A stretch of 64,000 nt of DNA, from assembly GCF_000240165.1 (NCBI RefSeq), contig NC_017586.1, positions 372,001 through 436,000 of the forward strand, in the 5' to 3' direction. Shown piece by piece: positions 1 to 64,000 of the stretch (the stretch's first letter is position 1; the number at the start of each line of letters is the position of its first letter). The notes under the pieces were generated by a model. That model was not told where the DNA came from, did no database searches, and saw only the letters and a program-made list of their open reading frames with translations. The position numbers were made by a program, and so were the translations under genes. This DNA comes from Streptantibioticus cattleyicolor NRRL 8057 = DSM 46488 (GTDB lineage: Bacteria > Actinomycetota > Actinomycetes > Streptomycetales > Streptomycetaceae).

Positions 1-1103
1 GGTGCCGCCGGAGACGCCCCAGCCGGTCGCCTTGGGGTCGTAGCTGGAGTAGACCCAGGCACCGCCGTTGACCGCGGCGGCCATCGACACGTCCGGGGTG
101 CCGCGGCGGGCGCCGACCACGGACCGGACGCCGTTCTGGAAGGCGGGGCGGGTGAAGACGTGCGACTGGCCGCCGCCGCCCGCGCCGTTGTCGTTGTAGA
201 CGCTCTCCGGCTTGACGCGGTTGCCCTTGTCGTCCAGGTGGAGCTGGGTGCCGCCGATGGAGGTCACCAGCGGGTCGGAGGACGGCCAGGAGTTGACGCG
301 GTACTTGTAGTAGCCCTTGCCGTCGGCGGTGCTGTCGGTGGCGCCGCCGTCACCGGAGGAGCCGAGCACGGTGACGTTGTGCTTGGCGGCGTCCTTGAAG
401 GCGTACCGCAGCTTCTCGATGCTGGAGAAGTCGCCCTTGTCGAAGCCGGGGAAGGTGTTCTCGGTGGCGCCGAAGCTCTGCGTGATGACGTCGCCTATGC
501 CGTGGTCTATCAGGTACTTCTCGGCCGACATCATCTCCGGCAGGCCGGTGACGCCCTCGGTCTCCGCGACCGCGGTCTCCACCAGCACGATCTTGGCGCC
601 GGGGGCGACCGCGTGCGCCATCTCCACGTCCAGCGCGGTCTCCCCGGCCCAGCCGGTCATGTCGGAGTTGTTGGGGTCGAAGGGCGGCACCTTGCCCCAC
701 TTGACGACCTGCACCTTGGTGCTGGGCAGGCCGAACTGCTTGCTGTAGACGTCCAGGTCGTGCTGGACGGTGGGCGAGCCGAAGGAGTCGACGATGACGA
801 TCGTGCGGCCCTTGCCGGTGACGCCCTTCTTGTACAGCGAGTTGAGGCCGTACGCCTGCCGGTACTGCAACGGCGAGTAGCAGGCGATCTTCCACTTGGC
901 CTGGCACTGCTCGGTCGACAGCGGCGTCGGGACGGCCCGGACCAGACCGTGGCCGGCGATCGCGGGCACCGCCGTGGTGTGGGTGGCGGCCGGGGCGGCG
1001 ACGGCCGATCCCCCCGTCTGGGCGGCGAGCGCGGCGGCGGCTGCGAGGGCGACGGCCCCGCCGTGGCGGTCACGGCACGGGTCCGGGGACGAGCTGGGCG
1101 CAT
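1..1103 (-). CDS. Secreted S53 (sedolisin-type) peptidase, cut by left edge, apparent frameshift
   Basis: Serine-carboxyl endopeptidase of family S53, secreted. The mature reading frame runs to the window edge and stops at VSGGT, immediately before the expected catalytic Ser of the GTS motif. Visible are WAGETALDVEMA (the family Glu/Asp pair) and LGSSGDGGA (oxyanion Asp). The only good start is ATG at 1101-1103, preceded by GGGAG, giving MRPARPRTRAVTATAG, but this frame does not lead into the mature frame. One added base in the C run at 1056-1059 would join it to AVALAAAAALAAQTGG, a convincing signal-peptide core. Either a sequencing error in a homopolymer or a real inactivating frameshift; no alternative in-frame start exists. 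A second S53 gene follows upstream on the same strand, so these are tandem paralogues. Confidence 0.85.
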
Positions 1104-1379
1104 GTGTTCTCCCTGTGTGGAGTGGAGCCGCGACGACTGAGCGGAGCGGTTCCCGCGATCCCATCTGGCCGATCATGAACCGGACAAGACTGTTGGCCCG
1201 TTGCTGTCGAATGCTTTACCCGAGCGGTCTTTTCTTTACCTGTACATGGCCAGCCCATGGGTACCATCCGCGCACGAAATCGGGCATACCTCCCGACCGC
1301 CGCCATCGGGCCGGGTGACACCCGAAAACCGGGTGACAGGCTGTCGTCGTGCGGGAGTTGGGCCGGTCGCGGGCACACA

Positions 1380-1414
1380 CCGGGCCCCGGCCGCCTGAGG
1401 CGGCCGGGGCCCGG
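1380..1414 (-). terminator. Strong hairpin terminator after the second S53 gene
   Basis: A perfect 16-bp GC stem (left arm 1380-1395, right arm 1399-1414) closes on a 3-nt TGA loop. It lies about 20 bases beyond the S53 stop codon at 1436-1438. There is no U-tract, as is usual for actinobacterial terminators. Confidence 0.75.
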
Positions 1415-1435
1415 GTCACTCACCGAGGCAGGGCG

Positions 1436-2677
1436 TCAGCCCTTGAACGCCTCGGTGCCGTTGGGCGTACCGAGCCCGGTCGGGCCGTCGTACCCGGGGC
1501 CCGCGGTGCACATGCTGGTGCCGCCGCAGTCACCGTTGGAGCCCTGGGTCACATCGTTCAGCGCCGAGGTGTGCTGGTACGGGAAGGAGGCCGGGTTGCT
1601 GCCGGCGGACGGGGCGCCGGCCAGCGCGTAGACCGAGGCGATGATCGGGGCGGAGGCGCTGGTGCCGCCGACCACCTGCCAGCCGCCGGACTGGTAGCTG
1701 TCGTAGACCGCCACACCGGTGGCCGGGTCGGCGACCGCGGAGACGTCGGCCACGCTGCGCTTGGCGCAGTCGCCGCCCTTCTGCCAGCTCGGCTTGGCCT
1801 CGGTGGTCGAGCAGCCGGAGCCGGTGCCCTCACCGCCCGCGCTGGAACCCCACACCTTCTCGCTCCAGCCTCGGGAGCTGGAGTCCTTGGTGAGCGAGGT
1901 GCCGCCCACCGCGGTGACGCCCGGCGAGGCGGCCGGGTACTCCACCCCGTAGCCGGAGTCGCCCGCCGAGGCGGTGATGACCACGCCCGGGTGGTTGAAG
2001 TACTGGCTGTCCGCCTTGGCGTCGGAGGCGTCCTCGCCGCCGCCGTAGCTGTTGGAGACGAACTTGGCGCCCTTGCCGACCGCCTGGTTCACCGCGGCGC
2101 CGAGGTCGTCCATGCTCGCCGAGTTGGCCTCGACCAGCAGGATGTGGGCCTTGGGCGCGATCGCCGAGACCATGTCGAGGTCGAGGGAGATCTCCCCGGC
2201 CCAACCGGCGTCGGCGCTCGGGTAGTTGTGGCCGCCGTTCTGGTCGATCTTGGAGAAGCAGCCGTTGCCGCTGGTGCAGTCGGGCAGCCCGTACTGCTTG
2301 CGGTAGGCGGCCAGGTCCTTCTCGGCGTTGGGGTCGTCCTGGGCGTCGACGATGGCGATGGTGGCACCCTCGCCGCCGTCCGCCGGCAGCTTGTAGGCGC
2401 TGCGCAGGTCGTCCGGGCCGAAGCCCTGCGGGGCGTCGTGCGGGCCGATGGCGTGCTTGGCCATGACGTCGGTGCGCACCAGCGCGTTGCACGCCATGTA
2501 ACCCGGCTTGCTGGGCTCCGCGCACAGCCGCTTGACGTGGGGTCCGGCGGCGGCCGGAGCCGCCCCGGCCGGAGCGGTGATCATGTACGAGCCGGCGACC
2601 AGCAGGGTCAGCGCACCTGCGGCGACGGCGGTCCTACCACCGACGCGGCGGCGCTTGGCGTGGGTCGGTATGTGCAA
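1436..2677 (-). CDS. Secreted S53 family serine-carboxyl peptidase
   Basis: Predicted secreted acid-type endopeptidase, 413 aa. The start is TTG at 2675-2677 with GGGAGG eight bases upstream; it gives a positively charged signal peptide (THAKRRR then a hydrophobic stretch, about residues 14-40). Catalytic features are all visible: Glu162 and Asp166 in WAGEISLDLD, oxyanion Asp240 in SAGDSG and Ser340 in GGTSASAP. The C-terminal YDGPTGLGTPNG resembles the family calcium-site region. Unlike kumamolisins there is no long activation domain: only some 50 residues separate the signal peptide from the catalytic start (LRSAYKLP). It is a paralogue of the neighbouring gene at the left edge, with its own terminator between them. 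Confidence 0.93.
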   Translation of the reverse strand: MHIPTHAKRRRVGGRTAVAAGALTLLVAGSYMITAPAGAAPAAAGPHVKRLCAEPSKPGYMACNALVRTDVMAKHAIGPHDAPQGFGPDDLRSAYKLPADGGEGATIAIVDAQDDPNAEKDLAAYRKQYGLPDCTSGNGCFSKIDQNGGHNYPSADAGWAGEISLDLDMVSAIAPKAHILLVEANSASMDDLGAAVNQAVGKGAKFVSNSYGGGEDASDAKADSQYFNHPGVVITASAGDSGYGVEYPAASPGVTAVGGTSLTKDSSSRGWSEKVWGSSAGGEGTGSGCSTTEAKPSWQKGGDCAKRSVADVSAVADPATGVAVYDSYQSGGWQVVGGTSASAPIIASVYALAGAPSAGSNPASFPYQHTSALNDVTQGSNGDCGGTSMCTAGPGYDGPTGLGTPNGTEAFKG

Positions 2678-3218
2678 GGAACGGCCCTCCCTGGGGGGAT
2701 GGGGACGGCGTTCGGCGGGCGCCCGTGGGGGCCGGCACCGTACGCGGTCCCGGGAACTGTCCACTGCGGCGGCACCGCACCCCGTCGACGGCCTCGGCGA
2801 CGGGGGTGGGGGCGATGCGAGGGCGGCGCGGTACCCGCGTCGACCGCCATGAAGCGTACAGGCATGCACATGACAGACCAGCGGTTCCAACTGCCACCCC
2901 GCCGAGTGGTGGTCCCAGGAAGCTAGCGGACGGATCACCTCCGCCACAAGGGCCGTCGACACACCCCGGCCGCCCCCGCCCGGCCGGACGGCACGCCGGT
3001 GCGCACGGTACGTGACGGCGGCCGGACCGGCGCAGCGCGGACACCGTGGCCGCCTCCACCACGGCTCACTCGAACGAGTGGAATCGTCATATCACCATAA
3101 CAACCGGCAAAACCCACGGTCGACGCGGTGGTCGGACACCCGCCGGACGGCTCGTACGGTCGGCAACCGGACCCGCCCCGGGCTGCCCGCGACCCCGGAC
3201 AACCGTGACGCTCGGTCA
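2678..3218. other. Long divergent intergenic region, no gene seen
   Basis: These 541 bases separate the divergent S53 peptidase and acyltransferase genes. Open frames here lack ribosome sites and read as arginine/proline-rich out-of-frame sequence. The only lower-GC patch is near 3085-3115 (CATATCACCATAACAAC), a plausible promoter area for the acyltransferase. I see no terminator, RNA or repeat. Confidence 0.5.
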
Positions 3219-5102
3219 ATGAACATCGATCAGCGGCCGGCCCCGGCGGCACCCGGAACCGCGCGGGTCGCCGGACTCGACGGACTGCGCGCCGTCGCCG
3301 TCGCCGCCGTGGTGGCCTACCACGTGCACCCCTCCTGGCTGCCCGGCGGCTTCCTCGGGGTCGACCTGTTCTTCGTCATCAGCGGCTATCTGATCACCAG
3401 TTGGCTGATGGCCGAACGGGTGCGTACCGGACGGTTCCAGCTGCGCGCGTTCTGGGTGCGACGCGCCCGGCGGCTGCTGCCCGCGCTGTGGGCCATGCTG
3501 CTCGTCACCGCCTGCGCGGCCACGCTGACCGGCGGGGACTGCTGGGCCGGGCTGCGCGGCAACCTGCTGGCCGCGCTGACCTACAGCAGCAACTGGTGGC
3601 AGATCAGCCGCCACGACACCTACTTCGCCGGGGTCGGCGTCAAACCGGTGCTCCAGCACCTGTGGTCGCTCTCGGTGGAGGAGCAGTTCTATCTGCTGTG
3701 TCCGCTGCTGCTGTTCGCGGTCACCACGGTGCTGCGCCGGCGCCGCCTCCAGGTGGCGCTGCTGCTGGCGCTGGCGGTGCTGTCGTTCACCGCGATGGCC
3801 CTGGTCTTCTCCCCCGACACCGACACCTCGCGGGTGTACTACGGCACCGACACGCACGGCGGCGGGCTGCTGCTGGGCGCGGCGGCGGCGTTCGCGGTGC
3901 CGCTGGCCCGGGCGGTGGCGGCGCGTTCCCCCGGACGGATCACGTCCGCCGACGCGCTCGGCGCCGCCGGGTTCACGGTGCTGGCCGCCGCCGCGTTGCT
4001 GCTGGACGGCACCGGGGCCGGGGTCTACCGGGGCGGGCTCGCCGTCGCCACCGCCGCCGCGGTCGCCGTGGTGGTGGCCGCCGCGGTGCCGGGACGGATC
4101 GGACGCGCGCTCTCCCGGCCTCCGCTGGTGTGGGTGGGGCGCCGCAGCTACGGCATCTACCTGTGGCACTGGCCGGTGATCGCGGTGTGCGCCGCGCTCG
4201 ACCCGGGCGCGCCGGCCTCACCGCTGTGGCAGCCGGTCGCGCTGGTGGCCCCGGTGCTGCTCGCGGCGGCCTCGTACCGGCTGGTGGAGGAGCCGGTCAT
4301 CCGGCTGGGGGTACGCGGCTACGCGCGGGAGCTGACCGCTCGTCACCGCGCCCGGGCCGCGGTCCGGCCGCGGCAGGCCCTGGCGGTGCTGGTGTCCGCC
4401 GCCGCCGTGGTGACGGTGGCCGGCGCCGGGATCGTCCGCGCCCCGTCCAGCACCGGGCTGGAGGCGCAGATCAGCGCGGGTGAACGGCTCGCCGCCGCCC
4501 GTCCGCCGGATGCCGCCCGCCCCGTCCACCGCACCGACGACACCGCGGCCGACGACCCCGACGACCCCACCGACCCCGACCAGGCACCGCTGGACGAGGA
4601 GGAGGCGCCGGCCAGGATCACCGGCGCCGACGTCACCGCGGTCGGCGACTCGGTGATGCTCGCCGCCGCCCGGGACCTTCAGCGCAAGCTGCCCGGGATC
4701 GTGGTGGAGGCCAAGGTGGGCCGTCAGATGGACGCCGCCCCCGAGCTGCTGCGCCGGCTCGCCGGCGCCGGCCGGCTGCGCAAGGTCGTGGTGGTGGGCC
4801 TCGGCACCAACGGCGGGTTCCCCAAGGAGACCGCCGAGAGGCTGCTGGCCGTCACCGGGCCCGCCCGCCGCGTCCTGTTCGTCACCGTCCATGCCCCCCG
4901 GACCTGGCAGCCCGCCGTCAACGCGACGCTGGCCGACACCGTGCGCGCGCATCCGTCGACGACGCGGCTCGTGGACTGGGACACCGCCATCTCCCGTCAC
5001 CCGGAACAGTTGTGGGCCGATCGCATCCACCCCCGTCCGTCCGCCGGCACCGAGACCTACGCCGCGCTGATCGCCTCCGCCGTGCAGCGCCTCGGCCCCT
5101 GA
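3219..5102 (+). CDS. OafA/YrhL-type membrane acyltransferase with C-terminal SGNH domain
   Basis: Membrane O-acyltransferase (acyltransferase 3 family) likely modifying a cell-surface polysaccharide or peptidoglycan-linked glycan, 627 aa. The start at 3219 was chosen because GLDGLRAVAVAAVVAYHVH, the family opening with its conserved His, begins 20 residues later; longer versions add low-complexity sequence. About ten membrane segments fill residues 15-430, including the HLWSLSVEEQFYLL signature. A linker of about 90 residues rich in Asp/Pro follows, then an extracytoplasmic SGNH domain with GDSVMLAA (nucleophile Ser), LGTNG and the terminal DRIHP (Asp/His pair). The substrate cannot be told from sequence; it stands alone. 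Confidence 0.9.
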   Translation: MNIDQRPAPAAPGTARVAGLDGLRAVAVAAVVAYHVHPSWLPGGFLGVDLFFVISGYLITSWLMAERVRTGRFQLRAFWVRRARRLLPALWAMLLVTACAATLTGGDCWAGLRGNLLAALTYSSNWWQISRHDTYFAGVGVKPVLQHLWSLSVEEQFYLLCPLLLFAVTTVLRRRRLQVALLLALAVLSFTAMALVFSPDTDTSRVYYGTDTHGGGLLLGAAAAFAVPLARAVAARSPGRITSADALGAAGFTVLAAAALLLDGTGAGVYRGGLAVATAAAVAVVVAAAVPGRIGRALSRPPLVWVGRRSYGIYLWHWPVIAVCAALDPGAPASPLWQPVALVAPVLLAAASYRLVEEPVIRLGVRGYARELTARHRARAAVRPRQALAVLVSAAAVVTVAGAGIVRAPSSTGLEAQISAGERLAAARPPDAARPVHRTDDTAADDPDDPTDPDQAPLDEEEAPARITGADVTAVGDSVMLAAARDLQRKLPGIVVEAKVGRQMDAAPELLRRLAGAGRLRKVVVVGLGTNGGFPKETAERLLAVTGPARRVLFVTVHAPRTWQPAVNATLADTVRAHPSTTRLVDWDTAISRHPEQLWADRIHPRPSAGTETYAALIASAVQRLGP

Positions 5103-5137
5103 CCGCTCCGCGGGCCTCCGGACCGCCCGCCCGCCGG

Positions 5138-6121
5138 TCACAACAGCCCGGCGCGGGCGGCCTGGATGCCGGCCTGGAACCGGGTGCGCGCGCCGAGGGA
5201 GTCCATCACCTCCCGCACCCACCGCTGGACGGTACGCGGCGACACCCCGAGCTGGCGGGCGATGCTGTCGTCGGTGAACCCGGCGGAGAGCAGGGTGAGC
5301 AGCTCCATCCGGCGTTCCGCGGCCGGGTCGGCGGGGGACCAGGTGTCGGCCACCCGCACCCCCCGGTGCCAGTAGGCGGCGAACATCGCGCCGAGCGCGT
5401 CGAGCAGCGTGGAGGCGCGGACCAGCACGGCACCGGTGAGTTCGGCGCCGGTGGTGGCCGGCAGCAGCGCCCAGCGGTCGTCGACGAGCGCGAGTTTGCA
5501 GGGGAGTTCGGGGAGCATCCGGGCCTGTTCGCCGGCGGCCACGGCGTCCCGGATCTCGGCGAGCCGCCCCGGCGCGTTGACCGAGCCGGCCTCGTACACC
5601 ACGCGGATGCGCACCCCCCGGTCGAGGAGTTCGCGTTCCACGGCGGTGTCGGCGCGCACGATGTGCGGGGGTTTGTCGAACATCAGCAGGTTGTGACGGG
5701 CGGCCTCCTGGAGCCGGCGCCACAGTCCGGCGATGGCATCCTGGCCGGTGACCACGTCGACCAGGTCGGCGGCGTGCGGTTCGTGGCCCCGCCGGTAGGC
5801 GCGCATCAGCTCGGCGACCCGGCCGCGGGTGCGCAGCAGTTCGGCCTCGCGGCGCAGCAGCAGCGCCTCCACGGCGACGTCGGGGGCGGCGGCGGACCAG
5901 TCGCCCGGCGGGTCGTCGTGCCGGTGGACCAGACCGTGGCCGTGCAGGGCGGCCAGCAGCCGGGCGGCCCGTTCCTCGCCGACGCCGAGATCGGCGGCGA
6001 GACCTGCCACCGTGGTGCGGGAGAGCGCCAGCATGCGCCGGTAGGCGGCCTGTTCCGGCTCGGGGATGCCGAGTCCGTCCAGCAGACCGCCCGCTGCCGG
6101 GCGCGATACGTCCGGTATCAA
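5138..6121 (-). CDS. LuxR/TrmB-type transcriptional regulator
   Basis: DNA-binding regulator, 327 aa. Residues about 20-75 look like a TrmB/MarR-like winged helix (AYRRMLALSRTTVAGLAADLGVG followed by LLAALHGHGLV); the middle resembles a phospholipase-D-like ligand-sensing fold; residues about 262-310 are a clear LuxR C-terminal helix-turn-helix (LLSAGFTDDSIARQLGVSPRTVQRWV). This architecture is common in Streptomyces and the ligand is usually unknown. It is divergent from the G1 peptidase gene, with an inverted repeat (6202-6220) between them, so it may control that gene; this is inference. Confidence 0.88.
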   Translation of the reverse strand: MIPDVSRPAAGGLLDGLGIPEPEQAAYRRMLALSRTTVAGLAADLGVGEERAARLLAALHGHGLVHRHDDPPGDWSAAAPDVAVEALLLRREAELLRTRGRVAELMRAYRRGHEPHAADLVDVVTGQDAIAGLWRRLQEAARHNLLMFDKPPHIVRADTAVERELLDRGVRIRVVYEAGSVNAPGRLAEIRDAVAAGEQARMLPELPCKLALVDDRWALLPATTGAELTGAVLVRASTLLDALGAMFAAYWHRGVRVADTWSPADPAAERRMELLTLLSAGFTDDSIARQLGVSPRTVQRWVREVMDSLGARTRFQAGIQAARAGLL

Positions 6122-6201
6122 CCTGACCGCCCTTCGGACACGGACGGATACGCCCCCCGCGGCCGGCTCCGGGCCCGGTCCCGCCCGCCCCCGGGCATCA
6201 T

Positions 6202-6220
6202 GTCATGTTCTGGCCATGAC
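6202..6220. promoter_or_regulatory. Inverted repeat between LuxR-type and G1 peptidase genes
   Basis: GTCATG, 7-base spacer, CATGAC. It sits 80 bases upstream of the regulator start and about 180 bases before the peptidase start. A possible regulator binding site; no experimental or family-specific support. Confidence 0.35.
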
Positions 6221-6400
6221 GGGTTCCCGCTGATCCCGGCGTCTTGAGGCGGTCCGGCACCGGACCCACCATGAACCGCGGCCGGACGAAGGCCGCCTCG
6301 TTCCTCGTCGCGGCGGGTCGCACGCCACCGTTCCCGGGCCCGCGCCGACCCCCGTCCGGCCCTTCCCCAACTCGTCCTCCCCCCACAGGAGACCGGTCAC

Positions 6401-7162
6401 ATGGGCACGCACTCAGGCACCAGACGGAACACCGCCGCCATCACCCGCGCGACCGCCGCCGCCGCGCTGCTGGCCGCCGCGCTGGTCCCGGCCGGGACCG
6501 CCCCCGCCGCCGGCTTCGGCCCGCACGCCCAGCGCTACCAGGACAGCAACTGGGGCGGCTACGTCGCCCACGGCACCTTCCGCAGCGTCAGCGGTTCCTG
6601 GACCGAGCCGCACGTCACCTGCCAGACCGCCGACGACCTGTTCGCCCCCTGGGTCGGCATCGACGGCGACGGCTCGCAGACCGTGGAGCAGACCGGGGTG
6701 CAGACCGACTGCTCCAGCGGCTCCCCGCAGCTGTCCGCCTGGTACGAGATGTACCCGGCGGCCCCGGTCTACTGGAACGACCCGGTCGACGAGGGCGACC
6801 ACATCACCGCCTCGGTCACCGCGGGCAGCGGCGGCCGGTACACCATCACGCTCTCCGACACCACCAAGGGGTGGACCGAGCACACCACGCAGTACCTGAG
6901 CGCCGGCAACGCCAGCGCCGAGGCGGTCATCGAATCGCCCACCCAGAGCTACCCCGCCTTCGACCAGCTGGACTTCTCCGGTGTGACCGCCGACGGCCAG
7001 CCGCTCGACGCCTACTCCCCCGAGGCGCTGACCAGCGGCGGCTACTCCCCCGGCCCGCTGAACAACGGGTCGTTCTCCATGACGCCCGGCGGCTACGCCA
7101 ACCGCGCCCCACACGCGGTCCGGCCGCACGGGCACCACCGGCCCGCCACGATCCACTACTGA
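6401..7162 (+). CDS. Secreted G1 family glutamic endopeptidase (eqolisin-like)
   Basis: Extracellular acid peptidase using a Gln/Glu dyad, 253 aa. AGGAG lies ten bases before ATG at 6401. A signal peptide covers about residues 1-37 (RATAAAALLAAALVPAGTAPAAG). The mature part begins SNWGGYV and carries the two diagnostic blocks: VEQTGV, containing the catalytic Gln97, and AEAVIESPT, containing the catalytic Glu178. SAWYEMYP is another conserved family stretch. G1 peptidases were first described in fungi but occur in actinobacteria. The gene ends at a strong bidirectional hairpin. Together with the S53 genes it suggests an acid-active secreted proteolytic repertoire. Confidence 0.92.
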   Translation: MGTHSGTRRNTAAITRATAAAALLAAALVPAGTAPAAGFGPHAQRYQDSNWGGYVAHGTFRSVSGSWTEPHVTCQTADDLFAPWVGIDGDGSQTVEQTGVQTDCSSGSPQLSAWYEMYPAAPVYWNDPVDEGDHITASVTAGSGGRYTITLSDTTKGWTEHTTQYLSAGNASAEAVIESPTQSYPAFDQLDFSGVTADGQPLDAYSPEALTSGGYSPGPLNNGSFSMTPGGYANRAPHAVRPHGHHRPATIHY

Positions 7163-7174
7163 CCGGCCGGCCGG

Positions 7175-7222
7175 GGACGACGGTCCGGCGCCCACCCTGC
7201 CCCGGCGGCCGGACCGTCGTCC
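7175..7222. terminator. Bidirectional hairpin between convergent genes
   Basis: A perfect 15-bp stem (7175-7189 with 7208-7222) and an 18-base loop lie between the stop of the G1 peptidase and the stop of the minus-strand membrane protein gene. It can serve both. Confidence 0.7.
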
Positions 7223-7229
7223 GCGCACC

Positions 7230-8042
7230 TCACTTGAGGATGTTGACCGCCCGCGCGATCACCAGGGCCACGGTGATCAGGGAGACCGCGGACTGGGCGA
7301 GCATCAGCATCTTGGCCCAGCGGGACAGGGGCATGACATCGGTGGGGCTGAACGCGGTGGCGTTGGTGAAGGAGAGGTAGAAGTAGTCGAGGAAACCCGG
7401 CTCCCACCCCGGCGGGGCGAGCGCGCTCTCCTGCATCTGCGGGAAGAGGAAGTCGGGGTACTGACGGGTGCCGGCGGCACGGTGCACCGGACCACCGCGG
7501 TCCCATTCCCAGTACCACAGCGCGAAGACGATGACGTTGGTCAGCCAGATGCCGGCCCCGGTCATCAGCAACGGCCCGGCGTCCTCGCCCTCGCGCCCCA
7601 GCACCAGCCCGCGGACCAGCGCGGCGGCCGACCAGCCGTTGGCGACGCTCACCAGCGCGGCGAGCGCCAGGCTCGCGGAACGCATCAACGGTGAACGCCG
7701 CCTTATCCGGCGGGGGTTTGCGGCGAAGAGACCGATCAGCAGCACGACCTCCAGCAGTGGCAGCAGCCAGTGCGGCCGGAAGCTCAGCCGCGGTGGCAGC
7801 GACCACTGCACGGCCGCCGCGAGGAGCACCGCGGCGGTCACGGCCCAGCGCTGCTCGCCCTCGGTCTCCCGCCGCCAGGCCGGCTGCTCGGCCGGTGGCC
7901 CGTGGCGCGACGGCCGGGCGCCGGGGGCGGTCGTACCGCCGGTCAGCAACTGCTCGATCCGGTCCAGCCGCCGGTGCAGGTCACCGGCGAGCCGCCGCGG
8001 GTCCGCCGGCTCGCCGCCCTGGTCACTGTCTGTTGCGTCCAT
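7230..8042 (-). CDS. Membrane protein with a two-helix ion-channel-like C-terminus
   Basis: Integral membrane protein of 270 aa. The first 65 residues are cytoplasmic and charged; about six membrane segments follow (near residues 69-85, 93-108, 122-145, 157-178, then a final pair). The C-terminal FLDYFYLSFTNATAFSPTDVMPLSRWAKMLM followed by a last helix has the layout of a potassium-channel pore loop but lacks the TVGYG selectivity sequence. I call it only channel-like. It lies 42 bases downstream of the response regulator gene on the same strand, so the two are probably cotranscribed. Function unknown. Confidence 0.75.
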   Translation of the reverse strand: MDATDSDQGGEPADPRRLAGDLHRRLDRIEQLLTGGTTAPGARPSRHGPPAEQPAWRRETEGEQRWAVTAAVLLAAAVQWSLPPRLSFRPHWLLPLLEVVLLIGLFAANPRRIRRRSPLMRSASLALAALVSVANGWSAAALVRGLVLGREGEDAGPLLMTGAGIWLTNVIVFALWYWEWDRGGPVHRAAGTRQYPDFLFPQMQESALAPPGWEPGFLDYFYLSFTNATAFSPTDVMPLSRWAKMLMLAQSAVSLITVALVIARAVNILK

Positions 8043-8084
8043 GGGCCCATTGTGCGGGGCGCCACCGACAGCCTTCCCGGCGGC

Positions 8085-8768
8085 TCACCCGCCCAGCCGG
8101 TACCCCACCCCGTGCACGGTGTGCACGATGCGCGGCTCGCCGCCCGCTTCGAGCTTGCGGCGCAGGTAACCGACGTACACGGCAAGGGAGTTGGAGTGCG
8201 GGCCGAAGTCCGCGCCCCACACCCGTGCCATGATCACCTCACGGGGCAGCACCTGTCCCGGGTGCTCCATGAGGACTTCGAGCAGGGCGAACTCGGTACG
8301 GGTGAACTCCAGCGGCCGGCCGCCGCGGGCCCCGGTGCGGCTCGCCGGATCGGCCACCAGGTCGCCGTACCGGTACACACCCTCCTCCGGGGCGGGGGCG
8401 GCGCGGCGCAGCAGGGCGCGCAGCCGGGCCGCCAGCTCGTCCAGGGCGAACGGCTTGACCAGGTAGTCGTCGGCACCGGCGTCCAGCCCGTCCACCCGGT
8501 CGTGCACCGAGTCGCGGGCGGTGAGGATCAGGATCGGGGTGCGGTCGCCCAGCGCGCGCAGCCGGCGGCAGACCGCGAGGCCGTCCAGCACCGGCATCAT
8601 CACGTCCAGCACGACGGCGTCCGGCTGCCAGGCGGCCAGCTCGCTGAGGCCGGCCAGCCCGTCGCCGGCGCCGCGCACCGCGTACCCGGCCACCGCCAGC
8701 CCGTCCTCGACGGCCGCCCGCACCTCCGGGTCGTCGTCGACGACCAGCACCTTCGCCCCGTCGTTCAT
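8085..8768 (-). CDS. OmpR-family response regulator, no adjacent kinase
   Basis: Two-component response regulator, 227 aa. The receiver domain (residues 1-120) has the acidic pocket VDDDPE, the phospho-acceptor Asp in DAVVLDVMMP, the Thr in ILTARD and the Lys in YLVKPF. The C-terminal winged helix (about 130-225) shows LEFTRTEFALLEVLMEHPGQV and YVGYLRRKLE. No sensor kinase gene is present on either side; instead a membrane protein gene follows at 42 bases. It resembles the MprA/CseB/PrrA type. The divergent neighbour is a MurG-like gene, which could be a target, but nothing shows this directly. Confidence 0.92.
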   Translation of the reverse strand: MNDGAKVLVVDDDPEVRAAVEDGLAVAGYAVRGAGDGLAGLSELAAWQPDAVVLDVMMPVLDGLAVCRRLRALGDRTPILILTARDSVHDRVDGLDAGADDYLVKPFALDELAARLRALLRRAAPAPEEGVYRYGDLVADPASRTGARGGRPLEFTRTEFALLEVLMEHPGQVLPREVIMARVWGADFGPHSNSLAVYVGYLRRKLEAGGEPRIVHTVHGVGYRLGG

Positions 8769-8868
8769 GTCCGCACCCGCGCCGTGCCGCTCATGACGCC
8801 CAGCATGGCAGACCGGGCGGAGCGCGCTGTTATGACCTTCTTAGAACGGTTCACCAAGGTGACCGGTC

Positions 8869-10071
8869 ATGCGGACACAACACAACGGCCCGCCCGGGGC
8901 CGGCGGCCGTCGCAGGCTGTCGGTGGTCATCGGCGCGGGCGGCACCGGCGGACACATCTATCCCGGCCTCGCGCTCGCCGAGGCGCTGCGCCGGGCCGAG
9001 CCGGACGCGGAGGTCTCCTTCGTGGGCACCGAACGCGGCCTGGAGACCCGGCTGATACCACAGGCCGGTTACCGGCTGCACACAGTCGACATGATCCCGT
9101 TCGACGCGTCGCTGGGGCTGCGCCGGTACGCGCTGCCCGCGGCGCTGCTGCGGTCGGCCCGGGCCTGCGTGCGGATCCTGCGCGAGCAGGGCGCCTCGGC
9201 GGCGGTCGGGATGGGCGGCTACCCCAGTGCCCCGGTGGTGCTGGGGGCCTGGATGGCCGGGCTGCCGTGCGTGGTCCACGAGTCCAACGCGGTGCCGGGC
9301 CGGGCCAACCGGTTCGCCGCCCGGCTCACCCCGCACGTGGCGCTCGCCTTCGACCGCACCCGCGACCACCTGCCGCCCGGGATCCGCCCGGAGACGGTCG
9401 GCATGCCGCTGACCGAGCAGGTGACGGCGAACGTCACCGGTGCGGCGCGGGCCGCGCTGCGCGCCGAGGCACGGGCCCGCCTCGGGGTGCCGGACGGCGC
9501 CCGGCTGGTGCTGGTCAACGGCGGCAGCCTGGGGGCGGCGCGGCTGACCGAGGCCGCCGTGGGGCTCGCCGCGCGCTGGCGGGACCGGCCGGACGTGCGG
9601 CTGCTGGTCAAGACCGGTCCGGCGGCGCTGCCGGTGACCGCGGCCCGGCTCGCCGGCCACCCCGGGGCCCGGGCGGTCGCCTATCTGGACCGGATGGACC
9701 ACGCCTACGCCGCCGCCGACCTGGTGGTCTGCCGGGCCGGCTCGGCGACCGTGGCGGAGCTGGCCACCGTCGGCCTGCCGGCGGTGCTGGTGCCGTATCC
9801 GCACGCGCCGCACGACCACCAGACGCACAACGCCCGGGTGCTCACCGACGCCGGTGCCGGGCTGCTGCTGCCGGACGGCGAGTGCGTCGCGCACCGGCTG
9901 GCCGCGCTGGTCGAGCCGCTGCTGGCCGATCCGCGGCGGCTGGCCGCGATGGGGCGGGCGGCCGGCCCCGGTGACCACGCCCGCGCCGCCGACCTGCTCG
10001 CCGCCAAGGTGCTGCGGGCCGCCGGCCACCCCACCGCCACCCCCCACAACCACCCGAGGAGCACCGCATGA
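8869..10071 (+). CDS. MurG-like glycosyltransferase, paralogue outside the dcw cluster
   Basis: GT28-family glycosyltransferase of 400 aa. In MurG this enzyme adds GlcNAc from UDP-GlcNAc to lipid I at the inner membrane face. The N-terminal GAGGTGGHIYP (residues 22-32), GGYPSAP and HESNAVPGRANR match MurG closely, as does the C-terminal GSATVAELATVGLPAVLVPYP donor-site block. It is not surrounded by other division or cell-wall cluster genes. Instead its stop overlaps the start of an NAD-dependent sugar dehydratase (ATGA at 10068), suggesting the pair makes and transfers an unusual sugar or a modified lipid-linked intermediate. It might also simply be a second MurG. Confidence 0.85.
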   Translation: MRTQHNGPPGAGGRRRLSVVIGAGGTGGHIYPGLALAEALRRAEPDAEVSFVGTERGLETRLIPQAGYRLHTVDMIPFDASLGLRRYALPAALLRSARACVRILREQGASAAVGMGGYPSAPVVLGAWMAGLPCVVHESNAVPGRANRFAARLTPHVALAFDRTRDHLPPGIRPETVGMPLTEQVTANVTGAARAALRAEARARLGVPDGARLVLVNGGSLGAARLTEAAVGLAARWRDRPDVRLLVKTGPAALPVTAARLAGHPGARAVAYLDRMDHAYAAADLVVCRAGSATVAELATVGLPAVLVPYPHAPHDHQTHNARVLTDAGAGLLLPDGECVAHRLAALVEPLLADPRRLAAMGRAAGPGDHARAADLLAAKVLRAAGHPTATPHNHPRSTA

Positions 10072-11072
10072 CCGACACCGTCCACCCCGCCGACTGGGCC
10101 GGCCGCACCGTACTCGTCACCGGCGCCGAGGGCTTCATCGGCAGCGCCCTGATCGACCTGCTGGTCCAACGCGGCGCCAAGGTACGGGCGTTGGTGCACT
10201 ACAAGCCGTACGCGGAACGCGGCCACCTGGCCGGCCACCTCGCCTCCGGTGCGATCGAGACGGTCGCCGGGGACGTGCGCGACGCCGGCCTGGTGCTGGA
10301 CGCGGTGGCCGGCTGCGACACCGTCCTCCACCTCGCCGCGCTGATCGGCATCCCGTACAGCTACCGGTCCCCGGAGGCGTACGTGCAGACCAACGTGGCC
10401 GGCACCCAGCACGTGGCGGCGGCCTGCCTGCGCCACGGCGCCCGGCTGGTGCACACCTCGACCAGCGAGGTGTACGGCACCGCGCTCACCGCGCCGATCG
10501 GCGAGGACCATCCGCTCCAGCCGCAGTCGCCGTACTCGGCCTCCAAGATCGGCGCCGACATGATGGCGCTCTCCTACGCGCACGCCTTCGAGCTGCCGGT
10601 GACGGTGGTGCGTCCGTTCAACACCTACGGCCCGCGGCAGTCGGCGCGGGCGGTGATCCCGGCGATCCTGGCCCAGCTCCACTCCGGGGCGCGGCGGATC
10701 AGGCTCGGCTCGCTCACCCCCACCCGTGACTTCACCTACGTCACCGACACCGCCGAGGGCTTCCTCGCCGCGGCGGTCGCCGAACGGGCCGTCGGCGAGG
10801 TGGTCAACCTCGGTACCGGCAGCGAGATCTCCATCGGCGACCTGGCCGCCGAGCTGATCGCGGTCTCCGGGCGGGACGCCGAGATCACGGTGGCCCCGCA
10901 GCGGCTGCGCCCGGCCGGCAGCGAGGTGGAACGGCTGCTGTCGGACAACGCCAAGGCCCGCGAGCTGACCGGCTGGCGCCCCCGGGTCACGCTCACCGAG
11001 GGGCTGCGCCGCACCTCGCGCTGGGTCGCCGACAACCTCGACGCGTTCGCCCCGCACCGCTACCAGGTCTGA
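10068..11072 (+). CDS. NAD-dependent nucleotide-sugar epimerase/4,6-dehydratase (LegB-like)
   Basis: Extended short-chain dehydrogenase of 334 aa acting on a nucleotide sugar. It has the NAD motif TGAEGFIGS (residues about 18-26), the TSTSEVYG block with active-site Ser/Thr, and the SPYSASK Tyr-x3-Lys catalytic pair; VVRPFNTYGPRQ is the substrate-binding region. The stretch HLAALIGIPYSYRSPEAYV is characteristic of the 4,6-dehydratase group that includes LegB (UDP-GlcNAc 4,6-dehydratase) rather than RmlB. The start ATG overlaps the stop of the MurG-like gene by four bases, so the two are translationally coupled and likely work on one pathway. The end product is unknown. Confidence 0.85.
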   Translation: MTDTVHPADWAGRTVLVTGAEGFIGSALIDLLVQRGAKVRALVHYKPYAERGHLAGHLASGAIETVAGDVRDAGLVLDAVAGCDTVLHLAALIGIPYSYRSPEAYVQTNVAGTQHVAAACLRHGARLVHTSTSEVYGTALTAPIGEDHPLQPQSPYSASKIGADMMALSYAHAFELPVTVVRPFNTYGPRQSARAVIPAILAQLHSGARRIRLGSLTPTRDFTYVTDTAEGFLAAAVAERAVGEVVNLGTGSEISIGDLAAELIAVSGRDAEITVAPQRLRPAGSEVERLLSDNAKARELTGWRPRVTLTEGLRRTSRWVADNLDAFAPHRYQV

Positions 11073-11081
11073 CCCGTGCGG

Positions 11082-11119
11082 CCCGCGCGGCGCCCGCAGG
11101 TGCGCGGACGCCGCGCGGG
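11082..11119. terminator. Bidirectional hairpin between dehydratase and fumarylacetoacetase genes
   Basis: An 11-bp perfect stem (11082-11092 with 11109-11119) sits between two convergent stop codons. Its position suits termination from both sides. Confidence 0.6.
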
Positions 11120-11127
11120 ATCACGGC

Positions 11128-12354
11128 TCACCTGGCCGGCAACACGCGTCCGGTGACCTCGCCGAAGCCGACGCGGGTGCCGTCCCGGCCGGGGGCCCAG
11201 GCGGTGATGGAGACCTCGTCGCCGTCGGCGAGGAAGCCGCGTTCGGTGCCGTCCGGCAGGCGCAGCGGTGTCCGGCCGCCGCGGGTCAGCTCCAGCAGGC
11301 AGCCCAGTTCGTCCGGGCGGGGGCCGCTGACCGTGCCGGAGGCGTACAGGTCGCCGGTGCGCAGGCTCGCGCCGCCCACCGTCATGTGGGCGAGCATCTG
11401 GGCGCCGGTCCAGTACATCGTGGCGAACGGCGGCCGGGAGACCACGTGTCCGTTGATCCGGATCTCCAGCCGCAGGTCGAGCCCCCACGGCTGCTCGTCG
11501 GCGTCGTCGAGGTACGGCAGCAGCGGGGTGTCGCGCGCCGGCGGGGCGACCCGTGCGGCGTCGAGGGCGTCCAGCGGCACCACCCACGGCGAGACGGAGG
11601 TGGCGAAGGACTTGCCGAGGAAGGGGCCGAGCGGCTGGTACTCCCACGCCTGGATGTCCCGCGCCGACCAGTCGTTGACCAGGCAGACGCCGAAGACATG
11701 GTCGGCGAAGGCACCCTGCGCCACCGGCTCCCCCCACACCGAGGGCGCCCCGACGACGAACCCGACCTCGGCCTCGAAGTCGAGCCGGGCGGAGGAGGCG
11801 AAGACAGGTGACGCATCGTCAGGAAGCTTGCGCTGACCGCTCGGACGCGTCACATCGGTGCCGGAGACCACGACGGTCCCGGCCCGGCCGTGGTAACCGA
11901 TGGGCAGGTGCTTCCAGTTGGGCGGCAGCGCCTCGCCGTCCGGCCGGAACAGGCGGCCGGCGTTGGTGGCGTGGTGTTCGCTGGCGTAGAAGTCGACGTA
12001 GTCGGCGACCTCGATGGGCAGCCGCAAGGTCACCTCGGACAGCGGGTGCAGATGCGGGGCGACCGCGTCGCGGTGGGCCGCCCCGGTGAGCCAGTCGGCG
12101 ACCGCGGCGCGGACCCGCCGCCACGCCGGACGCCCGGCCGCCAGCAGCGGGCCCAGCGTCGGGTGGCCGAGCAGTCCGGCGTCGGGCGAGCCGACGGCAC
12201 GTGCCGCCGCCCCGGCGTCGAGCACCTGGTCGCCGATGCGGACGCCGATCCGGCCGCGCCCGGGGTCGTCCGCGGTGGCGAACACCCCGTAGGGCAGGTT
12301 GTGCGGTCCGAAGAGCCCGGCCGCCCCGGCATCCAGCGGGCTGACATCTGGCAT
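11128..12354 (-). CDS. fahA: Fumarylacetoacetase
   Basis: Hydrolyses 4-fumarylacetoacetate to fumarate and acetoacetate, the last step of tyrosine/homogentisate degradation, in the cytoplasm. The 408-aa length fits the family. The N-terminal SH3-like part is followed by the catalytic domain: YVDFYASEHHATN and FRPDGEALPPNWKHLPIGYHGR are hallmark stretches, and metal ligands lie in DFEAEVGFV and LVNDWSARDIQ. The start ATG at 12354 was preferred to a GTG 33 bases upstream because GGAAGGCGAGG precedes the ATG and homologues begin near here. No other tyrosine-degradation gene is adjacent. Confidence 0.95.
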   Translation of the reverse strand: MPDVSPLDAGAAGLFGPHNLPYGVFATADDPGRGRIGVRIGDQVLDAGAAARAVGSPDAGLLGHPTLGPLLAAGRPAWRRVRAAVADWLTGAAHRDAVAPHLHPLSEVTLRLPIEVADYVDFYASEHHATNAGRLFRPDGEALPPNWKHLPIGYHGRAGTVVVSGTDVTRPSGQRKLPDDASPVFASSARLDFEAEVGFVVGAPSVWGEPVAQGAFADHVFGVCLVNDWSARDIQAWEYQPLGPFLGKSFATSVSPWVVPLDALDAARVAPPARDTPLLPYLDDADEQPWGLDLRLEIRINGHVVSRPPFATMYWTGAQMLAHMTVGGASLRTGDLYASGTVSGPRPDELGCLLELTRGGRTPLRLPDGTERGFLADGDEVSITAWAPGRDGTRVGFGEVTGRVLPAR

Positions 12355-12439
12355 GGTGTGCCTCGCCTTCCACGTCTCGCTTGCCACGTCGGGTCGACGC
12401 GCGACGATCAGGCTACGGGGTGCGGGCGGCGCCCCGTGA

Positions 12440-12592
12440 TCACCAGCGGCGCAGGGCCATCAGCCGGCGGCGGACGTCGGTGCGCTGGCGCGGCAGGCGG
12501 GGTGTCCGGGCGGCGCCCGGCGCGGCCTCGTCGGCCGTACGGGCGGTGTGCTCTCCCGGAACGGGACATTGCTGGTGCGGTGCGGTGTTCAT
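12440..12592 (-). CDS. Possible small basic protein (50 aa)
   Basis: A 50-codon frame with ATG at 12592, GAGGG about ten bases upstream and TGA at 12440-12442. The product is basic at its C-terminus (RLPRQRTDVRRRLMALRRW) with no recognisable domain. It lies between the fumarylacetoacetase and winged-helix genes on the same strand. It is too short to judge by codon bias; reported as possible only. Confidence 0.3.
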   Translation of the reverse strand: MNTAPHQQCPVPGEHTARTADEAAPGAARTPRLPRQRTDVRRRLMALRRW

Positions 12593-12856
12593 GGCTGGCG
12601 TTCCCTCACGGTCGCTCCGGTGCGGCTGCGGACGCCGGTGGTCCGGCGGTGCGCTTCCAGGTGGAATACCGGACGCCCGGCGTGGCCCCGGCGGTTCCCC
12701 GCGGTCCGTAAACGCCTCGGCCGCCGCCGTGGTAACGCCGGCCCGGCGGGGGACCTGGATGGTAGGGCCATGGATACGCCTGCCCGGTGCCGCCGGTTCG
12801 ATGCCCGGCGCACCGCGCGAACGGGTGCGCCGGGAGCGGGAACGACCGTCGCGCCG
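12593..12856. other. Intergenic stretch, nothing recognised
   Basis: Between the possible small gene and the stop of the winged-helix gene. No convincing coding frame, RNA or repeat is seen. If the small gene is not real, the empty stretch extends from 12355 to 12856. Confidence 0.4.
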
Positions 12857-13387
12857 TCAGCCCGCCGTGCCGGGTACGTACTTGTAGCCGACCCGGCGCA
12901 CGGTCACGATGCCGGAGCGGTGGCGCGGGCCGAGCTTGCGGCGCAGCCGGGCGACGTGCACGTCCACGGTGCGTCCGTCGCCCACGTGGCCGTACCCCCA
13001 GACGGTGGTGACCAGTTGGTCGCGGGTGTGGACCCGGTGCGGGTGGGCCACCAGGTGGGCCAGCAGCTCGAACTCCAGGTAGGTCAGGTCGAGCGGGCGG
13101 CCGTCGACGGTGACGGTGCGCCGCTCGCCGTCGATCCGGATGGGGTCACCGGGCGGCGCGGGGGCGGGCTGCTCCGCGGCGGGCGCCACCTGGTCGGCGG
13201 GGACGAGGACGAGGTAGCCGACCATCGGCGGCTGCCCGGGGAGCACGGGCAGGCTGTGGCCGGGGGCGGGCATCCAGGTCGCCCCGGGAGGCAGGAAGTC
13301 CGGTACCGGTACGACCTCGTCCGGACGGACGGCGCGCAGCCGCTGTCGGGGCGGGACCGGGGTGGGCAGGGACTGGGTGTTCGACAT
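12857..13387 (-). CDS. Stand-alone winged-helix (OmpR-type DNA-binding) protein
   Basis: Transcription factor of 176 aa made of a C-terminal OmpR/PhoB-type winged helix (residues about 85-173: LDLTYLEFELLAHLVAHPHRV, TVWGYGHVGDGRTVDVHVARLRRKL, VRRVGYKYV) without a receiver domain. The N-terminal 80 residues are proline-rich and contain no Asp pocket, so it cannot be phospho-activated in the usual way. Such orphan winged-helix proteins are widespread in Streptomyces with unclear targets. An alternative is an anti-parallel partner of a true response regulator; the sequence does not decide this. Confidence 0.85.
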   Translation of the reverse strand: MSNTQSLPTPVPPRQRLRAVRPDEVVPVPDFLPPGATWMPAPGHSLPVLPGQPPMVGYLVLVPADQVAPAAEQPAPAPPGDPIRIDGERRTVTVDGRPLDLTYLEFELLAHLVAHPHRVHTRDQLVTTVWGYGHVGDGRTVDVHVARLRRKLGPRHRSGIVTVRRVGYKYVPGTAG

Positions 13388-13829
13388 GGGTCTCGGCTCT
13401 TTCGCGCGAAGGGGCGTCGGTGGACGTCTGCGCGGTGCCGGGCGCCGTGGCGGGCCCTCGTCCCGTGACGGGACGCCGGGGCCGGATCAGCCGTGGGCGC
13501 GCGACCGCGCGGGGATCGCGCGGCAACACTCACGGTCGAAGTGGTGTGCTTGCCGGGACGGCCAGAACGGCTCGAGGTCACTGCGACCTGTCGCGGTGTC
13601 AATCAAGCTGGCCATGGCTGTATTGAACCAGAAAGCGGGCCCGGGCCGACATGGCGGGTGGCGAAAACGCCGTTTCCCGCCACCGTCCCCGCCCGGGGGC
13701 CCGACGACGACCGCCCCCTCCCGGCACGGGGAGGGGGCGGTACACGTCAAGCCGGACGCCGCACGGGGGAAGCGGCGCCCGACACCTCAAGGATAGCAAA
13801 CGGCTGCCCCATACAACCAATCCGTCCGC
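13388..13829. other. Intergenic stretch with one hairpin, no gene
   Basis: These 442 bases lie between two minus-strand genes. They hold the hairpin at 13711-13740 and a lower-GC area at 13785-13825. Open frames present lack ribosome sites and cross the hairpin, so I do not call them. Confidence 0.45.
13711..13740 (-). terminator. Hairpin terminator after the Mrr-like nuclease gene
   Basis: A perfect 12-bp stem (13711-13722 with 13729-13740) with loop GGCACG, 90 bases beyond the nuclease stop codon at 13830. Confidence 0.65.
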
Positions 13830-14471
13830 TCAGCGGACCATCCACGGCGCGGGCCCGCTCCCCGAGGCCCAGCCGGCCAGCCATTCCCGGTCGTAGCAGT
13901 GGATCCGCTGGCTCACGGCGTACTGCGCGGCCTGCCGGGTGAACGAGGACGTGGTCACCACCGCGGCGATCTCGGCGTGGTGCACCGTCCAGCACGTACC
14001 GCCGAAGCGCTGCAGGTCCGGCGAGCCGACCTTGTTCGTCGGCGAGTACCGCTTGCACTGGATCACCAGGCGGTGCCCCTGCGGAGTCGTCGCGACGACA
14101 TCGGCCCCCAGGTCCCCCGCCCCGCCGACCACCCGCACGTCCCGGCACCCGTCCCGCCGGCACAGATGGGCCACGGCCTCCTCGAACTCCCGTGGCGTCA
14201 TCGTCAGATACGTCGCGATCTCCCGGGCCCGCAGCTCCCGTATCCGCTGCCGCTCCCGCGCGAACGCCGCCTGCCGCCGCCGGTTCCTGACCACCCCCAC
14301 CACCACGGCCGCCACGATCATCCAGATCACCACGCCGAGCGGGTCGAACGAGGCGATCCACGCCCCCACCACCGTCACCCCCACGAACAGCGCGAGGTCC
14401 TTCGCCTGCTCCGGATGGGCCTCGAAGTGGCGACGTATCTTCCCCGGTCGACGGTCAGCCGGAACGGTCAC
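13830..14471 (-). CDS. Membrane-anchored Mrr-like restriction endonuclease domain protein
   Basis: Putative nuclease of 213 aa. Two hydrophobic segments (about residues 24-42 and 45-61) precede a charged helix and an Mrr_cat/DUF2034 domain. The PD-(D/E)XK-type core is visible as FEEAVAHLCRRDGC, GGAGDLGADVVA and VIQCKRYS (Asp, then Gln-x-Lys). Family members are restriction-like enzymes or housekeeping nucleases; the membrane anchor and absence of a methylase gene argue against a classical restriction system. It may cut foreign or damaged DNA near the envelope, but this is inference. The gene is monocistronic with a terminator. Confidence 0.85.
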   Translation of the reverse strand: MTVPADRRPGKIRRHFEAHPEQAKDLALFVGVTVVGAWIASFDPLGVVIWMIVAAVVVGVVRNRRRQAAFARERQRIRELRAREIATYLTMTPREFEEAVAHLCRRDGCRDVRVVGGAGDLGADVVATTPQGHRLVIQCKRYSPTNKVGSPDLQRFGGTCWTVHHAEIAAVVTTSSFTRQAAQYAVSQRIHCYDREWLAGWASGSGPAPWMVR

Positions 14472-14558
14472 TGGTCCTCCGCGTGATCGAGCGTGAGGGG
14501 AGGGTAACGGCTGGGTGGGGGTGGGGGGTTGGGGTCATCTGGCAACCCGAACGCGACA

Positions 14559-14585
14559 GGCCCTCCCGGAGCGCCCGGGAGGGCC
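14559..14585 (-). terminator. Hairpin terminator after the acyl-CoA dehydrogenase gene
   Basis: An 11-bp perfect stem (14559-14569 with 14575-14585) and 5-base loop begin 25 bases beyond the stop codon at 14610. Confidence 0.7.
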
Positions 14586-14609
14586 CGCGCCGCGAGGCGG
14601 TCTCGTCGG

Positions 14610-15863
<1,254 letters not shown>

Positions 15864-15882
15864 CGTTCCCCTCCACCTGCTT

Positions 15883-15922
15883 GTTACTAGCGGTAACATG
15901 AAGTGTGTTACCGGCCGGTAAG
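15883..15922. promoter_or_regulatory. Two palindromic sites between acyl-CoA dehydrogenase and TetR genes
   Basis: GTTACTAGCGGTAAC at 15883-15897 and the perfect palindrome TTACCGGCCGGTAA at 15908-15921 share GTTAC/GGTAA half-sites. They lie 20-60 bases upstream of the dehydrogenase start and about 95-130 bases upstream of the TetR-type gene. Operator position and symmetry are typical for TetR dimers. Repression of the dehydrogenase and autoregulation are inferred. Confidence 0.65.
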
Positions 15923-16014
15923 CCCTGTCAACTCATCCCCGAGTGCGCGGGACCGGCTGGTACGGGTGTTACGTTGCGCAGAGCGCAAGAAATCGAACGG
16001 GCGGGGAGGCTCGG

Positions 16015-16662
16015 GTGCACACCAGCCAACGACGTGACCAGCAGCAGGCGGCGGAACGCCGCCGCAGGGAACTGCTGGAGGCCGCGGACCGGGTGGTGCT
16101 GCGCGACGGGCCGGAGGCGTCGATGAACGCGATCGCCGCCGAGGCGGGGATCACCAAGCCGATCCTGTACCGGCACTTCGGCGACAAGAGCGGCCTGTAC
16201 CGGGCGCTCGCCAAGCGCCACACCGACGGGCTCCTCACCCAGCTGCGGGCCGCGCTGGACTCCCCCGGCGCCCGCCGCGACCGGGTGGAGGCGACGCTGG
16301 ACGCCTACCTGTCGGCGATCGAGTCCCGTCCGCAGGTCTACCGCTTCCTGATGCACCCCACCGAGGAGGAGACCGCCGACGCCGAGAAGGGCTTCGACGT
16401 CGGCCGCCACTCCGCCCCGCTGCTGCGCCGGCTCGGCGAGGAACTCGCCGGGATCATCGCCGAACGCCTCGACCTCGGCCCCAACAGCGCCGAACTCGCC
16501 CGGGTCTGGGGCCACGGCATCGTCGGCATGATGCACGCGGCCGGCGACTGGTGGCTCGGCGAACGCCCTTGCCCCCGCGAGCAGTTGGTGCGCCACCTGG
16601 CCGACCTGCTGTGGGGCCGGCTCGCCGCGGCCGGCGACCTGCCGGGCGGCCCGGGGCTCTGA
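16015..16662 (+). CDS. TetR-family transcriptional regulator
   Basis: One-component repressor of 215 aa. The GTG start at 16015 is set by GGGGAGG six bases upstream. The N-terminal helix-turn-helix is clear (LLEAADRVVLRDG, then MNAIAAEAGITKPILYRHFGDKSGLYRAL), and the C-terminal ligand domain runs from about residue 70. It is divergent from the acyl-CoA dehydrogenase gene with two palindromes between; a fatty acyl-CoA ligand is a reasonable guess by analogy with FadR-like TetR proteins, not shown by the sequence. Confidence 0.92.
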   Translation: MHTSQRRDQQQAAERRRRELLEAADRVVLRDGPEASMNAIAAEAGITKPILYRHFGDKSGLYRALAKRHTDGLLTQLRAALDSPGARRDRVEATLDAYLSAIESRPQVYRFLMHPTEEETADAEKGFDVGRHSAPLLRRLGEELAGIIAERLDLGPNSAELARVWGHGIVGMMHAAGDWWLGERPCPREQLVRHLADLLWGRLAAAGDLPGGPGL

Positions 16663-16689
16663 CCGCCCGCTCCCCGGCCGGCCCCGGTC

Positions 16690-17235
16690 TCAGCGCACCT
16701 GGGACCAGGGCGCCCTGCGCGCGGCACGCAGGGCGCGCCGCTTGCGCAGGCCGGTCAGGCGGTCGGTGAACAGGCCGCCGTCGAGGTGGACGCACTCGTG
16801 CTGGAGGCAGCGGGCGAAGAAGCCGGTGCCGGCCACCCGCACCGGGTGGCCGTGGACGTCCACGCCCTCGACCACGGTCTCGTCGAAGCGCGGGGTGGCC
16901 GCGTCGATGCCGGGCAGCGACAGGCAGCCCTCGGAGCCGGTGACGGTGACCCCGCCGGCCTCCACCAGCCGGGGGTTGACCACGTGTCCGAGGTGCCGGA
17001 GTTCCTCGTCGTCCGGGCAGTCGTAGACGAACACCCGCAGCGCCGTCCCGATCTGCGGCGCGGCCAGCCCGACCCCGTCCGCCGCGTACATGGTGGCGAA
17101 CATGTCCTCCACCAGCCGGGCCAGCCCGGCATCGAATACGGTGACCTCCGCCGCGGGCTCGCGCAGGACCGGATCGCCCCACAGCCGCACGGGCCGTACG
17201 GTGCCGGAACTGCCGGGGATGGAACGGGCTGACAT
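16690..17235 (-). CDS. def: Peptide deformylase
   Basis: Removes the formyl group from N-terminal formyl-methionine of new proteins using a bound metal ion. 181 aa. All three family motifs are present: GVGLAAPQIG, EGCLSLPG (metal-ligand Cys) and HECVHLDG (two metal-ligand His and catalytic Glu); the usual Asp of HECDHLDG is Val here. ATG at 17235 was chosen because a TACTCT -10-like box lies seven bases upstream, fitting a leaderless transcript. Streptomycetes often have several def paralogues; this one is not next to fmt, so it may be an additional copy. Confidence 0.94.
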   Translation of the reverse strand: MSARSIPGSSGTVRPVRLWGDPVLREPAAEVTVFDAGLARLVEDMFATMYAADGVGLAAPQIGTALRVFVYDCPDDEELRHLGHVVNPRLVEAGGVTVTGSEGCLSLPGIDAATPRFDETVVEGVDVHGHPVRVAGTGFFARCLQHECVHLDGGLFTDRLTGLRKRRALRAARRAPWSQVR

Positions 17236-17242
17236 GGCGCCA

Positions 17243-17248
17243 AGAGTA
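17243..17248 (-). promoter_or_regulatory. -10-like box for leaderless def transcript
   Basis: TACTCT on the minus strand, seven bases before the ATG of the deformylase gene, with no ribosome site between. Typical spacing for actinobacterial leaderless genes. Confidence 0.45.
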
Positions 17249-17348
17249 CGGTCCCGGCGACCGGCCGCGGCCCGCCGGGCGAGGGCGCGCACCGCCCCCG
17301 CACACCCCGGCGGCGGCCACGCGGTGCGGGGCCGGGGCCGGGACTCGA

Positions 17349-17354
17349 TAGGCT
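17349..17354 (+). promoter_or_regulatory. -10-like box upstream of murT
   Basis: TAGGCT on the plus strand about 150 bases before murT. A GTG follows five bases later but its frame is not convincing, so this is read as a possible murT-gatD promoter with a leader. Confidence 0.35.
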
Positions 17355-17508
17355 GATCCGTGACCGAAGCCCCTCCGCCCGGCGGACCGGCACGGCGCGT
17401 GCCCCTATCCGGGCGGCTCCGTACCCGGCCGGGCGCGCCCCGTCGCCCCCCTGGGACGGCGGTGCCTGGAACGGGCCCGGTGCCGGACGCGAGGAGGATC
17501 AAAGGACG

Positions 17509-18747
17509 ATGGCAGGCAACTCGGAGCCGCTGTCGGCGCGGGCGAAGCTGGCCGTCACCGCGGGCAAGGCCGCGGCGGCGGTGTCACGGGCCGCGGGCCG
17601 CGGCAGCGGATCGGTGATCGGCGGCCGGGTCGCGCTCAAGCTCGACCCCGACCTGCTGGCCCGGCTCGCCGGCCATCTGGACGTGGTGCTGGTGTCGGCG
17701 ACCAACGGCAAGACGACCACCACGCGGCTGATCGCCGAGGCGCTGCGGGCGGCGGGCCCGGTGGTCTCCAACGCGCTCGGCGCCAACATGCCGGCCGGCA
17801 TCACCTCCGCCCTGGCCGGCGGCTCCGACGCCCGCTACGGCGTCATCGAGGTCGACGAGAAGTACCTGGCCGGGGTGGCCCGCGACGTCCACCCCAAGGC
17901 CATCGCGCTGCTCAACCTCTCCCGCGACCAGCTCGACCGCGCCGCCGAGACCCGGATGCTCGCCGAGAAGTGGCGCGAGGGGCTCTCCGGCACCGACGCG
18001 GTGGTGGTGGCCAACGCCGACGACCCGCTGGTGGCCTGGGCCGCCTCGTCCTGCCCCACCGTGGTCTGGGTCGCCGCCGGCCAGGAGTGGAAGGACGACG
18101 CCTGGTCCTGCCCGGCCTGCGGCGGCGTGCTCCAGCGCCCCGGCGACGACTGGGGCTGCGGCGACTGCGGTTTCCGCCGGCCGCCGACCACCTGGGCGCT
18201 CAAGGGCGACTACGTGCTCGCCCCGGACGGGGTGGCCTGGCCGATCCAGCTCCAGCTGCCGGGGCGGGCCAACAAGGCCAACGCGGCCACCTCGGCCGCC
18301 GTCGCCGCGATCTTCGGCGTCCACCCGCAGACCGCGCTGGAGCGGATGTACGCGGTGCAGGCGGTGGCCGGCCGCTACGACGTGGTGCAGTACCTCGGCC
18401 GGGACCTGCGGCTGCTGCTGGCGAAGAACCCGGCCGGCTGGCTGGAGACGTTCTCGCTGATCGACGGTCCGCCCACCCCGGTGCTGCTGTCGGTCAACGC
18501 CCGCGGCGCCGACGGCACCGACACCTCCTGGCTGTGGGACGTGGACTACACCCGGCTGGCCGGCCACCCGATCTGCGTGATCGGCGACCGCAAGCTGGAC
18601 CTGGCGGTGCGGCTGGAGGTCGCCGGACTCGACTTCCGGGTGTGCGAGGACGTGGACGAGGCGGTGAACTCGGCGCCCGCCGGCAAGATCGAGGTGATCG
18701 CCAACTACACCGCGTTCCAGGACCTCCGCCGCCGGATCGGCAACTGA
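17509..18747 (+). CDS. murT: Lipid II isoglutaminyl synthase, ATP-dependent subunit MurT
   Basis: Amidates the D-glutamate of lipid II to D-isoglutamine together with GatD, at the cytoplasmic membrane face. The 412-aa protein is a Mur-ligase relative: P-loop SATNGKTTTTR near residue 64, ENKANAA-type GRANKANAAT block, and a C-terminal DUF1727 domain ending YTAFQDLRRRIG. A four-Cys zinc ribbon is inserted (Cys201, Cys204, Cys217, Cys220 in CPAC...CGDC), as known for MurT. It lacks the UDP-MurNAc-binding N-domain of true Mur ligases. gatD follows 64 bases later. Confidence 0.95.
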   Translation: MAGNSEPLSARAKLAVTAGKAAAAVSRAAGRGSGSVIGGRVALKLDPDLLARLAGHLDVVLVSATNGKTTTTRLIAEALRAAGPVVSNALGANMPAGITSALAGGSDARYGVIEVDEKYLAGVARDVHPKAIALLNLSRDQLDRAAETRMLAEKWREGLSGTDAVVVANADDPLVAWAASSCPTVVWVAAGQEWKDDAWSCPACGGVLQRPGDDWGCGDCGFRRPPTTWALKGDYVLAPDGVAWPIQLQLPGRANKANAATSAAVAAIFGVHPQTALERMYAVQAVAGRYDVVQYLGRDLRLLLAKNPAGWLETFSLIDGPPTPVLLSVNARGADGTDTSWLWDVDYTRLAGHPICVIGDRKLDLAVRLEVAGLDFRVCEDVDEAVNSAPAGKIEVIANYTAFQDLRRRIGN

Positions 18748-18811
18748 ACCCGCGAGCCGACCGCCCCCGCCGCCGCAGCGGCGGCCGACCTTCCCGGAAG
18801 GACGACCGAGC

Positions 18812-19540
18812 ATGAGCGACACCAGCCTGCGCCTGGTGTGGGTCTACCCCGACCTGTTGAGCACCTACGGCGACCAGGGCAACGCCCTGGTCGTGGAGCG
18901 CCGCGCACGGCAGCGCGGGGTGCCGGTGACCCGCATCGACGTACGCTCCGACCAGCCCATCCCCACCTCCGGCGACATCTACCTGCTGGGCGGCGGCGAG
19001 GACCGTCCGCAGCGGCTCGCCGCGGAACGGCTGCGCCGGGACGGCGGCCTCAACCGGGCGGTGGCCAACGGCGCCATCGTCTTCTCGGTCTGCGCCGGCT
19101 ACCAGATCCTGGGCACCGAGTTCGTCAACGACCTCGGCCGCCCCGAGCCGGGCCTGGGCATCCTGGACGTGCGCAGCATCCGCAACGAGGGCGCGCGGCA
19201 CGTCGGGGACATCCTGGGCGACATCGACCCGCGGCTGGGCCTGCCGCCGCTGAGCGGCTTCGAGAACCACCAGGGCAATACGGTGATCGGCCCCGGCGCC
19301 CAGCCCTTCGCCCACCTGCGGTACGGCAACGGCAACGGCACCGGGGACGGCACCGAGGGCGCCTGGTGCGACACCGTCTTCGGCACCTACGCGCACGGCC
19401 CGGTGATGGCGCGCAACCCGCAGATCGCCGACATGCTGCTGAAGCTGGCGCTCGACGTGCACGCCCTGCCGCCGGTGGACGAGCAGTGGTACGACGCGCT
19501 GCGCGCCGAGCGGATCGCCGCCGCCTCCGAGCCCGCGTGA
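18812..19540 (+). CDS. gatD: Lipid II isoglutaminyl synthase, glutaminase subunit GatD
   Basis: Class-I-type glutamine amidotransferase, 242 aa, which releases ammonia from glutamine and channels it to MurT. The catalytic Cys94 is in FSVCAGYQ, the same position as in the Staphylococcus aureus enzyme, and the His is His195 in GTYAHGP. The fold is CobB/CobQ-like; context next to murT, not cobalamin genes, fixes the assignment. An 11-residue Gly/Asn-rich insertion (YGNGNGTGDG) near residue 171 looks like a surface loop. Confidence 0.95.
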   Translation: MSDTSLRLVWVYPDLLSTYGDQGNALVVERRARQRGVPVTRIDVRSDQPIPTSGDIYLLGGGEDRPQRLAAERLRRDGGLNRAVANGAIVFSVCAGYQILGTEFVNDLGRPEPGLGILDVRSIRNEGARHVGDILGDIDPRLGLPPLSGFENHQGNTVIGPGAQPFAHLRYGNGNGTGDGTEGAWCDTVFGTYAHGPVMARNPQIADMLLKLALDVHALPPVDEQWYDALRAERIAAASEPA

Positions 19541-19696
19541 GGCCGTCGGGGCAGCGTGCTCTTCCCTGATCCGTCACGCCGCCGGCATCGGCAGGACGGA
19601 CCGTCTTTCCCCCCGTCCCGATAGGGTGATGGGGTCCATCCGGACGACGGGGTCCGGTCGACCGGTCGACTTGGTTGTGCAGGAGTAGCGAGAGCA

Positions 19697-20722
19697 ATGC
19701 GTATTGGTGTGCTGACCAGCGGCGGCGACTGCCCCGGACTGAACGCCGTCATCCGGTCGGTGGTGCACCGCGCCGTGGCCGACCACGGTGACGAGGTGAT
19801 CGGCTTCCACGACGGCTGGAAGGGCCTGCTGGAGTGCGACTACCGCAAGCTGGACCTGGACGCCGTCAGCGGCATCCTGGCCCGCGGCGGCACCATCCTG
19901 GGCTCCTCCCGGGTGCAGCCGGCCCACCTGCGGGACGGCGTGGAGCGGGCCCGGGGGCACGTCGACGAGCTGGGCCTGGACGCCATCATCCCGATCGGCG
20001 GCGAGGGCACGCTCAAGGCGGCCCGGCTGCTGTCCGACGCGGGGCTGCCGATCGTCGGGGTGCCCAAGACCATCGACAACGACATCGCCTCCACCGATGT
20101 CACCTTCGGCTTCGACACCGCGGTGATGGTGGCCACCGAGGCGCTGGACCGGCTGAAGACCACCGCCGAGTCCCACCAGCGGGTGCTCATCGTCGAGGTG
20201 ATGGGGCGCCACACCGGGTGGATCGCGCTGCACGCCGGGATGGCGGCGGGCGCCCACGCCATCGTGGTCCCGGAGCGGCCGTTCGACATCACCGAGCTGA
20301 CCGAGGTGGTCCGCAAGCGGTTCGAGGCGGGCAAGAAGTTCGCCATCGTGGTGGTCTCCGAGGGCGCCAAGCCGCGTGAGGGCACGATGGAGTTCGAGAG
20401 CGGCCGTACCGACGTCTACGGCCACGAGCGGTTCGCCGGGGTGGCCCGGCAGCTCTCGGTGGAGCTGGAGGACCGCCTGGGCAAGGAGGCCCGGCCGGTG
20501 ATCCTCGGCCATGTGCAGCGTGGCGGCACCCCGACCGCGTACGACAGGGTGCTGGCCACCCGGTTCGGCTGGCACGCGGTGGAGGCGGCGCACAACGGCG
20601 ACTTCGGCATGATGACCGCGCTGCGCGGCACCGACATCACCCTGGTGCCGCTGGCCGAGGCGGTGGAGCACCTCAAGACGGTCCCGGTGGAGCGGTACAT
20701 CGAGGCCGAATGCGTGCTGTGA
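19697..20722 (+). CDS. pfkA: 6-phosphofructokinase (ATP-type, group III)
   Basis: Phosphorylates fructose 6-phosphate in glycolysis, 341 aa. Substrate and nucleotide motifs are visible: TSGGDCPGLNA (residues 7-17), GGEG at 101-104, PKTIDND at 123-129 with the catalytic Asp, and MGRHTGW. The combination Gly104 with Lys124 corresponds to the actinobacterial ATP-dependent group III rather than the Asp104 pyrophosphate enzymes. Upstream, TAGGGT at 19622-19627 is a possible -10 box. A strong terminator follows. Streptomycetes usually carry two or three pfkA paralogues. Confidence 0.95.
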   Translation: MRIGVLTSGGDCPGLNAVIRSVVHRAVADHGDEVIGFHDGWKGLLECDYRKLDLDAVSGILARGGTILGSSRVQPAHLRDGVERARGHVDELGLDAIIPIGGEGTLKAARLLSDAGLPIVGVPKTIDNDIASTDVTFGFDTAVMVATEALDRLKTTAESHQRVLIVEVMGRHTGWIALHAGMAAGAHAIVVPERPFDITELTEVVRKRFEAGKKFAIVVVSEGAKPREGTMEFESGRTDVYGHERFAGVARQLSVELEDRLGKEARPVILGHVQRGGTPTAYDRVLATRFGWHAVEAAHNGDFGMMTALRGTDITLVPLAEAVEHLKTVPVERYIEAECVL

Positions 20723-20744
20723 TCCGCGCCGCGGCGTGACCTGC

Positions 20745-20774
20745 CCGCCCCGCCCGCACCGCCGGGCGGGGCGG
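20745..20774 (+). terminator. Hairpin terminator after pfkA
   Basis: A 12-bp perfect stem (20745-20756 with 20763-20774) and 6-base loop begin 22 bases after the pfkA stop. Confidence 0.75.
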
Positions 20775-20854
20775 CTCTACGCTGGAGCGGGCGCACCGGC
20801 CGCAAACGGTCGCAATCGGGCGCCTCGCGCAGGGTGCGATCAGGAGAGTTGCGG

Positions 20855-21850
20855 ATGGATCACGGCGGGCACGGTACGGGCGGCATGACGGGCATGGACA
20901 TGGGCCACGGCATGGACATGAGCCACATGGACTTGCCGCCGTTCACCCTGGGGCGGGGTCTGGAGTGGAGCGCGGACCCCTTCTTCCTGGTCGGCTGCGT
21001 CCTGGCGCTGGCCCTGTACGGCTGGGCGGTGACGCGGCTGCGCCGCCGCGGCGACCGGTGGCCGGCCGGGCGGACCGTCGCCTGGACGGTGGGCGTGCTC
21101 ACCGTGGGCCTGGTGATGTGCACCAAGCTCAACGACTACGGCATGGTGCTCTTCAGCGTGCACATGGTCCAGCACATGGTGATCAGCATGCTCTCGCCGA
21201 TCCTGCTGCTGCTCGGCGGCCCGGTGACGCTGATGCTGCGGGCGCTGCCCACCGCCGGACGGGGGCGCACCGGCCCGCGTGAGCTGCTGGTACGCCTGCT
21301 GCACAGCCACTACCTGCGGGTGATCACGCATCCGGCGTTCACCATCCCGCTGTTCATCGCCAGCCTGTACGCGCTCTACTTCACCCCGCTGTTCGACTTC
21401 CTGATGGGCAGCCGGGCCGGTCACATCGCGATGATGGTGCACTTCCTCGCCGTGGGCCTGGTCTTCTTCTGGCCGATCATGGGCGTGGACCCCGGTCCGC
21501 ACCGCCCGGGGTACGTGATGCGGATCCTGGAGCTGTTCATGGGGATGCCGTTCCATGCCTTCTTCGGCATCGCGCTGATGATGGCGTCGCAGACCATGGT
21601 GACCACCTTCCAGCACCCGCCGGCCTCGCTCGGGGTGGACCCGCTCGCCGACCAGCACGCGGCGGGCGGCATCGCGTGGGCGTTCAGCGAGATCCCGTCG
21701 GTGCTGGTGCTGATCGCCCTGGTCTTCCAGTGGTACGTCTCCGAGCAGCGCCATTCCCGGCGCAAGGACCGGGCCGCGGACCGGGACGGCGACCAGGAGC
21801 TGGTGGCCTACAACGCCTACCTGGCCTCGCTCCAGGGCCGGGGGCGCTGA
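20855..21850 (+). CDS. CtaG-type cytochrome c oxidase assembly / copper membrane protein
   Basis: Integral membrane protein of the caa3_CtaG family, 331 aa, expected to help copper delivery to cytochrome oxidase. AGGAG precedes the ATG at 20855; a GTG 21 bases earlier is less well spaced. The first 30 residues are extremely His/Met-rich (DHGGHG, GMDMGHGMDMSHMD), a likely extracytoplasmic copper-binding tail. About seven membrane helices follow, with conserved His/Met positions such as FSVHMVQHMVISML and MPFHAFFGIALMM. Placed alone between pfkA and a small membrane protein gene. Confidence 0.92.
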   Translation: MDHGGHGTGGMTGMDMGHGMDMSHMDLPPFTLGRGLEWSADPFFLVGCVLALALYGWAVTRLRRRGDRWPAGRTVAWTVGVLTVGLVMCTKLNDYGMVLFSVHMVQHMVISMLSPILLLLGGPVTLMLRALPTAGRGRTGPRELLVRLLHSHYLRVITHPAFTIPLFIASLYALYFTPLFDFLMGSRAGHIAMMVHFLAVGLVFFWPIMGVDPGPHRPGYVMRILELFMGMPFHAFFGIALMMASQTMVTTFQHPPASLGVDPLADQHAAGGIAWAFSEIPSVLVLIALVFQWYVSEQRHSRRKDRAADRDGDQELVAYNAYLASLQGRGR

Positions 21851-21878
21851 CCGTCCGGCCGGCCCCGCCCCCTTCTCC

Positions 21879-21916
21879 CGTCGCCCCGTAGCGGTTCCGG
21901 CCGCCGCGGGGCGACG
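21879..21916 (+). terminator. Hairpin terminator after the CtaG-like gene
   Basis: Ten perfect base pairs (21879-21888 with 21907-21916) and an 18-base loop, starting 28 bases after the stop codon. Confidence 0.55.
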
Positions 21917-21940
21917 ATGGTTCTCGGGAGGTGGGCGGGG

Positions 21941-22111
21941 ATGACGGGTTCGGTGCGGGTGATGGCGGTGTGCACCGTGGTCGTGCTGGTGCTGATCACG
22001 GCGTACAGCACGGTGCTGGACGCGGGCGTCGGGTGGCTGTGGTTCTGCTGGGTGGTGCTGGCGCTGCTGAGTGTGGGCACCTGGGCGGTGCGGGACCGGC
22101 GCCGGGGGTGA
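21941..22111 (+). CDS. Small two-helix membrane protein
   Basis: A 56-aa protein with two hydrophobic helices (about residues 6-27 and 31-50) and a basic tail VRDRRRG. ATG at 21941 follows GGGAGG at nine bases. The family resembles small conserved Streptomyces membrane proteins of unknown role. It is convergent with the protease inhibitor gene and follows the CtaG-like gene after a terminator. Confidence 0.7.
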   Translation: MTGSVRVMAVCTVVVLVLITAYSTVLDAGVGWLWFCWVVLALLSVGTWAVRDRRRG

Positions 22112-22136
22112 TCCGGGCGCGGTCCGGCGCGGGAGG

Positions 22137-22538
22137 TCAGAAGCGGAAGACGGAGCCGGTGCGGGCGTCCAGGACGCAGGAGTTGGAGAACGTCCGCTCC
22201 CAGGAGACCGGGCGGCCGTGCCAGGTGCCGGTGGCGGTGGCGATCACCGGGGCGTAGACCATGGGGCACATGTGGCGGTCCGGGGCGAGGGCGTCGAGCT
22301 TGCCGTGGGCGCCCTCCAGCGCCTTGCAGGCGAGCTGGGCGTGCGGGTGGAAGCCACTGGGCGGGTCGCAGTAGAGGCTGACCCCGCGCACCCAGGTGTC
22401 GTCCGAGCCGGAGACGCTGAGGAACAGATGCGAATGGCGGGGCGGCGGCCCGGCGGGGGCGGCGGTGGCCGGGCCGGCGGTGGCGGCGAGCGCCAGGAGC
22501 GCGGCGGCCGCGGCCGACGCTCGGCGGGGAACGGTCAA
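22137..22538 (-). CDS. sti: Secreted subtilisin inhibitor (SSI family, I16)
   Basis: Extracellular proteinaceous inhibitor of serine proteases, 133 aa. The start is TTG at 22538, set by GGAGG six bases upstream. A signal peptide covers about residues 1-27. The four Cys of the family are present (57, 71, 91, 121), forming the two expected disulfides. The reactive site lies in CPMVYAPV with P1 Met93 and P1' Val94, as in the classic subtilisin inhibitor; a Met at P1 suits subtilisin-like rather than trypsin-like targets. It is likely to restrain this organism's own secreted proteases. Confidence 0.93.
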   Translation of the reverse strand: MTVPRRASAAAAALLALAATAGPATAAPAGPPPRHSHLFLSVSGSDDTWVRGVSLYCDPPSGFHPHAQLACKALEGAHGKLDALAPDRHMCPMVYAPVIATATGTWHGRPVSWERTFSNSCVLDARTGSVFRF

Positions 22539-22751
22539 CGGTGCCTCCGAAGGGTGCGGGGTGAGCTGTGCGGGGCATGCCACCGCGTTCCCCGCCCCCG
22601 GGCAAGCGGCCACGCCGCCGGCTCACCCGCCCGGCCGCCCGCCTGCGTCCGCCCGCCGTACCGACGGGGCGCGGACGGACCGGGAACGCGCCACGAACGA
22701 GGGACGCGCGGGGCCCTGTCCTCGGCGGCCGTTCGGAGGTAAGCCAGGAGT

Positions 22752-23468
22752 GTGTTCTACCGCATCCTGAAACACCTGCTGCTGGGGCCATGGCTGAGGC
22801 TGCTCTTCCGGCCCCGGGTGGAAGGGCTGGAGCACGTGCCCGACGCGGGGCCGGCCATCGTCGCCGGCAACCATCTGTCGTTCTCCGACCACTTCCTGAT
22901 GCCGGCCATCCTCCGGCGCCGGATCACCTTCCTGGCCAAACAGGAGTACTTCACCGGGCCGGGGCTGAAGGGCGCCGTGGTGGCCGCGTTCTTCCGCGCC
23001 GCCGGGCAGATACCGGTGGACCGCACCGGTGGCGCCGCGGCCCGCTCCGCGGTGCGCGAGGGGCTGGCGGTGCTGGAACGGGGCGAGCTGCTGGGGATCT
23101 ACCCGGAGGGGACGCGTTCGCCGGACGGGCGGCTGTACAAGGGGCGCACCGGGGTCGCCGTGCTGGCGATCGCGTCGGGGGCGCCGGTGGTGCCGTGCGC
23201 CATGGTGGGCACCTTCGAGGTGCAGCCGCCGGGCCGGCTCCTGCCCCGGATCCGCCGGGTGACCGTCCGTTTCGGGGAGCCGCTGGACTTCTCCCGGTTC
23301 GCCGGCCACGAGGGCGAACGGGCGGTGCTGCGCTCGGTCACCGACGAGATCATGTACGCCGTCCTGAAGCTCTCCGGCCAGGAGTACGTGGACCGGTACG
23401 CCGCCGAGGTGAAGGCGGAGTCGGCGGCGGGCGGCGGGGTCAACTCCAGTCGCGCCAGGGGTACTTGA
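22752..23468 (+). CDS. plsC: 1-acyl-sn-glycerol-3-phosphate acyltransferase
   Basis: Acylates lysophosphatidic acid to phosphatidic acid at the membrane in phospholipid synthesis, 238 aa. The start is GTG at 22752 with CCAGGAG upstream. The catalytic NHLSFSDH (His41, Asp46), the substrate block FRAAGQIPVDR and YPEGTRSPDG (residues about 117-126) are all present. Its 3' end overlaps the end of the convergent DUF1707 gene by 29 bases. Several paralogues are normal in streptomycetes, so the symbol is by family. Confidence 0.92.
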   Translation: MFYRILKHLLLGPWLRLLFRPRVEGLEHVPDAGPAIVAGNHLSFSDHFLMPAILRRRITFLAKQEYFTGPGLKGAVVAAFFRAAGQIPVDRTGGAAARSAVREGLAVLERGELLGIYPEGTRSPDGRLYKGRTGVAVLAIASGAPVVPCAMVGTFEVQPPGRLLPRIRRVTVRFGEPLDFSRFAGHEGERAVLRSVTDEIMYAVLKLSGQEYVDRYAAEVKAESAAGGGVNSSRARGT

Positions 23469-24024
23469 AGCCGCCGCGCATCACCCGGACGTGGCCGAGC
23501 ACCGAGCGTCCGGTGATGCGCACCACCGGGCCGCCCTCCCCCACCGGGCCGTCGCCGCCGGGCTGCGAGCGCTTGCCGAACAGCGCCGTGCCGGTGTCGT
23601 AGACCTGGGCGTCCTCCGGCACCAGGATCTCGATCTTGCCGCAGAACGAGCCGGCGTCGATGACGACCTCGCGGCGGGTGAAGACGGCGTGCCGCAGGTC
23701 GATGACGACGGCGCCGAACCGGGAACGCACCACGGTCAGCGGCGGCACCGGCCACTGGCCGCCGCGGCGGATCTTGCTGAAGAGCGCCTGGACGGGGCCG
23801 GTGTCGAGGTGGCCGGTGAGGTCGGCGCCGGCGGCCGGTTCGGGCAGGTCGGCGGTGACCGGGGCGAGCTGGCCGCGGGTGCGGGCGGCGTAGACGGCCT
23901 CCAGGCGTTCGGCGTGCTCGGCCGGGTCGAGGAGTCCGCCCGCGAGGGCGTCGGCGAGTACGGCGGCGACCCGGTCGCGTTCGGCGTCGGAGGCGCGCAG
24001 ATCAAGTTCGGGGCGGGCGGCCAT
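23440..24024 (-). CDS. DUF1707 protein with LiaF-like C-terminal domain
   Basis: Protein of 194 aa. Residues 5-58 are a DUF1707 domain (LRASDAERDRVAAVLADALAGGLL, EHAERLEAVYAARTRGQL), common in actinobacteria. The C-terminal half (about 95-190) is a beta-rich domain like the cell-wall-active-antibiotic-response region of LiaF, with repeated AVVIDLRHAVF and VIDAGSFCGKIEILVPE strands. No membrane helix is seen, unlike many LiaF proteins. Envelope-stress signalling is possible but not shown. The 3' end overlaps the acyltransferase gene. Confidence 0.85.
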   Translation of the reverse strand: MAARPELDLRASDAERDRVAAVLADALAGGLLDPAEHAERLEAVYAARTRGQLAPVTADLPEPAAGADLTGHLDTGPVQALFSKIRRGGQWPVPPLTVVRSRFGAVVIDLRHAVFTRREVVIDAGSFCGKIEILVPEDAQVYDTGTALFGKRSQPGGDGPVGEGGPVVRITGRSVLGHVRVMRGGFKYPWRDWS

Positions 24025-24078
24025 GGCGGAGTCCTCGGCTGGGTGCGGCGGATGGTCCGGTCCCCCGGACGTCGGACA

Positions 24079-24094
24079 CGTTATATCGCGTTAT
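24079..24094 (-). promoter_or_regulatory. Direct repeat CGTTAT ahead of the DUF1707 gene
   Basis: CGTTAT at 24079-24084 and 24089-24094, spaced by one helical turn, in the only AT-containing patch 55-70 bases upstream of the DUF1707 start. A likely promoter or operator region. Confidence 0.35.
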
Positions 24095-24135
24095 TGCGCG
24101 CGGGGGCAAGCCGGTGGGAGACCGCGGAACGCGGA

Positions 24136-24175
24136 CGGGCGGCGCGCCCCGAGGAGTCCGGGTGCGCGCCGCCCG
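24136..24175 (-). terminator. Hairpin terminator after the aminopeptidase gene
   Basis: Eleven perfect base pairs (24136-24146 with 24165-24175) extended by further imperfect pairs, about 33 bases past the stop codon at 24208. Confidence 0.65.
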
Positions 24176-24207
24176 TACGGCGTGGCGCTATGCGCTCGGT
24201 GGCGCGG

Positions 24208-25815
24208 TCAGGCGGCGGTCCTCGTCTTCGCCGCGCTCTTGGCCGGGGTGGGCTCGGGGGTGGCGTGCGGCCCGCACACCACGTCCTGGCCGTCGAGCCT
24301 GCCGTTGACGAGGTAGTTGGTGACCCGGTCGTTGATGCACGGGTTGACCAGGCCGGTGACGCCGTGCGAACCGGCGTCCTTCTCGGTGATCAGCTCCGAG
24401 CCGCGCAGCCTGCGGTGGAGTTCCAGGGCGCCCGCGTACGGGGTGGCCGCGTCACGGGTGCTCTGCACGATCAGCACGCTGGGCAGCCCGGGGTAGGAGT
24501 GCACGTCCACCGGGCGCAGCTGCGGCACGCCCCAGGTGGCGCACGGCAGGTTCATCCAGGCGTTGGCCCAGGTCATGAAGGGGTACTTGCGGTTGAGCAG
24601 CGTGTTGTCGCGGTCCCAGCGGCGCCAGTCGGTGGGCCACTTGGCGTCGGTGCACTCCACGGCGGTGTAGACCGCGGTGCCGTTCTCCGCCGCGGCGTTG
24701 GCGGCGGTGTTCTTCAGGTCCGGTCCGGCGGCGGCGATCAGCGGCTTGGCGTCACCGGCGGCGTACTTGCTGAAGGCGTCGGCCACGATGGTCCAGTACG
24801 CGTCGTAGTAGGGCGCGTTCTGGAAGAAGCTGATCAGTTCGGCCGGGCCGACCACACCGCCGAGCGGGTGCTTCTTGGCGGCGGCGCGCAGCTTGAGCCA
24901 CTGCCGCTCGACCTTGTCGGCGGTGTTGCCCAGGTGGTAGACGGCGTTGTGCTTGGCGACCCAGTTCTCCCAGTCCTTCCAGCGGCCCTGGAAGGCGATG
25001 TCCTGGTCGAGGTTGTCGCGGTACCAGATGTGGTCGGGCGCCGGGTCGACGACGCTGTCCACGATCAGCCGGCGCACATGGGTCGGGAAGAGCGTGGCGT
25101 AGACCGCGCCGAGGTAGGTGCCGTAGGAGACGCCCAGGTAGTTCAGCTTCCGCTCACCGAGGGCGGCCCGGATGACGTCCATGTCGCGCGCGGTGTCCAG
25201 CGTGGTCATGTGGGCCAGCAGCCGGCCGGAGCGCTTGAGGCAGCCGTCCGCGTACGCCTTGGCGATCTTGCGCTGGACCAGCTTCTCCGCCTCGTTGGCG
25301 GGCACCGGGTCGGGCTTGGGCGCCTTGACGTACTCCTTCGGGTCCTCGCAGGAGATCGGGGCGGAGTGGCCCACCCCGCGCGGGTCGAAGCCGACGAAGT
25401 CGTATGCCTTGGCGGTCTGCGTCCACAGCGCGCTCTTGGTGGTGACCCGGCGCGGGAACTTCAGCCCGGAGCCGCCGGGGCCGCCGGGGTTGTACAGCAG
25501 CGCGCCCTGCCGCTCGGCCCGGGTGCCGGTGCTGCGGATCCGGTCCACCGCGAGCCGGATGGTGGGCCCGTACGGCCTGGCGTAGTCGACCGGCACGGTC
25601 ACGTAGCCGCACTGGATGGGGGCCTCCAGGCCCCAGTCCTTGGGACAGGCGGTCCACCGGACGCCGGTGTCCGCGGCGTGCTGGGCGGCGATGGCGGTAC
25701 CCACCGCCTCGGCCCGGCCGCCCGGCACCGGGTCGGTGGTCGCCGCCGCGGGCGTGACGGCGACGGTGCCCGCGATCAGGGCGCCGATCGCTCCTAGCAC
25801 GGCGATACGTCTCAA
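24208..25815 (-). CDS. Secreted tripeptidyl aminopeptidase-like S33 hydrolase
   Basis: Alpha/beta hydrolase of the Tap/SlpD/SlpE group, 535 aa, releasing N-terminal peptides outside the cell. The start is TTG at 25815, fixed by GGAGGAGG seven bases upstream; a clean signal peptide LRRIAVLGAIGALIAG follows. The oxyanion motif NPGGPGGSG, nucleophile GVSYGTYLG, Asp in STRDAATPY and His in DAGSHGVT form the expected triad. The C-terminal tail is Pro/Ala-rich. The Cys in ECTDAKWP and further C-terminal Cys residues fit disulfide-stabilised secreted enzymes. Together with SSI and the acid peptidases it is part of the extracellular proteolysis set. Confidence 0.93.
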   Translation of the reverse strand: MRRIAVLGAIGALIAGTVAVTPAAATTDPVPGGRAEAVGTAIAAQHAADTGVRWTACPKDWGLEAPIQCGYVTVPVDYARPYGPTIRLAVDRIRSTGTRAERQGALLYNPGGPGGSGLKFPRRVTTKSALWTQTAKAYDFVGFDPRGVGHSAPISCEDPKEYVKAPKPDPVPANEAEKLVQRKIAKAYADGCLKRSGRLLAHMTTLDTARDMDVIRAALGERKLNYLGVSYGTYLGAVYATLFPTHVRRLIVDSVVDPAPDHIWYRDNLDQDIAFQGRWKDWENWVAKHNAVYHLGNTADKVERQWLKLRAAAKKHPLGGVVGPAELISFFQNAPYYDAYWTIVADAFSKYAAGDAKPLIAAAGPDLKNTAANAAAENGTAVYTAVECTDAKWPTDWRRWDRDNTLLNRKYPFMTWANAWMNLPCATWGVPQLRPVDVHSYPGLPSVLIVQSTRDAATPYAGALELHRRLRGSELITEKDAGSHGVTGLVNPCINDRVTNYLVNGRLDGQDVVCGPHATPEPTPAKSAAKTRTAA

Positions 25816-26028
25816 GGAAGCCCCTCCTCCTGCTGGTCCACCGCTCGTGGCGGCGGAGGTCACACAGCTACGGCAGGATCCTCGCGTCCCGGGACCGGGC
25901 GTGGACAGATCGCACAGGTTTTTCTTCATCATTTCGTAAGCTTCGCCGGGGAGTTGTCCGCGCCGCCAACGGGGCACGTCCGCCCGGGGGACGCCCGCGG
26001 CCGATCTACCGCCGGTGGCCCAGCGCGC

Positions 26029-26822
26029 TCACCGGGCCAGCCGCGCCCACCCCTGGTCGAGCAGCCGGCGCAGCCGCAGCGCGTCCGGGGCCACCGCGGT
26101 CACCAGCACGGCCGGACCGGCCAGCGGCGTCACCACCGCCTCGCCCTCCCCCGCGGCGGCGGGCAGCGAGTACGCCTCCCCGGCGCCGTCGGCGAACTCC
26201 GGCCCGGCGAGCAGGAGTTGGCCCACCGCGGCGTACCCGGCGAGCACCGCGGGCCCGGACCAGCCGGGGACCCCGGGGCCGAAGGCCAGCTCCTGGTCGA
26301 GGAGGGGACGGCCGCGCCGGCGCACCGACAGCCGGGTGACCAGCCGGCCCGGGGCCTCCCCGGCGCGGCCCAGCACCTGTTCCTCGCGGAGCACCAGCCG
26401 GGCGTCGGCGGCCAGCTCGGCCTCGGTGGTGAGCACCAGGTCGCTGCCGGCCGCGGCGATCAACGGTTCCGGCAGCCAGCGCAGTTCCGCCCCGGGGCCG
26501 ACCGTGAGCCGCACGTCGTAACCGGCCGGGGCGCCGGTGACGCCGGGCAGCGACACGGTGGCCGCCGCCGCGTCGACGTCGAGCCGGGCCCCGGCGCGTA
26601 CCTCGGTCTCCACCCGCAGCCGGTCGCCGCCGAGCGGTGCGGTCATCGCGCCGACCATGGTGACCCGCGCCCCGGGGCCGGACGGCCGGGTGCGGCGCGG
26701 CGCCAGCGGCCCCTCGCCGTCGAGCACCGGCAGCCGGGTGCCGCCGTGCCCGTCGGCCTCGGCGACGATCCGCGCGGTGGCGCGTACCCCGGCCGGGTGC
26801 GGCGGCTGCTCCAGGACGGCGG

Positions 26823-26826
<4 letters not shown>
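26029..26826 (-). CDS. ureD: Urease accessory protein UreD
   Basis: Scaffold protein of 265 aa for assembling the urease nickel centre, working with UreF and UreG. The GTG start at 26826 overlaps the ureG stop (GTGA). Family features include an N-terminal beta-rich region with [29 protein letters not shown], corresponding to the conserved UreD stretch, and [21 protein letters not shown]. It is the last gene of the operon in the order ABCFGD. Sequence is divergent, as is usual for UreD; context makes the call secure. Confidence 0.9.
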
Positions 26827-27515
<689 letters not shown>

Positions 27516-27563
27516 GGTCGGCTCCGGTGACGGGGGTACGGCGGGGGGCCGGGGCGGGCCCGG

Positions 27564-28277
27564 CTACGAGGCGAACAGGCGCACCGGCCAGGCGGCGTGC
27601 GCCTCGGCGGTGATGTCGAGCAGGGGCGCGGAGGCGGCCGGCAGGGCGGCCACCCCCTGGTCGGCGGCGCGCCGGGCGGCGGCCACCGCCTGCCGCGCCA
27701 CCTGATCGAGTTCGGGGGCGAGGCGGGCGAGGACCGCGGTGGCCTGGAACGGGTCGAGGCTCAGCAGCCGCACGGCGGCGGTCGCCGGTCCGCCGACCGA
27801 CTCGTAGGCCGCCGCCTCGGCCGCGTCGTACGGCCCGAGTCCGGCCGCCGCGGCGGCCAACCCCAGCACCACCGGCTGGTGGGCGCCGCGCGGCCGGTGC
27901 TCGGCGAGCGCGGCCAGCGCCTGCGACGGCCAGGTGGCGCGGGCCGCCCGCATCATCTGCCGGCCCAGCTTGCGGGCGACCGCCCGCAACGCGGGCGAGG
28001 GGGTACGGGTGTCGGCGGCCTCGTCGAGCAGCAGCGGATCGACGCCGTCGGCAGCCGCGGCGGCGAGGGCGGCGGCGACCAGCCCGGCGGTGTGCAGCCG
28101 TCCCCGGCAGAACGCCTCCAGGCTCGCCGCGTCCCGCAGCCGTCCGGCCTTGACCGCGGCCTCCGCGCCACCGGAGTGGGCGTGGCCGCCGGCCGGGAAC
28201 CGCCCGTCGGCGAGCACGAGCAGCGCGGCCCGGGCGGCCGGGTGCGACGGGGCCTGGGGTGCGGGGGCAGCGGTCAT
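27564..28277 (-). CDS. ureF: Urease accessory protein UreF
   Basis: All-helical urease assembly factor of 237 aa that bridges UreD and UreG. The opening LLVLADGRFPAGGHAHSGG matches the UreF start (family D-x-x-F-P-x-G-x-x-x-H-S-x-G). The rest is alanine-rich helix, ending in ITAEAHAAWPVRLFAS, equivalent to the conserved C-terminal ExxHxxxxxRLFxS motif. ATG at 28277 was chosen so that the protein begins shortly before this motif; the ribosome site is weak. It is 67 bases downstream of ureC. Confidence 0.93.
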   Translation of the reverse strand: MTAAPAPQAPSHPAARAALLVLADGRFPAGGHAHSGGAEAAVKAGRLRDAASLEAFCRGRLHTAGLVAAALAAAAADGVDPLLLDEAADTRTPSPALRAVARKLGRQMMRAARATWPSQALAALAEHRPRGAHQPVVLGLAAAAAGLGPYDAAEAAAYESVGGPATAAVRLLSLDPFQATAVLARLAPELDQVARQAVAAARRAADQGVAALPAASAPLLDITAEAHAAWPVRLFAS

Positions 28278-28344
28278 GGCGGGGGCTTTCCACGAAGGAG
28301 GGGACGGGGCGGGCCGGCGCCCGCCCACCGGATGCGGCAAGGCG

Positions 28345-30058
<1,714 letters not shown>

Positions 30059-30066
<8 letters not shown>

Positions 30067-30412
30067 CGCGGTTCCCTCCGGCCGTCGGCGCGTCGGTGGC
30101 GTCCGGGTCGAGGGGGCCGGCGGTCTCGCCGCGCAGTCCGGCGACGATCCGGGCTCCGCTGATCGGCAGCAGTTCGACCTCGACCGGGATGCCCGGCTCG
30201 AAGCGGACGGCGGTGCCGGCCGGTACGGCCAGGCGCAGTCCGCGGGCGGCGGCGCGGTCGAAGTCGAGTCCGGGGTTGGCCTCGGCGAAGTGGTAATGGG
30301 AGCCGACCTGTACGGGGCGGTCGGCGCGGTTGAGCACGGTCAACCGGGTCACGGGCTTGCCGGCGCCCAGCATCACGGGCTCGTCGGCGAAGTGGATCTC
30401 TCCGGGGATCAT
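30059..30412 (-). CDS. ureB: Urease beta subunit
   Basis: Structural subunit of 117 aa. The opening MIPGEI and [40 protein letters not shown] are diagnostic for UreB. It starts 14 bases after ureA and overlaps ureC by eight bases. The last 15 residues ([14 protein letters not shown]) extend past the usual end and are probably unstructured. Confidence 0.97.
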
Positions 30413-30426
30413 CGGACGACGTCCTG

Positions 30427-30729
30427 TCAGGCGATCGGCTGGTGCACGGTGACGAGCTTGGTGCCGTCCGGAAAGGTGGCCTCCACCTGGACGTCCTTGA
30501 GCATCTCGGGGATGCCCTCCATGACCTCGTCGCGGGTGAGCACCTTGCGTCCGGAGGACATCAGCTCGGCGACGGTGTGGCCGTCGCGGGCGCCTTCGAG
30601 GATGTGGGAGGTGATCAGGGCCACCGCCTCGGGGTGGTTGAGCCTCAGTCCGCGGGCCCGGCGCTTTTCGGCCACGTCGGCTGCCACGTGGATCAGAAGG
30701 CGTTCCTGTTCATGCGGCGTCAGTTGCAC
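30427..30729 (-). CDS. ureA: Urease gamma subunit
   Basis: Structural subunit of 100 aa and first gene of the operon ureABCFGD. The start is GTG at 30729 preceded by GAGGTGG. The family opening [36 protein letters not shown], the block [19 protein letters not shown] and the C-terminal [14 protein letters not shown] are intact. The operon promoter must lie in the following 300-base gap. Confidence 0.98.
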
Positions 30730-31028
30730 GCTTCACCACCTCACACGTCATCCCCGACGTGCGGCCCGGCGCGGCCGGGAAGCACGCCCGTTTGATCGAT
30801 CATCGCGCACCGGTGGTCAGAGTGACACGCCTTTGACCAGCCACTATCCAGGATTTTGCAGGGCGATTACATGTCTGGTTCGGCGTCATTTCGCGGGCGT
30901 TAACGAACCGTTCGGCCGGAACGGGCCGGGCGGAAGCGTTTCTTCCGCCCGGCGCCAAGGGGTGTGGCGCGGCCCGGCGGAACCGTTTCCTCCGGCGGAC
31001 CGCCACGCGGCGAACCGTTCCGCCGCAC
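30730..31028. other. Gap between ureA and antitoxin gene
   Basis: About 300 bases with no gene. It contains the palindrome TGATCGATCA near 30793, a strong hairpin (30925-30953) and three copies of GAACCGTT at 30905, 30980 and 31012. The urease promoter should lie in its first half. Confidence 0.5.
30925..30953 (-). terminator. Hairpin terminator after the YefM-like gene
   Basis: A perfect 12-bp stem (30925-30936 with 30942-30953) and 5-base loop, about 75 bases beyond the antitoxin stop codon at 31029. Confidence 0.65.
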
Positions 31029-31337
31029 TCAGGGGCCCGGGTGGCGCCCCGTACCGCCGGACGGGTCGATGTGTTCGGCCGCGATGCCGAAGCGCCCGCG
31101 TTCGCCGGTGGCGGACGCGACCGCGCCCAGCCGGGAGACGGTGGTGATCACCGGCTCCTCCACGGGCTCCGCGGCCTCCTCCGCTTCCTCGAGTCGTCGC
31201 AGGTCGGCGGCGGACACCAGGGCGACCAGCGGCCTGCCGTGCCGGGTGACGACGACTCTCTCCCCGCCGTAGACGACGCGGTTGATCAACTCCGCCAGTT
31301 CCGCGCGGGCTTGTGTCACCGGGACTTCATGGGCCAT
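31029..31337 (-). CDS. Orphan Phd/YefM-family antitoxin
   Basis: Antitoxin-type DNA-binding protein of 102 aa. The N-terminal half is a clear Phd/YefM fold: [47 protein letters not shown]. The C-terminal half, where a toxin would normally bind, is acidic then degenerate. No YoeB, Doc or PIN-like toxin gene is adjacent: downstream lies the urease operon, upstream the divergent ClpP-like gene. Upstream sequence contains TGTACA-centred dyads like the E. coli YefM operator. It may therefore be an orphan repressor controlling itself and the ClpP-like pair. The start has a poorly spaced GGGAG; a leaderless start is possible. Confidence 0.85.
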
Positions 31338-31354
31338 GCTCCCATGATAACCAA

Positions 31355-31380
31355 ATGTACGTCCTGTACATTCTGCACAG
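31355..31380. promoter_or_regulatory. Overlapping TGTACA-type dyads between YefM-like and ClpP-like genes
   Basis: ATGTAC, five bases, GTACAT (31355-31371) overlaps CTGTACATTCTGCACAG (31364-31380), each matching 6 of 8 symmetric pairs. Located in the 74-base gap between divergent starts. Known YefM operators in E. coli are built on TGTACA cores, so this is the likely binding site. Confidence 0.6.
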
Positions 31381-31411
31381 GCGCCGGATCCGGCGCCCCG
31401 GAGGAGTCGTG

Positions 31412-32065
31412 ATGCGCCAGCCGTCCGCAGTCCCGCCCGCGCCGACCGCCCGTTACGTGCTGCCGGAGTTCACCGAACGCACCAGCCAGGGCCTGCTGGC
31501 CATGAACCCCTACGGCAAGCTGCTCTCCGAGCGGGTGATCTTCCTCGGCACCCCGGTCGACGACACCGCGGCCAACGACGTGATGGCCCAGCTGGTGCAC
31601 CTCGAATACGCCTCGCCCGACCAGGACATCCAGCTCTACATCAACTCGCCCGGCGGCTCGTTCACGGCGATGACGGCGGTCTACGACACCATGCGGTACA
31701 TCAGCTGCGACATCCAGACGGTCTGCCTCGGCCAGGCCGTCGCCGCGGCGGCGCTGCTGCTGGCGGCGGGCACCCCGGGCAAGCGGCTCGCCCTGCCCGG
31801 CGCCCGGATCGTGCTGGAGCAGCCGGCCATCCCCGAGCCCGTCCAGGGCACCACCGCCGACCTGGAGATCCAGGCCGCCGAGATGGAACGCCGGCGCACC
31901 CGCACCGCCGAGCTGCTGGCCGAGCACACCGGCCGGCCGATCGAGCGGATCCAGGCCGACATCGAGCGCGCCACCGTCCTCGACGGCCCCGGGGCCCGCG
32001 CGTACGGCCTGGTCGACCACCTCACCCGCAGCCGCAAGGCCCCCGCCGCACCCGGCCCGAGGTGA
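31412..32065 (+). CDS. ClpP-family protein lacking the catalytic triad
   Basis: ClpP fold, 217 aa, ATG at 31412 behind GGAGGAG. Family blocks are well kept: [54 protein letters not shown] and [11 protein letters not shown]. But each catalytic residue is gone: the Ser of GQAAS is Ala111 (GQAVAA), the His of MIHQP is Glu136 (VLEQP) and the Asp after the ER(D) position is Ala187 (DIERAT). The conserved structure with a lost active site suggests a regulatory or structural ring subunit rather than decay. It is translationally coupled (GTGA) to a small helical protein gene and divergent from a YefM-like gene. Streptomycetes have several clpP paralogues; active ones are elsewhere. Confidence 0.92.
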
Positions 32066-32379
32066 GCGAGGTGGTCCCCGAACTGCCGCCGCTGCCCGCC
32101 CTCACCCGGGCCGAGGGCGAGGTCATCGACCGCTATCTGGAAGCCGCCGACCTGCTCGGGAAGATCAACCCGGCGCGCACCACGCAGACGTACTCCGCGC
32201 TGCGCGCCGCCCAGGCGCTGGTGGCCCGGGCCACGGAACTGCGGGCCGCGCTCGAGCTGATGTACGAGCGCGGCGAACACGAGCTGCACACCAGGGTGCT
32301 GGCGGAGGCCATGCGCGTCCTCGACGGCGAACGGCGCGCGGGAAGGCCCGCGATCCCTCCGGAGCAGCCGCCGCGGTGA
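32062..32379 (+). CDS. Small helical protein coupled to the ClpP-like gene
   Basis: Unrecognised protein of 105 aa. GTG at 32062 overlaps the ClpP-like stop (GTGA), which argues for stoichiometric production. Residues about 15-90 are predicted helical: [74 protein letters not shown]; the ends are Pro-rich. No metal site, membrane helix or DNA-binding motif is seen. A partner or adaptor of the inactive ClpP-like protein is the simplest idea. Confidence 0.8.
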
Positions 32380-32649
32380 GGCGCCGGCCCGCGGGAAGGC
32401 CCGGGGCGTACGCCATCGGGGCGAGGGTGATCCGCCCGGGCGGAGTCGATTTCCACCGTACGGCGGATTCGCCACTCCCGTGGTGCATCCTTCCTTGACG
32501 TTTTCTCAGCCCCGCAACACGCGTGTGACCAGCGGTAGTTACCGGCCGGGATCGGCGACACGGGTGGTTCGGCACGATCGGCGACACTGGCATCGGTGCG
32601 CCATCATCCGTGGTGACGACAAGCCCCCGCCGCGGTGGCGGGGCGGTCC
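32380..32649. other. Upstream region of the riboswitch unit
   Basis: No gene. GATCGGCGACAC occurs twice, at 32550-32561 and 32576-32587. A small hairpin (32625-32631 with 32637-32643) lies just before the riboswitch. The promoter for the leader RNA is probably here. Confidence 0.45.
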
Positions 32650-32836
32650 GGGCGCACGCCGAGTCCTGCCGGCGCCCGGACGCCAGGTCGACACCACAGC
32701 TTGGCAGGAGCGGAGGACCCGATCATGACGGGGCCGTCCGGGCGCACCGGTAGCGGCCCCTTGGGGTGAAGCCGCGCGAGAGCGGCCGGGCATCTTCGCC
32801 TGCCCGAACCCGACAGGCCATCCTTCGCAGGCGCTA
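32650..32836 (+). ncRNA. c-di-AMP (ydaO/yuaA-type) riboswitch
   Basis: Cis-regulatory leader RNA binding cyclic di-AMP, a few bases before a secreted NlpC/P60 hydrolase gene. The conserved elements occur in order: CGCCGAGTCC near 32657, GGAGGACCC at 32712-32720, TTGGGGTGAAGCCGC at 32761, GCGGCCGGGCAT, then TGCCCGAACCCGACAGG at 32801-32817 and a closing GCAGGCGCT near 32828. TCCTGCC (32664-32670) pairs with GGCAGGA (32703-32709), and CGCC (32657) with GGCG (32830) for the closing stem. In Streptomyces this class usually turns cell-wall hydrolase genes off at high c-di-AMP. Exact ends are approximate. Confidence 0.88.
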
Positions 32837-32852
32837 GGACGAAGGGGTGCGC

Positions 32853-33326
32853 ATGTCTGCACCGTCTGGCTCTCCCGCCCTGTTCGGCCGAGCCGCGACC
32901 ACATCGCTCCTGACCACCGCCGCCCTCGCCGCCGGGGCCCTCGTCCCCGGCCTGCCCGCGCCCGCCCGCGGCGCCACCGTGGCCGGCCGGGTGCTGGAGG
33001 TGGTCGCCGCCAAGCAGGGCTCACCGTACGAGTACGGGGCGACCGGCCCGTCCCGGTTCGACTGCTCGGGGCTGACGCTCTACGCCTTCCGCGCGGTGGG
33101 CCGTTCGCTGCCGCGCACCGCGGCCGACCAGTACCAGCGGACCCGGCACGTGGCCGCCGCCGCCCGGGCCCCCGGTGACCTCGTCTTCTTCCACCACGGC
33201 GACGGCGTCTACCACGTCGGCGTCTACGCCGGCCACAACCGGATGTGGCACGCCCCGAAGAGCGGCGCCCGGGTGCGGCTGGAGCGGATCTGGACGCCGG
33301 ACGTCTGGTACGGCCGGGTGAGGTGA
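32853..33326 (+). CDS. Secreted NlpC/P60 peptidoglycan hydrolase
   Basis: Cleaves stem peptides of peptidoglycan outside the cell, 157 aa. AAGGGG lies five bases before ATG at 32853, so this start is preferred to GTG at 32847. A signal peptide covers about residues 1-41. The catalytic domain is complete: nucleophile Cys in FDCSGLT, His in VYHVGVYAG and the third residue region MWHAPKSG. It has no cell-wall binding or coiled-coil domain, so it is a minimal hydrolase. Expression is expected to be governed by the c-di-AMP riboswitch directly upstream. Confidence 0.94.
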   Translation: MSAPSGSPALFGRAATTSLLTTAALAAGALVPGLPAPARGATVAGRVLEVVAAKQGSPYEYGATGPSRFDCSGLTLYAFRAVGRSLPRTAADQYQRTRHVAAAARAPGDLVFFHHGDGVYHVGVYAGHNRMWHAPKSGARVRLERIWTPDVWYGRVR

Positions 33327-33359
33327 GCCGCCGCGCCGTTCCGTGCGGGCAGCGGCGGC
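33327..33359. terminator. Small hairpin between convergent genes
   Basis: GCCGCCGC (33327-33334) pairs with GCGGCGGC (33352-33359) in the gap between the NlpC/P60 stop and the kinase-like gene stop. Possible bidirectional terminator. Confidence 0.4.
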
Positions 33360-33363
33360 CGGG

Positions 33364-33825
33364 TCACCGCGCGCCCGCCTCGCCGGCGGGTTCCGGCCCG
33401 GCCGCCGCAGTCCGCCAGGGCAGCGCGATCCACACCGTCTTGCCGCCCTCCGCGGTCGGCTCGACCGTCACGCAACCGCCGGCTTCGGCCGCGAGGTGGG
33501 CGACGATGAGCAGCCCGCGGCCGTTGTCCCGGTCCGGGGCGGGGGGCAGCCGCCGGGGGCGGCGGGGGTGGCCGTCGGTGATCCCGAGGCGCAGCCACTC
33601 GTGCTCGTCGAGGCGGAGGCCGACGGTGAAGTCGGGCGAGCGTCCGCCGGTGTGGCGGATGGCGTTGGTGGCGAGTTCGGAGACGATGAGCCGGACGGCG
33701 TCGGCCGCCGGGGCGTCCTTCGGCAGCCCCCAGTCGGCGAGGACCCCGGTGACGTAGCCGCGCGCGACGGAGACCGAGGCGGGCTCGCTCGGCAGCGTGA
33801 CGGAAGCTTCCTGATGGTCTGCCAT
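33364..33825 (-). CDS. RsbW/SpoIIAB-like ATP-binding protein (HATPase_c_2)
   Basis: Anti-sigma-factor-type serine kinase fold, 153 aa. The N-box is in LIVSELATNAIRHTG, the G1 box is weak (RLGITDGHPRRP) and the ATP-lid region shows DNGRGLLIVAHLA. ATG at 33825 gives the usual short N-terminus (SVTLPSEPASVSVARGYV). Streptomycetes encode dozens of such proteins; partners are sigma factors or anti-anti-sigma proteins, none of which is adjacent. The biotin gene bioF follows further upstream on the same strand but after a gap. Confidence 0.9.
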   Translation of the reverse strand: MADHQEASVTLPSEPASVSVARGYVTGVLADWGLPKDAPAADAVRLIVSELATNAIRHTGGRSPDFTVGLRLDEHEWLRLGITDGHPRRPRRLPPAPDRDNGRGLLIVAHLAAEAGGCVTVEPTAEGGKTVWIALPWRTAAAGPEPAGEAGAR

Positions 33826-34022
33826 CGCGTCGTCGTCCCTTGTCCACCGGCTCGCCAAGCTACGGCGGCCGGGAGGACCGGCCGCCGGAGCCCCCATGCT
33901 GCCGCCGCGGCCCGCGCGGGCGCCAACGAATGCATATGCCTGTCCCTCGAAGCGGTGAACTCTGCCTGGGCGGGCGGCATTTGGGGGCGCGGACGGCATA
34001 TCGGCGAGCCGGGGCGCGGTCG

Positions 34023-35243
34023 TCAACCCGCCTTGGACGCAAGGGCCTTGGCGCCCTCCGGTGCCGCACCGGCGATGACGTCGACGGCCCGTGCCACCTC
34101 ACGGTCGGTCAGGTCCGCGCGCGCCGACAGCCTCAGCCGGGAGATGCCGTCGGGGACGGACGGCGGCCGGAAGCAGCCGACGGCGACCCCGGCGACCCGG
34201 CAGTCGGCGGCCCAGCGCACCGCCGACTCCGGGCACGGCGCCCGTACCGACAGCACGCAGGCGTCCGGCCGCGCGGAGACCAGTCCGGCGGCGGTCACCC
34301 CGTGGTGGAGCAGTGACGCGACCTGGCGTGCCCGTTCCGCCCGTTCCGGCTCGCGGCGCAGCAGCCGCAGCGCGGCCAGCGCGCCGCCGACCGCGGCCGG
34401 GGCGAGTCCGGTGTCGAAGATGAACGTCCGGGCGGAGTTGACCAGGTGCTCGATGACCGGCGCCGGGCCGAGCACCGCGCCGCCCTGGGCGCCGAGCGCC
34501 TTGGAGAGGGTGACGGTGGCCACCACCCCGGGGGCGCCGGCGAGCCCGACGGAGGCCGGCAGTCCGCGCCCGCCCGCGCCGAGGACGCCGAGTCCGTGCG
34601 CGTCGTCCACCAGCAGCGCGGCCCCGGCCGTCCGGCACACCTCGGCGAGGCCGGCCAGCGGTGCCGCGTCCCCGTCCACCGAGAAGACCGAGTCGGTGAC
34701 GACCAGGGCGCTGCCGGGGTGGCCGTCGAGCGCCTTGCCGACCGCTTCGGGGTCGCGGTGCGGGACGACGAGGCGCCGGGCGCGGGCCAGCCGGCAGCCG
34801 TCGATGAGCGAGGCGTGGTTGGCCTCGTCGGAGACGATCAGCGCGTCGGGCCCGGAGAGCGCGGTGACGGCGGCCAGGTTGGCGGCGTAGCCGGTGGCGA
34901 AGACCAGGGCCGCCTCGAAGCCGCAGAACTCGGCGAGTTCGGCCTCCAGCCGGGCGTGCAGTTCGGTGGAGCCGGTGACCAGCCGGGACCCGGTGGAGCC
35001 GGCGCCCCAGCGCAGCGCGGCGTCGGCGGCGGCCCGGGTCACCTCCGGGTGGCGGGCGAGCCCGAGGTAGTCGTTGCCGGCCAGGTCGAGGTGGGCGCTG
35101 TCGGCCGCGCGGGGCCGCAGCACCCGGACGAGCCCGGCCCGGCGCCGTACCTCCGCCCGGGCCGTGAGCCAGCCGAACGGGTCGGCCGGGGCGGCCCCGG
35201 TACGGGCACCGGAGGCGGAGCGGTGATCAGCGGCAGGCGTCAT
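34023..35243 (-). CDS. bioF: 8-amino-7-oxononanoate synthase
   Basis: PLP enzyme condensing pimeloyl-ACP/CoA with L-alanine, first committed ring-assembly step of biotin synthesis, 406 aa. LDLAGNDYLGLARHPEV, GSTGSRLVTGSTELHARLEAELA, VFSVDGDAAPL, DDAHGLGVLG and the PLP-binding Lys in TVTLSKALGAQGG are all typical. ATG at 35243 was chosen as the first Met consistent with family length. It is divergent from bioBAD, the arrangement often seen in Streptomyces, with an imperfect dyad in between that may coordinate expression. Confidence 0.95.
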   Translation of the reverse strand: MTPAADHRSASGARTGAAPADPFGWLTARAEVRRRAGLVRVLRPRAADSAHLDLAGNDYLGLARHPEVTRAAADAALRWGAGSTGSRLVTGSTELHARLEAELAEFCGFEAALVFATGYAANLAAVTALSGPDALIVSDEANHASLIDGCRLARARRLVVPHRDPEAVGKALDGHPGSALVVTDSVFSVDGDAAPLAGLAEVCRTAGAALLVDDAHGLGVLGAGGRGLPASVGLAGAPGVVATVTLSKALGAQGGAVLGPAPVIEHLVNSARTFIFDTGLAPAAVGGALAALRLLRREPERAERARQVASLLHHGVTAAGLVSARPDACVLSVRAPCPESAVRWAADCRVAGVAVGCFRPPSVPDGISRLRLSARADLTDREVARAVDVIAGAAPEGAKALASKAG

Positions 35244-35260
35244 GACGGTCCCGGGTGGTC

Positions 35261-35284
35261 GGTTGGTTTGCAGGCAACCTAACC
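35261..35284. promoter_or_regulatory. Imperfect dyad between bioF and bioB
   Basis: A 24-base inverted repeat (outer arms GGTT and AACC, inner arms TTTGC and GCAA) with 9 of 12 positions symmetric, 18 bases upstream of bioF. A candidate biotin-pathway operator; it does not obviously match the mycobacterial BioQ box as I remember it. Confidence 0.4.
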
Positions 35285-35390
35285 CGGCGCGGGGCGGTCG
35301 GCCGATGTGGTGATCCACACACGCCGACTGCCGTGACTTGTGTCATCCCGCACTGGTCCGAGCCCTTCCGCTCGGCCAGGATCTAACCCC

Positions 35391-36551
35391 ATGGACCTGC
35401 TGAAGACGCTGGTGGACAAGGGACTGCGGGGCGAGTCGCCGACCCGCGAGGAGGCGCTGGCGGTGCTGGCCACCTCCGACGACGAACTGCTGGACGTGGT
35501 AGCCGCGGCCGGCCGGGTGCGCCGCAGGTGGTTCGGGCGGCGGGTGAAGCTCAACTATCTGGTCAACCTCAAGTCGGGGCTGTGTCCGGAGGATTGCTCG
35601 TACTGCTCGCAGCGGCTCGGCTCGGGTGCCGACATCCTCAAGTACACCTGGCTGGGGCCCAAGGAGGCGTCCGAGGCGGCGGCGGCCGGGGTGGCCGGCG
35701 GCGCCAAGCGGGTCTGCCTGGTGGCCAGCGGACGCGGCCCCACCGACCGGGACGTCGACCGGGTGGCGAAGACCATCGAGGCCATCAAGGAGCACAACGA
35801 GGACGTGGAGGTCTGCGCCTGCCTCGGCCTGCTCTCCGACGGCCAGGCCGAACGGCTGCGGGCGGCCGGCGCCGATGCCTACAACCACAACCTCAACACC
35901 TCCGAGAACACCTACGGCGACATCTGCACCACGCATGACTTCGCCGACCGGGTGGCCACCGTCAAGCAGGCCCAGGGCGCCGGGATGTCGGCGTGCTCCG
36001 GGCTGATCGCGGGGATGGGCGAGAGCGACGAGGACCTGGTGGACGTGGTCTTCGCGCTGCGCGGACTCGACCCGGACTCGGTGCCGGTCAACTTCCTGAT
36101 CCCGTTCGAGGGCACCCCGCTGGCCAAGGAGTGGACGCTGACGCCGCAGCGGTGCCTGCGGATCCTGGCGATGGTGCGGTTCGTCTGCCCGGACGTGGAG
36201 GTGCGGCTGGCCGGCGGGCGCGAGATCCATCTGCGGACCCTCCAGCCGCTCGCCCTGCACCTGGTCAACTCCGTCTTCCTGGGCGACTACCTGACCAGCG
36301 AGGGCCAGGCGGGCAAGGCCGACCTGGAGATGATCGCCGACGCCGGCTTCGAGGTGGAGGGCGCGGGGACGGCCACGCTGCCGGAGCACCGGCGGGGCGC
36401 GGCGGGCGGCTGCGGTCACGCCGAGGGCTCCTGCGCGCCGCGGCCGGACACGGCGCAGGAGGACGCGTCCGCCGTGCCCGCCGCCGCGCGCACCGACCTG
36501 GTCGCCGTGCGCCGCCGTGGCGCCGGTACCGACCTGCCGCCCAATGCGTGA
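35391..36551 (+). CDS. bioB: Biotin synthase
   Basis: Radical SAM enzyme inserting sulfur into dethiobiotin, 386 aa. The SAM cluster motif is C-x3-C-x2-C (Cys65, Cys69, Cys72 in [12 protein letters not shown]). [23 protein letters not shown] and the sacrificial-cluster region AGGREIHLR are intact. The C-terminal 65 residues ([10 protein letters not shown] and a long Ala/Arg tail) extend beyond the usual end and contain extra Cys/His. ATG at 35391 is preferred. The stop overlaps bioA by eight bases. Confidence 0.97.
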
Positions 36552-37848
36552 GGCGGACGGCGTCCGCGAGCTGCTGCGGCTCGACCGGGCGCACGTGTGG
36601 CATCCGTACGGCCCGATGCCCGGCCGGGAGGAGCCGCTGGTGGTGGAGTCGGCCGCCGGGGTCCGGCTGCGGGTGGCGGCGCTGGACGGCGGACGAACCG
36701 AGCTGGTGGACGGCATGTCGTCGTGGTGGTCGGCGATCCACGGCTACAACCACCCGGTGCTCAACGAGGCGGCCCGCGGCCAGTTGGAGCGGATGAGCCA
36801 TGTGATGTTCGGCGGGCTCACCCATGAGCCGGCCGTCCGGCTCGCCACCCGGCTGGTGGAGATCACCCCGGAGCCGTTGCGCCATGTCTTCCTGGCCGAC
36901 TCCGGGTCGGTCTCGGTCGAGGTGGCGGTCAAGATGTGCCTGCAGTACTGGCGTTCCGTGGGGCGTCCGGCCAAGCGGCGGCTGCTGACCTGGCGCGGCG
37001 GCTACCACGGGGACACCTGGCAGCCGATGTCGGTGTGCGATCCGGACGGCGGCATGCACCACCTGTGGTCCGGGCTGCTGCCGGCGCAGGTCTTCGCGGA
37101 CGCCCCACCGGGCGGCTTCGCCGACGAGCCCGACCCCGGATACCGCGACCACCTGCGGGACCTGATCGCCCGGGACGCCGACGAGCTGGCCGCGGTGGTC
37201 GTGGAGCCGGTGGTGCAGGGCGCGGGCGGGATGCGCTTCCACTCCCCCGGTTACCTGCGGGTGCTGCGGGAGGCCTGCGACGAGCACGACGTCCTGCTGG
37301 TGCTGGACGAGATCGCCACCGGTTTCGGCCGCACCGGTGCCCTGTTCGCGGCCGGGCACGCCGGGGTGGCCCCCGATGTGATGTGCGTGGGCAAGGCGCT
37401 GACCGGCGGTTACCTGACGCTGGCGGCCACGTTGTGCACGTCCCGGGTGGCCGAGGGGATCTCCGGCGGCGCGGTGCCGGTGCTGGCGCACGGGCCGACG
37501 TTCATGGGCAACCCGCTGGCCGCCGCGGTGGCCGGTGCCTCCATCGACCTGCTGCTCGGCCAGGACTGGGCCGGCGAGGTCCGGCGGATCGAGTCGGGGC
37601 TGCGCGCCGGGCTGGCCCCCGCCGCCGCGCTGCCCGGGGTGCGGGACGTCCGCGTGCTGGGCGCGATCGGGGTGGTGCAGCTCGACCACGACGTGGACGT
37701 GGCCGCCGCCACCCGGGCCGCGGTGCGCGCCGGGGTGTGGCTGCGTCCGTTCCGCGACCTGATCTACACCATGCCGCCGTACGTCACCGGGGACGACGAC
37801 GTGGCACGTATCTGCGCGGCGGTGCTGGCCGCGGCGAGGGAGGGCTGA
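36544..37848 (+). CDS. bioA: Adenosylmethionine-8-amino-7-oxononanoate aminotransferase
   Basis: PLP aminotransferase producing 7,8-diaminononanoate with SAM as amino donor, 434 aa. [10 protein letters not shown] at the start, [25 protein letters not shown]-like [35 protein letters not shown] and the PLP Lys in [11 protein letters not shown] identify BioA rather than another class III transaminase. It overlaps bioB and is followed three bases... more exactly two bases later by bioD, so bioBAD is one operon. Confidence 0.96.
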
Positions 37849-37850
37849 CG

Positions 37851-38597
37851 ATGGCCGTGATGTTCGTGACGGGGACCGGCACCGAGATCGGCAAGACGGT
37901 GACCACGGCGGCGGTGGCCGCGGCGGCGGTGGCGGCCGGGCGGACGGTGGCGGTGCTCAAGCCGGCCCAGACCGGGGTGGGCCCGGACGAGCCGGGGGAC
38001 GCGGCCACGGTGGTACGGCTGGCGGGGGCGGTCACCACGGCCGAACTCGCCCGGTTCCCCGAGCCGTTGGCGCCGGCGACCGCGGCCCGCCGGTCGGGGC
38101 GGCCGGCGGTGCGCCCGCACCAGGTCGCCGAGGCGGCCGGCCGGCTCGCCGCCGGGCACGACCTGGTGCTGGTGGAGGGGGCCGGCGGGCTGCTGGTCCG
38201 GTTCGACGACGACGCGACGCTGGCCGACGCCGCCGCGCTGCTCGACGCGCCGGTGCTGGTGGTCGCACAGGCCGGGCTCGGCACGCTCAACGCCACCGAA
38301 CTGACCGTCCGCGAACTGCGCCGCCGCGGCCTGTCCTGCCCCGGCGTCGTCATCGGCGCCTGGCCGACCCACCCCGGCCTCGCCGCCCGCTGCAACGTCG
38401 CCGACCTCCCCGAGGTCACCGGCGTCCCCCTGCTCGGCGCCATCCCCGAAGCCAGCGGCACCCTCCCCCCGGACACCTTCCGCCGTACGGCCCCCGACTG
38501 GCTCGCCCCCGAACTGGGCGGCACCTGGGACGCGTCGGCGTTCGCGACCCGGGTGGCATCGGCAACCCGCCCTCCGGCGGAGTCGGTCGCGCGGTAG
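37851..38597 (+). CDS. bioD: Dethiobiotin synthetase
   Basis: ATP-dependent carboxylase-like enzyme closing the ureido ring of dethiobiotin, 248 aa. P-loop GTGTEIGKT (residues 8-16), KPAQTG with the catalytic Lys, and VEGAGGLLVRF are the family motifs. It starts two bases after the bioA stop. A hairpin follows within ten bases of the stop codon. With bioF across the divergent promoter, the set covers pimeloyl thioester to biotin; pimeloyl-supply genes (bioC/bioH or bioI types) are not in the window. Confidence 0.96.
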   Translation: MAVMFVTGTGTEIGKTVTTAAVAAAAVAAGRTVAVLKPAQTGVGPDEPGDAATVVRLAGAVTTAELARFPEPLAPATAARRSGRPAVRPHQVAEAAGRLAAGHDLVLVEGAGGLLVRFDDDATLADAAALLDAPVLVVAQAGLGTLNATELTVRELRRRGLSCPGVVIGAWPTHPGLAARCNVADLPEVTGVPLLGAIPEASGTLPPDTFRRTAPDWLAPELGGTWDASAFATRVASATRPPAESVAR

Positions 38598-38605
38598 CGG
38601 CTGCG

Positions 38606-38625
38606 GCGCCCTCCGGGAGGGGCGC
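38606..38625 (+). terminator. Hairpin after bioD
   Basis: GCGCCCTCC (38606-38614) pairs with GGAGGGGCGC (38616-38625) with one bulged base, nine bases after the bioD stop. Probable operon terminator. Confidence 0.5.
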
Positions 38626-39060
38626 GGTCGTGCGGGCCCCTCGGTGGGGGCTGCGCGACAGGGCCCGCGGTCGGCAACTCCCGGTTGCCCGCGCCCGTGC
38701 CGGGCATCGTCACGGGGTGGGCGCCGCGGCCCGCGTTGGCGCGCTCCCCCCGGCGTAGGCAGCCGCGCGACAGAGCCTGCGGCGGACAACTGCCGTCCGA
38801 CCGGGGCGCGTTCGCGTGGCCTCTCTCAGCGGAGGCGACTGCACGGTAGAGCCTGCGGCAGACGAGCCGCTGAGCGCCCGCACCCGTACCGGACGCGTCA
38901 CCGGGCCGGCGCCACGGCCCCTGCGAGGGCGCGTTCGCGGGGTGGGCGCCGGGAGGGGACGCCGACGGCAGGCGGCGTGAACCCACCCTCCCCGGGGGGC
39001 GCGTTCGCGGGGGCCGCACGCGGTCTCCCCTCGCGGGGGCGGAACCGGCAGAATGGGGGC
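38626..39060. repeat. Degenerate repeats in a non-coding stretch
   Basis: A 430-base gene-free region built of related segments. GGCGCGTTCGCG occurs three times (38805-38816, 38928-38939, 38998-39009). The core GCGCGACAGAGCCTGCGGC recurs with changes near 38652, 38764 and 38840, each followed by GGCGGACAACTGCCG-like sequence, and GTCAC-GGGG-GGGCGCC occurs twice. Such arrays occur in Streptomyces intergenic regions with unknown role. No gene is seen. Confidence 0.55.
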
Positions 39061-39084
39061 GTTCCGCGGGAAAGGGGGCCTCGG

Positions 39085-39738
39085 ATGGGGACGGTGACCG
39101 GGCGGCCGGGGAGGGAGCCGGTGCGTCATCCGCTCTTCGCCCGGTGGTACGCGCGGTGCGCGCCGGGGCTGGACCGCCGGGCGGGGATGCCGCGCTACCG
39201 GGAGGAGTCGCTGGCCGGGCTCTCCGGGCGGGTGCTGGAGATCGGGGCCGGTTCCGGGCTCAACTTCCGGCACTATCCGCGGGAGGTGAGCGAGGTGGTG
39301 GCGGTGGAGCCGGAACGGCGGCTGCGCGGCGCGGCGATCCGGGAGGGGCTGCGGCTGGGGATCCCGGTGGACGTGGTGCCCGGGGTCGCCGAGGCGCTGC
39401 CGGTCAAGTCGGAGGCGTTCGACGCCGCCGTCGCCACGCTGGTGTTGTGTTCGGTGCGCGACCAGCGGCGCGCGTTGCTGGAGTTGCACCGGGTGCTGCG
39501 GCCCGGCGGCCAGTTGCGGTTGCTGGAGCACGTACGGGCGCGCGGCCGGGCCGGGGTCGCGGCGCAGTGGGCGCTGGACCACACGGTGTGGCCGTTGCTC
39601 TTCGGCGGGTGCCGTACCGCGCGGGACACGCTGGCGCAGGTGGCCGCGGCCGGGTTCGAGGTGGGCGAGGTGCGCCGGCCGCGGCTGCGTGGCGGGGCGT
39701 CGATGCCGGTGGTGCTGGCGACGGCGTACCGGCGGTGA
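39085..39738 (+). CDS. Class I SAM-dependent methyltransferase
   Basis: Methyltransferase of 217 aa (Methyltransf_11 type). The SAM motif I is VLEIGAGSGLNFRHYP (residues about 52-67), motif II VAVEPERRL, and motif IV FDAAVATLVLCSV; LLELHRVLRPGGQLRLLEHV follows. The layout resembles UbiE/phospholipid-type methyltransferases acting on small or lipid substrates. The substrate is unknown. GGGGG precedes ATG at 39085; a GTG a few codons later is possible. Confidence 0.9.
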   Translation: MGTVTGRPGREPVRHPLFARWYARCAPGLDRRAGMPRYREESLAGLSGRVLEIGAGSGLNFRHYPREVSEVVAVEPERRLRGAAIREGLRLGIPVDVVPGVAEALPVKSEAFDAAVATLVLCSVRDQRRALLELHRVLRPGGQLRLLEHVRARGRAGVAAQWALDHTVWPLLFGGCRTARDTLAQVAAAGFEVGEVRRPRLRGGASMPVVLATAYRR

Positions 39739-39751
39739 GGGCGGCCGGGGT

Positions 39752-40132
39752 TCAGTGCGGTTCGGCGGTCCAGCCGCGCAGTTCCCGGGCGATGCGTTCG
39801 ACGTCCGCGGTGCCGTCCTTGACCAGCCGGGCCAGGTCCCGTACCTGTTCCGGTGAGGTGACCACCTTCAGGCCGCTGGCCACCAGGTAGGCGTAGGCGA
39901 CGGCGGAGGCGAACAGGACGTTGGAGCGCTCCAACGCGGGGACGTGGACGAGGAGTTGGAGCATCGCGGCGGCGCGTTGCTCGGGTTCGGGGTAGATGGG
40001 GGTACCGAATATCTCGGCCTGGTGGCGGGCGAGCGCGGCGAGCAGCGCCCCCCAGTCGGTCACCTGCGGATCACCGGGGGTGTTGTGCTCGGCGACCATC
40101 AGCAGCCAGGAGAGGTCGACACGCAGGCTCAC
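39752..40132 (-). CDS. Fic/Doc-like toxin component with degenerate Fic motif
   Basis: Toxin-type protein of 126 aa. It matches the short actinobacterial proteins annotated as Fic-family toxins: SWLLMVAEHNTPGDPQVTDWGALLAALARHQAEIFG, then HVPALERSNVLFASAVAYAYLVASGLKVV, where the Fic active-site loop HPFxDGNKR should be. Here the sequence aligned to it is VPALERSNV, lacking the catalytic His-Pro-Phe and GNKR residues. So AMP-transfer activity is doubtful; a different activity or kinase-like Doc variant is possible. GTG at 40132 overlaps the stop of the RHH antitoxin gene (GTGA). Confidence 0.85.
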   Translation of the reverse strand: MSLRVDLSWLLMVAEHNTPGDPQVTDWGALLAALARHQAEIFGTPIYPEPEQRAAAMLQLLVHVPALERSNVLFASAVAYAYLVASGLKVVTSPEQVRDLARLVKDGTADVERIARELRGWTAEPH

Positions 40133-40416
40133 GCGGTGGCCGGGCCCGCGGTGTGCGGCGGCAACGGCTCCCCGGCGGGGTCGAGCGGGTCGATGCGGCC
40201 CTCCCGGTCGCGGCCGAACTCTTCGGCGAAGACGGTCTCGTACTGCTTCATGAAGTCGGCCGCCGCCTCGACGAACGTCCTGCCGTTCTCCGCCTGGTCG
40301 CCGCGGACCAGTTCCTCGATGTAGCGGTTCACGCTGATGCCACGTTGCGAGGCGCGCGCCCGGGCGGCCTCGGCGGTGGTCTCGTCCACCCGCACGTTCA
40401 GCTGTGTCTTGGCCAT
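40129..40416 (-). CDS. Ribbon-helix-helix antitoxin
   Basis: DNA-binding antitoxin of 95 aa. The N-terminal MAKTQLNVRVDETTAEAARARASQRGISVNRYIEELV is a typical ribbon-helix-helix; the C-terminal part (ENGRTFVEAAADFMKQYETVFAEEF) is acidic and likely binds the toxin. ATG at 40416 is preferred to GTG at 40425, because TAGCGT on the coding strand lies seven bases upstream, fitting a leaderless transcript. Two GCTAGC palindromes overlap that promoter, so the protein probably represses its own operon. Confidence 0.88.
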   Translation of the reverse strand: MAKTQLNVRVDETTAEAARARASQRGISVNRYIEELVRGDQAENGRTFVEAAADFMKQYETVFAEEFGRDREGRIDPLDPAGEPLPPHTAGPATA

Positions 40417-40423
40417 ACCCGTC

Positions 40424-40445
40424 ACGCTAGCGCCGATCCGCTAGC
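40424..40445 (-). promoter_or_regulatory. Leaderless promoter overlapped by GCTAGC repeats
   Basis: The -10-like TAGCGT (40424-40429, minus strand) is seven bases before the antitoxin ATG. GCTAGC occurs at 40426-40431 and 40440-40445, 14 bases apart, a spacing suited to paired RHH dimers. Confidence 0.55.
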
Positions 40446-40589
40446 AGCGGCAAGCGAGGTCCGGGGGCAACCGGGGAGCACGGGCGCACCCGGGGCGCAC
40501 GCCCGCACGGCAGCCGGTGGTGAACGGCGGTGTTCCCCACGGTGGAATCGGTTTTCCCGGGTGGTGTCCGCGGTGGTTGGGTAGGCGCC

Positions 40590-41039
40590 ATGGATGATCT
40601 TCGGATACGCACCGCGCGCCCCGGTGACGTGGACGCCCTGCTGGCGTTCTGGCGGATCGCGGCGGAGGGGACGAGCATCAGTGACGACCGGGCGGGGGTC
40701 TCCCGGTTGATCGCGCACGACCCGGAGGCGGTGCTGCTGGCCGAGCGCGACGGCGACCTGGTGGGCACCGTGATCGCCGGGTTCGACGGCTGGCGCTGCC
40801 ATCTGTACCGGCTCGCGGTCCACCCCGGCGCGCGCCGGCGCGGGATCGCCGGGCGGCTGCTCGCCGCCGCGGAGGAACGGTTCACCCGGCTGGGCGGGCG
40901 GCGCGGGGACGCGATGGTGCTCGACCGCAACGAGACGGCCCACCCCGCGTGGCGTGCGGCGGGGTACGCCCCCGAGCCGCGGTGGAGCCGCTGGACCAAG
41001 CCGCTGACCGGGCGGACGACCGGGCGGGCCACCGGCTGA
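40590..41039 (+). CDS. GNAT-family N-acetyltransferase
   Basis: Acetyltransferase of 149 aa. IRTARPGDVDALLAFWRIA opens the fold, LVGTVIAGFDGWRCHLYRLAVHPGARRRGIAGRLLAAAE contains the acetyl-CoA loop (R-x-x-G-I-A-G), and WRAAGYAPEPRWSRWTKPL forms the end. It looks like the ElaA/YpeA-type small GNAT. Substrate unknown. It is divergent from the toxin-antitoxin pair and precedes the CNNM pair with a 60-base gap. Confidence 0.9.
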   Translation: MDDLRIRTARPGDVDALLAFWRIAAEGTSISDDRAGVSRLIAHDPEAVLLAERDGDLVGTVIAGFDGWRCHLYRLAVHPGARRRGIAGRLLAAAEERFTRLGGRRGDAMVLDRNETAHPAWRAAGYAPEPRWSRWTKPLTGRTTGRATG

Positions 41040-41101
41040 ACGGCCGATCCGCGTCGCGCGCCCCGCCGCCGTCCGGCCGAGCATGAAGGGGAGGTGTCCC
41101 G

Positions 41102-42451
41102 ATGACCGACGTGCTCCTGCTGCTGCTCGCCCTGGTACTCGCGCTGGCCTGCGGTGTCTTCGTGGCCGCCGAGTTCTCGCTGACCACCGTGGAGCGCTCG
41201 GAGCTGGAAGTGGCGGCACGGGAGGGCAGACGCGGGGCGGCCGGCGCGCTGACCGCGGTACGCGGGCTGTCGTACCAGCTCTCCGGGGCGCAGCTCGGCA
41301 TCACGGTGACCGGGCTGGTGATCGGCATGATCGCCGAACCGTCGGTGGCGCGTCTGCTGACCGGGCCGCTGCGGGCGATCGGGCTGGGCGCGGCCACGAC
41401 GACGGTGGCGCTGGTGATCGGCACCGTGGTCTCCACCGTGGTGCTGATGGTCGTCGGCGAGCTGGTGCCGAAGAACTGGGCGATCTCCCGCCCGCTGACC
41501 GTGGCCTGCGCGGTGGCCGGCTGGCAGCGGGTCTTCAGCGCCCTCTTCAGGCCGGTGATCTCGCACCTGGACAACACCGCCAACCGGGTGCTGCGCCGGC
41601 TCGGCCTGGAGCCGGCGGCGGAACTGGCCTCGGCCCGCGGGCGCCAGGAACTGGAGGCGCTGGCCCGCCACTCGGCGCGGGAGGGGGCGCTGGAGGCGGA
41701 CACCGCGCGGCTGTTCATCCGCACCCTGAGCCTGGCCGACCTGACCGCGCAGAACGTGATGACGCCGCGTGTGCAGGTCACCGCGCTGGACGAGCGGGCC
41801 ACCGCGGCCGACGTCGCCGACGCCACCCGGGCCACCGGCCTCTCCCGGTTCCCGGTGCACCGGGGCAGCCTCGACACGGTGACCGGCGTCGTCCACATCA
41901 AGGACGTGCTCGCGGTGCCGGTGGAGGAGCGGCCCCGCCGGCCGGTCACCTCGCTGATGCGCGAGCCGCTGCTGGTGCCGGAGTCGCTCACCGTCGACCG
42001 GCTGCTGGACCGGCTGGCCGGTGACCGGAGCATGGCCGTGGTGATCGACGAGTACGGCGGCACCGCGGGGGTGGCCACCTTGGAGGACATCGTGGAGGAG
42101 GTGGTCGGCGAGGTCCGCGACGAGCACGACCCGCACGAGACGGCCGACCTGGTGCTGCTGCGGGTGACGGGCGGCGGCGCCCGGGTGTACGACGCGGACG
42201 GGGCGGCCCGCACCGACCAGTTGGAGGAGATCGGGCTGCGGGTGCCGCCGGGTCCTTACGAGACGCTGGCCGGACTGGTGGCGCAGCGGCTCGGGCGGAT
42301 CCCGGAACACGGTGACCGGGTCGAGGTCGCCGGATGGCTGCTGGAGGTCACCGAGGCCGCGGGACACCGGGCGGCCCGGCTGCGGGTCACCTCGCCGCCG
42401 GGCGGGCCGCGCGGCCACCGCGGACCGGCGCCGGGGGGTGGTGGCCGGTGA
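41102..42451 (+). CDS. CNNM/CorC-type (hemolysin-family) membrane protein, first of pair
   Basis: Membrane protein of 449 aa, magnesium/cobalt-transport-related family. The N-terminal CNNM/DUF21 domain has four membrane helices (AALVLALACGVFVAAEFSL, LGITVTGLVIG, VVLMVVGELVPKNWAI). Two CBS domains follow (about residues 215-340; MTPRVQVTALDE, VTSLMREPLLVPE, SMAVVIDEYGGTAGVATLEDIVEEVVGEV), and a CorC_HlyC domain closes the protein. Its stop shares a base with the start of the second paralogue (TGATG). The two may form a heteromer. Confidence 0.93.
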   Translation: MTDVLLLLLALVLALACGVFVAAEFSLTTVERSELEVAAREGRRGAAGALTAVRGLSYQLSGAQLGITVTGLVIGMIAEPSVARLLTGPLRAIGLGAATTTVALVIGTVVSTVVLMVVGELVPKNWAISRPLTVACAVAGWQRVFSALFRPVISHLDNTANRVLRRLGLEPAAELASARGRQELEALARHSAREGALEADTARLFIRTLSLADLTAQNVMTPRVQVTALDERATAADVADATRATGLSRFPVHRGSLDTVTGVVHIKDVLAVPVEERPRRPVTSLMREPLLVPESLTVDRLLDRLAGDRSMAVVIDEYGGTAGVATLEDIVEEVVGEVRDEHDPHETADLVLLRVTGGGARVYDADGAARTDQLEEIGLRVPPGPYETLAGLVAQRLGRIPEHGDRVEVAGWLLEVTEAAGHRAARLRVTSPPGGPRGHRGPAPGGGGR

Positions 42452-43497
42452 TGACCGTCGTGCGGCTGGTGGTGGCGGTGCTGACGCTGGTGGCCAACGC
42501 CTTCTTCGTGGGCGGCGAGTTCGCCCTGGTGTCGGTGCGCCGCAGTCAGGTCGATCCGCTGGCGGAGGAGGGTGACCGGCGGGCGCGCCGGGTGGTGTGG
42601 GCGCTGGAGCACGTCTCGGCGCTGATGGCGACGGCGCAGCTGGGGATCACGGTGTGCACGCTGGTGCTGGGCGCGGTCGCGGAACCGGCCATCGGGCGTC
42701 TGCTGGAGCCGGTGTTCCGGGCCGCCTCGGTGCCCGGTTCGGTGGTGACCACGGTCTCCTTCGTGATCGCGCTGGCGGTCGCCACCTATCTGCACATGCT
42801 CTTCGGGGAGATGGTGCCGAAGAACGTGGCGCTGGCGGATCCGGTGCGCACCGCGCTGGTGCTCGGCCCGCCGCTGGTGGGGCTCACCCGGGCGCTGCGC
42901 CCGCTGGTGCGGGTGGTCAACGGGCTGGCCGGGGCGGGGCTGCGGCTGCTGCGGGTGGAGACCCGGGAGGAGGTGGCCGCCGCGTTCTCCGACGCGGAGC
43001 TGGCCCGGATGGTGACCGACGCCGGCCAGGCCGGGCTGCTGGACGAGCGGGCGGCCACCAGGTTGCAGGACGCGCTGGAGCTGGGGCGCCGTCCGGTGCG
43101 CGAGGTGGTGCTCCCGGCCGACCGGGTGGTGTACGCCTGGCCGGGCATCACCCCGGCCGAGCTGGAGGTGCTGGCCGCCCGCTCCGGTTACTCGCGGTTC
43201 CCGGTGACCGACCGGGGCGGCCGGGTCCTGGGGTACCTGCACGTCAAGGACGCGCTCGACGCGGAGCCGCGGGACGCCCCGTTCGGCGCCGCCGCTCTGC
43301 GGCCGATGCCCCGGATCCGGGGGGCCGCGCCGCTGGACGACGCGCTCACCGCGATGCGGGCCCGCCGCGCGCACCTGGCCGCGGTGCTCGATCCGCACGG
43401 TCGCGCGGTGGGCCTGGTGACCATGGAGGACGTGCTGCGTGAGCTGGTCGGTCCGGCCCCGCGGCCGGACCCCGGCGACCGGGACACCCGCCCCTGA
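42451..43497 (+). CDS. CNNM/CorC-type membrane protein, second of pair, no CorC_HlyC domain
   Basis: Membrane protein of 348 aa, paralogue of the preceding gene. DUF21/CNNM helices include VANAFFVGGEFALVSVRRSQV, LGITVCTLVLG and HMLFGEMVPKNVALADP. CBS domains occupy about residues 200-330 (VLPADRVVYAWPGITPAELEVLA, YSRFPVTDRGGRVLGYLHVKDAL, AVLDPHGRAVGLVTMEDVLRELVG). It ends right after the second CBS, without the C-terminal CorC_HlyC domain of its partner. The start ATG overlaps the upstream stop by one base. This tandem long/short pair is common in actinobacteria. Confidence 0.92.
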   Translation: MTVVRLVVAVLTLVANAFFVGGEFALVSVRRSQVDPLAEEGDRRARRVVWALEHVSALMATAQLGITVCTLVLGAVAEPAIGRLLEPVFRAASVPGSVVTTVSFVIALAVATYLHMLFGEMVPKNVALADPVRTALVLGPPLVGLTRALRPLVRVVNGLAGAGLRLLRVETREEVAAAFSDAELARMVTDAGQAGLLDERAATRLQDALELGRRPVREVVLPADRVVYAWPGITPAELEVLAARSGYSRFPVTDRGGRVLGYLHVKDALDAEPRDAPFGAAALRPMPRIRGAAPLDDALTAMRARRAHLAAVLDPHGRAVGLVTMEDVLRELVGPAPRPDPGDRDTRP

Positions 43498-43531
43498 CCG
43501 TCGCGGGGGCGCGGGATACCATCACCGGGCC

Positions 43532-44335
43532 ATGCCTGACGATCAGTACACCACCGTCCCGCGCCCCTCGGCCGGTCCGGTGATCACCAGCTTCGCCGCG
43601 GTCGGGGACTCGTTCACCGAGGGGATGTCCGATCTGCTGCCGGACGGCGGTTACCGGGGGTGGGCCGATCTGCTGGCGGCCCGGCTGGCGGCCCGCACGC
43701 CGGGCTTCCGGTACGCCAACCTGGCGGTGCGCGGCAAGCTGATCGGGCAGATCGCGGCCGAGCAGACCGCCCCTGCGGCGGCGATGGGCGCCGATCTGGT
43801 GACGCTGGTCGGCGGCCTCAACGACGTGCTGCGCCCCAAGTGCGACGTGGAGCTGGTGTGCGCCCGGCTGGCCGAGGCGGCCGGGCGGCTGGCGCCGAGT
43901 TGCCGGCAACTGGTGCTGATGCGCAGCCCGGGGCGACGCGGACCGGTGCTGGAACGGTTCCGGCCGCGCATGGAGCGGCTGTTCGCGTTCATCGACGAAC
44001 TGGCGGCCGAGCACGGCGCGATCGTGGTCGACCTGTTCTCCGCCGAGGCGCTGGCCGACCCGAGGATGTGGGCCGACGACCGGCTGCATCTGAACGCCGA
44101 GGGCCACCGCCGGGTGGCCGAGGCGGTGTGGCAGGCACTGGGCCTGCCACCCGAGTGCGACTGGCGGGCCCCGCTGCCGACCGCGGTGCCCCCGGGATGG
44201 CTCACCCGGCGCACCGCCGACCTGCGGTTCGCCCGCGTCCACCTGCTGCCGTGGATAGGCCGCCGGCTGTCCGGCCGCTCCTCCGGCGACGGCCGGCCGC
44301 CCAAGCGCGGCGAGCTGCTGCCGTACGAGGTGTGA
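43532..44335 (+). CDS. SGNH/GDSL-type esterase
   Basis: Hydrolase of 267 aa. Block I FAAVGDSFTEGMSD carries the nucleophile Ser, block II shows the Gly near NLAVRGKL, block III is GGLNDVLRP with the Asn, and block V DDRLHLNAEGH has the Asp and His. No signal peptide is present, so it probably acts in the cytoplasm. The C-terminal 40 residues are basic. This GDSL protein upstream of purB is a frequent Streptomyces neighbour. Substrate unknown. Confidence 0.92.
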   Translation: MPDDQYTTVPRPSAGPVITSFAAVGDSFTEGMSDLLPDGGYRGWADLLAARLAARTPGFRYANLAVRGKLIGQIAAEQTAPAAAMGADLVTLVGGLNDVLRPKCDVELVCARLAEAAGRLAPSCRQLVLMRSPGRRGPVLERFRPRMERLFAFIDELAAEHGAIVVDLFSAEALADPRMWADDRLHLNAEGHRRVAEAVWQALGLPPECDWRAPLPTAVPPGWLTRRTADLRFARVHLLPWIGRRLSGRSSGDGRPPKRGELLPYEV

Positions 44336-44407
44336 GCCGCCGCGGCCACCCCGTACTCGTAGCAACCTCCAACCCCGGCCACTGTCCGGACCTGCGCGAA
44401 CCGCCAG

Positions 44408-44413
44408 TAGACT
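44408..44413 (+). promoter_or_regulatory. -10-like box ahead of purB
   Basis: TAGACT ends eight bases before the GTG start of purB with no ribosome site between, consistent with leaderless transcription. The -35 region is not recognisable. Confidence 0.4.
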
Positions 44414-44421
44414 CTGGTCAC

Positions 44422-45855
44422 GTGACCGTGAAGCCCCGCATTCCGAACGTCCTGGCCAATCGCTACGCGTCGGCCGAACTCGCCACCTTGTGGTCGCCCG
44501 AGCAGAAGGTGGTCCTCGAGCGCCGGCTGTGGCTCGCCGTGCTGCGGGCCCAGCGGGATCTCGGCATCGAGGTGCCGGAAGGAGCCCTGGCCGACTACGA
44601 GCGGGTGCTCGACCAGGTGGACCTGGCCTCCATCGCCGAGCGTGAGAAGGTCACCCGGCACGATGTGAAGGCCCGTATCGAGGAGTTCAACGCGCTCGCC
44701 GGGCACGAGCAGATCCACAAGGGGATGACCTCGCGGGATCTGACCGAGAACGTCGAGCAGTTGCAGATCCGGCTCTCCCTGGAACTGGTCCGGGACCGCA
44801 CCGTCGCCGTGCTGGCGCGGCTGGCGCGGCTGGCGGCGGAACACGGTGAGCTGGTGATGGCCGGCCGCTCGCACAACGTCGCCGCGCAGGCCACCACGCT
44901 GGGCAAGCGCTTCGCCACCGCCGCCGACGAGCTGCTGGTGGCCTTCGAGCGCGTCGAGGAGTTGCTGCGCCGCTATCCGCTGCGGGGCGTCAAGGGTCCG
45001 GTGGGCACCGCGCAGGACATGCTCGACCTGCTCGGCGGGGACGCCGGCAAGCTGGCCGAGCTGGAGCGGCGGATCGCCGGCCACCTGGGCTTCGACCACG
45101 TCTTCGACTCGGTCGGCCAGGTCTACCCGCGCTCGCTGGACTACGAGGTGGTCACCGCGCTGGTGCAGCTGGCCGCGGCGCCCTCCTCGCTGGCGAAGAC
45201 GGTCCGGCTGATGGCCGGCCACGAGCTGGTGACCGAGGGGTTCAAGCCCGGACAGGTGGGTTCGTCCGCCATGCCGCACAAGATGAACACCCGCTCCTGC
45301 GAGCGGGTCAACGGGCTGGCGGTCGTGCTGCGCGGTTACGCCTCGATGGCCGGTGAGCTCGCCGGCGACCAGTGGAACGAGGGCGACGTCTCCTGCTCGG
45401 TGGTGCGCCGGGTCGCGCTGCCGGACGCCTTCTTCGCCTTCGACGGCCTGCTGGAGACGTTCCTGACGGTGCTGGACGAGTTCGGCGCCTTCCCGGCCGT
45501 CGTCACCCGGGAACTCGACCGTTACCTGCCGTTCCTGGCCACCACCAAGGTGCTGATGGGGGCGGTACGGGCCGGGGTGGGCCGCGAGGTGGCGCACGAG
45601 GCGATCAAGGAGAACGCGGTGGCCACCGCGCTGGAGATGCGGGAGAAGGGCGCGGAACGCAACGCGTTGCTGGACCGGCTCGCCGCCGACGAGCGGATCC
45701 CGCTGGACCGGGCGGCGCTGGAGGCGCTGATGGCCGACCGGCTGTCGTTCACCGGTGCCGCGGCCGACCAGGTCGCGGCGGTGGTCCGCCGGGTCGAGGA
45801 GGTGGCCGCGCGCCATCCGCAGGCCGCCGGTTACGCCCCCGGGGCCATTCTTTGA
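44422..45855 (+). CDS. purB: Adenylosuccinate lyase
   Basis: Cleaves SAICAR and adenylosuccinate in purine synthesis, 477 aa. The signature SSAMPHKMNTRSCERVNGL is complete, and KGMTSRDLTENVEQLQI and GRSHNVAAQATTLGKRFA carry the other active-site residues. The start GTG at 44422 (VTVKPRIPNVLANRYAS) gives the family N-terminus. The stop overlaps the start of the DNA glycosylase gene (TTGA), so the two are cotranscribed. Confidence 0.96.
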   Translation: MTVKPRIPNVLANRYASAELATLWSPEQKVVLERRLWLAVLRAQRDLGIEVPEGALADYERVLDQVDLASIAEREKVTRHDVKARIEEFNALAGHEQIHKGMTSRDLTENVEQLQIRLSLELVRDRTVAVLARLARLAAEHGELVMAGRSHNVAAQATTLGKRFATAADELLVAFERVEELLRRYPLRGVKGPVGTAQDMLDLLGGDAGKLAELERRIAGHLGFDHVFDSVGQVYPRSLDYEVVTALVQLAAAPSSLAKTVRLMAGHELVTEGFKPGQVGSSAMPHKMNTRSCERVNGLAVVLRGYASMAGELAGDQWNEGDVSCSVVRRVALPDAFFAFDGLLETFLTVLDEFGAFPAVVTRELDRYLPFLATTKVLMGAVRAGVGREVAHEAIKENAVATALEMREKGAERNALLDRLAADERIPLDRAALEALMADRLSFTGAAADQVAAVVRRVEEVAARHPQAAGYAPGAIL

Positions 45856-46421
45856 CCCCCGAGGAGTTGGAGGCCGCCCGCGACCGCACCGTTCCGGATG
45901 TGATCGCGGACGGCCTCCGCGTTCTGTTCTGTGGCATAAATCCCGGTCTGCTCTCGGCGGCCACCGGGCACCACTTCGCCCGGCCCGGCAACCGGTTCTG
46001 GCCGGCGCTCCATCTGTCCGGTTTCACCCCGCGGCGGCTGGCCCCGGCCGAGCAGCACCTGCTGCTGGAGCACGGGCTCGGCATCACCAACGTGGCGGCC
46101 CGCGCGACCGCCCGGGCCGACGAGCTGACCGTCGAGGAGTTGCGGACCGGCGGCGAGATCCTGGTCCGTACCGTGCTGCGGCACCGGCCGCGCTGGCTGG
46201 CGGTCGCGGGCATCACCGCGTACCGCACCGCCTTCGGCGAACCGGGCGCGCGGATCGGGCCGCAGGAGCGGACGATCGGTGCCACCCGGATCTGGGCGCT
46301 GCCCAACCCCAGTGGGCTCAATGCGCTGTGGACTACACCCAAGCTGACGGATGCGTTTCGTGCGTTTCGGCTGGTCACGGGGCTACCCGACGCGTCTTGT
46401 GCGAGTGGGCCTGGTGACTAG
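45852..46421 (+). CDS. mug: Mug-type mismatch-specific DNA glycosylase with replaced C-terminus
   Basis: Removes uracil or thymine from G-mismatches and related lesions, 189 aa. TTG at 45852 overlaps the purB stop. The catalytic motif FCGINPGLLSA, the RPGNRFWPALHLSGF block and the NPSGLN loop that contacts DNA are intact. From Ser at 46311 the sequence changes character: codons become AT-richer (AATGCG, GCGTTTCGT) and the tail SGLNALWTTPKLTDAFRAFRLVTG then GLPDASCASGPGD is unusual. A homologous, more canonical end (SGLNAHWTLEKMAEEFARLR) lies at 50705-50788. So a mobile island has swapped the 3' end; the enzyme is likely still active. Confidence 0.9.
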   Translation: MTPEELEAARDRTVPDVIADGLRVLFCGINPGLLSAATGHHFARPGNRFWPALHLSGFTPRRLAPAEQHLLLEHGLGITNVAARATARADELTVEELRTGGEILVRTVLRHRPRWLAVAGITAYRTAFGEPGARIGPQERTIGATRIWALPNPSGLNALWTTPKLTDAFRAFRLVTGLPDASCASGPGD

Positions 46422-46439
46422 TCCAGCCGTCTAGTCACC
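46413..46439. terminator. Inverted repeat overlapping the mug stop codon
   Basis: GGTGACTAG (46413-46421, containing the TAG stop) and CTAGTCACC (46431-46439) form a perfect 9-bp stem with a 9-base loop, between the convergent ends of mug and the cyclo-ligase-like gene. Likely a bidirectional terminator belonging to the island. Confidence 0.6.
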
Positions 46440-46456
46440 CCCAGGGACGGCTACGG

Positions 46457-47170
46457 CTACCCCTGTCCGGCCCGTGCTGCCAGCGCCGGAATCGCCGCGA
46501 TCTTCTCCGGGCTAAGGTCGGCCCAAACAAGGCCGCTGGGGCGTCGCCGGTTAGTGCAGGGGATCACCTCGTCAGGAGTGACGATGTAGTCCACCGAGAA
46601 ATCGTGCTCTGTCTCGGGGATGTCTTCCTCGACCACCTGGAGCGCGTGAACGGGCGCGACGATCATCGTCTCATCCGTCACCAAGCCCGCCTCGATCAAG
46701 AGGGCAACCTCAAGGTCGGAGTACCCGGCCCCCTTCCCGATGCGAGCGCCCGACCGGTTCACGGCCACCGATCCGCACACCACCACGTCGATAGGACGCA
46801 TGGCTTCTACGCCCACTCGCCGGCCGAGTTGGGTGGCAGCCTTCTTCTCGGCAGCATCCGCCGGTGAGTCGAGGTCAGTCGGGTCAAGCTCGATAAACGG
46901 CTCAAGGCTCGCCATCTTCGGTACCGCCATGTAGAGGAGCTTGCCCTCTACAAGCGCCAGGCGGCGCACTGGAAGTTGCGCCCAATCCGGGTTGCTCTTC
47001 ACGACTCGGGCTCGCTGCCACCCCGGGATATCGCTCAGACGCTCCGCTGTGGCCTCCGCGCCGTAGAAGCCGGGGATCTTGCCGTACGAGTCCTCGGGAG
47101 CGCCCCCGCCCTCGATGAGCTGTTTCCACACCTTCTCACGCATGGCCTGCTTGGCCTGGTCGATCTCCAC
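46457..47170 (-). CDS. 5-formyltetrahydrofolate cyclo-ligase family protein
   Basis: Family enzyme of 237 aa; the type reaction converts 5-formyl-THF to 5,10-methenyl-THF with ATP. GTG at 47170 has GAGGAG five bases upstream. Conserved stretches include KPNPDWAQLPVR-like VKSNPDWAQLPVRR, GSVAVNRSGARIGKGAGYSDLEVALL (the ATP/substrate block, G-R-x-G-K-G-x-G-Y-x-D) and VHALQVVEEDIPETEHDFSVDYIVTPDEVI. It is longer and more divergent than housekeeping FthC. It follows the XRE/TPR regulator by 20 bases in one operon, a pairing seen in Streptomyces islands; its role there is unknown. Confidence 0.85.
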   Translation of the reverse strand: MEIDQAKQAMREKVWKQLIEGGGAPEDSYGKIPGFYGAEATAERLSDIPGWQRARVVKSNPDWAQLPVRRLALVEGKLLYMAVPKMASLEPFIELDPTDLDSPADAAEKKAATQLGRRVGVEAMRPIDVVVCGSVAVNRSGARIGKGAGYSDLEVALLIEAGLVTDETMIVAPVHALQVVEEDIPETEHDFSVDYIVTPDEVIPCTNRRRPSGLVWADLSPEKIAAIPALAARAGQG

Positions 47171-47190
47171 CCATGCTCCTCGTCGGCGTC

Positions 47191-48357
47191 CTAGACGGCG
47201 GCCATCAGCGCTAGGAGTCGGTCGTTGATGTCCTGCACCCACGGTTCCGCTCGCCACTCATGCAGCTCCCTGCCTGCTTGGAAGGCCAGGTTAAGCCCAC
47301 CACCGCCACGGGTGAGCTCGACGGCATCAATCGTCCGATGCAGGGTTGCTGCTGCTTCGTCGCACTTGCGCTGCCGGATGAGACTCAGGCTCAGGTTGCC
47401 AAGGGCGATGGCCTGGCTCTTCCTCTTGTCCGCGAGCGAAGCCGTGGTCGCCCGGAGGATCGGCTCCGCCCTTCCGGGCAGACCGAGGAACAAGTAACAG
47501 GAGCCAGCGAGTCGGTCGAACTCGTTTGGCGAGTAGTACGGAGCGGCCACGTCATCCGGGGTCACAAGGTCGAACTGAGCTTCTGCCTTCTTGAGCGCTG
47601 CTTCACACTCCTTGAGGTCGCCCGTCATGGCGTACCCCTCGGCGACGTGAAGGAGGCTGAGGCCAACGAGTGAGGGGCTGGCGAGCTGAGCCACGTCGGC
47701 AGCCTGCTGGGCAAGTTCACGTCCCTTGATGGCATTCTTCTCGCCATAGAGAGCGATGAAGCTCTTCCGAAGCACGGCGTAGGACTCGACACCAGCGTCA
47801 CGGACGTGCCGTGCTGCGTTCACTGCTTCATCGAGGTAGCCAAGGGGCGCATGGTGGTCGCGCCGCTGGCTGACGTCCCAGACCAGTTGACTCATGAAGG
47901 TTGCCGAATCGGCTTCGACTTCGTAGAGCGCCCGACGAACGCGGGGGTTCGTGGCGTTCTCCCGGAGGAACGTCACTTGCCCGTATACCTGTCCAGCTGG
48001 GCCGAGCAGGCTGGTTGACGACGCCTGGTCGTAGGACTCATCGAGTTGCCGCAGCCGCTCATGCAGGTAGGCGACGGCCACCAGGTCGACCGCGTCAGGG
48101 TGTTGAAGCACGTAGTTCAGGCGTTCGCTGGGCTCCGCTTGAACGACCGTTACATCGTCGAGGAGCGCTTGCAGCTCGTCATCCGTTACCTTGAGGGCAC
48201 GGGCGAGCTTTGGACGCAGCCAAGCTTGCGGCTCGGTCTCGGCAGTCTCCCAACGGCCAACCGTGGAGCGCTCCACACCGAGATGATTTGCTAGTTTTTC
48301 CTGGCTGAATCCCGCTGACTTGCGTACCCTCGCCAGGCGCACACGCTTCGCCGCCAT
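47191..48357 (-). CDS. XRE-family regulator with TPR-like C-terminal region
   Basis: Regulator of 388 aa. An N-terminal helix-turn-helix (residues 1-60: RLARVRKSAGFSQEKLANHLGVERSTVGRWETAETEPQAWLRPKLARAL) is followed by some 300 residues of helical repeats typical of TPR proteins (for example GLSLLHVAEGYAMTGDLKECEAALKKAE, SQAIALGNLSLSLIRQRKCDEAAATLHRTIDAVE). AAGGGA lies six bases before ATG at 48357. The TPR part suggests sensing of a peptide or protein partner. It is divergent from the resolvase-fold operon and is the probable controller of the island. Confidence 0.9.
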   Translation of the reverse strand: MAAKRVRLARVRKSAGFSQEKLANHLGVERSTVGRWETAETEPQAWLRPKLARALKVTDDELQALLDDVTVVQAEPSERLNYVLQHPDAVDLVAVAYLHERLRQLDESYDQASSTSLLGPAGQVYGQVTFLRENATNPRVRRALYEVEADSATFMSQLVWDVSQRRDHHAPLGYLDEAVNAARHVRDAGVESYAVLRKSFIALYGEKNAIKGRELAQQAADVAQLASPSLVGLSLLHVAEGYAMTGDLKECEAALKKAEAQFDLVTPDDVAAPYYSPNEFDRLAGSCYLFLGLPGRAEPILRATTASLADKRKSQAIALGNLSLSLIRQRKCDEAAATLHRTIDAVELTRGGGGLNLAFQAGRELHEWRAEPWVQDINDRLLALMAAV

Positions 48358-48579
48358 CGGTATCCCTTCCGGGGGTAGGGGCGAGCACTCACCATAACCG
48401 CCCCGCTCCCGTCTGTGCAGGCAAACCCCCACGATGCCGCACCTTTGCGGCATCCGCGCGGCCCCTCTGCTGTGGTGTTTCCCCAGCTCAGAGGGCTTCT
48501 CTGGGTCGTAGCCGGACCGGCGGTGCCCGGACGAGTGAGCCCGCCACCGATCCGGCCTCCACCCCCCCCAGGAGGACGG

Positions 48580-48903
48580 ATGCGACCTCAGATGTACGGC
48601 TACATGCGGATGGCTGCCACTGTCGAAGATGACGAGGAAATGGAGTCCGTCCGGCGCGCGATGCGGACGTACGCCGAGCGCGAGGGATTCACTCTCGGCC
48701 ATGTGTTCACCGAGAACGCGACGACCTCCGAGTCGGCGTTCTTCACCTTGCTCGACGCGATCAAGCGCACCGAGGTGAAGAACGTGATCGTGCCGTCTCT
48801 CTGGCACTTCGCGCGGCTGCCTGGTCTCCAGACTGCCATGCAGCAGCACATTGAACAGGAGACGGGCGCACATCTCTGGGTGATCCAGGGGCAGCAGCGA
48901 TGA
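48580..48903 (+). CDS. Resolvase-fold protein lacking the catalytic serine (first of pair)
   Basis: Protein of 107 aa with AGGAGG four bases before ATG. It matches the N-terminal domain of serine recombinases (YGYMRMAATVEDDEEMESVRRAMRTYAEREGFTLGHVFTE, then NVIVPSLWHFARLPGLQTAMQQHIEQETGAHLWVI), but the catalytic Ser of Y-x-R-v-S is Ala (YMRMAA), and no DNA-binding C-terminal domain is present. It cannot be an ordinary recombinase. The stop overlaps the next gene (ATGA). Confidence 0.78.
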   Translation: MRPQMYGYMRMAATVEDDEEMESVRRAMRTYAEREGFTLGHVFTENATTSESAFFTLLDAIKRTEVKNVIVPSLWHFARLPGLQTAMQQHIEQETGAHLWVIQGQQR

Positions 48904-49247
48904 ACCACAAGACGTCGGTGGCCTACGGCTACATGCGCGTGTTCTGTGATGTGACGAGTCAGCAGGTGCTCGCCATGGAAGCGCGCATCCACCGGTTCGC
49001 CCAGGTTGAGCGGCTTCAACTCGTCAGCATCTACAACGAGTTCGTGAACGGTGATCAGAGCGTGTTCAACGACCTGGTGACCGAGGTGAAGCGCGCGAGT
49101 GCGGAGGTCGTGATCGTGCCGTCCCTACGTCACTTCTCGCGTAACGGCCTCCTCCAGTCCTTGATGCTCTCGCGTCTGGAGGACGCTGCCGGGGTCGAAG
49201 TCCTCACGCTCAAAGAGGACGGTGCAGACAGGGAGGTACCCCAGTGA
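48900..49247 (+). CDS. Resolvase-fold protein lacking the catalytic serine (second of pair)
   Basis: Protein of 115 aa, paralogue of the preceding one: VAYGYMRVFCDVTSQQVLAMEARIHRFAQVERLQLVSIYNEFV, then EVVIVPSLRHFSRNGLLQSLMLSRLEDAAGVEVLTL. The position of the nucleophile Ser is Phe (YMRVFC), although the Arg of the motif and the downstream LRHFSR, equivalent to the recombinase L-x-R-x-x-R region, are recognisable. It overlaps both neighbours by four bases, so three proteins are made together. A heterodimer of two inactive subunits is a reasonable guess. Confidence 0.78.
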   Translation: MNHKTSVAYGYMRVFCDVTSQQVLAMEARIHRFAQVERLQLVSIYNEFVNGDQSVFNDLVTEVKRASAEVVIVPSLRHFSRNGLLQSLMLSRLEDAAGVEVLTLKEDGADREVPQ

Positions 49248-49834
49248 TTACCGCTGCCCGCCCGCTGAGTGAGACCGACACATCCACCCTGAAGCTTCCT
49301 CCCCTGGCGCTCTCTCTCGACCTGGCCGCCGTGCCAACGGCCGTGAGCTGTGCGCGCATGTTCATCCGGCACACGCTGACATGTTGGAAGCTGTCCCGGC
49401 TCACCGAGACCGCCGAGCTGATCGCCTCGGAGCTGGTCACCAACGCCGTGAAGGCGACCGGGATAACGACGCCGCAACCGTCCTGGGGTGAGCTGGAAGG
49501 CTTGCAGCTTCTTCGGGTGCGCATCCATGCCAGCAAGGACAGCATCGTCATCCAGGTGTGGGATGCGGACGGTGAACCGCTCGATCTACCCACGGCCGGC
49601 GCCGACGAGGAGCCCGAAAGCGGGCGCGGCCTGTTCATCGTGAAGAGCGTCGCGCGTCAGGTCGGCCGCTTCTACCCGAGGAGCGGCGGCAAGGTCGTCT
49701 GGGCGGAGCTGACGCTTGAACCGACCGTTCCACCGCTCCCGCGGCGGGCGGCCAAGAAGCCCGCGTCCATCTACCTTCCGAAGCCTGATCCCGACTTGCT
49801 GCGCGCCGTCCTCACCGGGCTGCGATCCCTGTAG
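49244..49834 (+). CDS. RsbW-like ATP-binding protein in the island operon
   Basis: HATPase_c_2 protein of 196 aa. GTG at 49244 overlaps the previous stop (GTGA). The N-box is LTETAELIASELVTNAVKATG, the G1 box IQVWDADGEPLDLP, and the lid GRGLFIVKSVARQVGRFYP. The C-terminal 40 residues (PPLPRRAAKKPASIYLPKPDPDLLRAVLTGL) are an extra tail. Similar proteins are anti-sigma kinases; here tight coupling to two resolvase-fold proteins suggests a shared function. Confidence 0.88.
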   Translation: MITAARPLSETDTSTLKLPPLALSLDLAAVPTAVSCARMFIRHTLTCWKLSRLTETAELIASELVTNAVKATGITTPQPSWGELEGLQLLRVRIHASKDSIVIQVWDADGEPLDLPTAGADEEPESGRGLFIVKSVARQVGRFYPRSGGKVVWAELTLEPTVPPLPRRAAKKPASIYLPKPDPDLLRAVLTGLRSL

Positions 49835-49881
49835 CGCGACGTCGCCCAGAAGAACCCCACGACCAACGTAGAGAGCGAGCG

Positions 49882-50127
49882 ATGGGCACCACCAAGACGT
49901 TCCGGTTCCGGAACTACGACATCCACCCCGACACAACGGCAGAGACGACCTACGCGGCCGAATGCGTCACGGGGGAGGAAGCGGATTGCGGGGCGCAGTC
50001 GGGGGAAGAAGTCGAGGCCGCCAAGGTTGACCGCTGGATCGCTGAGCATGTACGCAACACCGGACACCAGCGGTTCCGAAGGACGGTAGCAAGTTTCGTC
50101 ACGGCAGAGCCGGGAGCGTGGCAATGA
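49882..50127 (+). CDS. Small acidic hypothetical protein
   Basis: An 81-aa protein (MGTTKTFRFRNYDIHPDTTAETTYAAECVTGEEADCGAQ, then EVEAAKVDRWIAEHVRNTGHQRFRRTVASFVTAEPG). Two Cys and several His might bind a metal. It resembles small DUF7848-like Streptomyces proteins often found beside XRE regulators and HATPase genes; I am not certain of the family. It follows the HATPase gene by 47 bases, same strand. Confidence 0.65.
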   Translation: MGTTKTFRFRNYDIHPDTTAETTYAAECVTGEEADCGAQSGEEVEAAKVDRWIAEHVRNTGHQRFRRTVASFVTAEPGAWQ

Positions 50128-50214
50128 TGACCAGCACCAACCGTTCAAGCCCGCTACCGTAGTTGGTCAGGCTCATCGACTTCTGGGCCGGCAAGCGCGA
50201 AGGAACGGGCGATC

Positions 50215-50415
50215 ATGGCTGAGCAGACACTGACATGCCCCGACTGCGGCAAGGTGGGCACGGTGACCCATGAGTGGGTCAAGCCTGGCGTCGCCAGTGG
50301 GACGATCATGACGGGCCTCGACCCCGACAACTGCGAGGGATGTCGAGAGACGCTCAACAAGCACGGGTACGCCGTTGTGCGGCAGAACCCAGACGGGACG
50401 ATAGAAGCGGAGTAG
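50215..50415 (+). CDS. Small zinc-ribbon-like protein
   Basis: A 66-aa protein with two Cys pairs, CPDC near residue 8 and CEGC near residue 40, the pattern of a zinc ribbon. AAGGA lies about ten bases before ATG. Last recognisable gene of the island operon. Function unknown. Confidence 0.6.
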   Translation: MAEQTLTCPDCGKVGTVTHEWVKPGVASGTIMTGLDPDNCEGCRETLNKHGYAVVRQNPDGTIEAE

Positions 50416-50677
50416 CCCGCAACCTCCGCAATACGTAGAACATCCCGTACGCGTGACAGTACGCCCTGATGACTCGTTCAAGGTCGGAGGGCTGACGAAA
50501 TATACGGTCGAGATCCAAACCGGCGATGCCATCATTCCTGCTGGCGGTGAAGTCTTGAAGCCAGTTCAAACCCTTCGTCGTGGATGACCTCTGGCTTACT
50601 CATCCATATCTGAGATACGGGCCACGGGGGCTCACGAGGGCCACGTCCACTTTCACGCGCTATACCCTGATTACACC
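50416..50677. other. Island right arm, two competing short frames
   Basis: No confident gene. On the plus strand GTG at 50453 opens a 44-codon frame (VTVRPDDSFKVGGLTKYTVE) ending at 50587. On the minus strand a 71-codon frame from TTG at 50569 reads LNWLQDFTASRNDGIAGLDL. Neither has a good ribosome site. One could be a remnant of lost mobility genes. Confidence 0.35.
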
Positions 50678-50704
50678 ATGTTAGGCACAGTTCTCAGAGC
50701 TTCG

Positions 50705-50788
50705 AGCGGCCTCAACGCCCATTGGACGCTGGAGAAGATGGCCGAGGAGTTCGCCCGGCTGCGGGCGGCGGCCGACGCCGCCGAGTGA
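50705..50788 (+). pseudogene. Displaced 3' end of mug
   Basis: Twenty-seven codons reading SGLNAHWTLEKMAEEFARLR and an Ala-rich end, then TGA at 50786. This is homologous to the mug C-terminus at 46311 (SGLNALWTTPKLTDAFRAFR) and has chromosomal codon usage (CTCAACGCC, GCCGAGGAG). It has lost its upstream gene. The open frame extends leftward to 50588 through island sequence, with an ATG at 50678, but this is not expected to be a functional gene. Confidence 0.8.
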
Positions 50789-50945
50789 CCCCGCCGCCCT
50801 CCCCTCCCCCGGTCGGCCGCGAAATGGCACGTCAGAGCTGGTCCGGACCAAGCCGCGGACACTCGCCGCGCCGGGCCCGGGCGGGTACGATCCCGCCACA
50901 CGAGCGCGGCGGCGCACCACCGCGCACCGGCAGGAAGGGCGGACG

Positions 50946-52097
50946 TTGGCTCGGCTCACCGGCGGGGACCCGTCCCTGCTGCGCAGGATCAACTCGGCGG
51001 CGGTACTGCACGCCCTGCGGGGCGCCCAGACCCCCACGCTCACCGAACTGGTGCGCACCACCGGCCTGTCCCGGCCGACCGTCGAGGGGGTCGTCGAGGG
51101 GCTGATGGAGTCCGGCCTGGTGGTCGAGGTTCCGGCGGCCCCCGGTGACGTCCGCAAACAGGGGCGTCCGGCACGCCGGTTCCGGTTCCGGGCCGAGGCC
51201 GGCCATCTGCTCGGCATGGAGATCGGCGCGCACCGGATACGGGTGCTGCTGGCCGATCTGTCCGGGCGGGTGCTGGACCGGCACGCGGTCGCGGTGGACG
51301 AGGCGATGGCCGCCGACGACCGGCTGGAACGGGCCCGGGTCACCGTGGCCGACCTGTTGCGCAGGACCGGGGTGGCGCGCAGCACGCTGTGGGCGGTGGG
51401 CGTGGGCAGCCCCGGGATCGTGGAGCACGACGGGACGGTGCGGCTGGGCACCGCGCTGCCGGGGTGGACCGGGCTGCCGCTGGGGCTGCGGCTGCGGCGT
51501 TCGTTCCGCTGCCCGGTGCTGGTGGAGAACGACGCCAACGCGGCGGTGCTGGCCGAGCACTGGACCGGCGCGGCGATCGGCAGCGACGACGTGGTCTACG
51601 TGATGGCGGGGCTGAGTCCGGGGGCCGGGTCGCTGATCGGCGGGCGGCTGCACCGCGGATTCGGCGGGGCGGCCGGGGAGATCGGCGCGCTCCATCTGCT
51701 CGGCCGGGAGGCGGCGCCGGAGATCCTGCTGTCGACCACCGGCACCCCGCTGCCCCCGTTGGACGAGCCGGCGATGTCGGAGGTGTTCGCGCTGGCCGCG
51801 CGGGGGGACGCGGAGGCGTCGGCGGCGGTGCGCAGGTTCGTCCGCCGGCTGGTGCACGACGTGGCGGCGCTGGCGTTGGCGCTCGACCCGGAGCTGGTGG
51901 TGCTGGGCGGCTGGTCGCCCTCGTTCGAGGTGGTGCTGGAGCCGCTGCGCGAGGAGTTGGCCCGGTACTGCCTGCGTCCGCCGAAGGTCGCGATGTCGGC
52001 GCTGGGCGCGGAAGCGGTGGCCACCGGGGCGCTGCGGCTGGCGCTCGACCACGTCGAGGAGCGGCTGTACGCGGTGGAGGAGACCGCCGCGCAGTGA
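50946..52097 (+). CDS. ROK-family transcriptional regulator without the zinc motif
   Basis: Sugar-kinase-like repressor of 383 aa. The start is TTG at 50946 behind GGAAGGGCGG. The N-terminal winged helix is clear (INSAAVLHALRGAQTPTLTELVRTTGLSRPTVEGVVEGLMESGLV); the ROK domain follows with VLVENDANAAVLAEHW and RGFGGAAGEIGALHL. The ROK zinc-binding C-x-C-G-x-x-G-C block is absent: GREAAPEILLS stands in its place. So it lacks the usual kinase/zinc features and is likely a pure regulator. Convergent with the GntR gene; their stops are four bases apart. Confidence 0.92.
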   Translation: MARLTGGDPSLLRRINSAAVLHALRGAQTPTLTELVRTTGLSRPTVEGVVEGLMESGLVVEVPAAPGDVRKQGRPARRFRFRAEAGHLLGMEIGAHRIRVLLADLSGRVLDRHAVAVDEAMAADDRLERARVTVADLLRRTGVARSTLWAVGVGSPGIVEHDGTVRLGTALPGWTGLPLGLRLRRSFRCPVLVENDANAAVLAEHWTGAAIGSDDVVYVMAGLSPGAGSLIGGRLHRGFGGAAGEIGALHLLGREAAPEILLSTTGTPLPPLDEPAMSEVFALAARGDAEASAAVRRFVRRLVHDVAALALALDPELVVLGGWSPSFEVVLEPLREELARYCLRPPKVAMSALGAEAVATGALRLALDHVEERLYAVEETAAQ

Positions 52098-52101
52098 GCG
52101 C

Positions 52102-52884
52102 TCAGGAGGCCTGGGCCCGATCGTCCTCGCCGGAGGCGGTGTCGTGGTGGGTGATCTCCATGGCGCCGCTGTCGCCGAAGGTCAGCCGGCAGGTGTCGGC
52201 GCGGTAGGTGGCGACCGAGACCGCGGCCACCCGGCCGCCGGAGTGGTAGCGGGTGGTGAGCACCAGGACGGGGGCGCCGGGGAGCCGTTCGAGCTGCTTG
52301 GCGTCCTCGGCGCGGGCCGAGCCGAGTTCGACCGCGCGGTCCTCGTTCTCCAACTCCAGCCGGTGGAGTTCACGCAGCACGGCGAGCGGGTGGGCGGCCG
52401 GGGTGAGCAGTTGGGAGAGGGCGGGCACCGAGGCGCGCGGCACGTAGAGCAGGTCGGTGGCGACCGGCTGGGCGTCGCTGGTGCGGACCCGGCGGATGGT
52501 GTGGACGGACCGCCCGGCGTCGTACCCGGGGCCGAAGAGGCGGGCGACGGCGGCCGGGGCGGGGGCCTCGACGCAGCCGACGGCGTGCCAGGCGTCGTCG
52601 CCCTCGCCGGGCCAACTCCCTTGCGAGGGGCCGACGGAGACGCCGATGCGCGGCGGCGCGACGGTGGTGCCGACGCCGCGGCGGCGCTGCAACCGGCCTT
52701 CCAGCTCCAGCTGTTCGAGCGCCTGCCGGAGCGTGGCGCGGGCGACGCCGAAGCGCGCCGCCAGCTCACGTTCGTTGGGCAGCACCTCGCCCACCGCGAA
52801 CTCCGAGTCCAGCGCGTCACCCAGGACGGTCTTCAAGTGCCAGTACTTCGGCTCCTGCGCCGCCTCGACCTGCGTGGTCCCCAC
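52102..52884 (-). CDS. GntR/HutC-family regulator with UTRA domain
   Basis: Regulator of 260 aa. GTG at 52884 has GGAGG five bases upstream. Residues 15-80 form the winged helix (YWHLKTVLGDALDSEFAVGEVLPNERELAARFGVARATLRQALEQLELEGRLQRRRGVGTTV); residues about 95-245 are a UTRA effector domain with APAPAAVARLFGPG, IRRVRTSDAQPVATDLLYVP and VLVLTTRYHSGGRVAAVSVATYRAD. This is the DasR/PhnF/HutC branch, which bind sugar phosphates or related ligands. An inverted repeat (52956-52974) and a DasR-site-like palindrome (53013-53026) lie upstream. Confidence 0.92.
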   Translation of the reverse strand: MGTTQVEAAQEPKYWHLKTVLGDALDSEFAVGEVLPNERELAARFGVARATLRQALEQLELEGRLQRRRGVGTTVAPPRIGVSVGPSQGSWPGEGDDAWHAVGCVEAPAPAAVARLFGPGYDAGRSVHTIRRVRTSDAQPVATDLLYVPRASVPALSQLLTPAAHPLAVLRELHRLELENEDRAVELGSARAEDAKQLERLPGAPVLVLTTRYHSGGRVAAVSVATYRADTCRLTFGDSGAMEITHHDTASGEDDRAQAS

Positions 52885-52955
52885 CCTGTCCTCCGCGAAT
52901 CGGCGTGTGCCACCGGGGGCGTCGCCACTCGTCGGCGTGGCCCCCGTCTTTATCC

Positions 52956-52974
52956 ACCCTTGTTTATTAAGGGT
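52956..52974 (-). promoter_or_regulatory. Inverted repeat upstream of the GntR gene
   Basis: ACCCTT, seven bases, AAGGGT, in an AT-rich patch 72-90 bases before the GntR start. A candidate autoregulatory operator. Confidence 0.45.
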
Positions 52975-53012
52975 TGTTTCACTACTAGGCGACCATAGGG
53001 CGGGGCCCACCC

Positions 53013-53026
53013 TTGGTCAAGACCAA
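53013..53026. promoter_or_regulatory. DasR-responsive-element-like palindrome
   Basis: TTGGTCAAGACCAA matches the core of the Streptomyces dre consensus (TGGTCTAGACCA) at 11 of 12 positions. It lies 170 bases before the SDR gene and 130 bases before the GntR gene. Confidence 0.5.
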
Positions 53027-53195
53027 TACTGTCGTTCTCACCGCCCGCATGCGACAGGTTACGGCGAGCGTTCACGCACTGTTCGTGAAAGGTGGGAAAT
53101 CAGGCCATGCCCGCCTCGCGGGGCCGCTGCGCTAGCGTTCTCGATCATCCGGGCGGCCCACCGCCCGTTCCCCCGGCCCGAGGAGCGCCACGTCC

Positions 53196-53942
53196 ATGAA
53201 CCCCGTCACGGTCGTCACCGGCGGCAGCCGCGGCATCGGCGCGGCGGTCGCGCTGCGGCTGGCGGCGCGGGGCCACCGCGTCGCCATCGGCTACGAACGC
53301 GCGACGGACGCGGCCACGGAGGTGGCGGAGCGGATCCGCGAGGCGGGCGGGGGGTGCGTCGCGGTGCGGGCCGACACCTCCGTGGAGGCCGACGTCGACC
53401 GGCTCTTCGAGGCCGCCGCCGAGGCGCTGGGGCCGGTGACCGGGCTGGTGAACAACGCCGGGATCACCGGACCGCTGGGCGCCTTCACCGAGACCCCGAC
53501 CTCGGTGATGCGGCGCGTGATGGAGGTCAACGTGGTCGGCGTGCTGCTGTGCGCCAGGCGGGCCGCGCTGGCGATGTCCACCCGGCACGGTGGACAGGGC
53601 GGCGCGATCGTCAACATCTCCTCGGCCGGCGCGACGCTGGGCAGCCCCGGCGAGTACGTGCACTACGCGGCGAGCAAGGCGGCGGTGGACGCGTTCACCG
53701 TGGGGCTGGCCAAGGAACTCGCCCCGCAGGGGGTGCGGGTCAACTCGGTGCAGCCGGGGATGGTGGTCACCGGGATCCACGCGGCGATGGGCGACCCGGA
53801 GCGGCCGTGGCGGAACCCCGAGCGGGTGCCGATGCGCCGTCCGGGGCAGCCGGAGGAGATCGCCGGGGCGGTGGCGTGGCTGCTGTCGCCGGACGCCTCG
53901 TACACCACGGGGGCGGTGCTGCGGGTGGCCGGAGGGCTGTGA
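53196..53942 (+). CDS. Short-chain dehydrogenase/reductase
   Basis: NAD(P)-dependent oxidoreductase of 248 aa. TGGSRGIG near residue 8 binds the cofactor; LVNNAGITGPLG, the catalytic Ser in VNISSAGATLGSP and the YAASK Tyr-x3-Lys pair complete the classical SDR set. The closing VAWLLSPDASYTTGAVLRVAGG is the FabG-like end. Substrate unknown. The gene faces the GntR gene across the regulatory region and may be its target. Confidence 0.93.
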   Translation: MNPVTVVTGGSRGIGAAVALRLAARGHRVAIGYERATDAATEVAERIREAGGGCVAVRADTSVEADVDRLFEAAAEALGPVTGLVNNAGITGPLGAFTETPTSVMRRVMEVNVVGVLLCARRAALAMSTRHGGQGGAIVNISSAGATLGSPGEYVHYAASKAAVDAFTVGLAKELAPQGVRVNSVQPGMVVTGIHAAMGDPERPWRNPERVPMRRPGQPEEIAGAVAWLLSPDASYTTGAVLRVAGGL

Positions 53943-53962
53943 CAGCGCGTCAGCCGGCGGCG

Positions 53963-53968
53963 TACCCT
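53963..53968 (+). promoter_or_regulatory. -10-like box for a leaderless gene
   Basis: TACCCT seven bases before ATG at 53976, no ribosome site between. A near copy of the surrounding sequence (CGTACCCTGCC) recurs at 54386-54396 ahead of the next gene. Confidence 0.45.
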
Positions 53969-53975
53969 GCCGACC

Positions 53976-54335
53976 ATGCGGATCACAGCGGGCAGGAGCA
54001 AGGTGGACGCCGCCGACGACGTCGGCCTGGACGACGAGATCCCCGAGCTGTCCCCCGGGGCGCCGCTGCGCGACGCGGTGGCCCGACTGCGGGCGCAGTC
54101 GTTCCCGCCGCCGGTCGACGGCGGACGGGCGGCGTGGGTGCTGCGGGCCGGCGGCCCGGACGGCAGGCCGCTGGCGGTGGTGGCGCAGCAGTGGTACGAG
54201 CCGCGCTACCTGGTGGACGCCGACGGGCCGGTGGGTGACCTGGCGGCGCCGGCCGACGGCGGCCCGGTGCTCTTCTTCGAGTACCGCCACGGGTCGGACC
54301 CGGCCGAGGTGCACGCCGAACTGACCGGTCCCTGA
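53976..54335 (+). CDS. Conserved-looking hypothetical protein
   Basis: Unrecognised protein of 119 aa, acidic at its start (VDAADDVGLDDEIPELSPGA), then AWVLRAGGPDGRPLAVVAQQWYEPRYLVDADGPVGDLAA and FFEYRHGSDPAEVHAEL. The alternating hydrophobic pattern suggests a small beta-rich domain. No signal peptide, membrane helix or metal site. It appears leaderless and ends at a hairpin. Confidence 0.7.
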   Translation: MRITAGRSKVDAADDVGLDDEIPELSPGAPLRDAVARLRAQSFPPPVDGGRAAWVLRAGGPDGRPLAVVAQQWYEPRYLVDADGPVGDLAAPADGGPVLFFEYRHGSDPAEVHAELTGP

Positions 54336-54371
54336 CCGGCGGGCCCCGGCCGGGGGGCTGGCCGGGCCGGT
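54335..54371 (+). terminator. Compound hairpin after the hypothetical gene
   Basis: ACCGGC near 54335 pairs with GCCGGT ending at 54371, and an inner CCGGCC pairs with GGCCGG, immediately after the stop codon. Likely terminator. Confidence 0.45.
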
Positions 54372-54607
54372 GCCGCGCGCCGGCCCGTACCCTGCCAACT
54401 CCCCACGGCCGCCGGGGGTTCCCGGGGCCGCGGGAAAAGACGGCCGCTCGCCCGGAAGCCGTCCGAAAACGGCTGGAAAACGCCACGGACTCCGGCAAAC
54501 CGGCCTGTCGGTAGTAAATCCGGCAATCACCGCAGACCCGGCACACTTAACCCATCGGTCATGAATCGTTCGTGGTCATGCAACACACCTTCGGCAGGGT
54601 GGGGCCC

Positions 54608-56062
54608 ATGGACCCGACGCATGGCACCCACGACCCGCACCCGGCGCCCGCCGACGCCTCCCCCGCGACCCCGCGGCGACGCCCCGGCGCGGCCTGGCGG
54701 GCCCGGCACCACTGGCGGCGCGACGCCGTGGAACTCGCCGCCGTCTTCGTCGCGGTGGCCGTCGCCGACCTGGCCGCCAACGTCGTCGGGCACGGCCCCG
54801 ACGGCCCGCTGACGCTCGCGGTCTCGGCCGCCGTACTGCTGGCCACCGCCGGGTTCCACTTCTGGTGGTCCCGGCACCACGGCCACGCGCCGCCGGCCGG
54901 CACCGCTCCGGCCCCCGCCGCGCCGGCCGCCGTCACCCGTGAGCCGGGCGCCGCCGAGCCGGCCACCGCGCTGTGGCGGCTGCGCACCACCGTGCGCGAC
55001 ACCCCCGGCAGCCTGGCCGAGGTGTGCGGAGCCCTCGCCGCGCTGCGCGTCGACATCCTCACCCTGCAGACCCACCCGCTGTCCGCCGGCACCGTGGACG
55101 AGTTCCTGGTCCGCGCCCCCGGCGAGCTGTCGGCGCAGGACGTGGCCCGGGCGGTGGGCGCCGCCGGGGGCCGCGAGACCTGGCTGGAACGGGCCGACGC
55201 GCACGACCTGGTGGACACCCCGGCCCGGGTGCTGACCCTGGCCACCCGGACCGCGTTGGACCCGGCCGAACTGCCGCTGGCGCTGCGTCAGTTGCTGGGC
55301 CGCTGCACGATCCGCTCGACGCCCGCCGGCGCCGGTGAACTTCCGCCGCCGGAGGGCGTCCTGGAGGAGCACGTGCTGCGGCTGCGCGAGCCGTCGGGCG
55401 GCACCCTGATCGTCGAGCGCCCGTATCTGCCGTTCACCCCGACCGAGTTCGCCCGCGCCCGGGCCCTGGTGGAGCTGGACGCCCGGCTCGGCCCCCGGAT
55501 GCCCCGCCACCGGGACGTGATGACGCTGCCCGAGGGCAACGCGATCTCGGTGCGCCGGGCGGGCCCGGCCGACCTGGCCGCCGCCCGCGCCATGCACGAC
55601 CGCTGCACGCCGGCCACGCTGCGCGGCCGTTACCACGGTCCGGTGCCGGACGCCGAGCGCTACCTCGCCCACCTGCTCAGCCCCCGGCACGGCCGCACCC
55701 TCGCCGTGGAGACCGCCTCCGGGCGCCTGGTCGCCCTCGGCCATCTGCTGTGGGACGGCGACGAGACCGAGGTGGCGCTGCTGGTGGAGGACGACTGGCA
55801 GCGGCGTGGCATCGGCGGCCTGCTGCTGCGCCGGCTCGTCGCCCTCGCCGAGGAGGCCGGCTGCGGCGCCGTCTACGCGGTCACCCGTTCCTCCAACACC
55901 GCCATGGTCGCCGCCATGCGCGGCCTCGGGCTGCCGCTGGACTACCAGGTGGAGGACGGCACCCTGGTGATCACCGCCGCGCTGCGTCCCGTTCCGCCGC
56001 CCGCCCGCGGCGCGGCCGGCACCCTGCGCACCGGTGCCGAGGGCGGCGCCGGCGGGCGCTGA
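54608..56062 (+). CDS. Membrane-anchored ACT-GNAT fusion protein
   Basis: Unusual fusion of 484 aa. Two hydrophobic helices (about residues 41-60 and 68-88) are followed by a His/Pro/Ala linker, an ACT-like domain (about 123-190: WRLRTTVRDTPGSLAEVCGALAALRVDILTLQTHPL), a middle region and a GNAT acetyltransferase domain (about 320-460: ISVRRAGPADLAAARAMHDRC, VALLVEDDWQRRGIGGLLLRRLVALAEE, VTRSSNTAMVAAMRGLGLPLDY). The R-R-G-I-G-G acetyl-CoA loop is intact. ACT domains usually sense amino acids, so acetylation could be gated by an amino acid. A start 36 bases earlier (GTG 54572) is possible. Confidence 0.88.
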   Translation: MDPTHGTHDPHPAPADASPATPRRRPGAAWRARHHWRRDAVELAAVFVAVAVADLAANVVGHGPDGPLTLAVSAAVLLATAGFHFWWSRHHGHAPPAGTAPAPAAPAAVTREPGAAEPATALWRLRTTVRDTPGSLAEVCGALAALRVDILTLQTHPLSAGTVDEFLVRAPGELSAQDVARAVGAAGGRETWLERADAHDLVDTPARVLTLATRTALDPAELPLALRQLLGRCTIRSTPAGAGELPPPEGVLEEHVLRLREPSGGTLIVERPYLPFTPTEFARARALVELDARLGPRMPRHRDVMTLPEGNAISVRRAGPADLAAARAMHDRCTPATLRGRYHGPVPDAERYLAHLLSPRHGRTLAVETASGRLVALGHLLWDGDETEVALLVEDDWQRRGIGGLLLRRLVALAEEAGCGAVYAVTRSSNTAMVAAMRGLGLPLDYQVEDGTLVITAALRPVPPPARGAAGTLRTGAEGGAGGR

Positions 56063-56067
56063 CCCCC

Positions 56068-56102
56068 GTGGCGTGCGGGACGCGACCGGTTCCGCACGCC
56101 AC
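56068..56102 (+). terminator. Hairpin terminator after the ACT-GNAT gene
   Basis: An 11-bp perfect stem (56068-56078 with 56092-56102) and 13-base loop, five bases after the stop codon. Confidence 0.65.
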
Positions 56103-56177
56103 CGGCCTGCCCGGGGCCGTGTTCCCGCGCGGCGAAAACCGTCGACGCGGGGCGGGCCCGGGCTCCAGGATGGACGC

Positions 56178-57893
56178 ATGTCCGAAACACCTGTTGCCTC
56201 AGCCGCCGATCAGCCCGCCCTGCCCCGCGCGATCGCCGACGCGTACGTCGACGCCCTGGCCGATCTCGACCCGATCACCGGTCAGTACCTGGGGATCAGC
56301 CCCGGTGACGACCGGCTCCCGGACTTCTCGCCGGCCGGCCTCGAAGCCCTCGCCGACCTCTCCCGGCGCACCCTGGAGCGGCTGGACGCCGCCGAGGCCG
56401 CGCACCCGGCGCTGGACGAGGCCGAGCGGCGCTGCGCCAAGCTGCTGCGGGAACGGCTGACCTCGGGCCTCGCCGTGCACGAGGCCGGCGAGGGGCTGCG
56501 CGCGGTGAGCAACCTCAACTCGCCGGTGCACTCGGTGCGCAGTGTCTTCGTCATGATGCCGACCGCCACCGACGAGGACTGGGCGGCGATCGAGGGGCGG
56601 CTGCGCAACGTCCCGGCGGCGCTGGCCGGTTACCGCGAATCGCTCCAGGCCGGGCTGGACCGGGGGCTGCCGGCCGGGCCCCGCCAGGTCGCCGCGGTCG
56701 TCGGGCAGCTGGGCGAGTGGGTGGACGGCGACCGCAGCTGGTTCGCCGAGTTCGTCTCCGCCGGGCCGCAGGAGCGGGCCGGCCGCCTCACCGAGGCTGC
56801 CGGGGTGGCCGCCAAGGCCGTCGCCGGACTGCGCGACTGGCTGCGCGACGACTACGCCCCCGCCATCGCCGGAACCCCGGACCCGGTCGGCCGCGAGCGG
56901 TACGCGCTGTGGGCCCGCCAGTGGAACGGCGCCGACCTCGACCTGGACGAGGCGTACGCCTGGGGCTGGCAGGAGTTCCTGCGCATCGAGGCCGAGATGC
57001 GCGCCGAGGCCGGCAAGGTGCTGCCGGGCGCCACCCCGCGCGAGGCGATGGCCCATCTGGAGCGCGAGGGCCAGGCGATCGAGGGCGTCGAGGAGGTCCG
57101 GGCCTGGTTGCAGACTCTGATGGACGAGGCGATCGACGCCCTGGACGGCACCCACTTCGACCTGTCGGAGCCGGTGCGCAAGGTGGAGGCGATGATCGCC
57201 CCGCCGGGCAGCGCCGCCGCGCCCTACTACACCGGCCCCTCGCTGGACTTCTCCCGCCCCGGCCGCACCTGGCTGCCCACCATGGGCGAGACCCGGTTCC
57301 CGGTCTACGACCTGGTGAGCACCTGGTACCACGAGGGCGTGCCCGGCCACCATCTGCAACTGGCCCAGTGGGTCCACGTGGCCGACCGGCTCTCCCGCTA
57401 CCAGGCCACCATCGGGCTGGTCAGCGCCAACGTCGAGGGGTGGGCGCTCTACGCGGAGCGGCTCATGGACGAGCTGGGGTTCCTCACCGACCCGGGGCGC
57501 CGGCTGGGTTACCTGGACGCGCAGCAGATGCGCGCGGTGCGGGTGATCATCGACATCGGCATGCACCTGGGCCTGCCGGTGCCGGACGACGCCGGGGAGC
57601 GGATCGGCTGGGACCACGGCGGGGAGACCTGGACGCCGGAGCTGGCCCGGGAGTTCTTCGGGCGGCACAGCGGCCGGCCGACGGAGTTCCTGGACAGCGA
57701 ACTCATCCGCTACCTGGGCATGCCCGGCCAGGCGATCGGCTACAAGCTGGGCGAGCGCGCCTGGCTGGCCGGGCGCGAGGCGGCCCGCCGGGCGCACGGC
57801 GCCGACTTCGACCCCAAGGCGTGGCACATGGCCGCCCTCTCGCTGGGCTCGCTGGGCCTCGACGACCTGCTGGACGAGTTGTCGAAGCTGTGA
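56178..57893 (+). CDS. DUF885 family metallopeptidase-like protein
   Basis: Cytoplasmic protein of 571 aa from a family related to M2/M3-like peptidases. The zinc-binding HEGVPGHH motif (near residue 385, in STWYHEGVPGHHLQ) and downstream VEGWALYAERLMDELGF with the third ligand Glu are intact; AGERIGWDHGGETWTPELA and YLGMPGQAIGYKLGERAW are further family blocks. No signal peptide. Family members are thought to be carboxypeptidase-like but substrates are mostly unknown. The stop overlaps the next GNAT gene (GTGA). Confidence 0.92.
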   Translation: MSETPVASAADQPALPRAIADAYVDALADLDPITGQYLGISPGDDRLPDFSPAGLEALADLSRRTLERLDAAEAAHPALDEAERRCAKLLRERLTSGLAVHEAGEGLRAVSNLNSPVHSVRSVFVMMPTATDEDWAAIEGRLRNVPAALAGYRESLQAGLDRGLPAGPRQVAAVVGQLGEWVDGDRSWFAEFVSAGPQERAGRLTEAAGVAAKAVAGLRDWLRDDYAPAIAGTPDPVGRERYALWARQWNGADLDLDEAYAWGWQEFLRIEAEMRAEAGKVLPGATPREAMAHLEREGQAIEGVEEVRAWLQTLMDEAIDALDGTHFDLSEPVRKVEAMIAPPGSAAAPYYTGPSLDFSRPGRTWLPTMGETRFPVYDLVSTWYHEGVPGHHLQLAQWVHVADRLSRYQATIGLVSANVEGWALYAERLMDELGFLTDPGRRLGYLDAQQMRAVRVIIDIGMHLGLPVPDDAGERIGWDHGGETWTPELAREFFGRHSGRPTEFLDSELIRYLGMPGQAIGYKLGERAWLAGREAARRAHGADFDPKAWHMAALSLGSLGLDDLLDELSKL

Positions 57894-58450
57894 GCGGCGA
57901 CCTGACGATACTGCCGCGCCGGGTCGGCGGCCGGCTGGAGCTGCGGGCCACGGACCCGGCGCCGGACGGCCCCGGCCGGGTCCGGCTGCTGGAGCAGGGC
58001 GCCGACGCCGCCGCCGAACTGGCCGCCGGGCGCGGCGGCGGGCTGCGGTGGCTGGACGGCGGCCCGGGCGAGGGCACCATGGCCGCCGCCGCGATGACGG
58101 TGAAGGCCGCCGACGCCGGTGCCTACCAGGCGGGTTGGGGGCTCTTCGCCATCCTGCGCGCCGCCGACGGGGTGGCCCTCGGCGGCATCGGCTTCCACGG
58201 CCCGCCCCGGGACGGCTCCGTCGAGGTCGGCTACGACCTGACCCCGTCGGCCCGCGGCGCCGGGTGGGCCACCGACGCGCTGCGCCTGCTGACCGGCTGG
58301 GCGCTCTCCCGGTCCGGGGTGGACACCGTGCTGGCCGCCACGGAACCCGGGAACGCGCCCTCCCAACGGGTCCTGGCCCGCGTCGGCTTCACCCGCGCCG
58401 AGGACGCCGACGGCCTGCGCATGTTCGTGCTCCGCGCGCCGGAACGCTGA
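57890..58450 (+). CDS. GNAT-family acetyltransferase (RimJ/RimL-like)
   Basis: Acetyltransferase of 186 aa coupled to the DUF885 gene by a GTGA overlap. The central LFAILRAADGVALGGIGFHGPPRDGSVEVGYDLTPSARGAGWATDALRLLTGWAL and NAPSQRVLARVGFTRAEDADGL form the acetyl-CoA fold of the RimJ/RimL type; the usual R-x-x-G-x-G loop is ARGAGWA. Coupling suggests it acts on the same peptides or proteins as the DUF885 enzyme; that is inference. Confidence 0.9.
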   Translation: MSGDLTILPRRVGGRLELRATDPAPDGPGRVRLLEQGADAAAELAAGRGGGLRWLDGGPGEGTMAAAAMTVKAADAGAYQAGWGLFAILRAADGVALGGIGFHGPPRDGSVEVGYDLTPSARGAGWATDALRLLTGWALSRSGVDTVLAATEPGNAPSQRVLARVGFTRAEDADGLRMFVLRAPER

Positions 58451-58739
58451 TCAGCGGCCGCAGGACGCGCCGGACATCGGGGCGGTGGAGACGGTCGGCG
58501 GGGAGCTTCGACCCCGTCGGCCGTCTCCACCGCGAACCCCTCGCGCATCCCGTACCCGATGCCGCCCAGCACCTCCTCGACCCGGTAGCCCGCCGAGGCC
58601 AGGGCGTACGCGGTCTTGGTGGCCCGGCGGCCTCCTCGGGGATGCGCGCGGTGGGCAGGTGGACGGCGCCCTCGATGGGCCGTCCGGAACAGGTCGGCGG
58701 CCGGGTCTCCGGACCGGGCCCGGTGACCACCGGCGTCGT
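58451..58739 (-). pseudogene. Broken rhodanese-like gene
   Basis: Fragments of a rhodanese-domain protein in different frames on the minus strand. GAVHLPTARIPEEA (near 58670-58635) jumps frame into ATKTAYALASAGYRVEEVLGG and MREGFAVETADGVE (58630-58510), then jumps again to PPTVSTAPMSGASCGR and TGA at 58451-58453. The segment with the active-site Cys loop, normally between these parts, is deleted. No start is left; the sbcC stop lies at 58740. Clearly non-functional. Confidence 0.75.
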
Positions 58740-61700
58740 CTACTCCTCCCCGCTGGAGCGGCGTCCGCTGTCGGCGTGACCCGCCGCGGTGCGGTGGCGC
58801 ACCGTGGAGCCGTCGCGGCCCTTGACGACCTGGAGCTGGGCCGGGATGCGGTGGCGCAGGTCGGCGACGTGGCTGACGATGCCGACGGTGCGGTCGCGTT
58901 CGCGCAGGCCGTCGAGGACGTCGAGGACCTCGTCGAGGGTCTGCTCGTCGAGGCTGCCGAACCCCTCGTCGATGAAGAGGGTGTCGAGTCTGCTGTGACC
59001 GCCGGCCTCGGCGGTGACGACGTCGGCCAGGCCGAGGGCGAGGGCGAGGGAGGCGGAGAAGGTCTCGCCGCCGGAGAGGGTGGCGGTGTCCCGCGCGGTG
59101 CCGGTCCAGGCGTCGATCACCTGGAGGCCGAGCCCGGACCGGCCGCGGCCGGAGCGCCGGGCGTCGGTGTGCTCCAAGGTGTAGCGCCCGCCGGACATGC
59201 GGTGCAGCCGCAGGCTGGCGGCGGCGGCCACCTGTTCCAGCCGGGCGGCGAGCACGTAGGACTCCAGGGTCATCCGCAGTTCGTTCTCGGCGGACTGGCC
59301 GGTGGCCAGCAGGGCCAGGCGGCGCAGCCGGGTGTGTTCGGCGCGCAGCGGGGCGAGTTCGGCGGCGTGCCGGGTGGCCTGGGCGCCGAGCCGGTCGAGG
59401 TCGGCGCAGCGGGTGCGGGCGGTCTGGTCGGCGGCGTAGGCGGTGCGCAGCCGGGTCGCGGCGGCCTCCAGCGCGCGGCGGCACGCCTCGGGGTCGGCGG
59501 CGGGACGGTCGGCCGCGGAACGCACCTGGGGGTCGGCGAGTTCGGCGGTGGCGGCGGCCGTGGCGGCGTGGTGTTCCTCGACGCGCCGGCGCAGGCGGTG
59601 GCGGGTGGCCGGGTCGAGGACGGCGGCGGCGGCCTCGTCGGGTCCGGTGAACCCGGCCCGGCGGGCGGCTTCGGCGAGCCGGCCTTCGGCCTCGGCGCGG
59701 CGGTGGCCGGCCGCCGCCGTGTCCCGGGCGGCGGTGGCGGCCTCGGCGAGCGCGCGGGCGTGGGCGGCGAGCCGGTCGGCCTCCCCGGGGTCCGTCAACT
59801 CGGCGCGCAGTGCGGCCAGTTCGCGTTCGAGGGCTTCGCGGCGTGAGGTGCGGGCGGCGGTGCGGGAGCGGGCCTGCTGCTGGAGGGCGAGGCGTTCGGC
59901 GTGTTCGCGCTCGGCGCGGGTGAGTTCCTCGCGGGCGGCGTGCAGGTCGGCGGCGGCGCGGCGGGCCTCGGTGTGGGCGGCGGCCAGCTCGTCGGCCTCG
60001 GCGGCGAGGCGGGCGGCCGGGTCGTCGCCGGCCTCGGTGAGCGCGGCGGCGAGCCGTTCGCCGAGGGTGTGGCACTGGGCCTCGGCCCGGGCGCGTTCCT
60101 CCTCGGCGCGCCGGTACGCGGTGTGCGCGGCCTCCTCGGCGGCCCGGTCGACGTGGCCGGCGCCGGCGGTGGCCGGGGCGGGGTGATCCGCGGCGCCGCA
60201 CACCGGGCAGGGGGCGCCGGGCGCGAGCGCGGCGGCGAGTTCGGCGGCGATGCCGCGCAGCCGGCGTTCCTTGAGGTCGAGCCAGCGTTCCTGGGCGGTG
60301 GCGGCCTCCTCGCGGGCGCGCAGCAGCCGGGCCTCGGCGTCCCGGGCGGCCTGCCGCGACTCGTCGCGGCGGCGGGCGGCGTCGAGGCGGCGGTGGGCGC
60401 CGTCGAGGCGGGCGGCGAGCTGTTCGGCGCGGGCGGCGGCCTCGTGGGCGGCGTCGATGCGGCGGGCGAGCCGGTCGCGGACCGGCGGCCAGCCGGACAG
60501 CCAGGCGGTGGCCTCGCGGTCCAGTTCCTCGTCGGCGGCGGCGTCGCGGTCGAGCCGGTCGCGTTCGGCGGTGAGCGCGGCGGCGCGTTCGGCGGCCCGG
60601 CGGGCGGCGTCGAGGGTGCCGAGCCGGCGGCGGGCCTGGTGTTCCTTGGCGGTGAGCCGTTCGGGGTCGGCGGTGGCGAGGCCGTCCGGGAGCCGGTCGC
60701 GGGCGGCGGCCTCGGTGGCCTGGGCCCGCTGGTGTTCGCGGACGGCGGCGGCGTGCGCGTCGAGCAGCGGGGTGACCGCGTCCGCGGCGGCGGCCCGGTC
60801 GAGCCGGGTGCGGGCCTGCTCGGTCTCGTCCCGCAGGGCGTCGAGTGCGGCGAGCCGGGTCCGGGCGGCGTGGTGGCGGGCCTGGAGGTGGGCGGTCTCG
60901 CGGGCCTCGTCGAGGGCGGCCTGGGCGGCGACGTGGGCGCCCTCGGCAGCCTGGAGGGCGAGGGCGGCGGCCTGACGGTGTTCCCGGGCGGTGACGCGGG
61001 CGGCGGCGGCCCAGGCCAGGACGGTCTCGGCGGTGCCGGGTTCGCCGGGCGCCAGGTCGGGCAACGGGGTCTCGGCGGCGGGCCCGGCGGCCTGGCCGAT
61101 GCGTTCGGCGAGCGCGAGGAGGCGTTCGTCGTGGGCGCGCACCCGCTGCTCGGCCGCGCGGCGGCGGTCGGCGAGCCAGGATTCGGCGGCGCCGAAGCGG
61201 CCGGTGTCGAAGAGCCTGCCGAGCAGCCTCTCGCGGTCGTCGGCGTCGGCGCGCAGGAACCTCGCGAAGTCGCCCTGCGGCAGGAGCACGACCTGGCAGA
61301 ACTGCTCGCGGCTCATCCCGAGCAGCCCCGTGATCTCCTCGCCGATCTCCTGGTGGGAGCGGCTGAGCGCCTTCCACTCGCCGCTGGGCAGCCGTTCCCG
61401 CAGCCGGCTGACGGCCTTCTCCGCGGTGGTCCCGGCGCCGCGCTTCTTGGGGCGCGGCTGTTCGGGGCGGCGGGTCAGCTCCAACCGGCGGTCGCCGACG
61501 GTGAGTTCGAGGACGACCTCGGTGGGGGTGTTGGGGTCGGCGTGGTCGCTGCGCAGCCGGGTGACCTGCCGGGTGCCGGGCACGCCGCCGTACAGGGCGT
61601 AGCAGACGGCGTCGAGCACCGAGGTCTTGCCGGCCCCGGTGGCGCCGTGCAGCAGGAACAGGCCTGCGGCCGAGAGCCGGTCGAAGTCGATCTCGCAGGT

Positions 61701-61748
61701 ACCGCGGTACGGCCCGAACGCGGTGACCGTCATCCGGTGCAGCCTCAC
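58740..61748 (-). CDS. sbcC: SbcC exonuclease subunit (SMC-like ATPase)
   Basis: ATPase of the SbcCD nuclease that opens hairpins and processes double-strand breaks, 1002 aa. GTG at 61748 overlaps the sbcD stop (GTGA). Walker A GATGAGKTS lies near residue 34, the long alanine/arginine-rich coiled coil carries the zinc hook CPVC near residue 514, and the C-terminal half has the ABC signature LSGGETFSASLALALGLADVV and Walker B DTLFIDEGFGSLD. The strong bias makes long antisense frames here, which are not genes. Confidence 0.96.
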   Translation of the reverse strand: MRLHRMTVTAFGPYRGTCEIDFDRLSAAGLFLLHGATGAGKTSVLDAVCYALYGGVPGTRQVTRLRSDHADPNTPTEVVLELTVGDRRLELTRRPEQPRPKKRGAGTTAEKAVSRLRERLPSGEWKALSRSHQEIGEEITGLLGMSREQFCQVVLLPQGDFARFLRADADDRERLLGRLFDTGRFGAAESWLADRRRAAEQRVRAHDERLLALAERIGQAAGPAAETPLPDLAPGEPGTAETVLAWAAAARVTAREHRQAAALALQAAEGAHVAAQAALDEARETAHLQARHHAARTRLAALDALRDETEQARTRLDRAAAADAVTPLLDAHAAAVREHQRAQATEAAARDRLPDGLATADPERLTAKEHQARRRLGTLDAARRAAERAAALTAERDRLDRDAAADEELDREATAWLSGWPPVRDRLARRIDAAHEAAARAEQLAARLDGAHRRLDAARRRDESRQAARDAEARLLRAREEAATAQERWLDLKERRLRGIAAELAAALAPGAPCPVCGAADHPAPATAGAGHVDRAAEEAAHTAYRRAEEERARAEAQCHTLGERLAAALTEAGDDPAARLAAEADELAAAHTEARRAAADLHAAREELTRAEREHAERLALQQQARSRTAARTSRREALERELAALRAELTDPGEADRLAAHARALAEAATAARDTAAAGHRRAEAEGRLAEAARRAGFTGPDEAAAAVLDPATRHRLRRRVEEHHAATAAATAELADPQVRSAADRPAADPEACRRALEAAATRLRTAYAADQTARTRCADLDRLGAQATRHAAELAPLRAEHTRLRRLALLATGQSAENELRMTLESYVLAARLEQVAAAASLRLHRMSGGRYTLEHTDARRSGRGRSGLGLQVIDAWTGTARDTATLSGGETFSASLALALGLADVVTAEAGGHSRLDTLFIDEGFGSLDEQTLDEVLDVLDGLRERDRTVGIVSHVADLRHRIPAQLQVVKGRDGSTVRHRTAAGHADSGRRSSGEE

Positions 61749-62911
61749 CGGCCCGCCTCCCGTGCCAGGCCCTCGTGGAGCCGGGCGGCGTCCAACGCCT
61801 CGCGCAGTACGGCGCGTTCGGCGTCGTCGGGGCCGCTGCCGCGGACGTGGGAGACGAAGTCCTCGGCGATCTGCTGGTCGGTGCGGCCGTGCAGCAGGCG
61901 GGCGTAGGAGACCCCGTCGCGGTCCTGCGCGCCCTCCGGTTCGAAGGCGAGCGCCAGGATGTGCGGGAAGCGTTCGGCGAGCCGGGCCATCGGCTCGTGG
62001 GGGCGGTGCCGGTCGGTGAGGGTCGCCTCCACCCAGGCGTCCTCGTGGCGGTCGAGCGCCGGGTCGGCCAGCAGGTCCTCCAGCGGGCCGCGGATCCGGG
62101 CCAGCGGCCGGGGCACCGGGCAGTCGACGCGTTCGGCGGTGATCTCGCCGCGCGCGCCCAGGTCCACCAGCCACACGCTCTTGCGGTGGGCGGCCTCGGA
62201 GAACGAGTAGGCCAGCGGTGAGCCGGAGTAGCGGACGCGTTCGGTGAGCGTCTGGCAGCCGTGCAGATGGCCGAGGGCGACGTAGTCCACGCCGTGGAAG
62301 GTGTCGGCGGGGACCGCGGCGACCCCGCCGACGGTGATGTCGCGTTCGCTGTCGCAGGGGGCGCCGCCGGTGACGAAGGCGTGGGCGAGGACGACGGAGC
62401 GGGTGCCGGCGGGGCGGGCGGCCAGGTCGGCGCGGACGCGTTCCATGGCGGCGCCCAGGACGGCTGCGTGGTCGCCCCGGGCGGCGCCGAGGGCGTCGCG
62501 CACCAGGGCCGGCTCCAGGTACGGCAGCCCGTACACCGCCACCTCGCCGTGGGCGTCGCGCAGCACGACGGGGGTGGCGCACGCCTCGGGGTCGGTACGC
62601 AGATGGATCCCGGCGGGCGCCATCAGCCGGGCGCCCACCCCGAGCCGCCGGGCCGAGTCGTGGTTGCCGGAGATCATCACGGTGGGCACGCCCAGCTCGG
62701 CGAGGCGGTGCAGCGCGTCGTCGAAGAGCTCCACGGCGGGCAGCGGCGGCACGGCCCGGTCGTAGACGTCCCCGGCGACCAGGACGGCGTCCACCCGCTC
62801 GGTGCGCGCCACGGTGACGAGGTGGTCGAGGAAGGCCCGTTGCGCGGAGAGCATGTTCACCCGGTGGAAGGAACGTCCCAGGTGCCAGTCGGAGGTGTGC
62901 AGGAACCTCAC
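61745..62911 (-). CDS. sbcD: SbcD exonuclease subunit
   Basis: Mre11-type nuclease, 388 aa, partner of SbcC. The start GTG at 62911 (VRFLHTSDWHLGRSFH) puts the first metal motif DWHLG at the family position; LVAGDVYDRA, ISGNHDSARRL, VVLAHAFV and VALGHLHG complete the phosphoesterase set. It overlaps sbcC by four bases; the two are one operon. Confidence 0.96.
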   Translation of the reverse strand: MRFLHTSDWHLGRSFHRVNMLSAQRAFLDHLVTVARTERVDAVLVAGDVYDRAVPPLPAVELFDDALHRLAELGVPTVMISGNHDSARRLGVGARLMAPAGIHLRTDPEACATPVVLRDAHGEVAVYGLPYLEPALVRDALGAARGDHAAVLGAAMERVRADLAARPAGTRSVVLAHAFVTGGAPCDSERDITVGGVAAVPADTFHGVDYVALGHLHGCQTLTERVRYSGSPLAYSFSEAAHRKSVWLVDLGARGEITAERVDCPVPRPLARIRGPLEDLLADPALDRHEDAWVEATLTDRHRPHEPMARLAERFPHILALAFEPEGAQDRDGVSYARLLHGRTDQQIAEDFVSHVRGSGPDDAERAVLREALDAARLHEGLAREAGR

Positions 62912-63046
62912 GAGACCGCTCCGGCCAGCATCGTCCTCGTCCTCCCCGGTTGAGATCGGCGCCGGTGCCCGGATCGGCCGGCCGCCACGCCAGACCCTAG
63001 CGTCCGCCTGCCCCGGATACCGCACGGACCTCGGTTTTCCCCCGGC

Positions 63047-63676
63047 TCACACGGTGCCGTAGGTCTCCCCGCCCAGCGTCAGGGCGGCGGTGCCGGAGCT
63101 GGCGTCGGCCAGCCAGCCGCGGAACGGCTCGACGTCGGCCTCGGGGAGTGCGACCTCGATGGTGACGGCCTCGGCGTAGTCCACCTCGCGCACCAGGCGT
63201 CCGGTGGCCCGCAGGTCGTTCTCCAGCTTGCCCGCCCGCTGGTGGTCGACGGTCACGGTGGCCAGCCGGAAGCGGTGCCGGGTGACGGTGCCCAGCGTGT
63301 CGAGCGCCTCGCCGACCACTCCCCCGTAGGCCCGGATCAGCCCGCCGGCGCCCAGCTTGACGCCGCCGTAGTAGCGGGTGACGACGGCCGCGACGTAGCG
63401 CACCTCGCGGCGGACCAGCATCTGGAGCATCGGCACCCCGGCGGTGCCGCCGGGTTCGCCGTCGTCGCTCGCCTTCTGCGCCGAGCCGTCGGCGCCGATC
63501 ACGTACGCGTAGCAGTTGTGGGTGGCCGTCGGGTGTTCCGCGCGGACGCGCCGTACGAACGCCTGCGCCTCCGCCTCGTCGGCCACCGGGGCCAGCGAGC
63601 AGATGAACCGTGATCTGCTGATCTCGACCTCGTGCACGCCGGGCCGTGCGACGGTCAGGTACCGCTCCTGCATCAC
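63047..63676 (-). CDS. YigZ/IMPACT family protein
   Basis: Protein of 209 aa with the UPF0029/IMPACT N-terminal domain: EISRSRFICSLAPV, HPTATHNCYAYVIG, ASDDGEPGGTAGVPMLQML, AAVVTRYYGGVKLGAGGLIRAYGG. The C-terminal DUF1949-like domain ends it. Bacterial relatives are linked to translation but their action is not settled. On the coding strand TAGGCT lies just upstream of GTG 63676/ATG 63673, so the gene is probably leaderless. Confidence 0.93.
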   Translation of the reverse strand: MMQERYLTVARPGVHEVEISRSRFICSLAPVADEAEAQAFVRRVRAEHPTATHNCYAYVIGADGSAQKASDDGEPGGTAGVPMLQMLVRREVRYVAAVVTRYYGGVKLGAGGLIRAYGGVVGEALDTLGTVTRHRFRLATVTVDHQRAGKLENDLRATGRLVREVDYAEAVTIEVALPEADVEPFRGWLADASSGTAALTLGGETYGTV

Positions 63677-63701
63677 GTCAGCCTAGCCGCACCCGGCGGC
63701 G

Positions 63702-63736
63702 CGGCCGTCCCGCCGCCGGGTGCGGTGGGACGGCCG
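63702..63736 (-). terminator. Hairpin terminator after the DsbA-family gene
   Basis: A 15-bp stem (63702-63716 with 63722-63736) with one G-T pair and a 5-base loop, about 18 bases past the stop at 63754. Confidence 0.7.
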
Positions 63737-63753
63737 GTGTGGTGGTGCCCGGG

Positions 63754-64000
63754 TCACAGGCCGGCGAGGGCGGCGGCCTTGGTGAGGAGGTCTTCGTAGA
63801 CCTCGGGGTGGTCGGCGTCGATGACCGGGTAGCCGACGCCGAAGTCGCCGTTGACCCAGCGGGCGGTGATACCGGGGTTGGCGCTGTCGGTGCCGTCGTG
63901 CAGGAAGATGTGCGGGCTGCAGACGACCTTGCCGTGCCGGGCGGCGCGGAACTGGGCCATGACGTCGGCGCGGGCGGAGCCGGAGTCGAGGGCGGCGGCG
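63754..64000 (-). CDS. DsbA-family oxidoreductase, 5' part outside the window
   Basis: C-terminal 81 residues of a thioredoxin-fold protein: ALDSGSARADVMAQFRAARHGKVVCSPHIFLHDGTDSANPGITARWVNGDFGVGYPVI and a helical end. The block CSPHIFLHDGTD is the cis-Pro region of DsbA-like/FrnE-like proteins of actinobacteria. The active-site CxxC would lie upstream and cannot be seen. The frame is open to the right edge. Confidence 0.75.
   Translation of the reverse strand, partial: AAALDSGSARADVMAQFRAARHGKVVCSPHIFLHDGTDSANPGITARWVNGDFGVGYPVIDADHPEVYEDLLTKAAALAGL

Follow-up and report, generated by a model that had tools for sequence, protein, structure and literature searches.

The stretch of 64,000 nucleotides analysed here, referred to as the window, derives from Streptantibioticus cattleyicolor NRRL 8057 = DSM 46488 (contig NC_017586.1, positions 372,001 to 436,000) and contains a gene for a ClpP-like protein, ClpP5, in which the Ser-His-Asp (S-H-D) triad of active peptidases is absent. 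Among the orthologues of the family this is a recurrent loss, found in about 28 separate clades, and no fixed family trait, and purifying selection on ClpP5 continues after the triad has been lost. The gene is followed by another one coding for a small helical protein, named here sm, and a divergent antitoxin-like gene with an operator-like element appears to belong to the same unit, which would comprise three genes and be larger than the clpP5-sm pair noted initially. The reading put forward, with a probability of roughly 0.45, is that this locus is a regulatory module of the Streptomyces Clp system made up of a ClpP2-type, ClpR-like subunit, the accessory protein sm and YefM-type control. 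The features of the locus are the following:

31029..31337, minus strand: Phd/YefM-family antitoxin-like gene without an adjacent toxin gene (PF02604, E 3.1e-14; TIGR01552, E 8.8e-17)
31356..31379, no strand assigned: operator-like element, three repeats 9 bp apart (TGTACG at 31356, TGTACA at 31365 and TGCACA at 31374)
31412..32065, plus strand: ClpP-like gene (ClpP5), 217 aa, uninterrupted ORF, fifth ClpP of the genome
31742-31744, plus strand: triad site A111, codon GCC
31817-31819, plus strand: triad site E136, codon GAG
31970-31972, plus strand: triad site A187, codon GCC
32062..32379, plus strand: sm, small helical protein gene of an unannotated family, 105 aa; an alternative GTG at 32071 gives 102 aa

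The clpP5 gene of the window

The source genome (8.1 Mb) is the single representative of its genus in the genome set used, and it carries five ClpP genes, two adjacent pairs that are all S-H-D and ClpP5, whose name was given by elimination among the five. The presence of a ClpP domain was revealed by the match to Pfam CLP_protease (PF00574, E 6.9e-61, 205.7 bits with a cut-off of 20.2), and NCBIfam PRK12553 gave 248.9 bits with a cut-off of 228. The best PDB match was ClpP2 of M. tuberculosis (5dzk), a protein whose nucleophile is reported to be Ser110 (PMC9067928). Residues 10-212 of ClpP5 were aligned gap-free with this structure, and A111, E136 and A187 correspond to the Ser, His and Asp sites. 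The ORFs, the domain matches and this alignment confirm the initial annotation, which had described from the letters of the DNA a triad-dead ClpP (Ala111, Glu136, Ala187) followed by a gene for a 105-aa helical protein. An intact triad at shifted positions had been named beforehand as evidence against it; the three sites lie in a gap-free part of the alignment with ClpP2 of M. tuberculosis, and no shifted intact triad was seen. A pseudogene in the window is not favoured, with a clean ORF and a dN/dS of 0.29 in the five-member clade of this protein, a value obtained from 4 pairs only.

Triad variation across ClpP5 orthologues

A census of 394 genomes, drawn evenly from the family, has been carried out. 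A match to sm was found in 247 of them, and the downstream gene is therefore widely conserved; its absence from most relatives, the other objection named in advance, was not observed. Loci were examined in these 247 genomes and in three more that have ClpP5 and no sm match (G238, G309 and G348), which came from nine candidates chosen by match score, making 250 in all. A second weak sm match in G220 (L227) and ClpP2-type genes from genomes without sm (L263-L265) were left out before the census. Taking as full-length a blastp span from query position 40 or less to at least 195, ClpP5 was full-length in 217 genomes (in 214 it precedes and adjoins sm, plus the three mentioned), damaged in 16 and not found beside sm in 17. 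Since both genes are conserved side by side, their pairing is not due to chance.

The complete S-H-D triad was found in 89 of the 217 full-length proteins, at the same positions as the ClpP triad, and the other 128 were altered, all of them without Ser or His and 14 without all three residues. As many as 47 patterns were present, S-H-D and 46 others, the commonest altered ones being SQD (25), SRD (15), AHD (12) and GRD (8). Considering each site separately, Ser was retained in 159 proteins, His in 111 and Asp in 182. An altered triad has been taken as inactive, Thr for Ser (five genomes) being the mildest case. The A/E/A pattern was found in the window genome alone, and with S-H-D intact in 89 proteins and so many patterns, a conserved A/E/A triad, which the initial annotation had suggested testing, is not supported. 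In the 80 named loci, which ranked highest out of 465 in their match to sm and do not constitute a random sample, ClpP5 was S-H-D in 25, altered in 52 and a fragment in 1, with no ClpP in 2; the genera of named loci with sm include Streptomyces, Actinacidiphila and Streptantibioticus.

A ClpP5 tree (quick LG+G4, triad columns excluded, midpoint rooted) contained 28 maximal clades without any S-H-D member, the largest with 50, 15, 12, 9 and 5 proteins, and the state of the His site changed at least 21 times. The clade of the window protein has five members with three genus codes, all of them altered (AEA, SEA, SEV, SDA and GQD). As a control, 30 genomes selected for having an altered ClpP5 were analysed, and S-H-D was present in ClpP1 in 30/30 and in the ClpP2-type gene in 29/30 (59/60 in all), unlike what is found in ClpP5. 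The sole ClpP2-type row that is not S-H-D in this control was an extra ClpP2-like copy (L387, in G351) with the SQD pattern, that is, with Gln at the catalytic His position. This copy is located outside the ClpP5 clade, and triad loss may extend beyond ClpP5.

Selection and fold retention in ClpP5

Values of dN/dS were calculated by the Nei-Gojobori method on non-independent pairs with dS of 0.05-0.5. For ClpP5 they were 0.34 within altered clades (408 pairs) and 0.37 among S-H-D pairs (1093), and for sm they were 0.20 and 0.28, respectively. The initial annotation had proposed a non-proteolytic role kept by selection, and this is supported by the 128 of 217 proteins without Ser or His and by a dN/dS that is not raised after the loss. 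In the control genomes 61 positions do not vary in ClpP1/ClpP2, and at 38 of these the residue is retained in at least 95% of the ClpP5 proteins, with 18 of the 61 kept in 216 or 217 of the 217 proteins. Counted from the bottom of these 61 core positions, His ranks 6th (51%), Ser 8th (73%) and Asp 20th (84%). The residues Q137, beside the His site, and R186, beside the Asp site, are kept in 215/217 and 214/217 proteins, and I43, L62, D68, T85 and A110 are as little kept as the triad or less. Mean site identity was 0.755 in altered ClpP5 and 0.808 in S-H-D copies, and twelve sites that are at least 95% fixed in the latter fall below 85% in the former, three of them being the triad and nine non-triad sites. 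This reduced conservation probably reflects some relaxation. As altered proteins are still conserved at fold positions, with some sites relaxed, catalysis and part of its surroundings are dispensable, and the fold is kept.

ClpP type and docking pocket

The ClpP5 protein of the window shares 57-59% identity with the ClpP2/4-type paralogues of its own genome and 44-45% with the ClpP1/3-like ones. In a tree of 52 rows, ClpP5 constitutes its own clade (33 rows, support 99), with a copy from another family, f18 (L367), outside it. The docking pocket was compared with the ClpP2 type (Ser, Tyr, aromatic) and with the ClpP1 type (Tyr, Tyr, Tyr). At position 74, the Ser of ClpP2 is present in 143/217 ClpP5 proteins and the Tyr of ClpP1 in 1/217; Tyr76 is kept in 214/217, and Phe or Tyr is present at position 96 in 190/217. 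The pocket of the window protein, without Ser74, consists of Gln74, Tyr76 and Tyr96. ClpP5 is thus similar to ClpP2 of Streptomyces and mycobacteria in closest paralogue type, and the pocket pattern, taken over the whole family, would agree with this type.

Clp-ATPases have been reported to dock only through ClpP2 in Streptomyces, where the catalytic Ser of ClpP2 can be mutated and protease activity is not lost (PMC9765437), and normal growth of M. tuberculosis with ClpP2 S110A has been described (PMC9067928), so that this Ser is dispensable in both Streptomyces and mycobacteria. Because ATPases dock via ClpP2 and its Ser can be dispensed with, a ClpP2-like subunit with a dead triad could plausibly function as a partner in the ring. 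When ClpP2 was used as query in the 30 control genomes, 15 of them gave exactly three matches, read as ClpP1, ClpP2 and ClpP5, and ClpP1 and ClpP2 would therefore be the only partners of ClpP5 in these genomes.

The small helical protein sm

The initial annotation had described a GTGA overlap between clpP5 and sm. This overlap is literally present in the window, and coupling is tight with either start, but it is not the usual arrangement of the family. An ATG or GTG start is located 4-14 nt past the clpP stop in 198 of the 214 operons, and a start with the 4-nt overlap is allowed in 31, both options being available in 28 and neither in 13. The GTG at 32071 would give an N-terminus that is common among the orthologues, and it may be the true start of sm.

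In 24 of the 33 genomes with clpP5 broken or gone, an sm ORF of 95-126 aa was found, including a few divergent ones (G266, G067 and G100, with 51-54% identity), and pieces of clpP5 persist ahead of sm in several loci without intact ClpP5. In one of these loci (L375:5951-6247) clpP5 is down to pieces of its beginning and end, and sm is intact behind them. In another family, f17 (L364-L366), sm is present without ClpP and with no antitoxin-like gene found nearby, and in family f18 it appears as partial matches without ClpP at L368 and L369. Since sm persists without an intact ClpP, or without any, it does not need ClpP5. The neighbours of sm in two of the three f17 genomes are different from each other, with histidine kinase and methyltransferase genes in L364, where sm is preceded on its own strand by a gene for a GAF histidine kinase, and LysR and GNAT genes in L366. 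A class-level search for sm gave matches in 39 of 394 genomes, 7 of them outside the family, some weakly.

The AlphaFold2 model of sm contains three helices (16-35, 43-69 and 77-93), with a mean pLDDT of 84 and a pTM of 0.68. With Foldseek no match at E <= 0.001 was obtained, either in PDB or among viral models, and VIA-align gave a top Z of 8.4 to assorted helical hairpins, a level that is common for helical models. The Clp N-domain, ClpS and ClpT were not among the 50 VIA-align rows listed, a result that excludes nothing. Only weak matches, far below curated cut-offs, were obtained in Pfam, NCBIfam, PHROGs, PADLOC and PDB sequences, and sm would represent an unrecognised small-protein family, without match among the families searched.

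The divergent antitoxin-like gene and the operator-like element

No toxin gene was found beside the Phd/YefM-type gene in the window, the next recognised gene on the same strand being ureA, about 300 bp on. Its divergent neighbours are ClpP5 and sm, the latter without a match to any of the toxin families searched. This toxin-less gene immediately precedes ureABC, which has the same orientation (28345-31337, minus strand), and the operator-like element could therefore also affect the urease operon. In 240 long loci holding sm (tblastn E <= 1e-6; a species may appear twice, from two collections), the antitoxin-like gene was found divergent upstream in 217, and ureA, ureB and ureC in 201, 200 and 196, respectively.

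A near-invariant TGTACGTCCTGTACAT element is located between the antitoxin-like gene and clpP5, where 9 bp is by far the commonest spacing of TGTAC repeats. The sequence TGTACGTCCTGTACATT is near invariant between the two starts, with the strict form in 148/217. The pattern TGTACRTNNTGTACAT occurs once in the window genome, at the ClpP5 locus, and was found in 28/40 genomes with sm (12 without the exact element) and in 0/40 without sm; in 27 of the 28 it is carried at the sm locus, and in G043 elsewhere. The 40 genomes without sm, one of which (G059) has a weak sm fragment in a profile search, belong mostly to other genera, so that the association of the element with sm is partly due to shared descent. 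TGTACA cores 12 bp apart have been described as binding sites of YefM-type antitoxins (PMC7730913). The locus resembles the yefM-yoeB system described there in having a Phd/YefM domain and TGTACA repeats, but it differs in the lack of a toxin gene beside it, in the spacing of the repeats (9 bp instead of 12 bp) and in the divergent orientation with respect to the ClpP operon. A defence system was also considered and discarded, with no PADLOC match for ClpP5, sm or the antitoxin-like protein.

The arrangement of antitoxin-like gene, element, ClpP and sm is repeated at two loci away from urease genes (L216 and L370) and in another family (L367), in all three cases with a S-H-D ClpP. In the tree, the ClpPs of L216 and L370 are grouped with ClpP2/ClpP4, and sm is therefore linked to two ClpP lineages. 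In these two loci (L216:4000-6450 and L370:3250-5700) a thioesterase gene is located between the antitoxin-like gene and the pair constituted by the ClpP2/4-type clpP and sm. A phosphopantetheinyl transferase is encoded near the unit of L370, and this neighbourhood suggests a link to a biosynthetic cluster.

Proposed mechanism and alternative explanations

In the proposed regulatory module, ClpP5 would be a ClpP2-type subunit whose retention depends on its fold and on the face that docks Clp-ATPases, and not on catalysis. Like ClpR subunits, it would combine with ClpP1 in a mixed barrel and would there alter which ATPase or substrate the core serves, and sm would bind such ClpP2-type rings as a small accessory protein. 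The toxin-less Phd/YefM-type protein is a predicted repressor that would bind the TGTACA-type repeats between its own gene and clpP5 and would control clpP5-sm. Several observations weigh against this model: sm persists where clpP5 is broken or gone, G238, G309 and G348 carry ClpP5 and no sm match, altered copies show some relaxation, other core positions are conserved no better than the triad, the repeats are 9 bp and not 12 bp apart, the exact element is missing in 12 of 40 genomes with sm, those without sm belong mostly to other genera, and the pocket of the window protein has Gln74. A wider version of this scheme is tentative and rather unlikely. It considers a streptomycete Clp attachment consisting of a loss-prone ClpP2-type subunit, an accessory protein of a new family serving two ClpP lineages or more and an orphan YefM-type repressor, the unit being switched on when this repressor is proteolysed. 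If true, it would constitute a bacterial parallel to plastid ClpR/ClpT, recent enough for its evolution to be watched.

A slow decay of ClpP5 has also been considered, in which selection on a redundant back-up protease is relaxed, the loss of the triad marks an early stage on the way to a pseudogene and sm alone is selected. The 33 of 250 genomes with clpP5 broken or missing, 24 of them keeping an sm ORF (95-126 aa), the loci such as L375 with only clpP5 end pieces ahead of sm, the dN/dS of sm (0.20 and 0.28) below that of ClpP5 (0.34 and 0.37) and the somewhat lower site conservation of altered copies are in agreement with this possibility. Nevertheless, it is judged unlikely, considering that dN/dS is no higher once the triad has been lost (0.34 and 0.37), that the 128 altered copies remain full length and that 18/61 core positions are conserved in all 217 proteins or in all but one. 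In addition, the largest altered clade comprises 50 genomes and extends over about 8.8 synonymous changes per site; on the basis of sm similarity, 8 relatives with a broken or missing clpP5 were placed in it.

It is improbable that the locus is a toxin-antitoxin-like circuit with sm as the effector, the Phd/YefM-type protein as repressor or antidote and ClpP5 as carrier or turnover factor, since sm is without match to toxin families in the libraries searched, the layout is divergent and not co-transcribed, and in L364-L366 sm has no antitoxin-like gene found near. This circuit would explain that the antitoxin-like gene and the element accompany sm at other loci, in another family too, and that L373-L375 keep sm without ClpP5 and with the antitoxin-like gene still divergent upstream. 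A homomeric silent ClpP5 barrel could also act as a decoy or chaperone ring that docks Clp-ATPases, with substrates unfolded and uncut, as might be expected from the conservation of Tyr76 (214/217) and Phe/Tyr96 (190/217) together with the free variation of the catalytic residues. The full triad kept in 89/217 orthologues would be odd for a dedicated decoy, and this is considered the least probable explanation.

Comparison with known Clp systems

The Streptomyces Clp system has been described as among the most complex bacterial ones known (PMC9765437). Its core is a target of ADEP antibiotics, and the locus would contribute two parts to it, a small-protein family not recognised before and a probable regulator. 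Among known proteins, the regulatory module proposed here recalls ClpR of cyanobacteria, plastids and apicoplasts, a triad-less ClpP homologue in a mixed core with active ClpP, and the small ClpT accessory proteins of plastids (PMC7966870). ClpP5 of the window, a ClpP homologue without the triad, resembles ClpR, and the family does so in part (128/217 without Ser or His). However, unlike ClpR, ClpP5 has lost its triad many times inside a single bacterial family, where numerous orthologues are intact. The parallel with ClpR/ClpT is descriptive. The reason why organisms retain ClpP subunits that are proteolytically dead has yet to be settled, and the function of ClpR is considered poorly understood (PMC9067928). 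As live and dead ClpP5 orthologues occur many times in near relatives, the cost and purpose of the loss of catalysis could be tested by natural allele swaps.

A dead Streptomyces ClpP is already in print, in one sentence of PMC9067928 that is the only mention found, where S. coelicolor, among others, is said to have one clpP allele without residues predicted to be critical for activity, likened to ClpR. In the open-access literature searched, no paper was recognised on sm, which has no name to search, or on the antitoxin-like gene beside clpP5, and the recurrence of triad loss, the selection result and the linkage to the antitoxin-like gene and the element were not found. A lone S. cattleya ClpP appears in PMC4989188. 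The protein studied here corresponds to the Streptomyces ClpP5 of the literature in being encoded by a fifth clpP gene beside two clpP pairs, and both have been equated by elimination, not by sequence. The clpP5 gene of S. lividans has been described as monocistronic (PMC9765437), whereas sm follows in 214 of the 217 genomes with full-length ClpP5. Another accessory protein, ClpP_ADEP, acts on the ClpP core, is most like ClpP1 and is linked to the ADEP cluster (PMC12607617); in contrast, ClpP5 is ClpP2-like (57-59% identity, with 44-45% to ClpP1/3-like paralogues).
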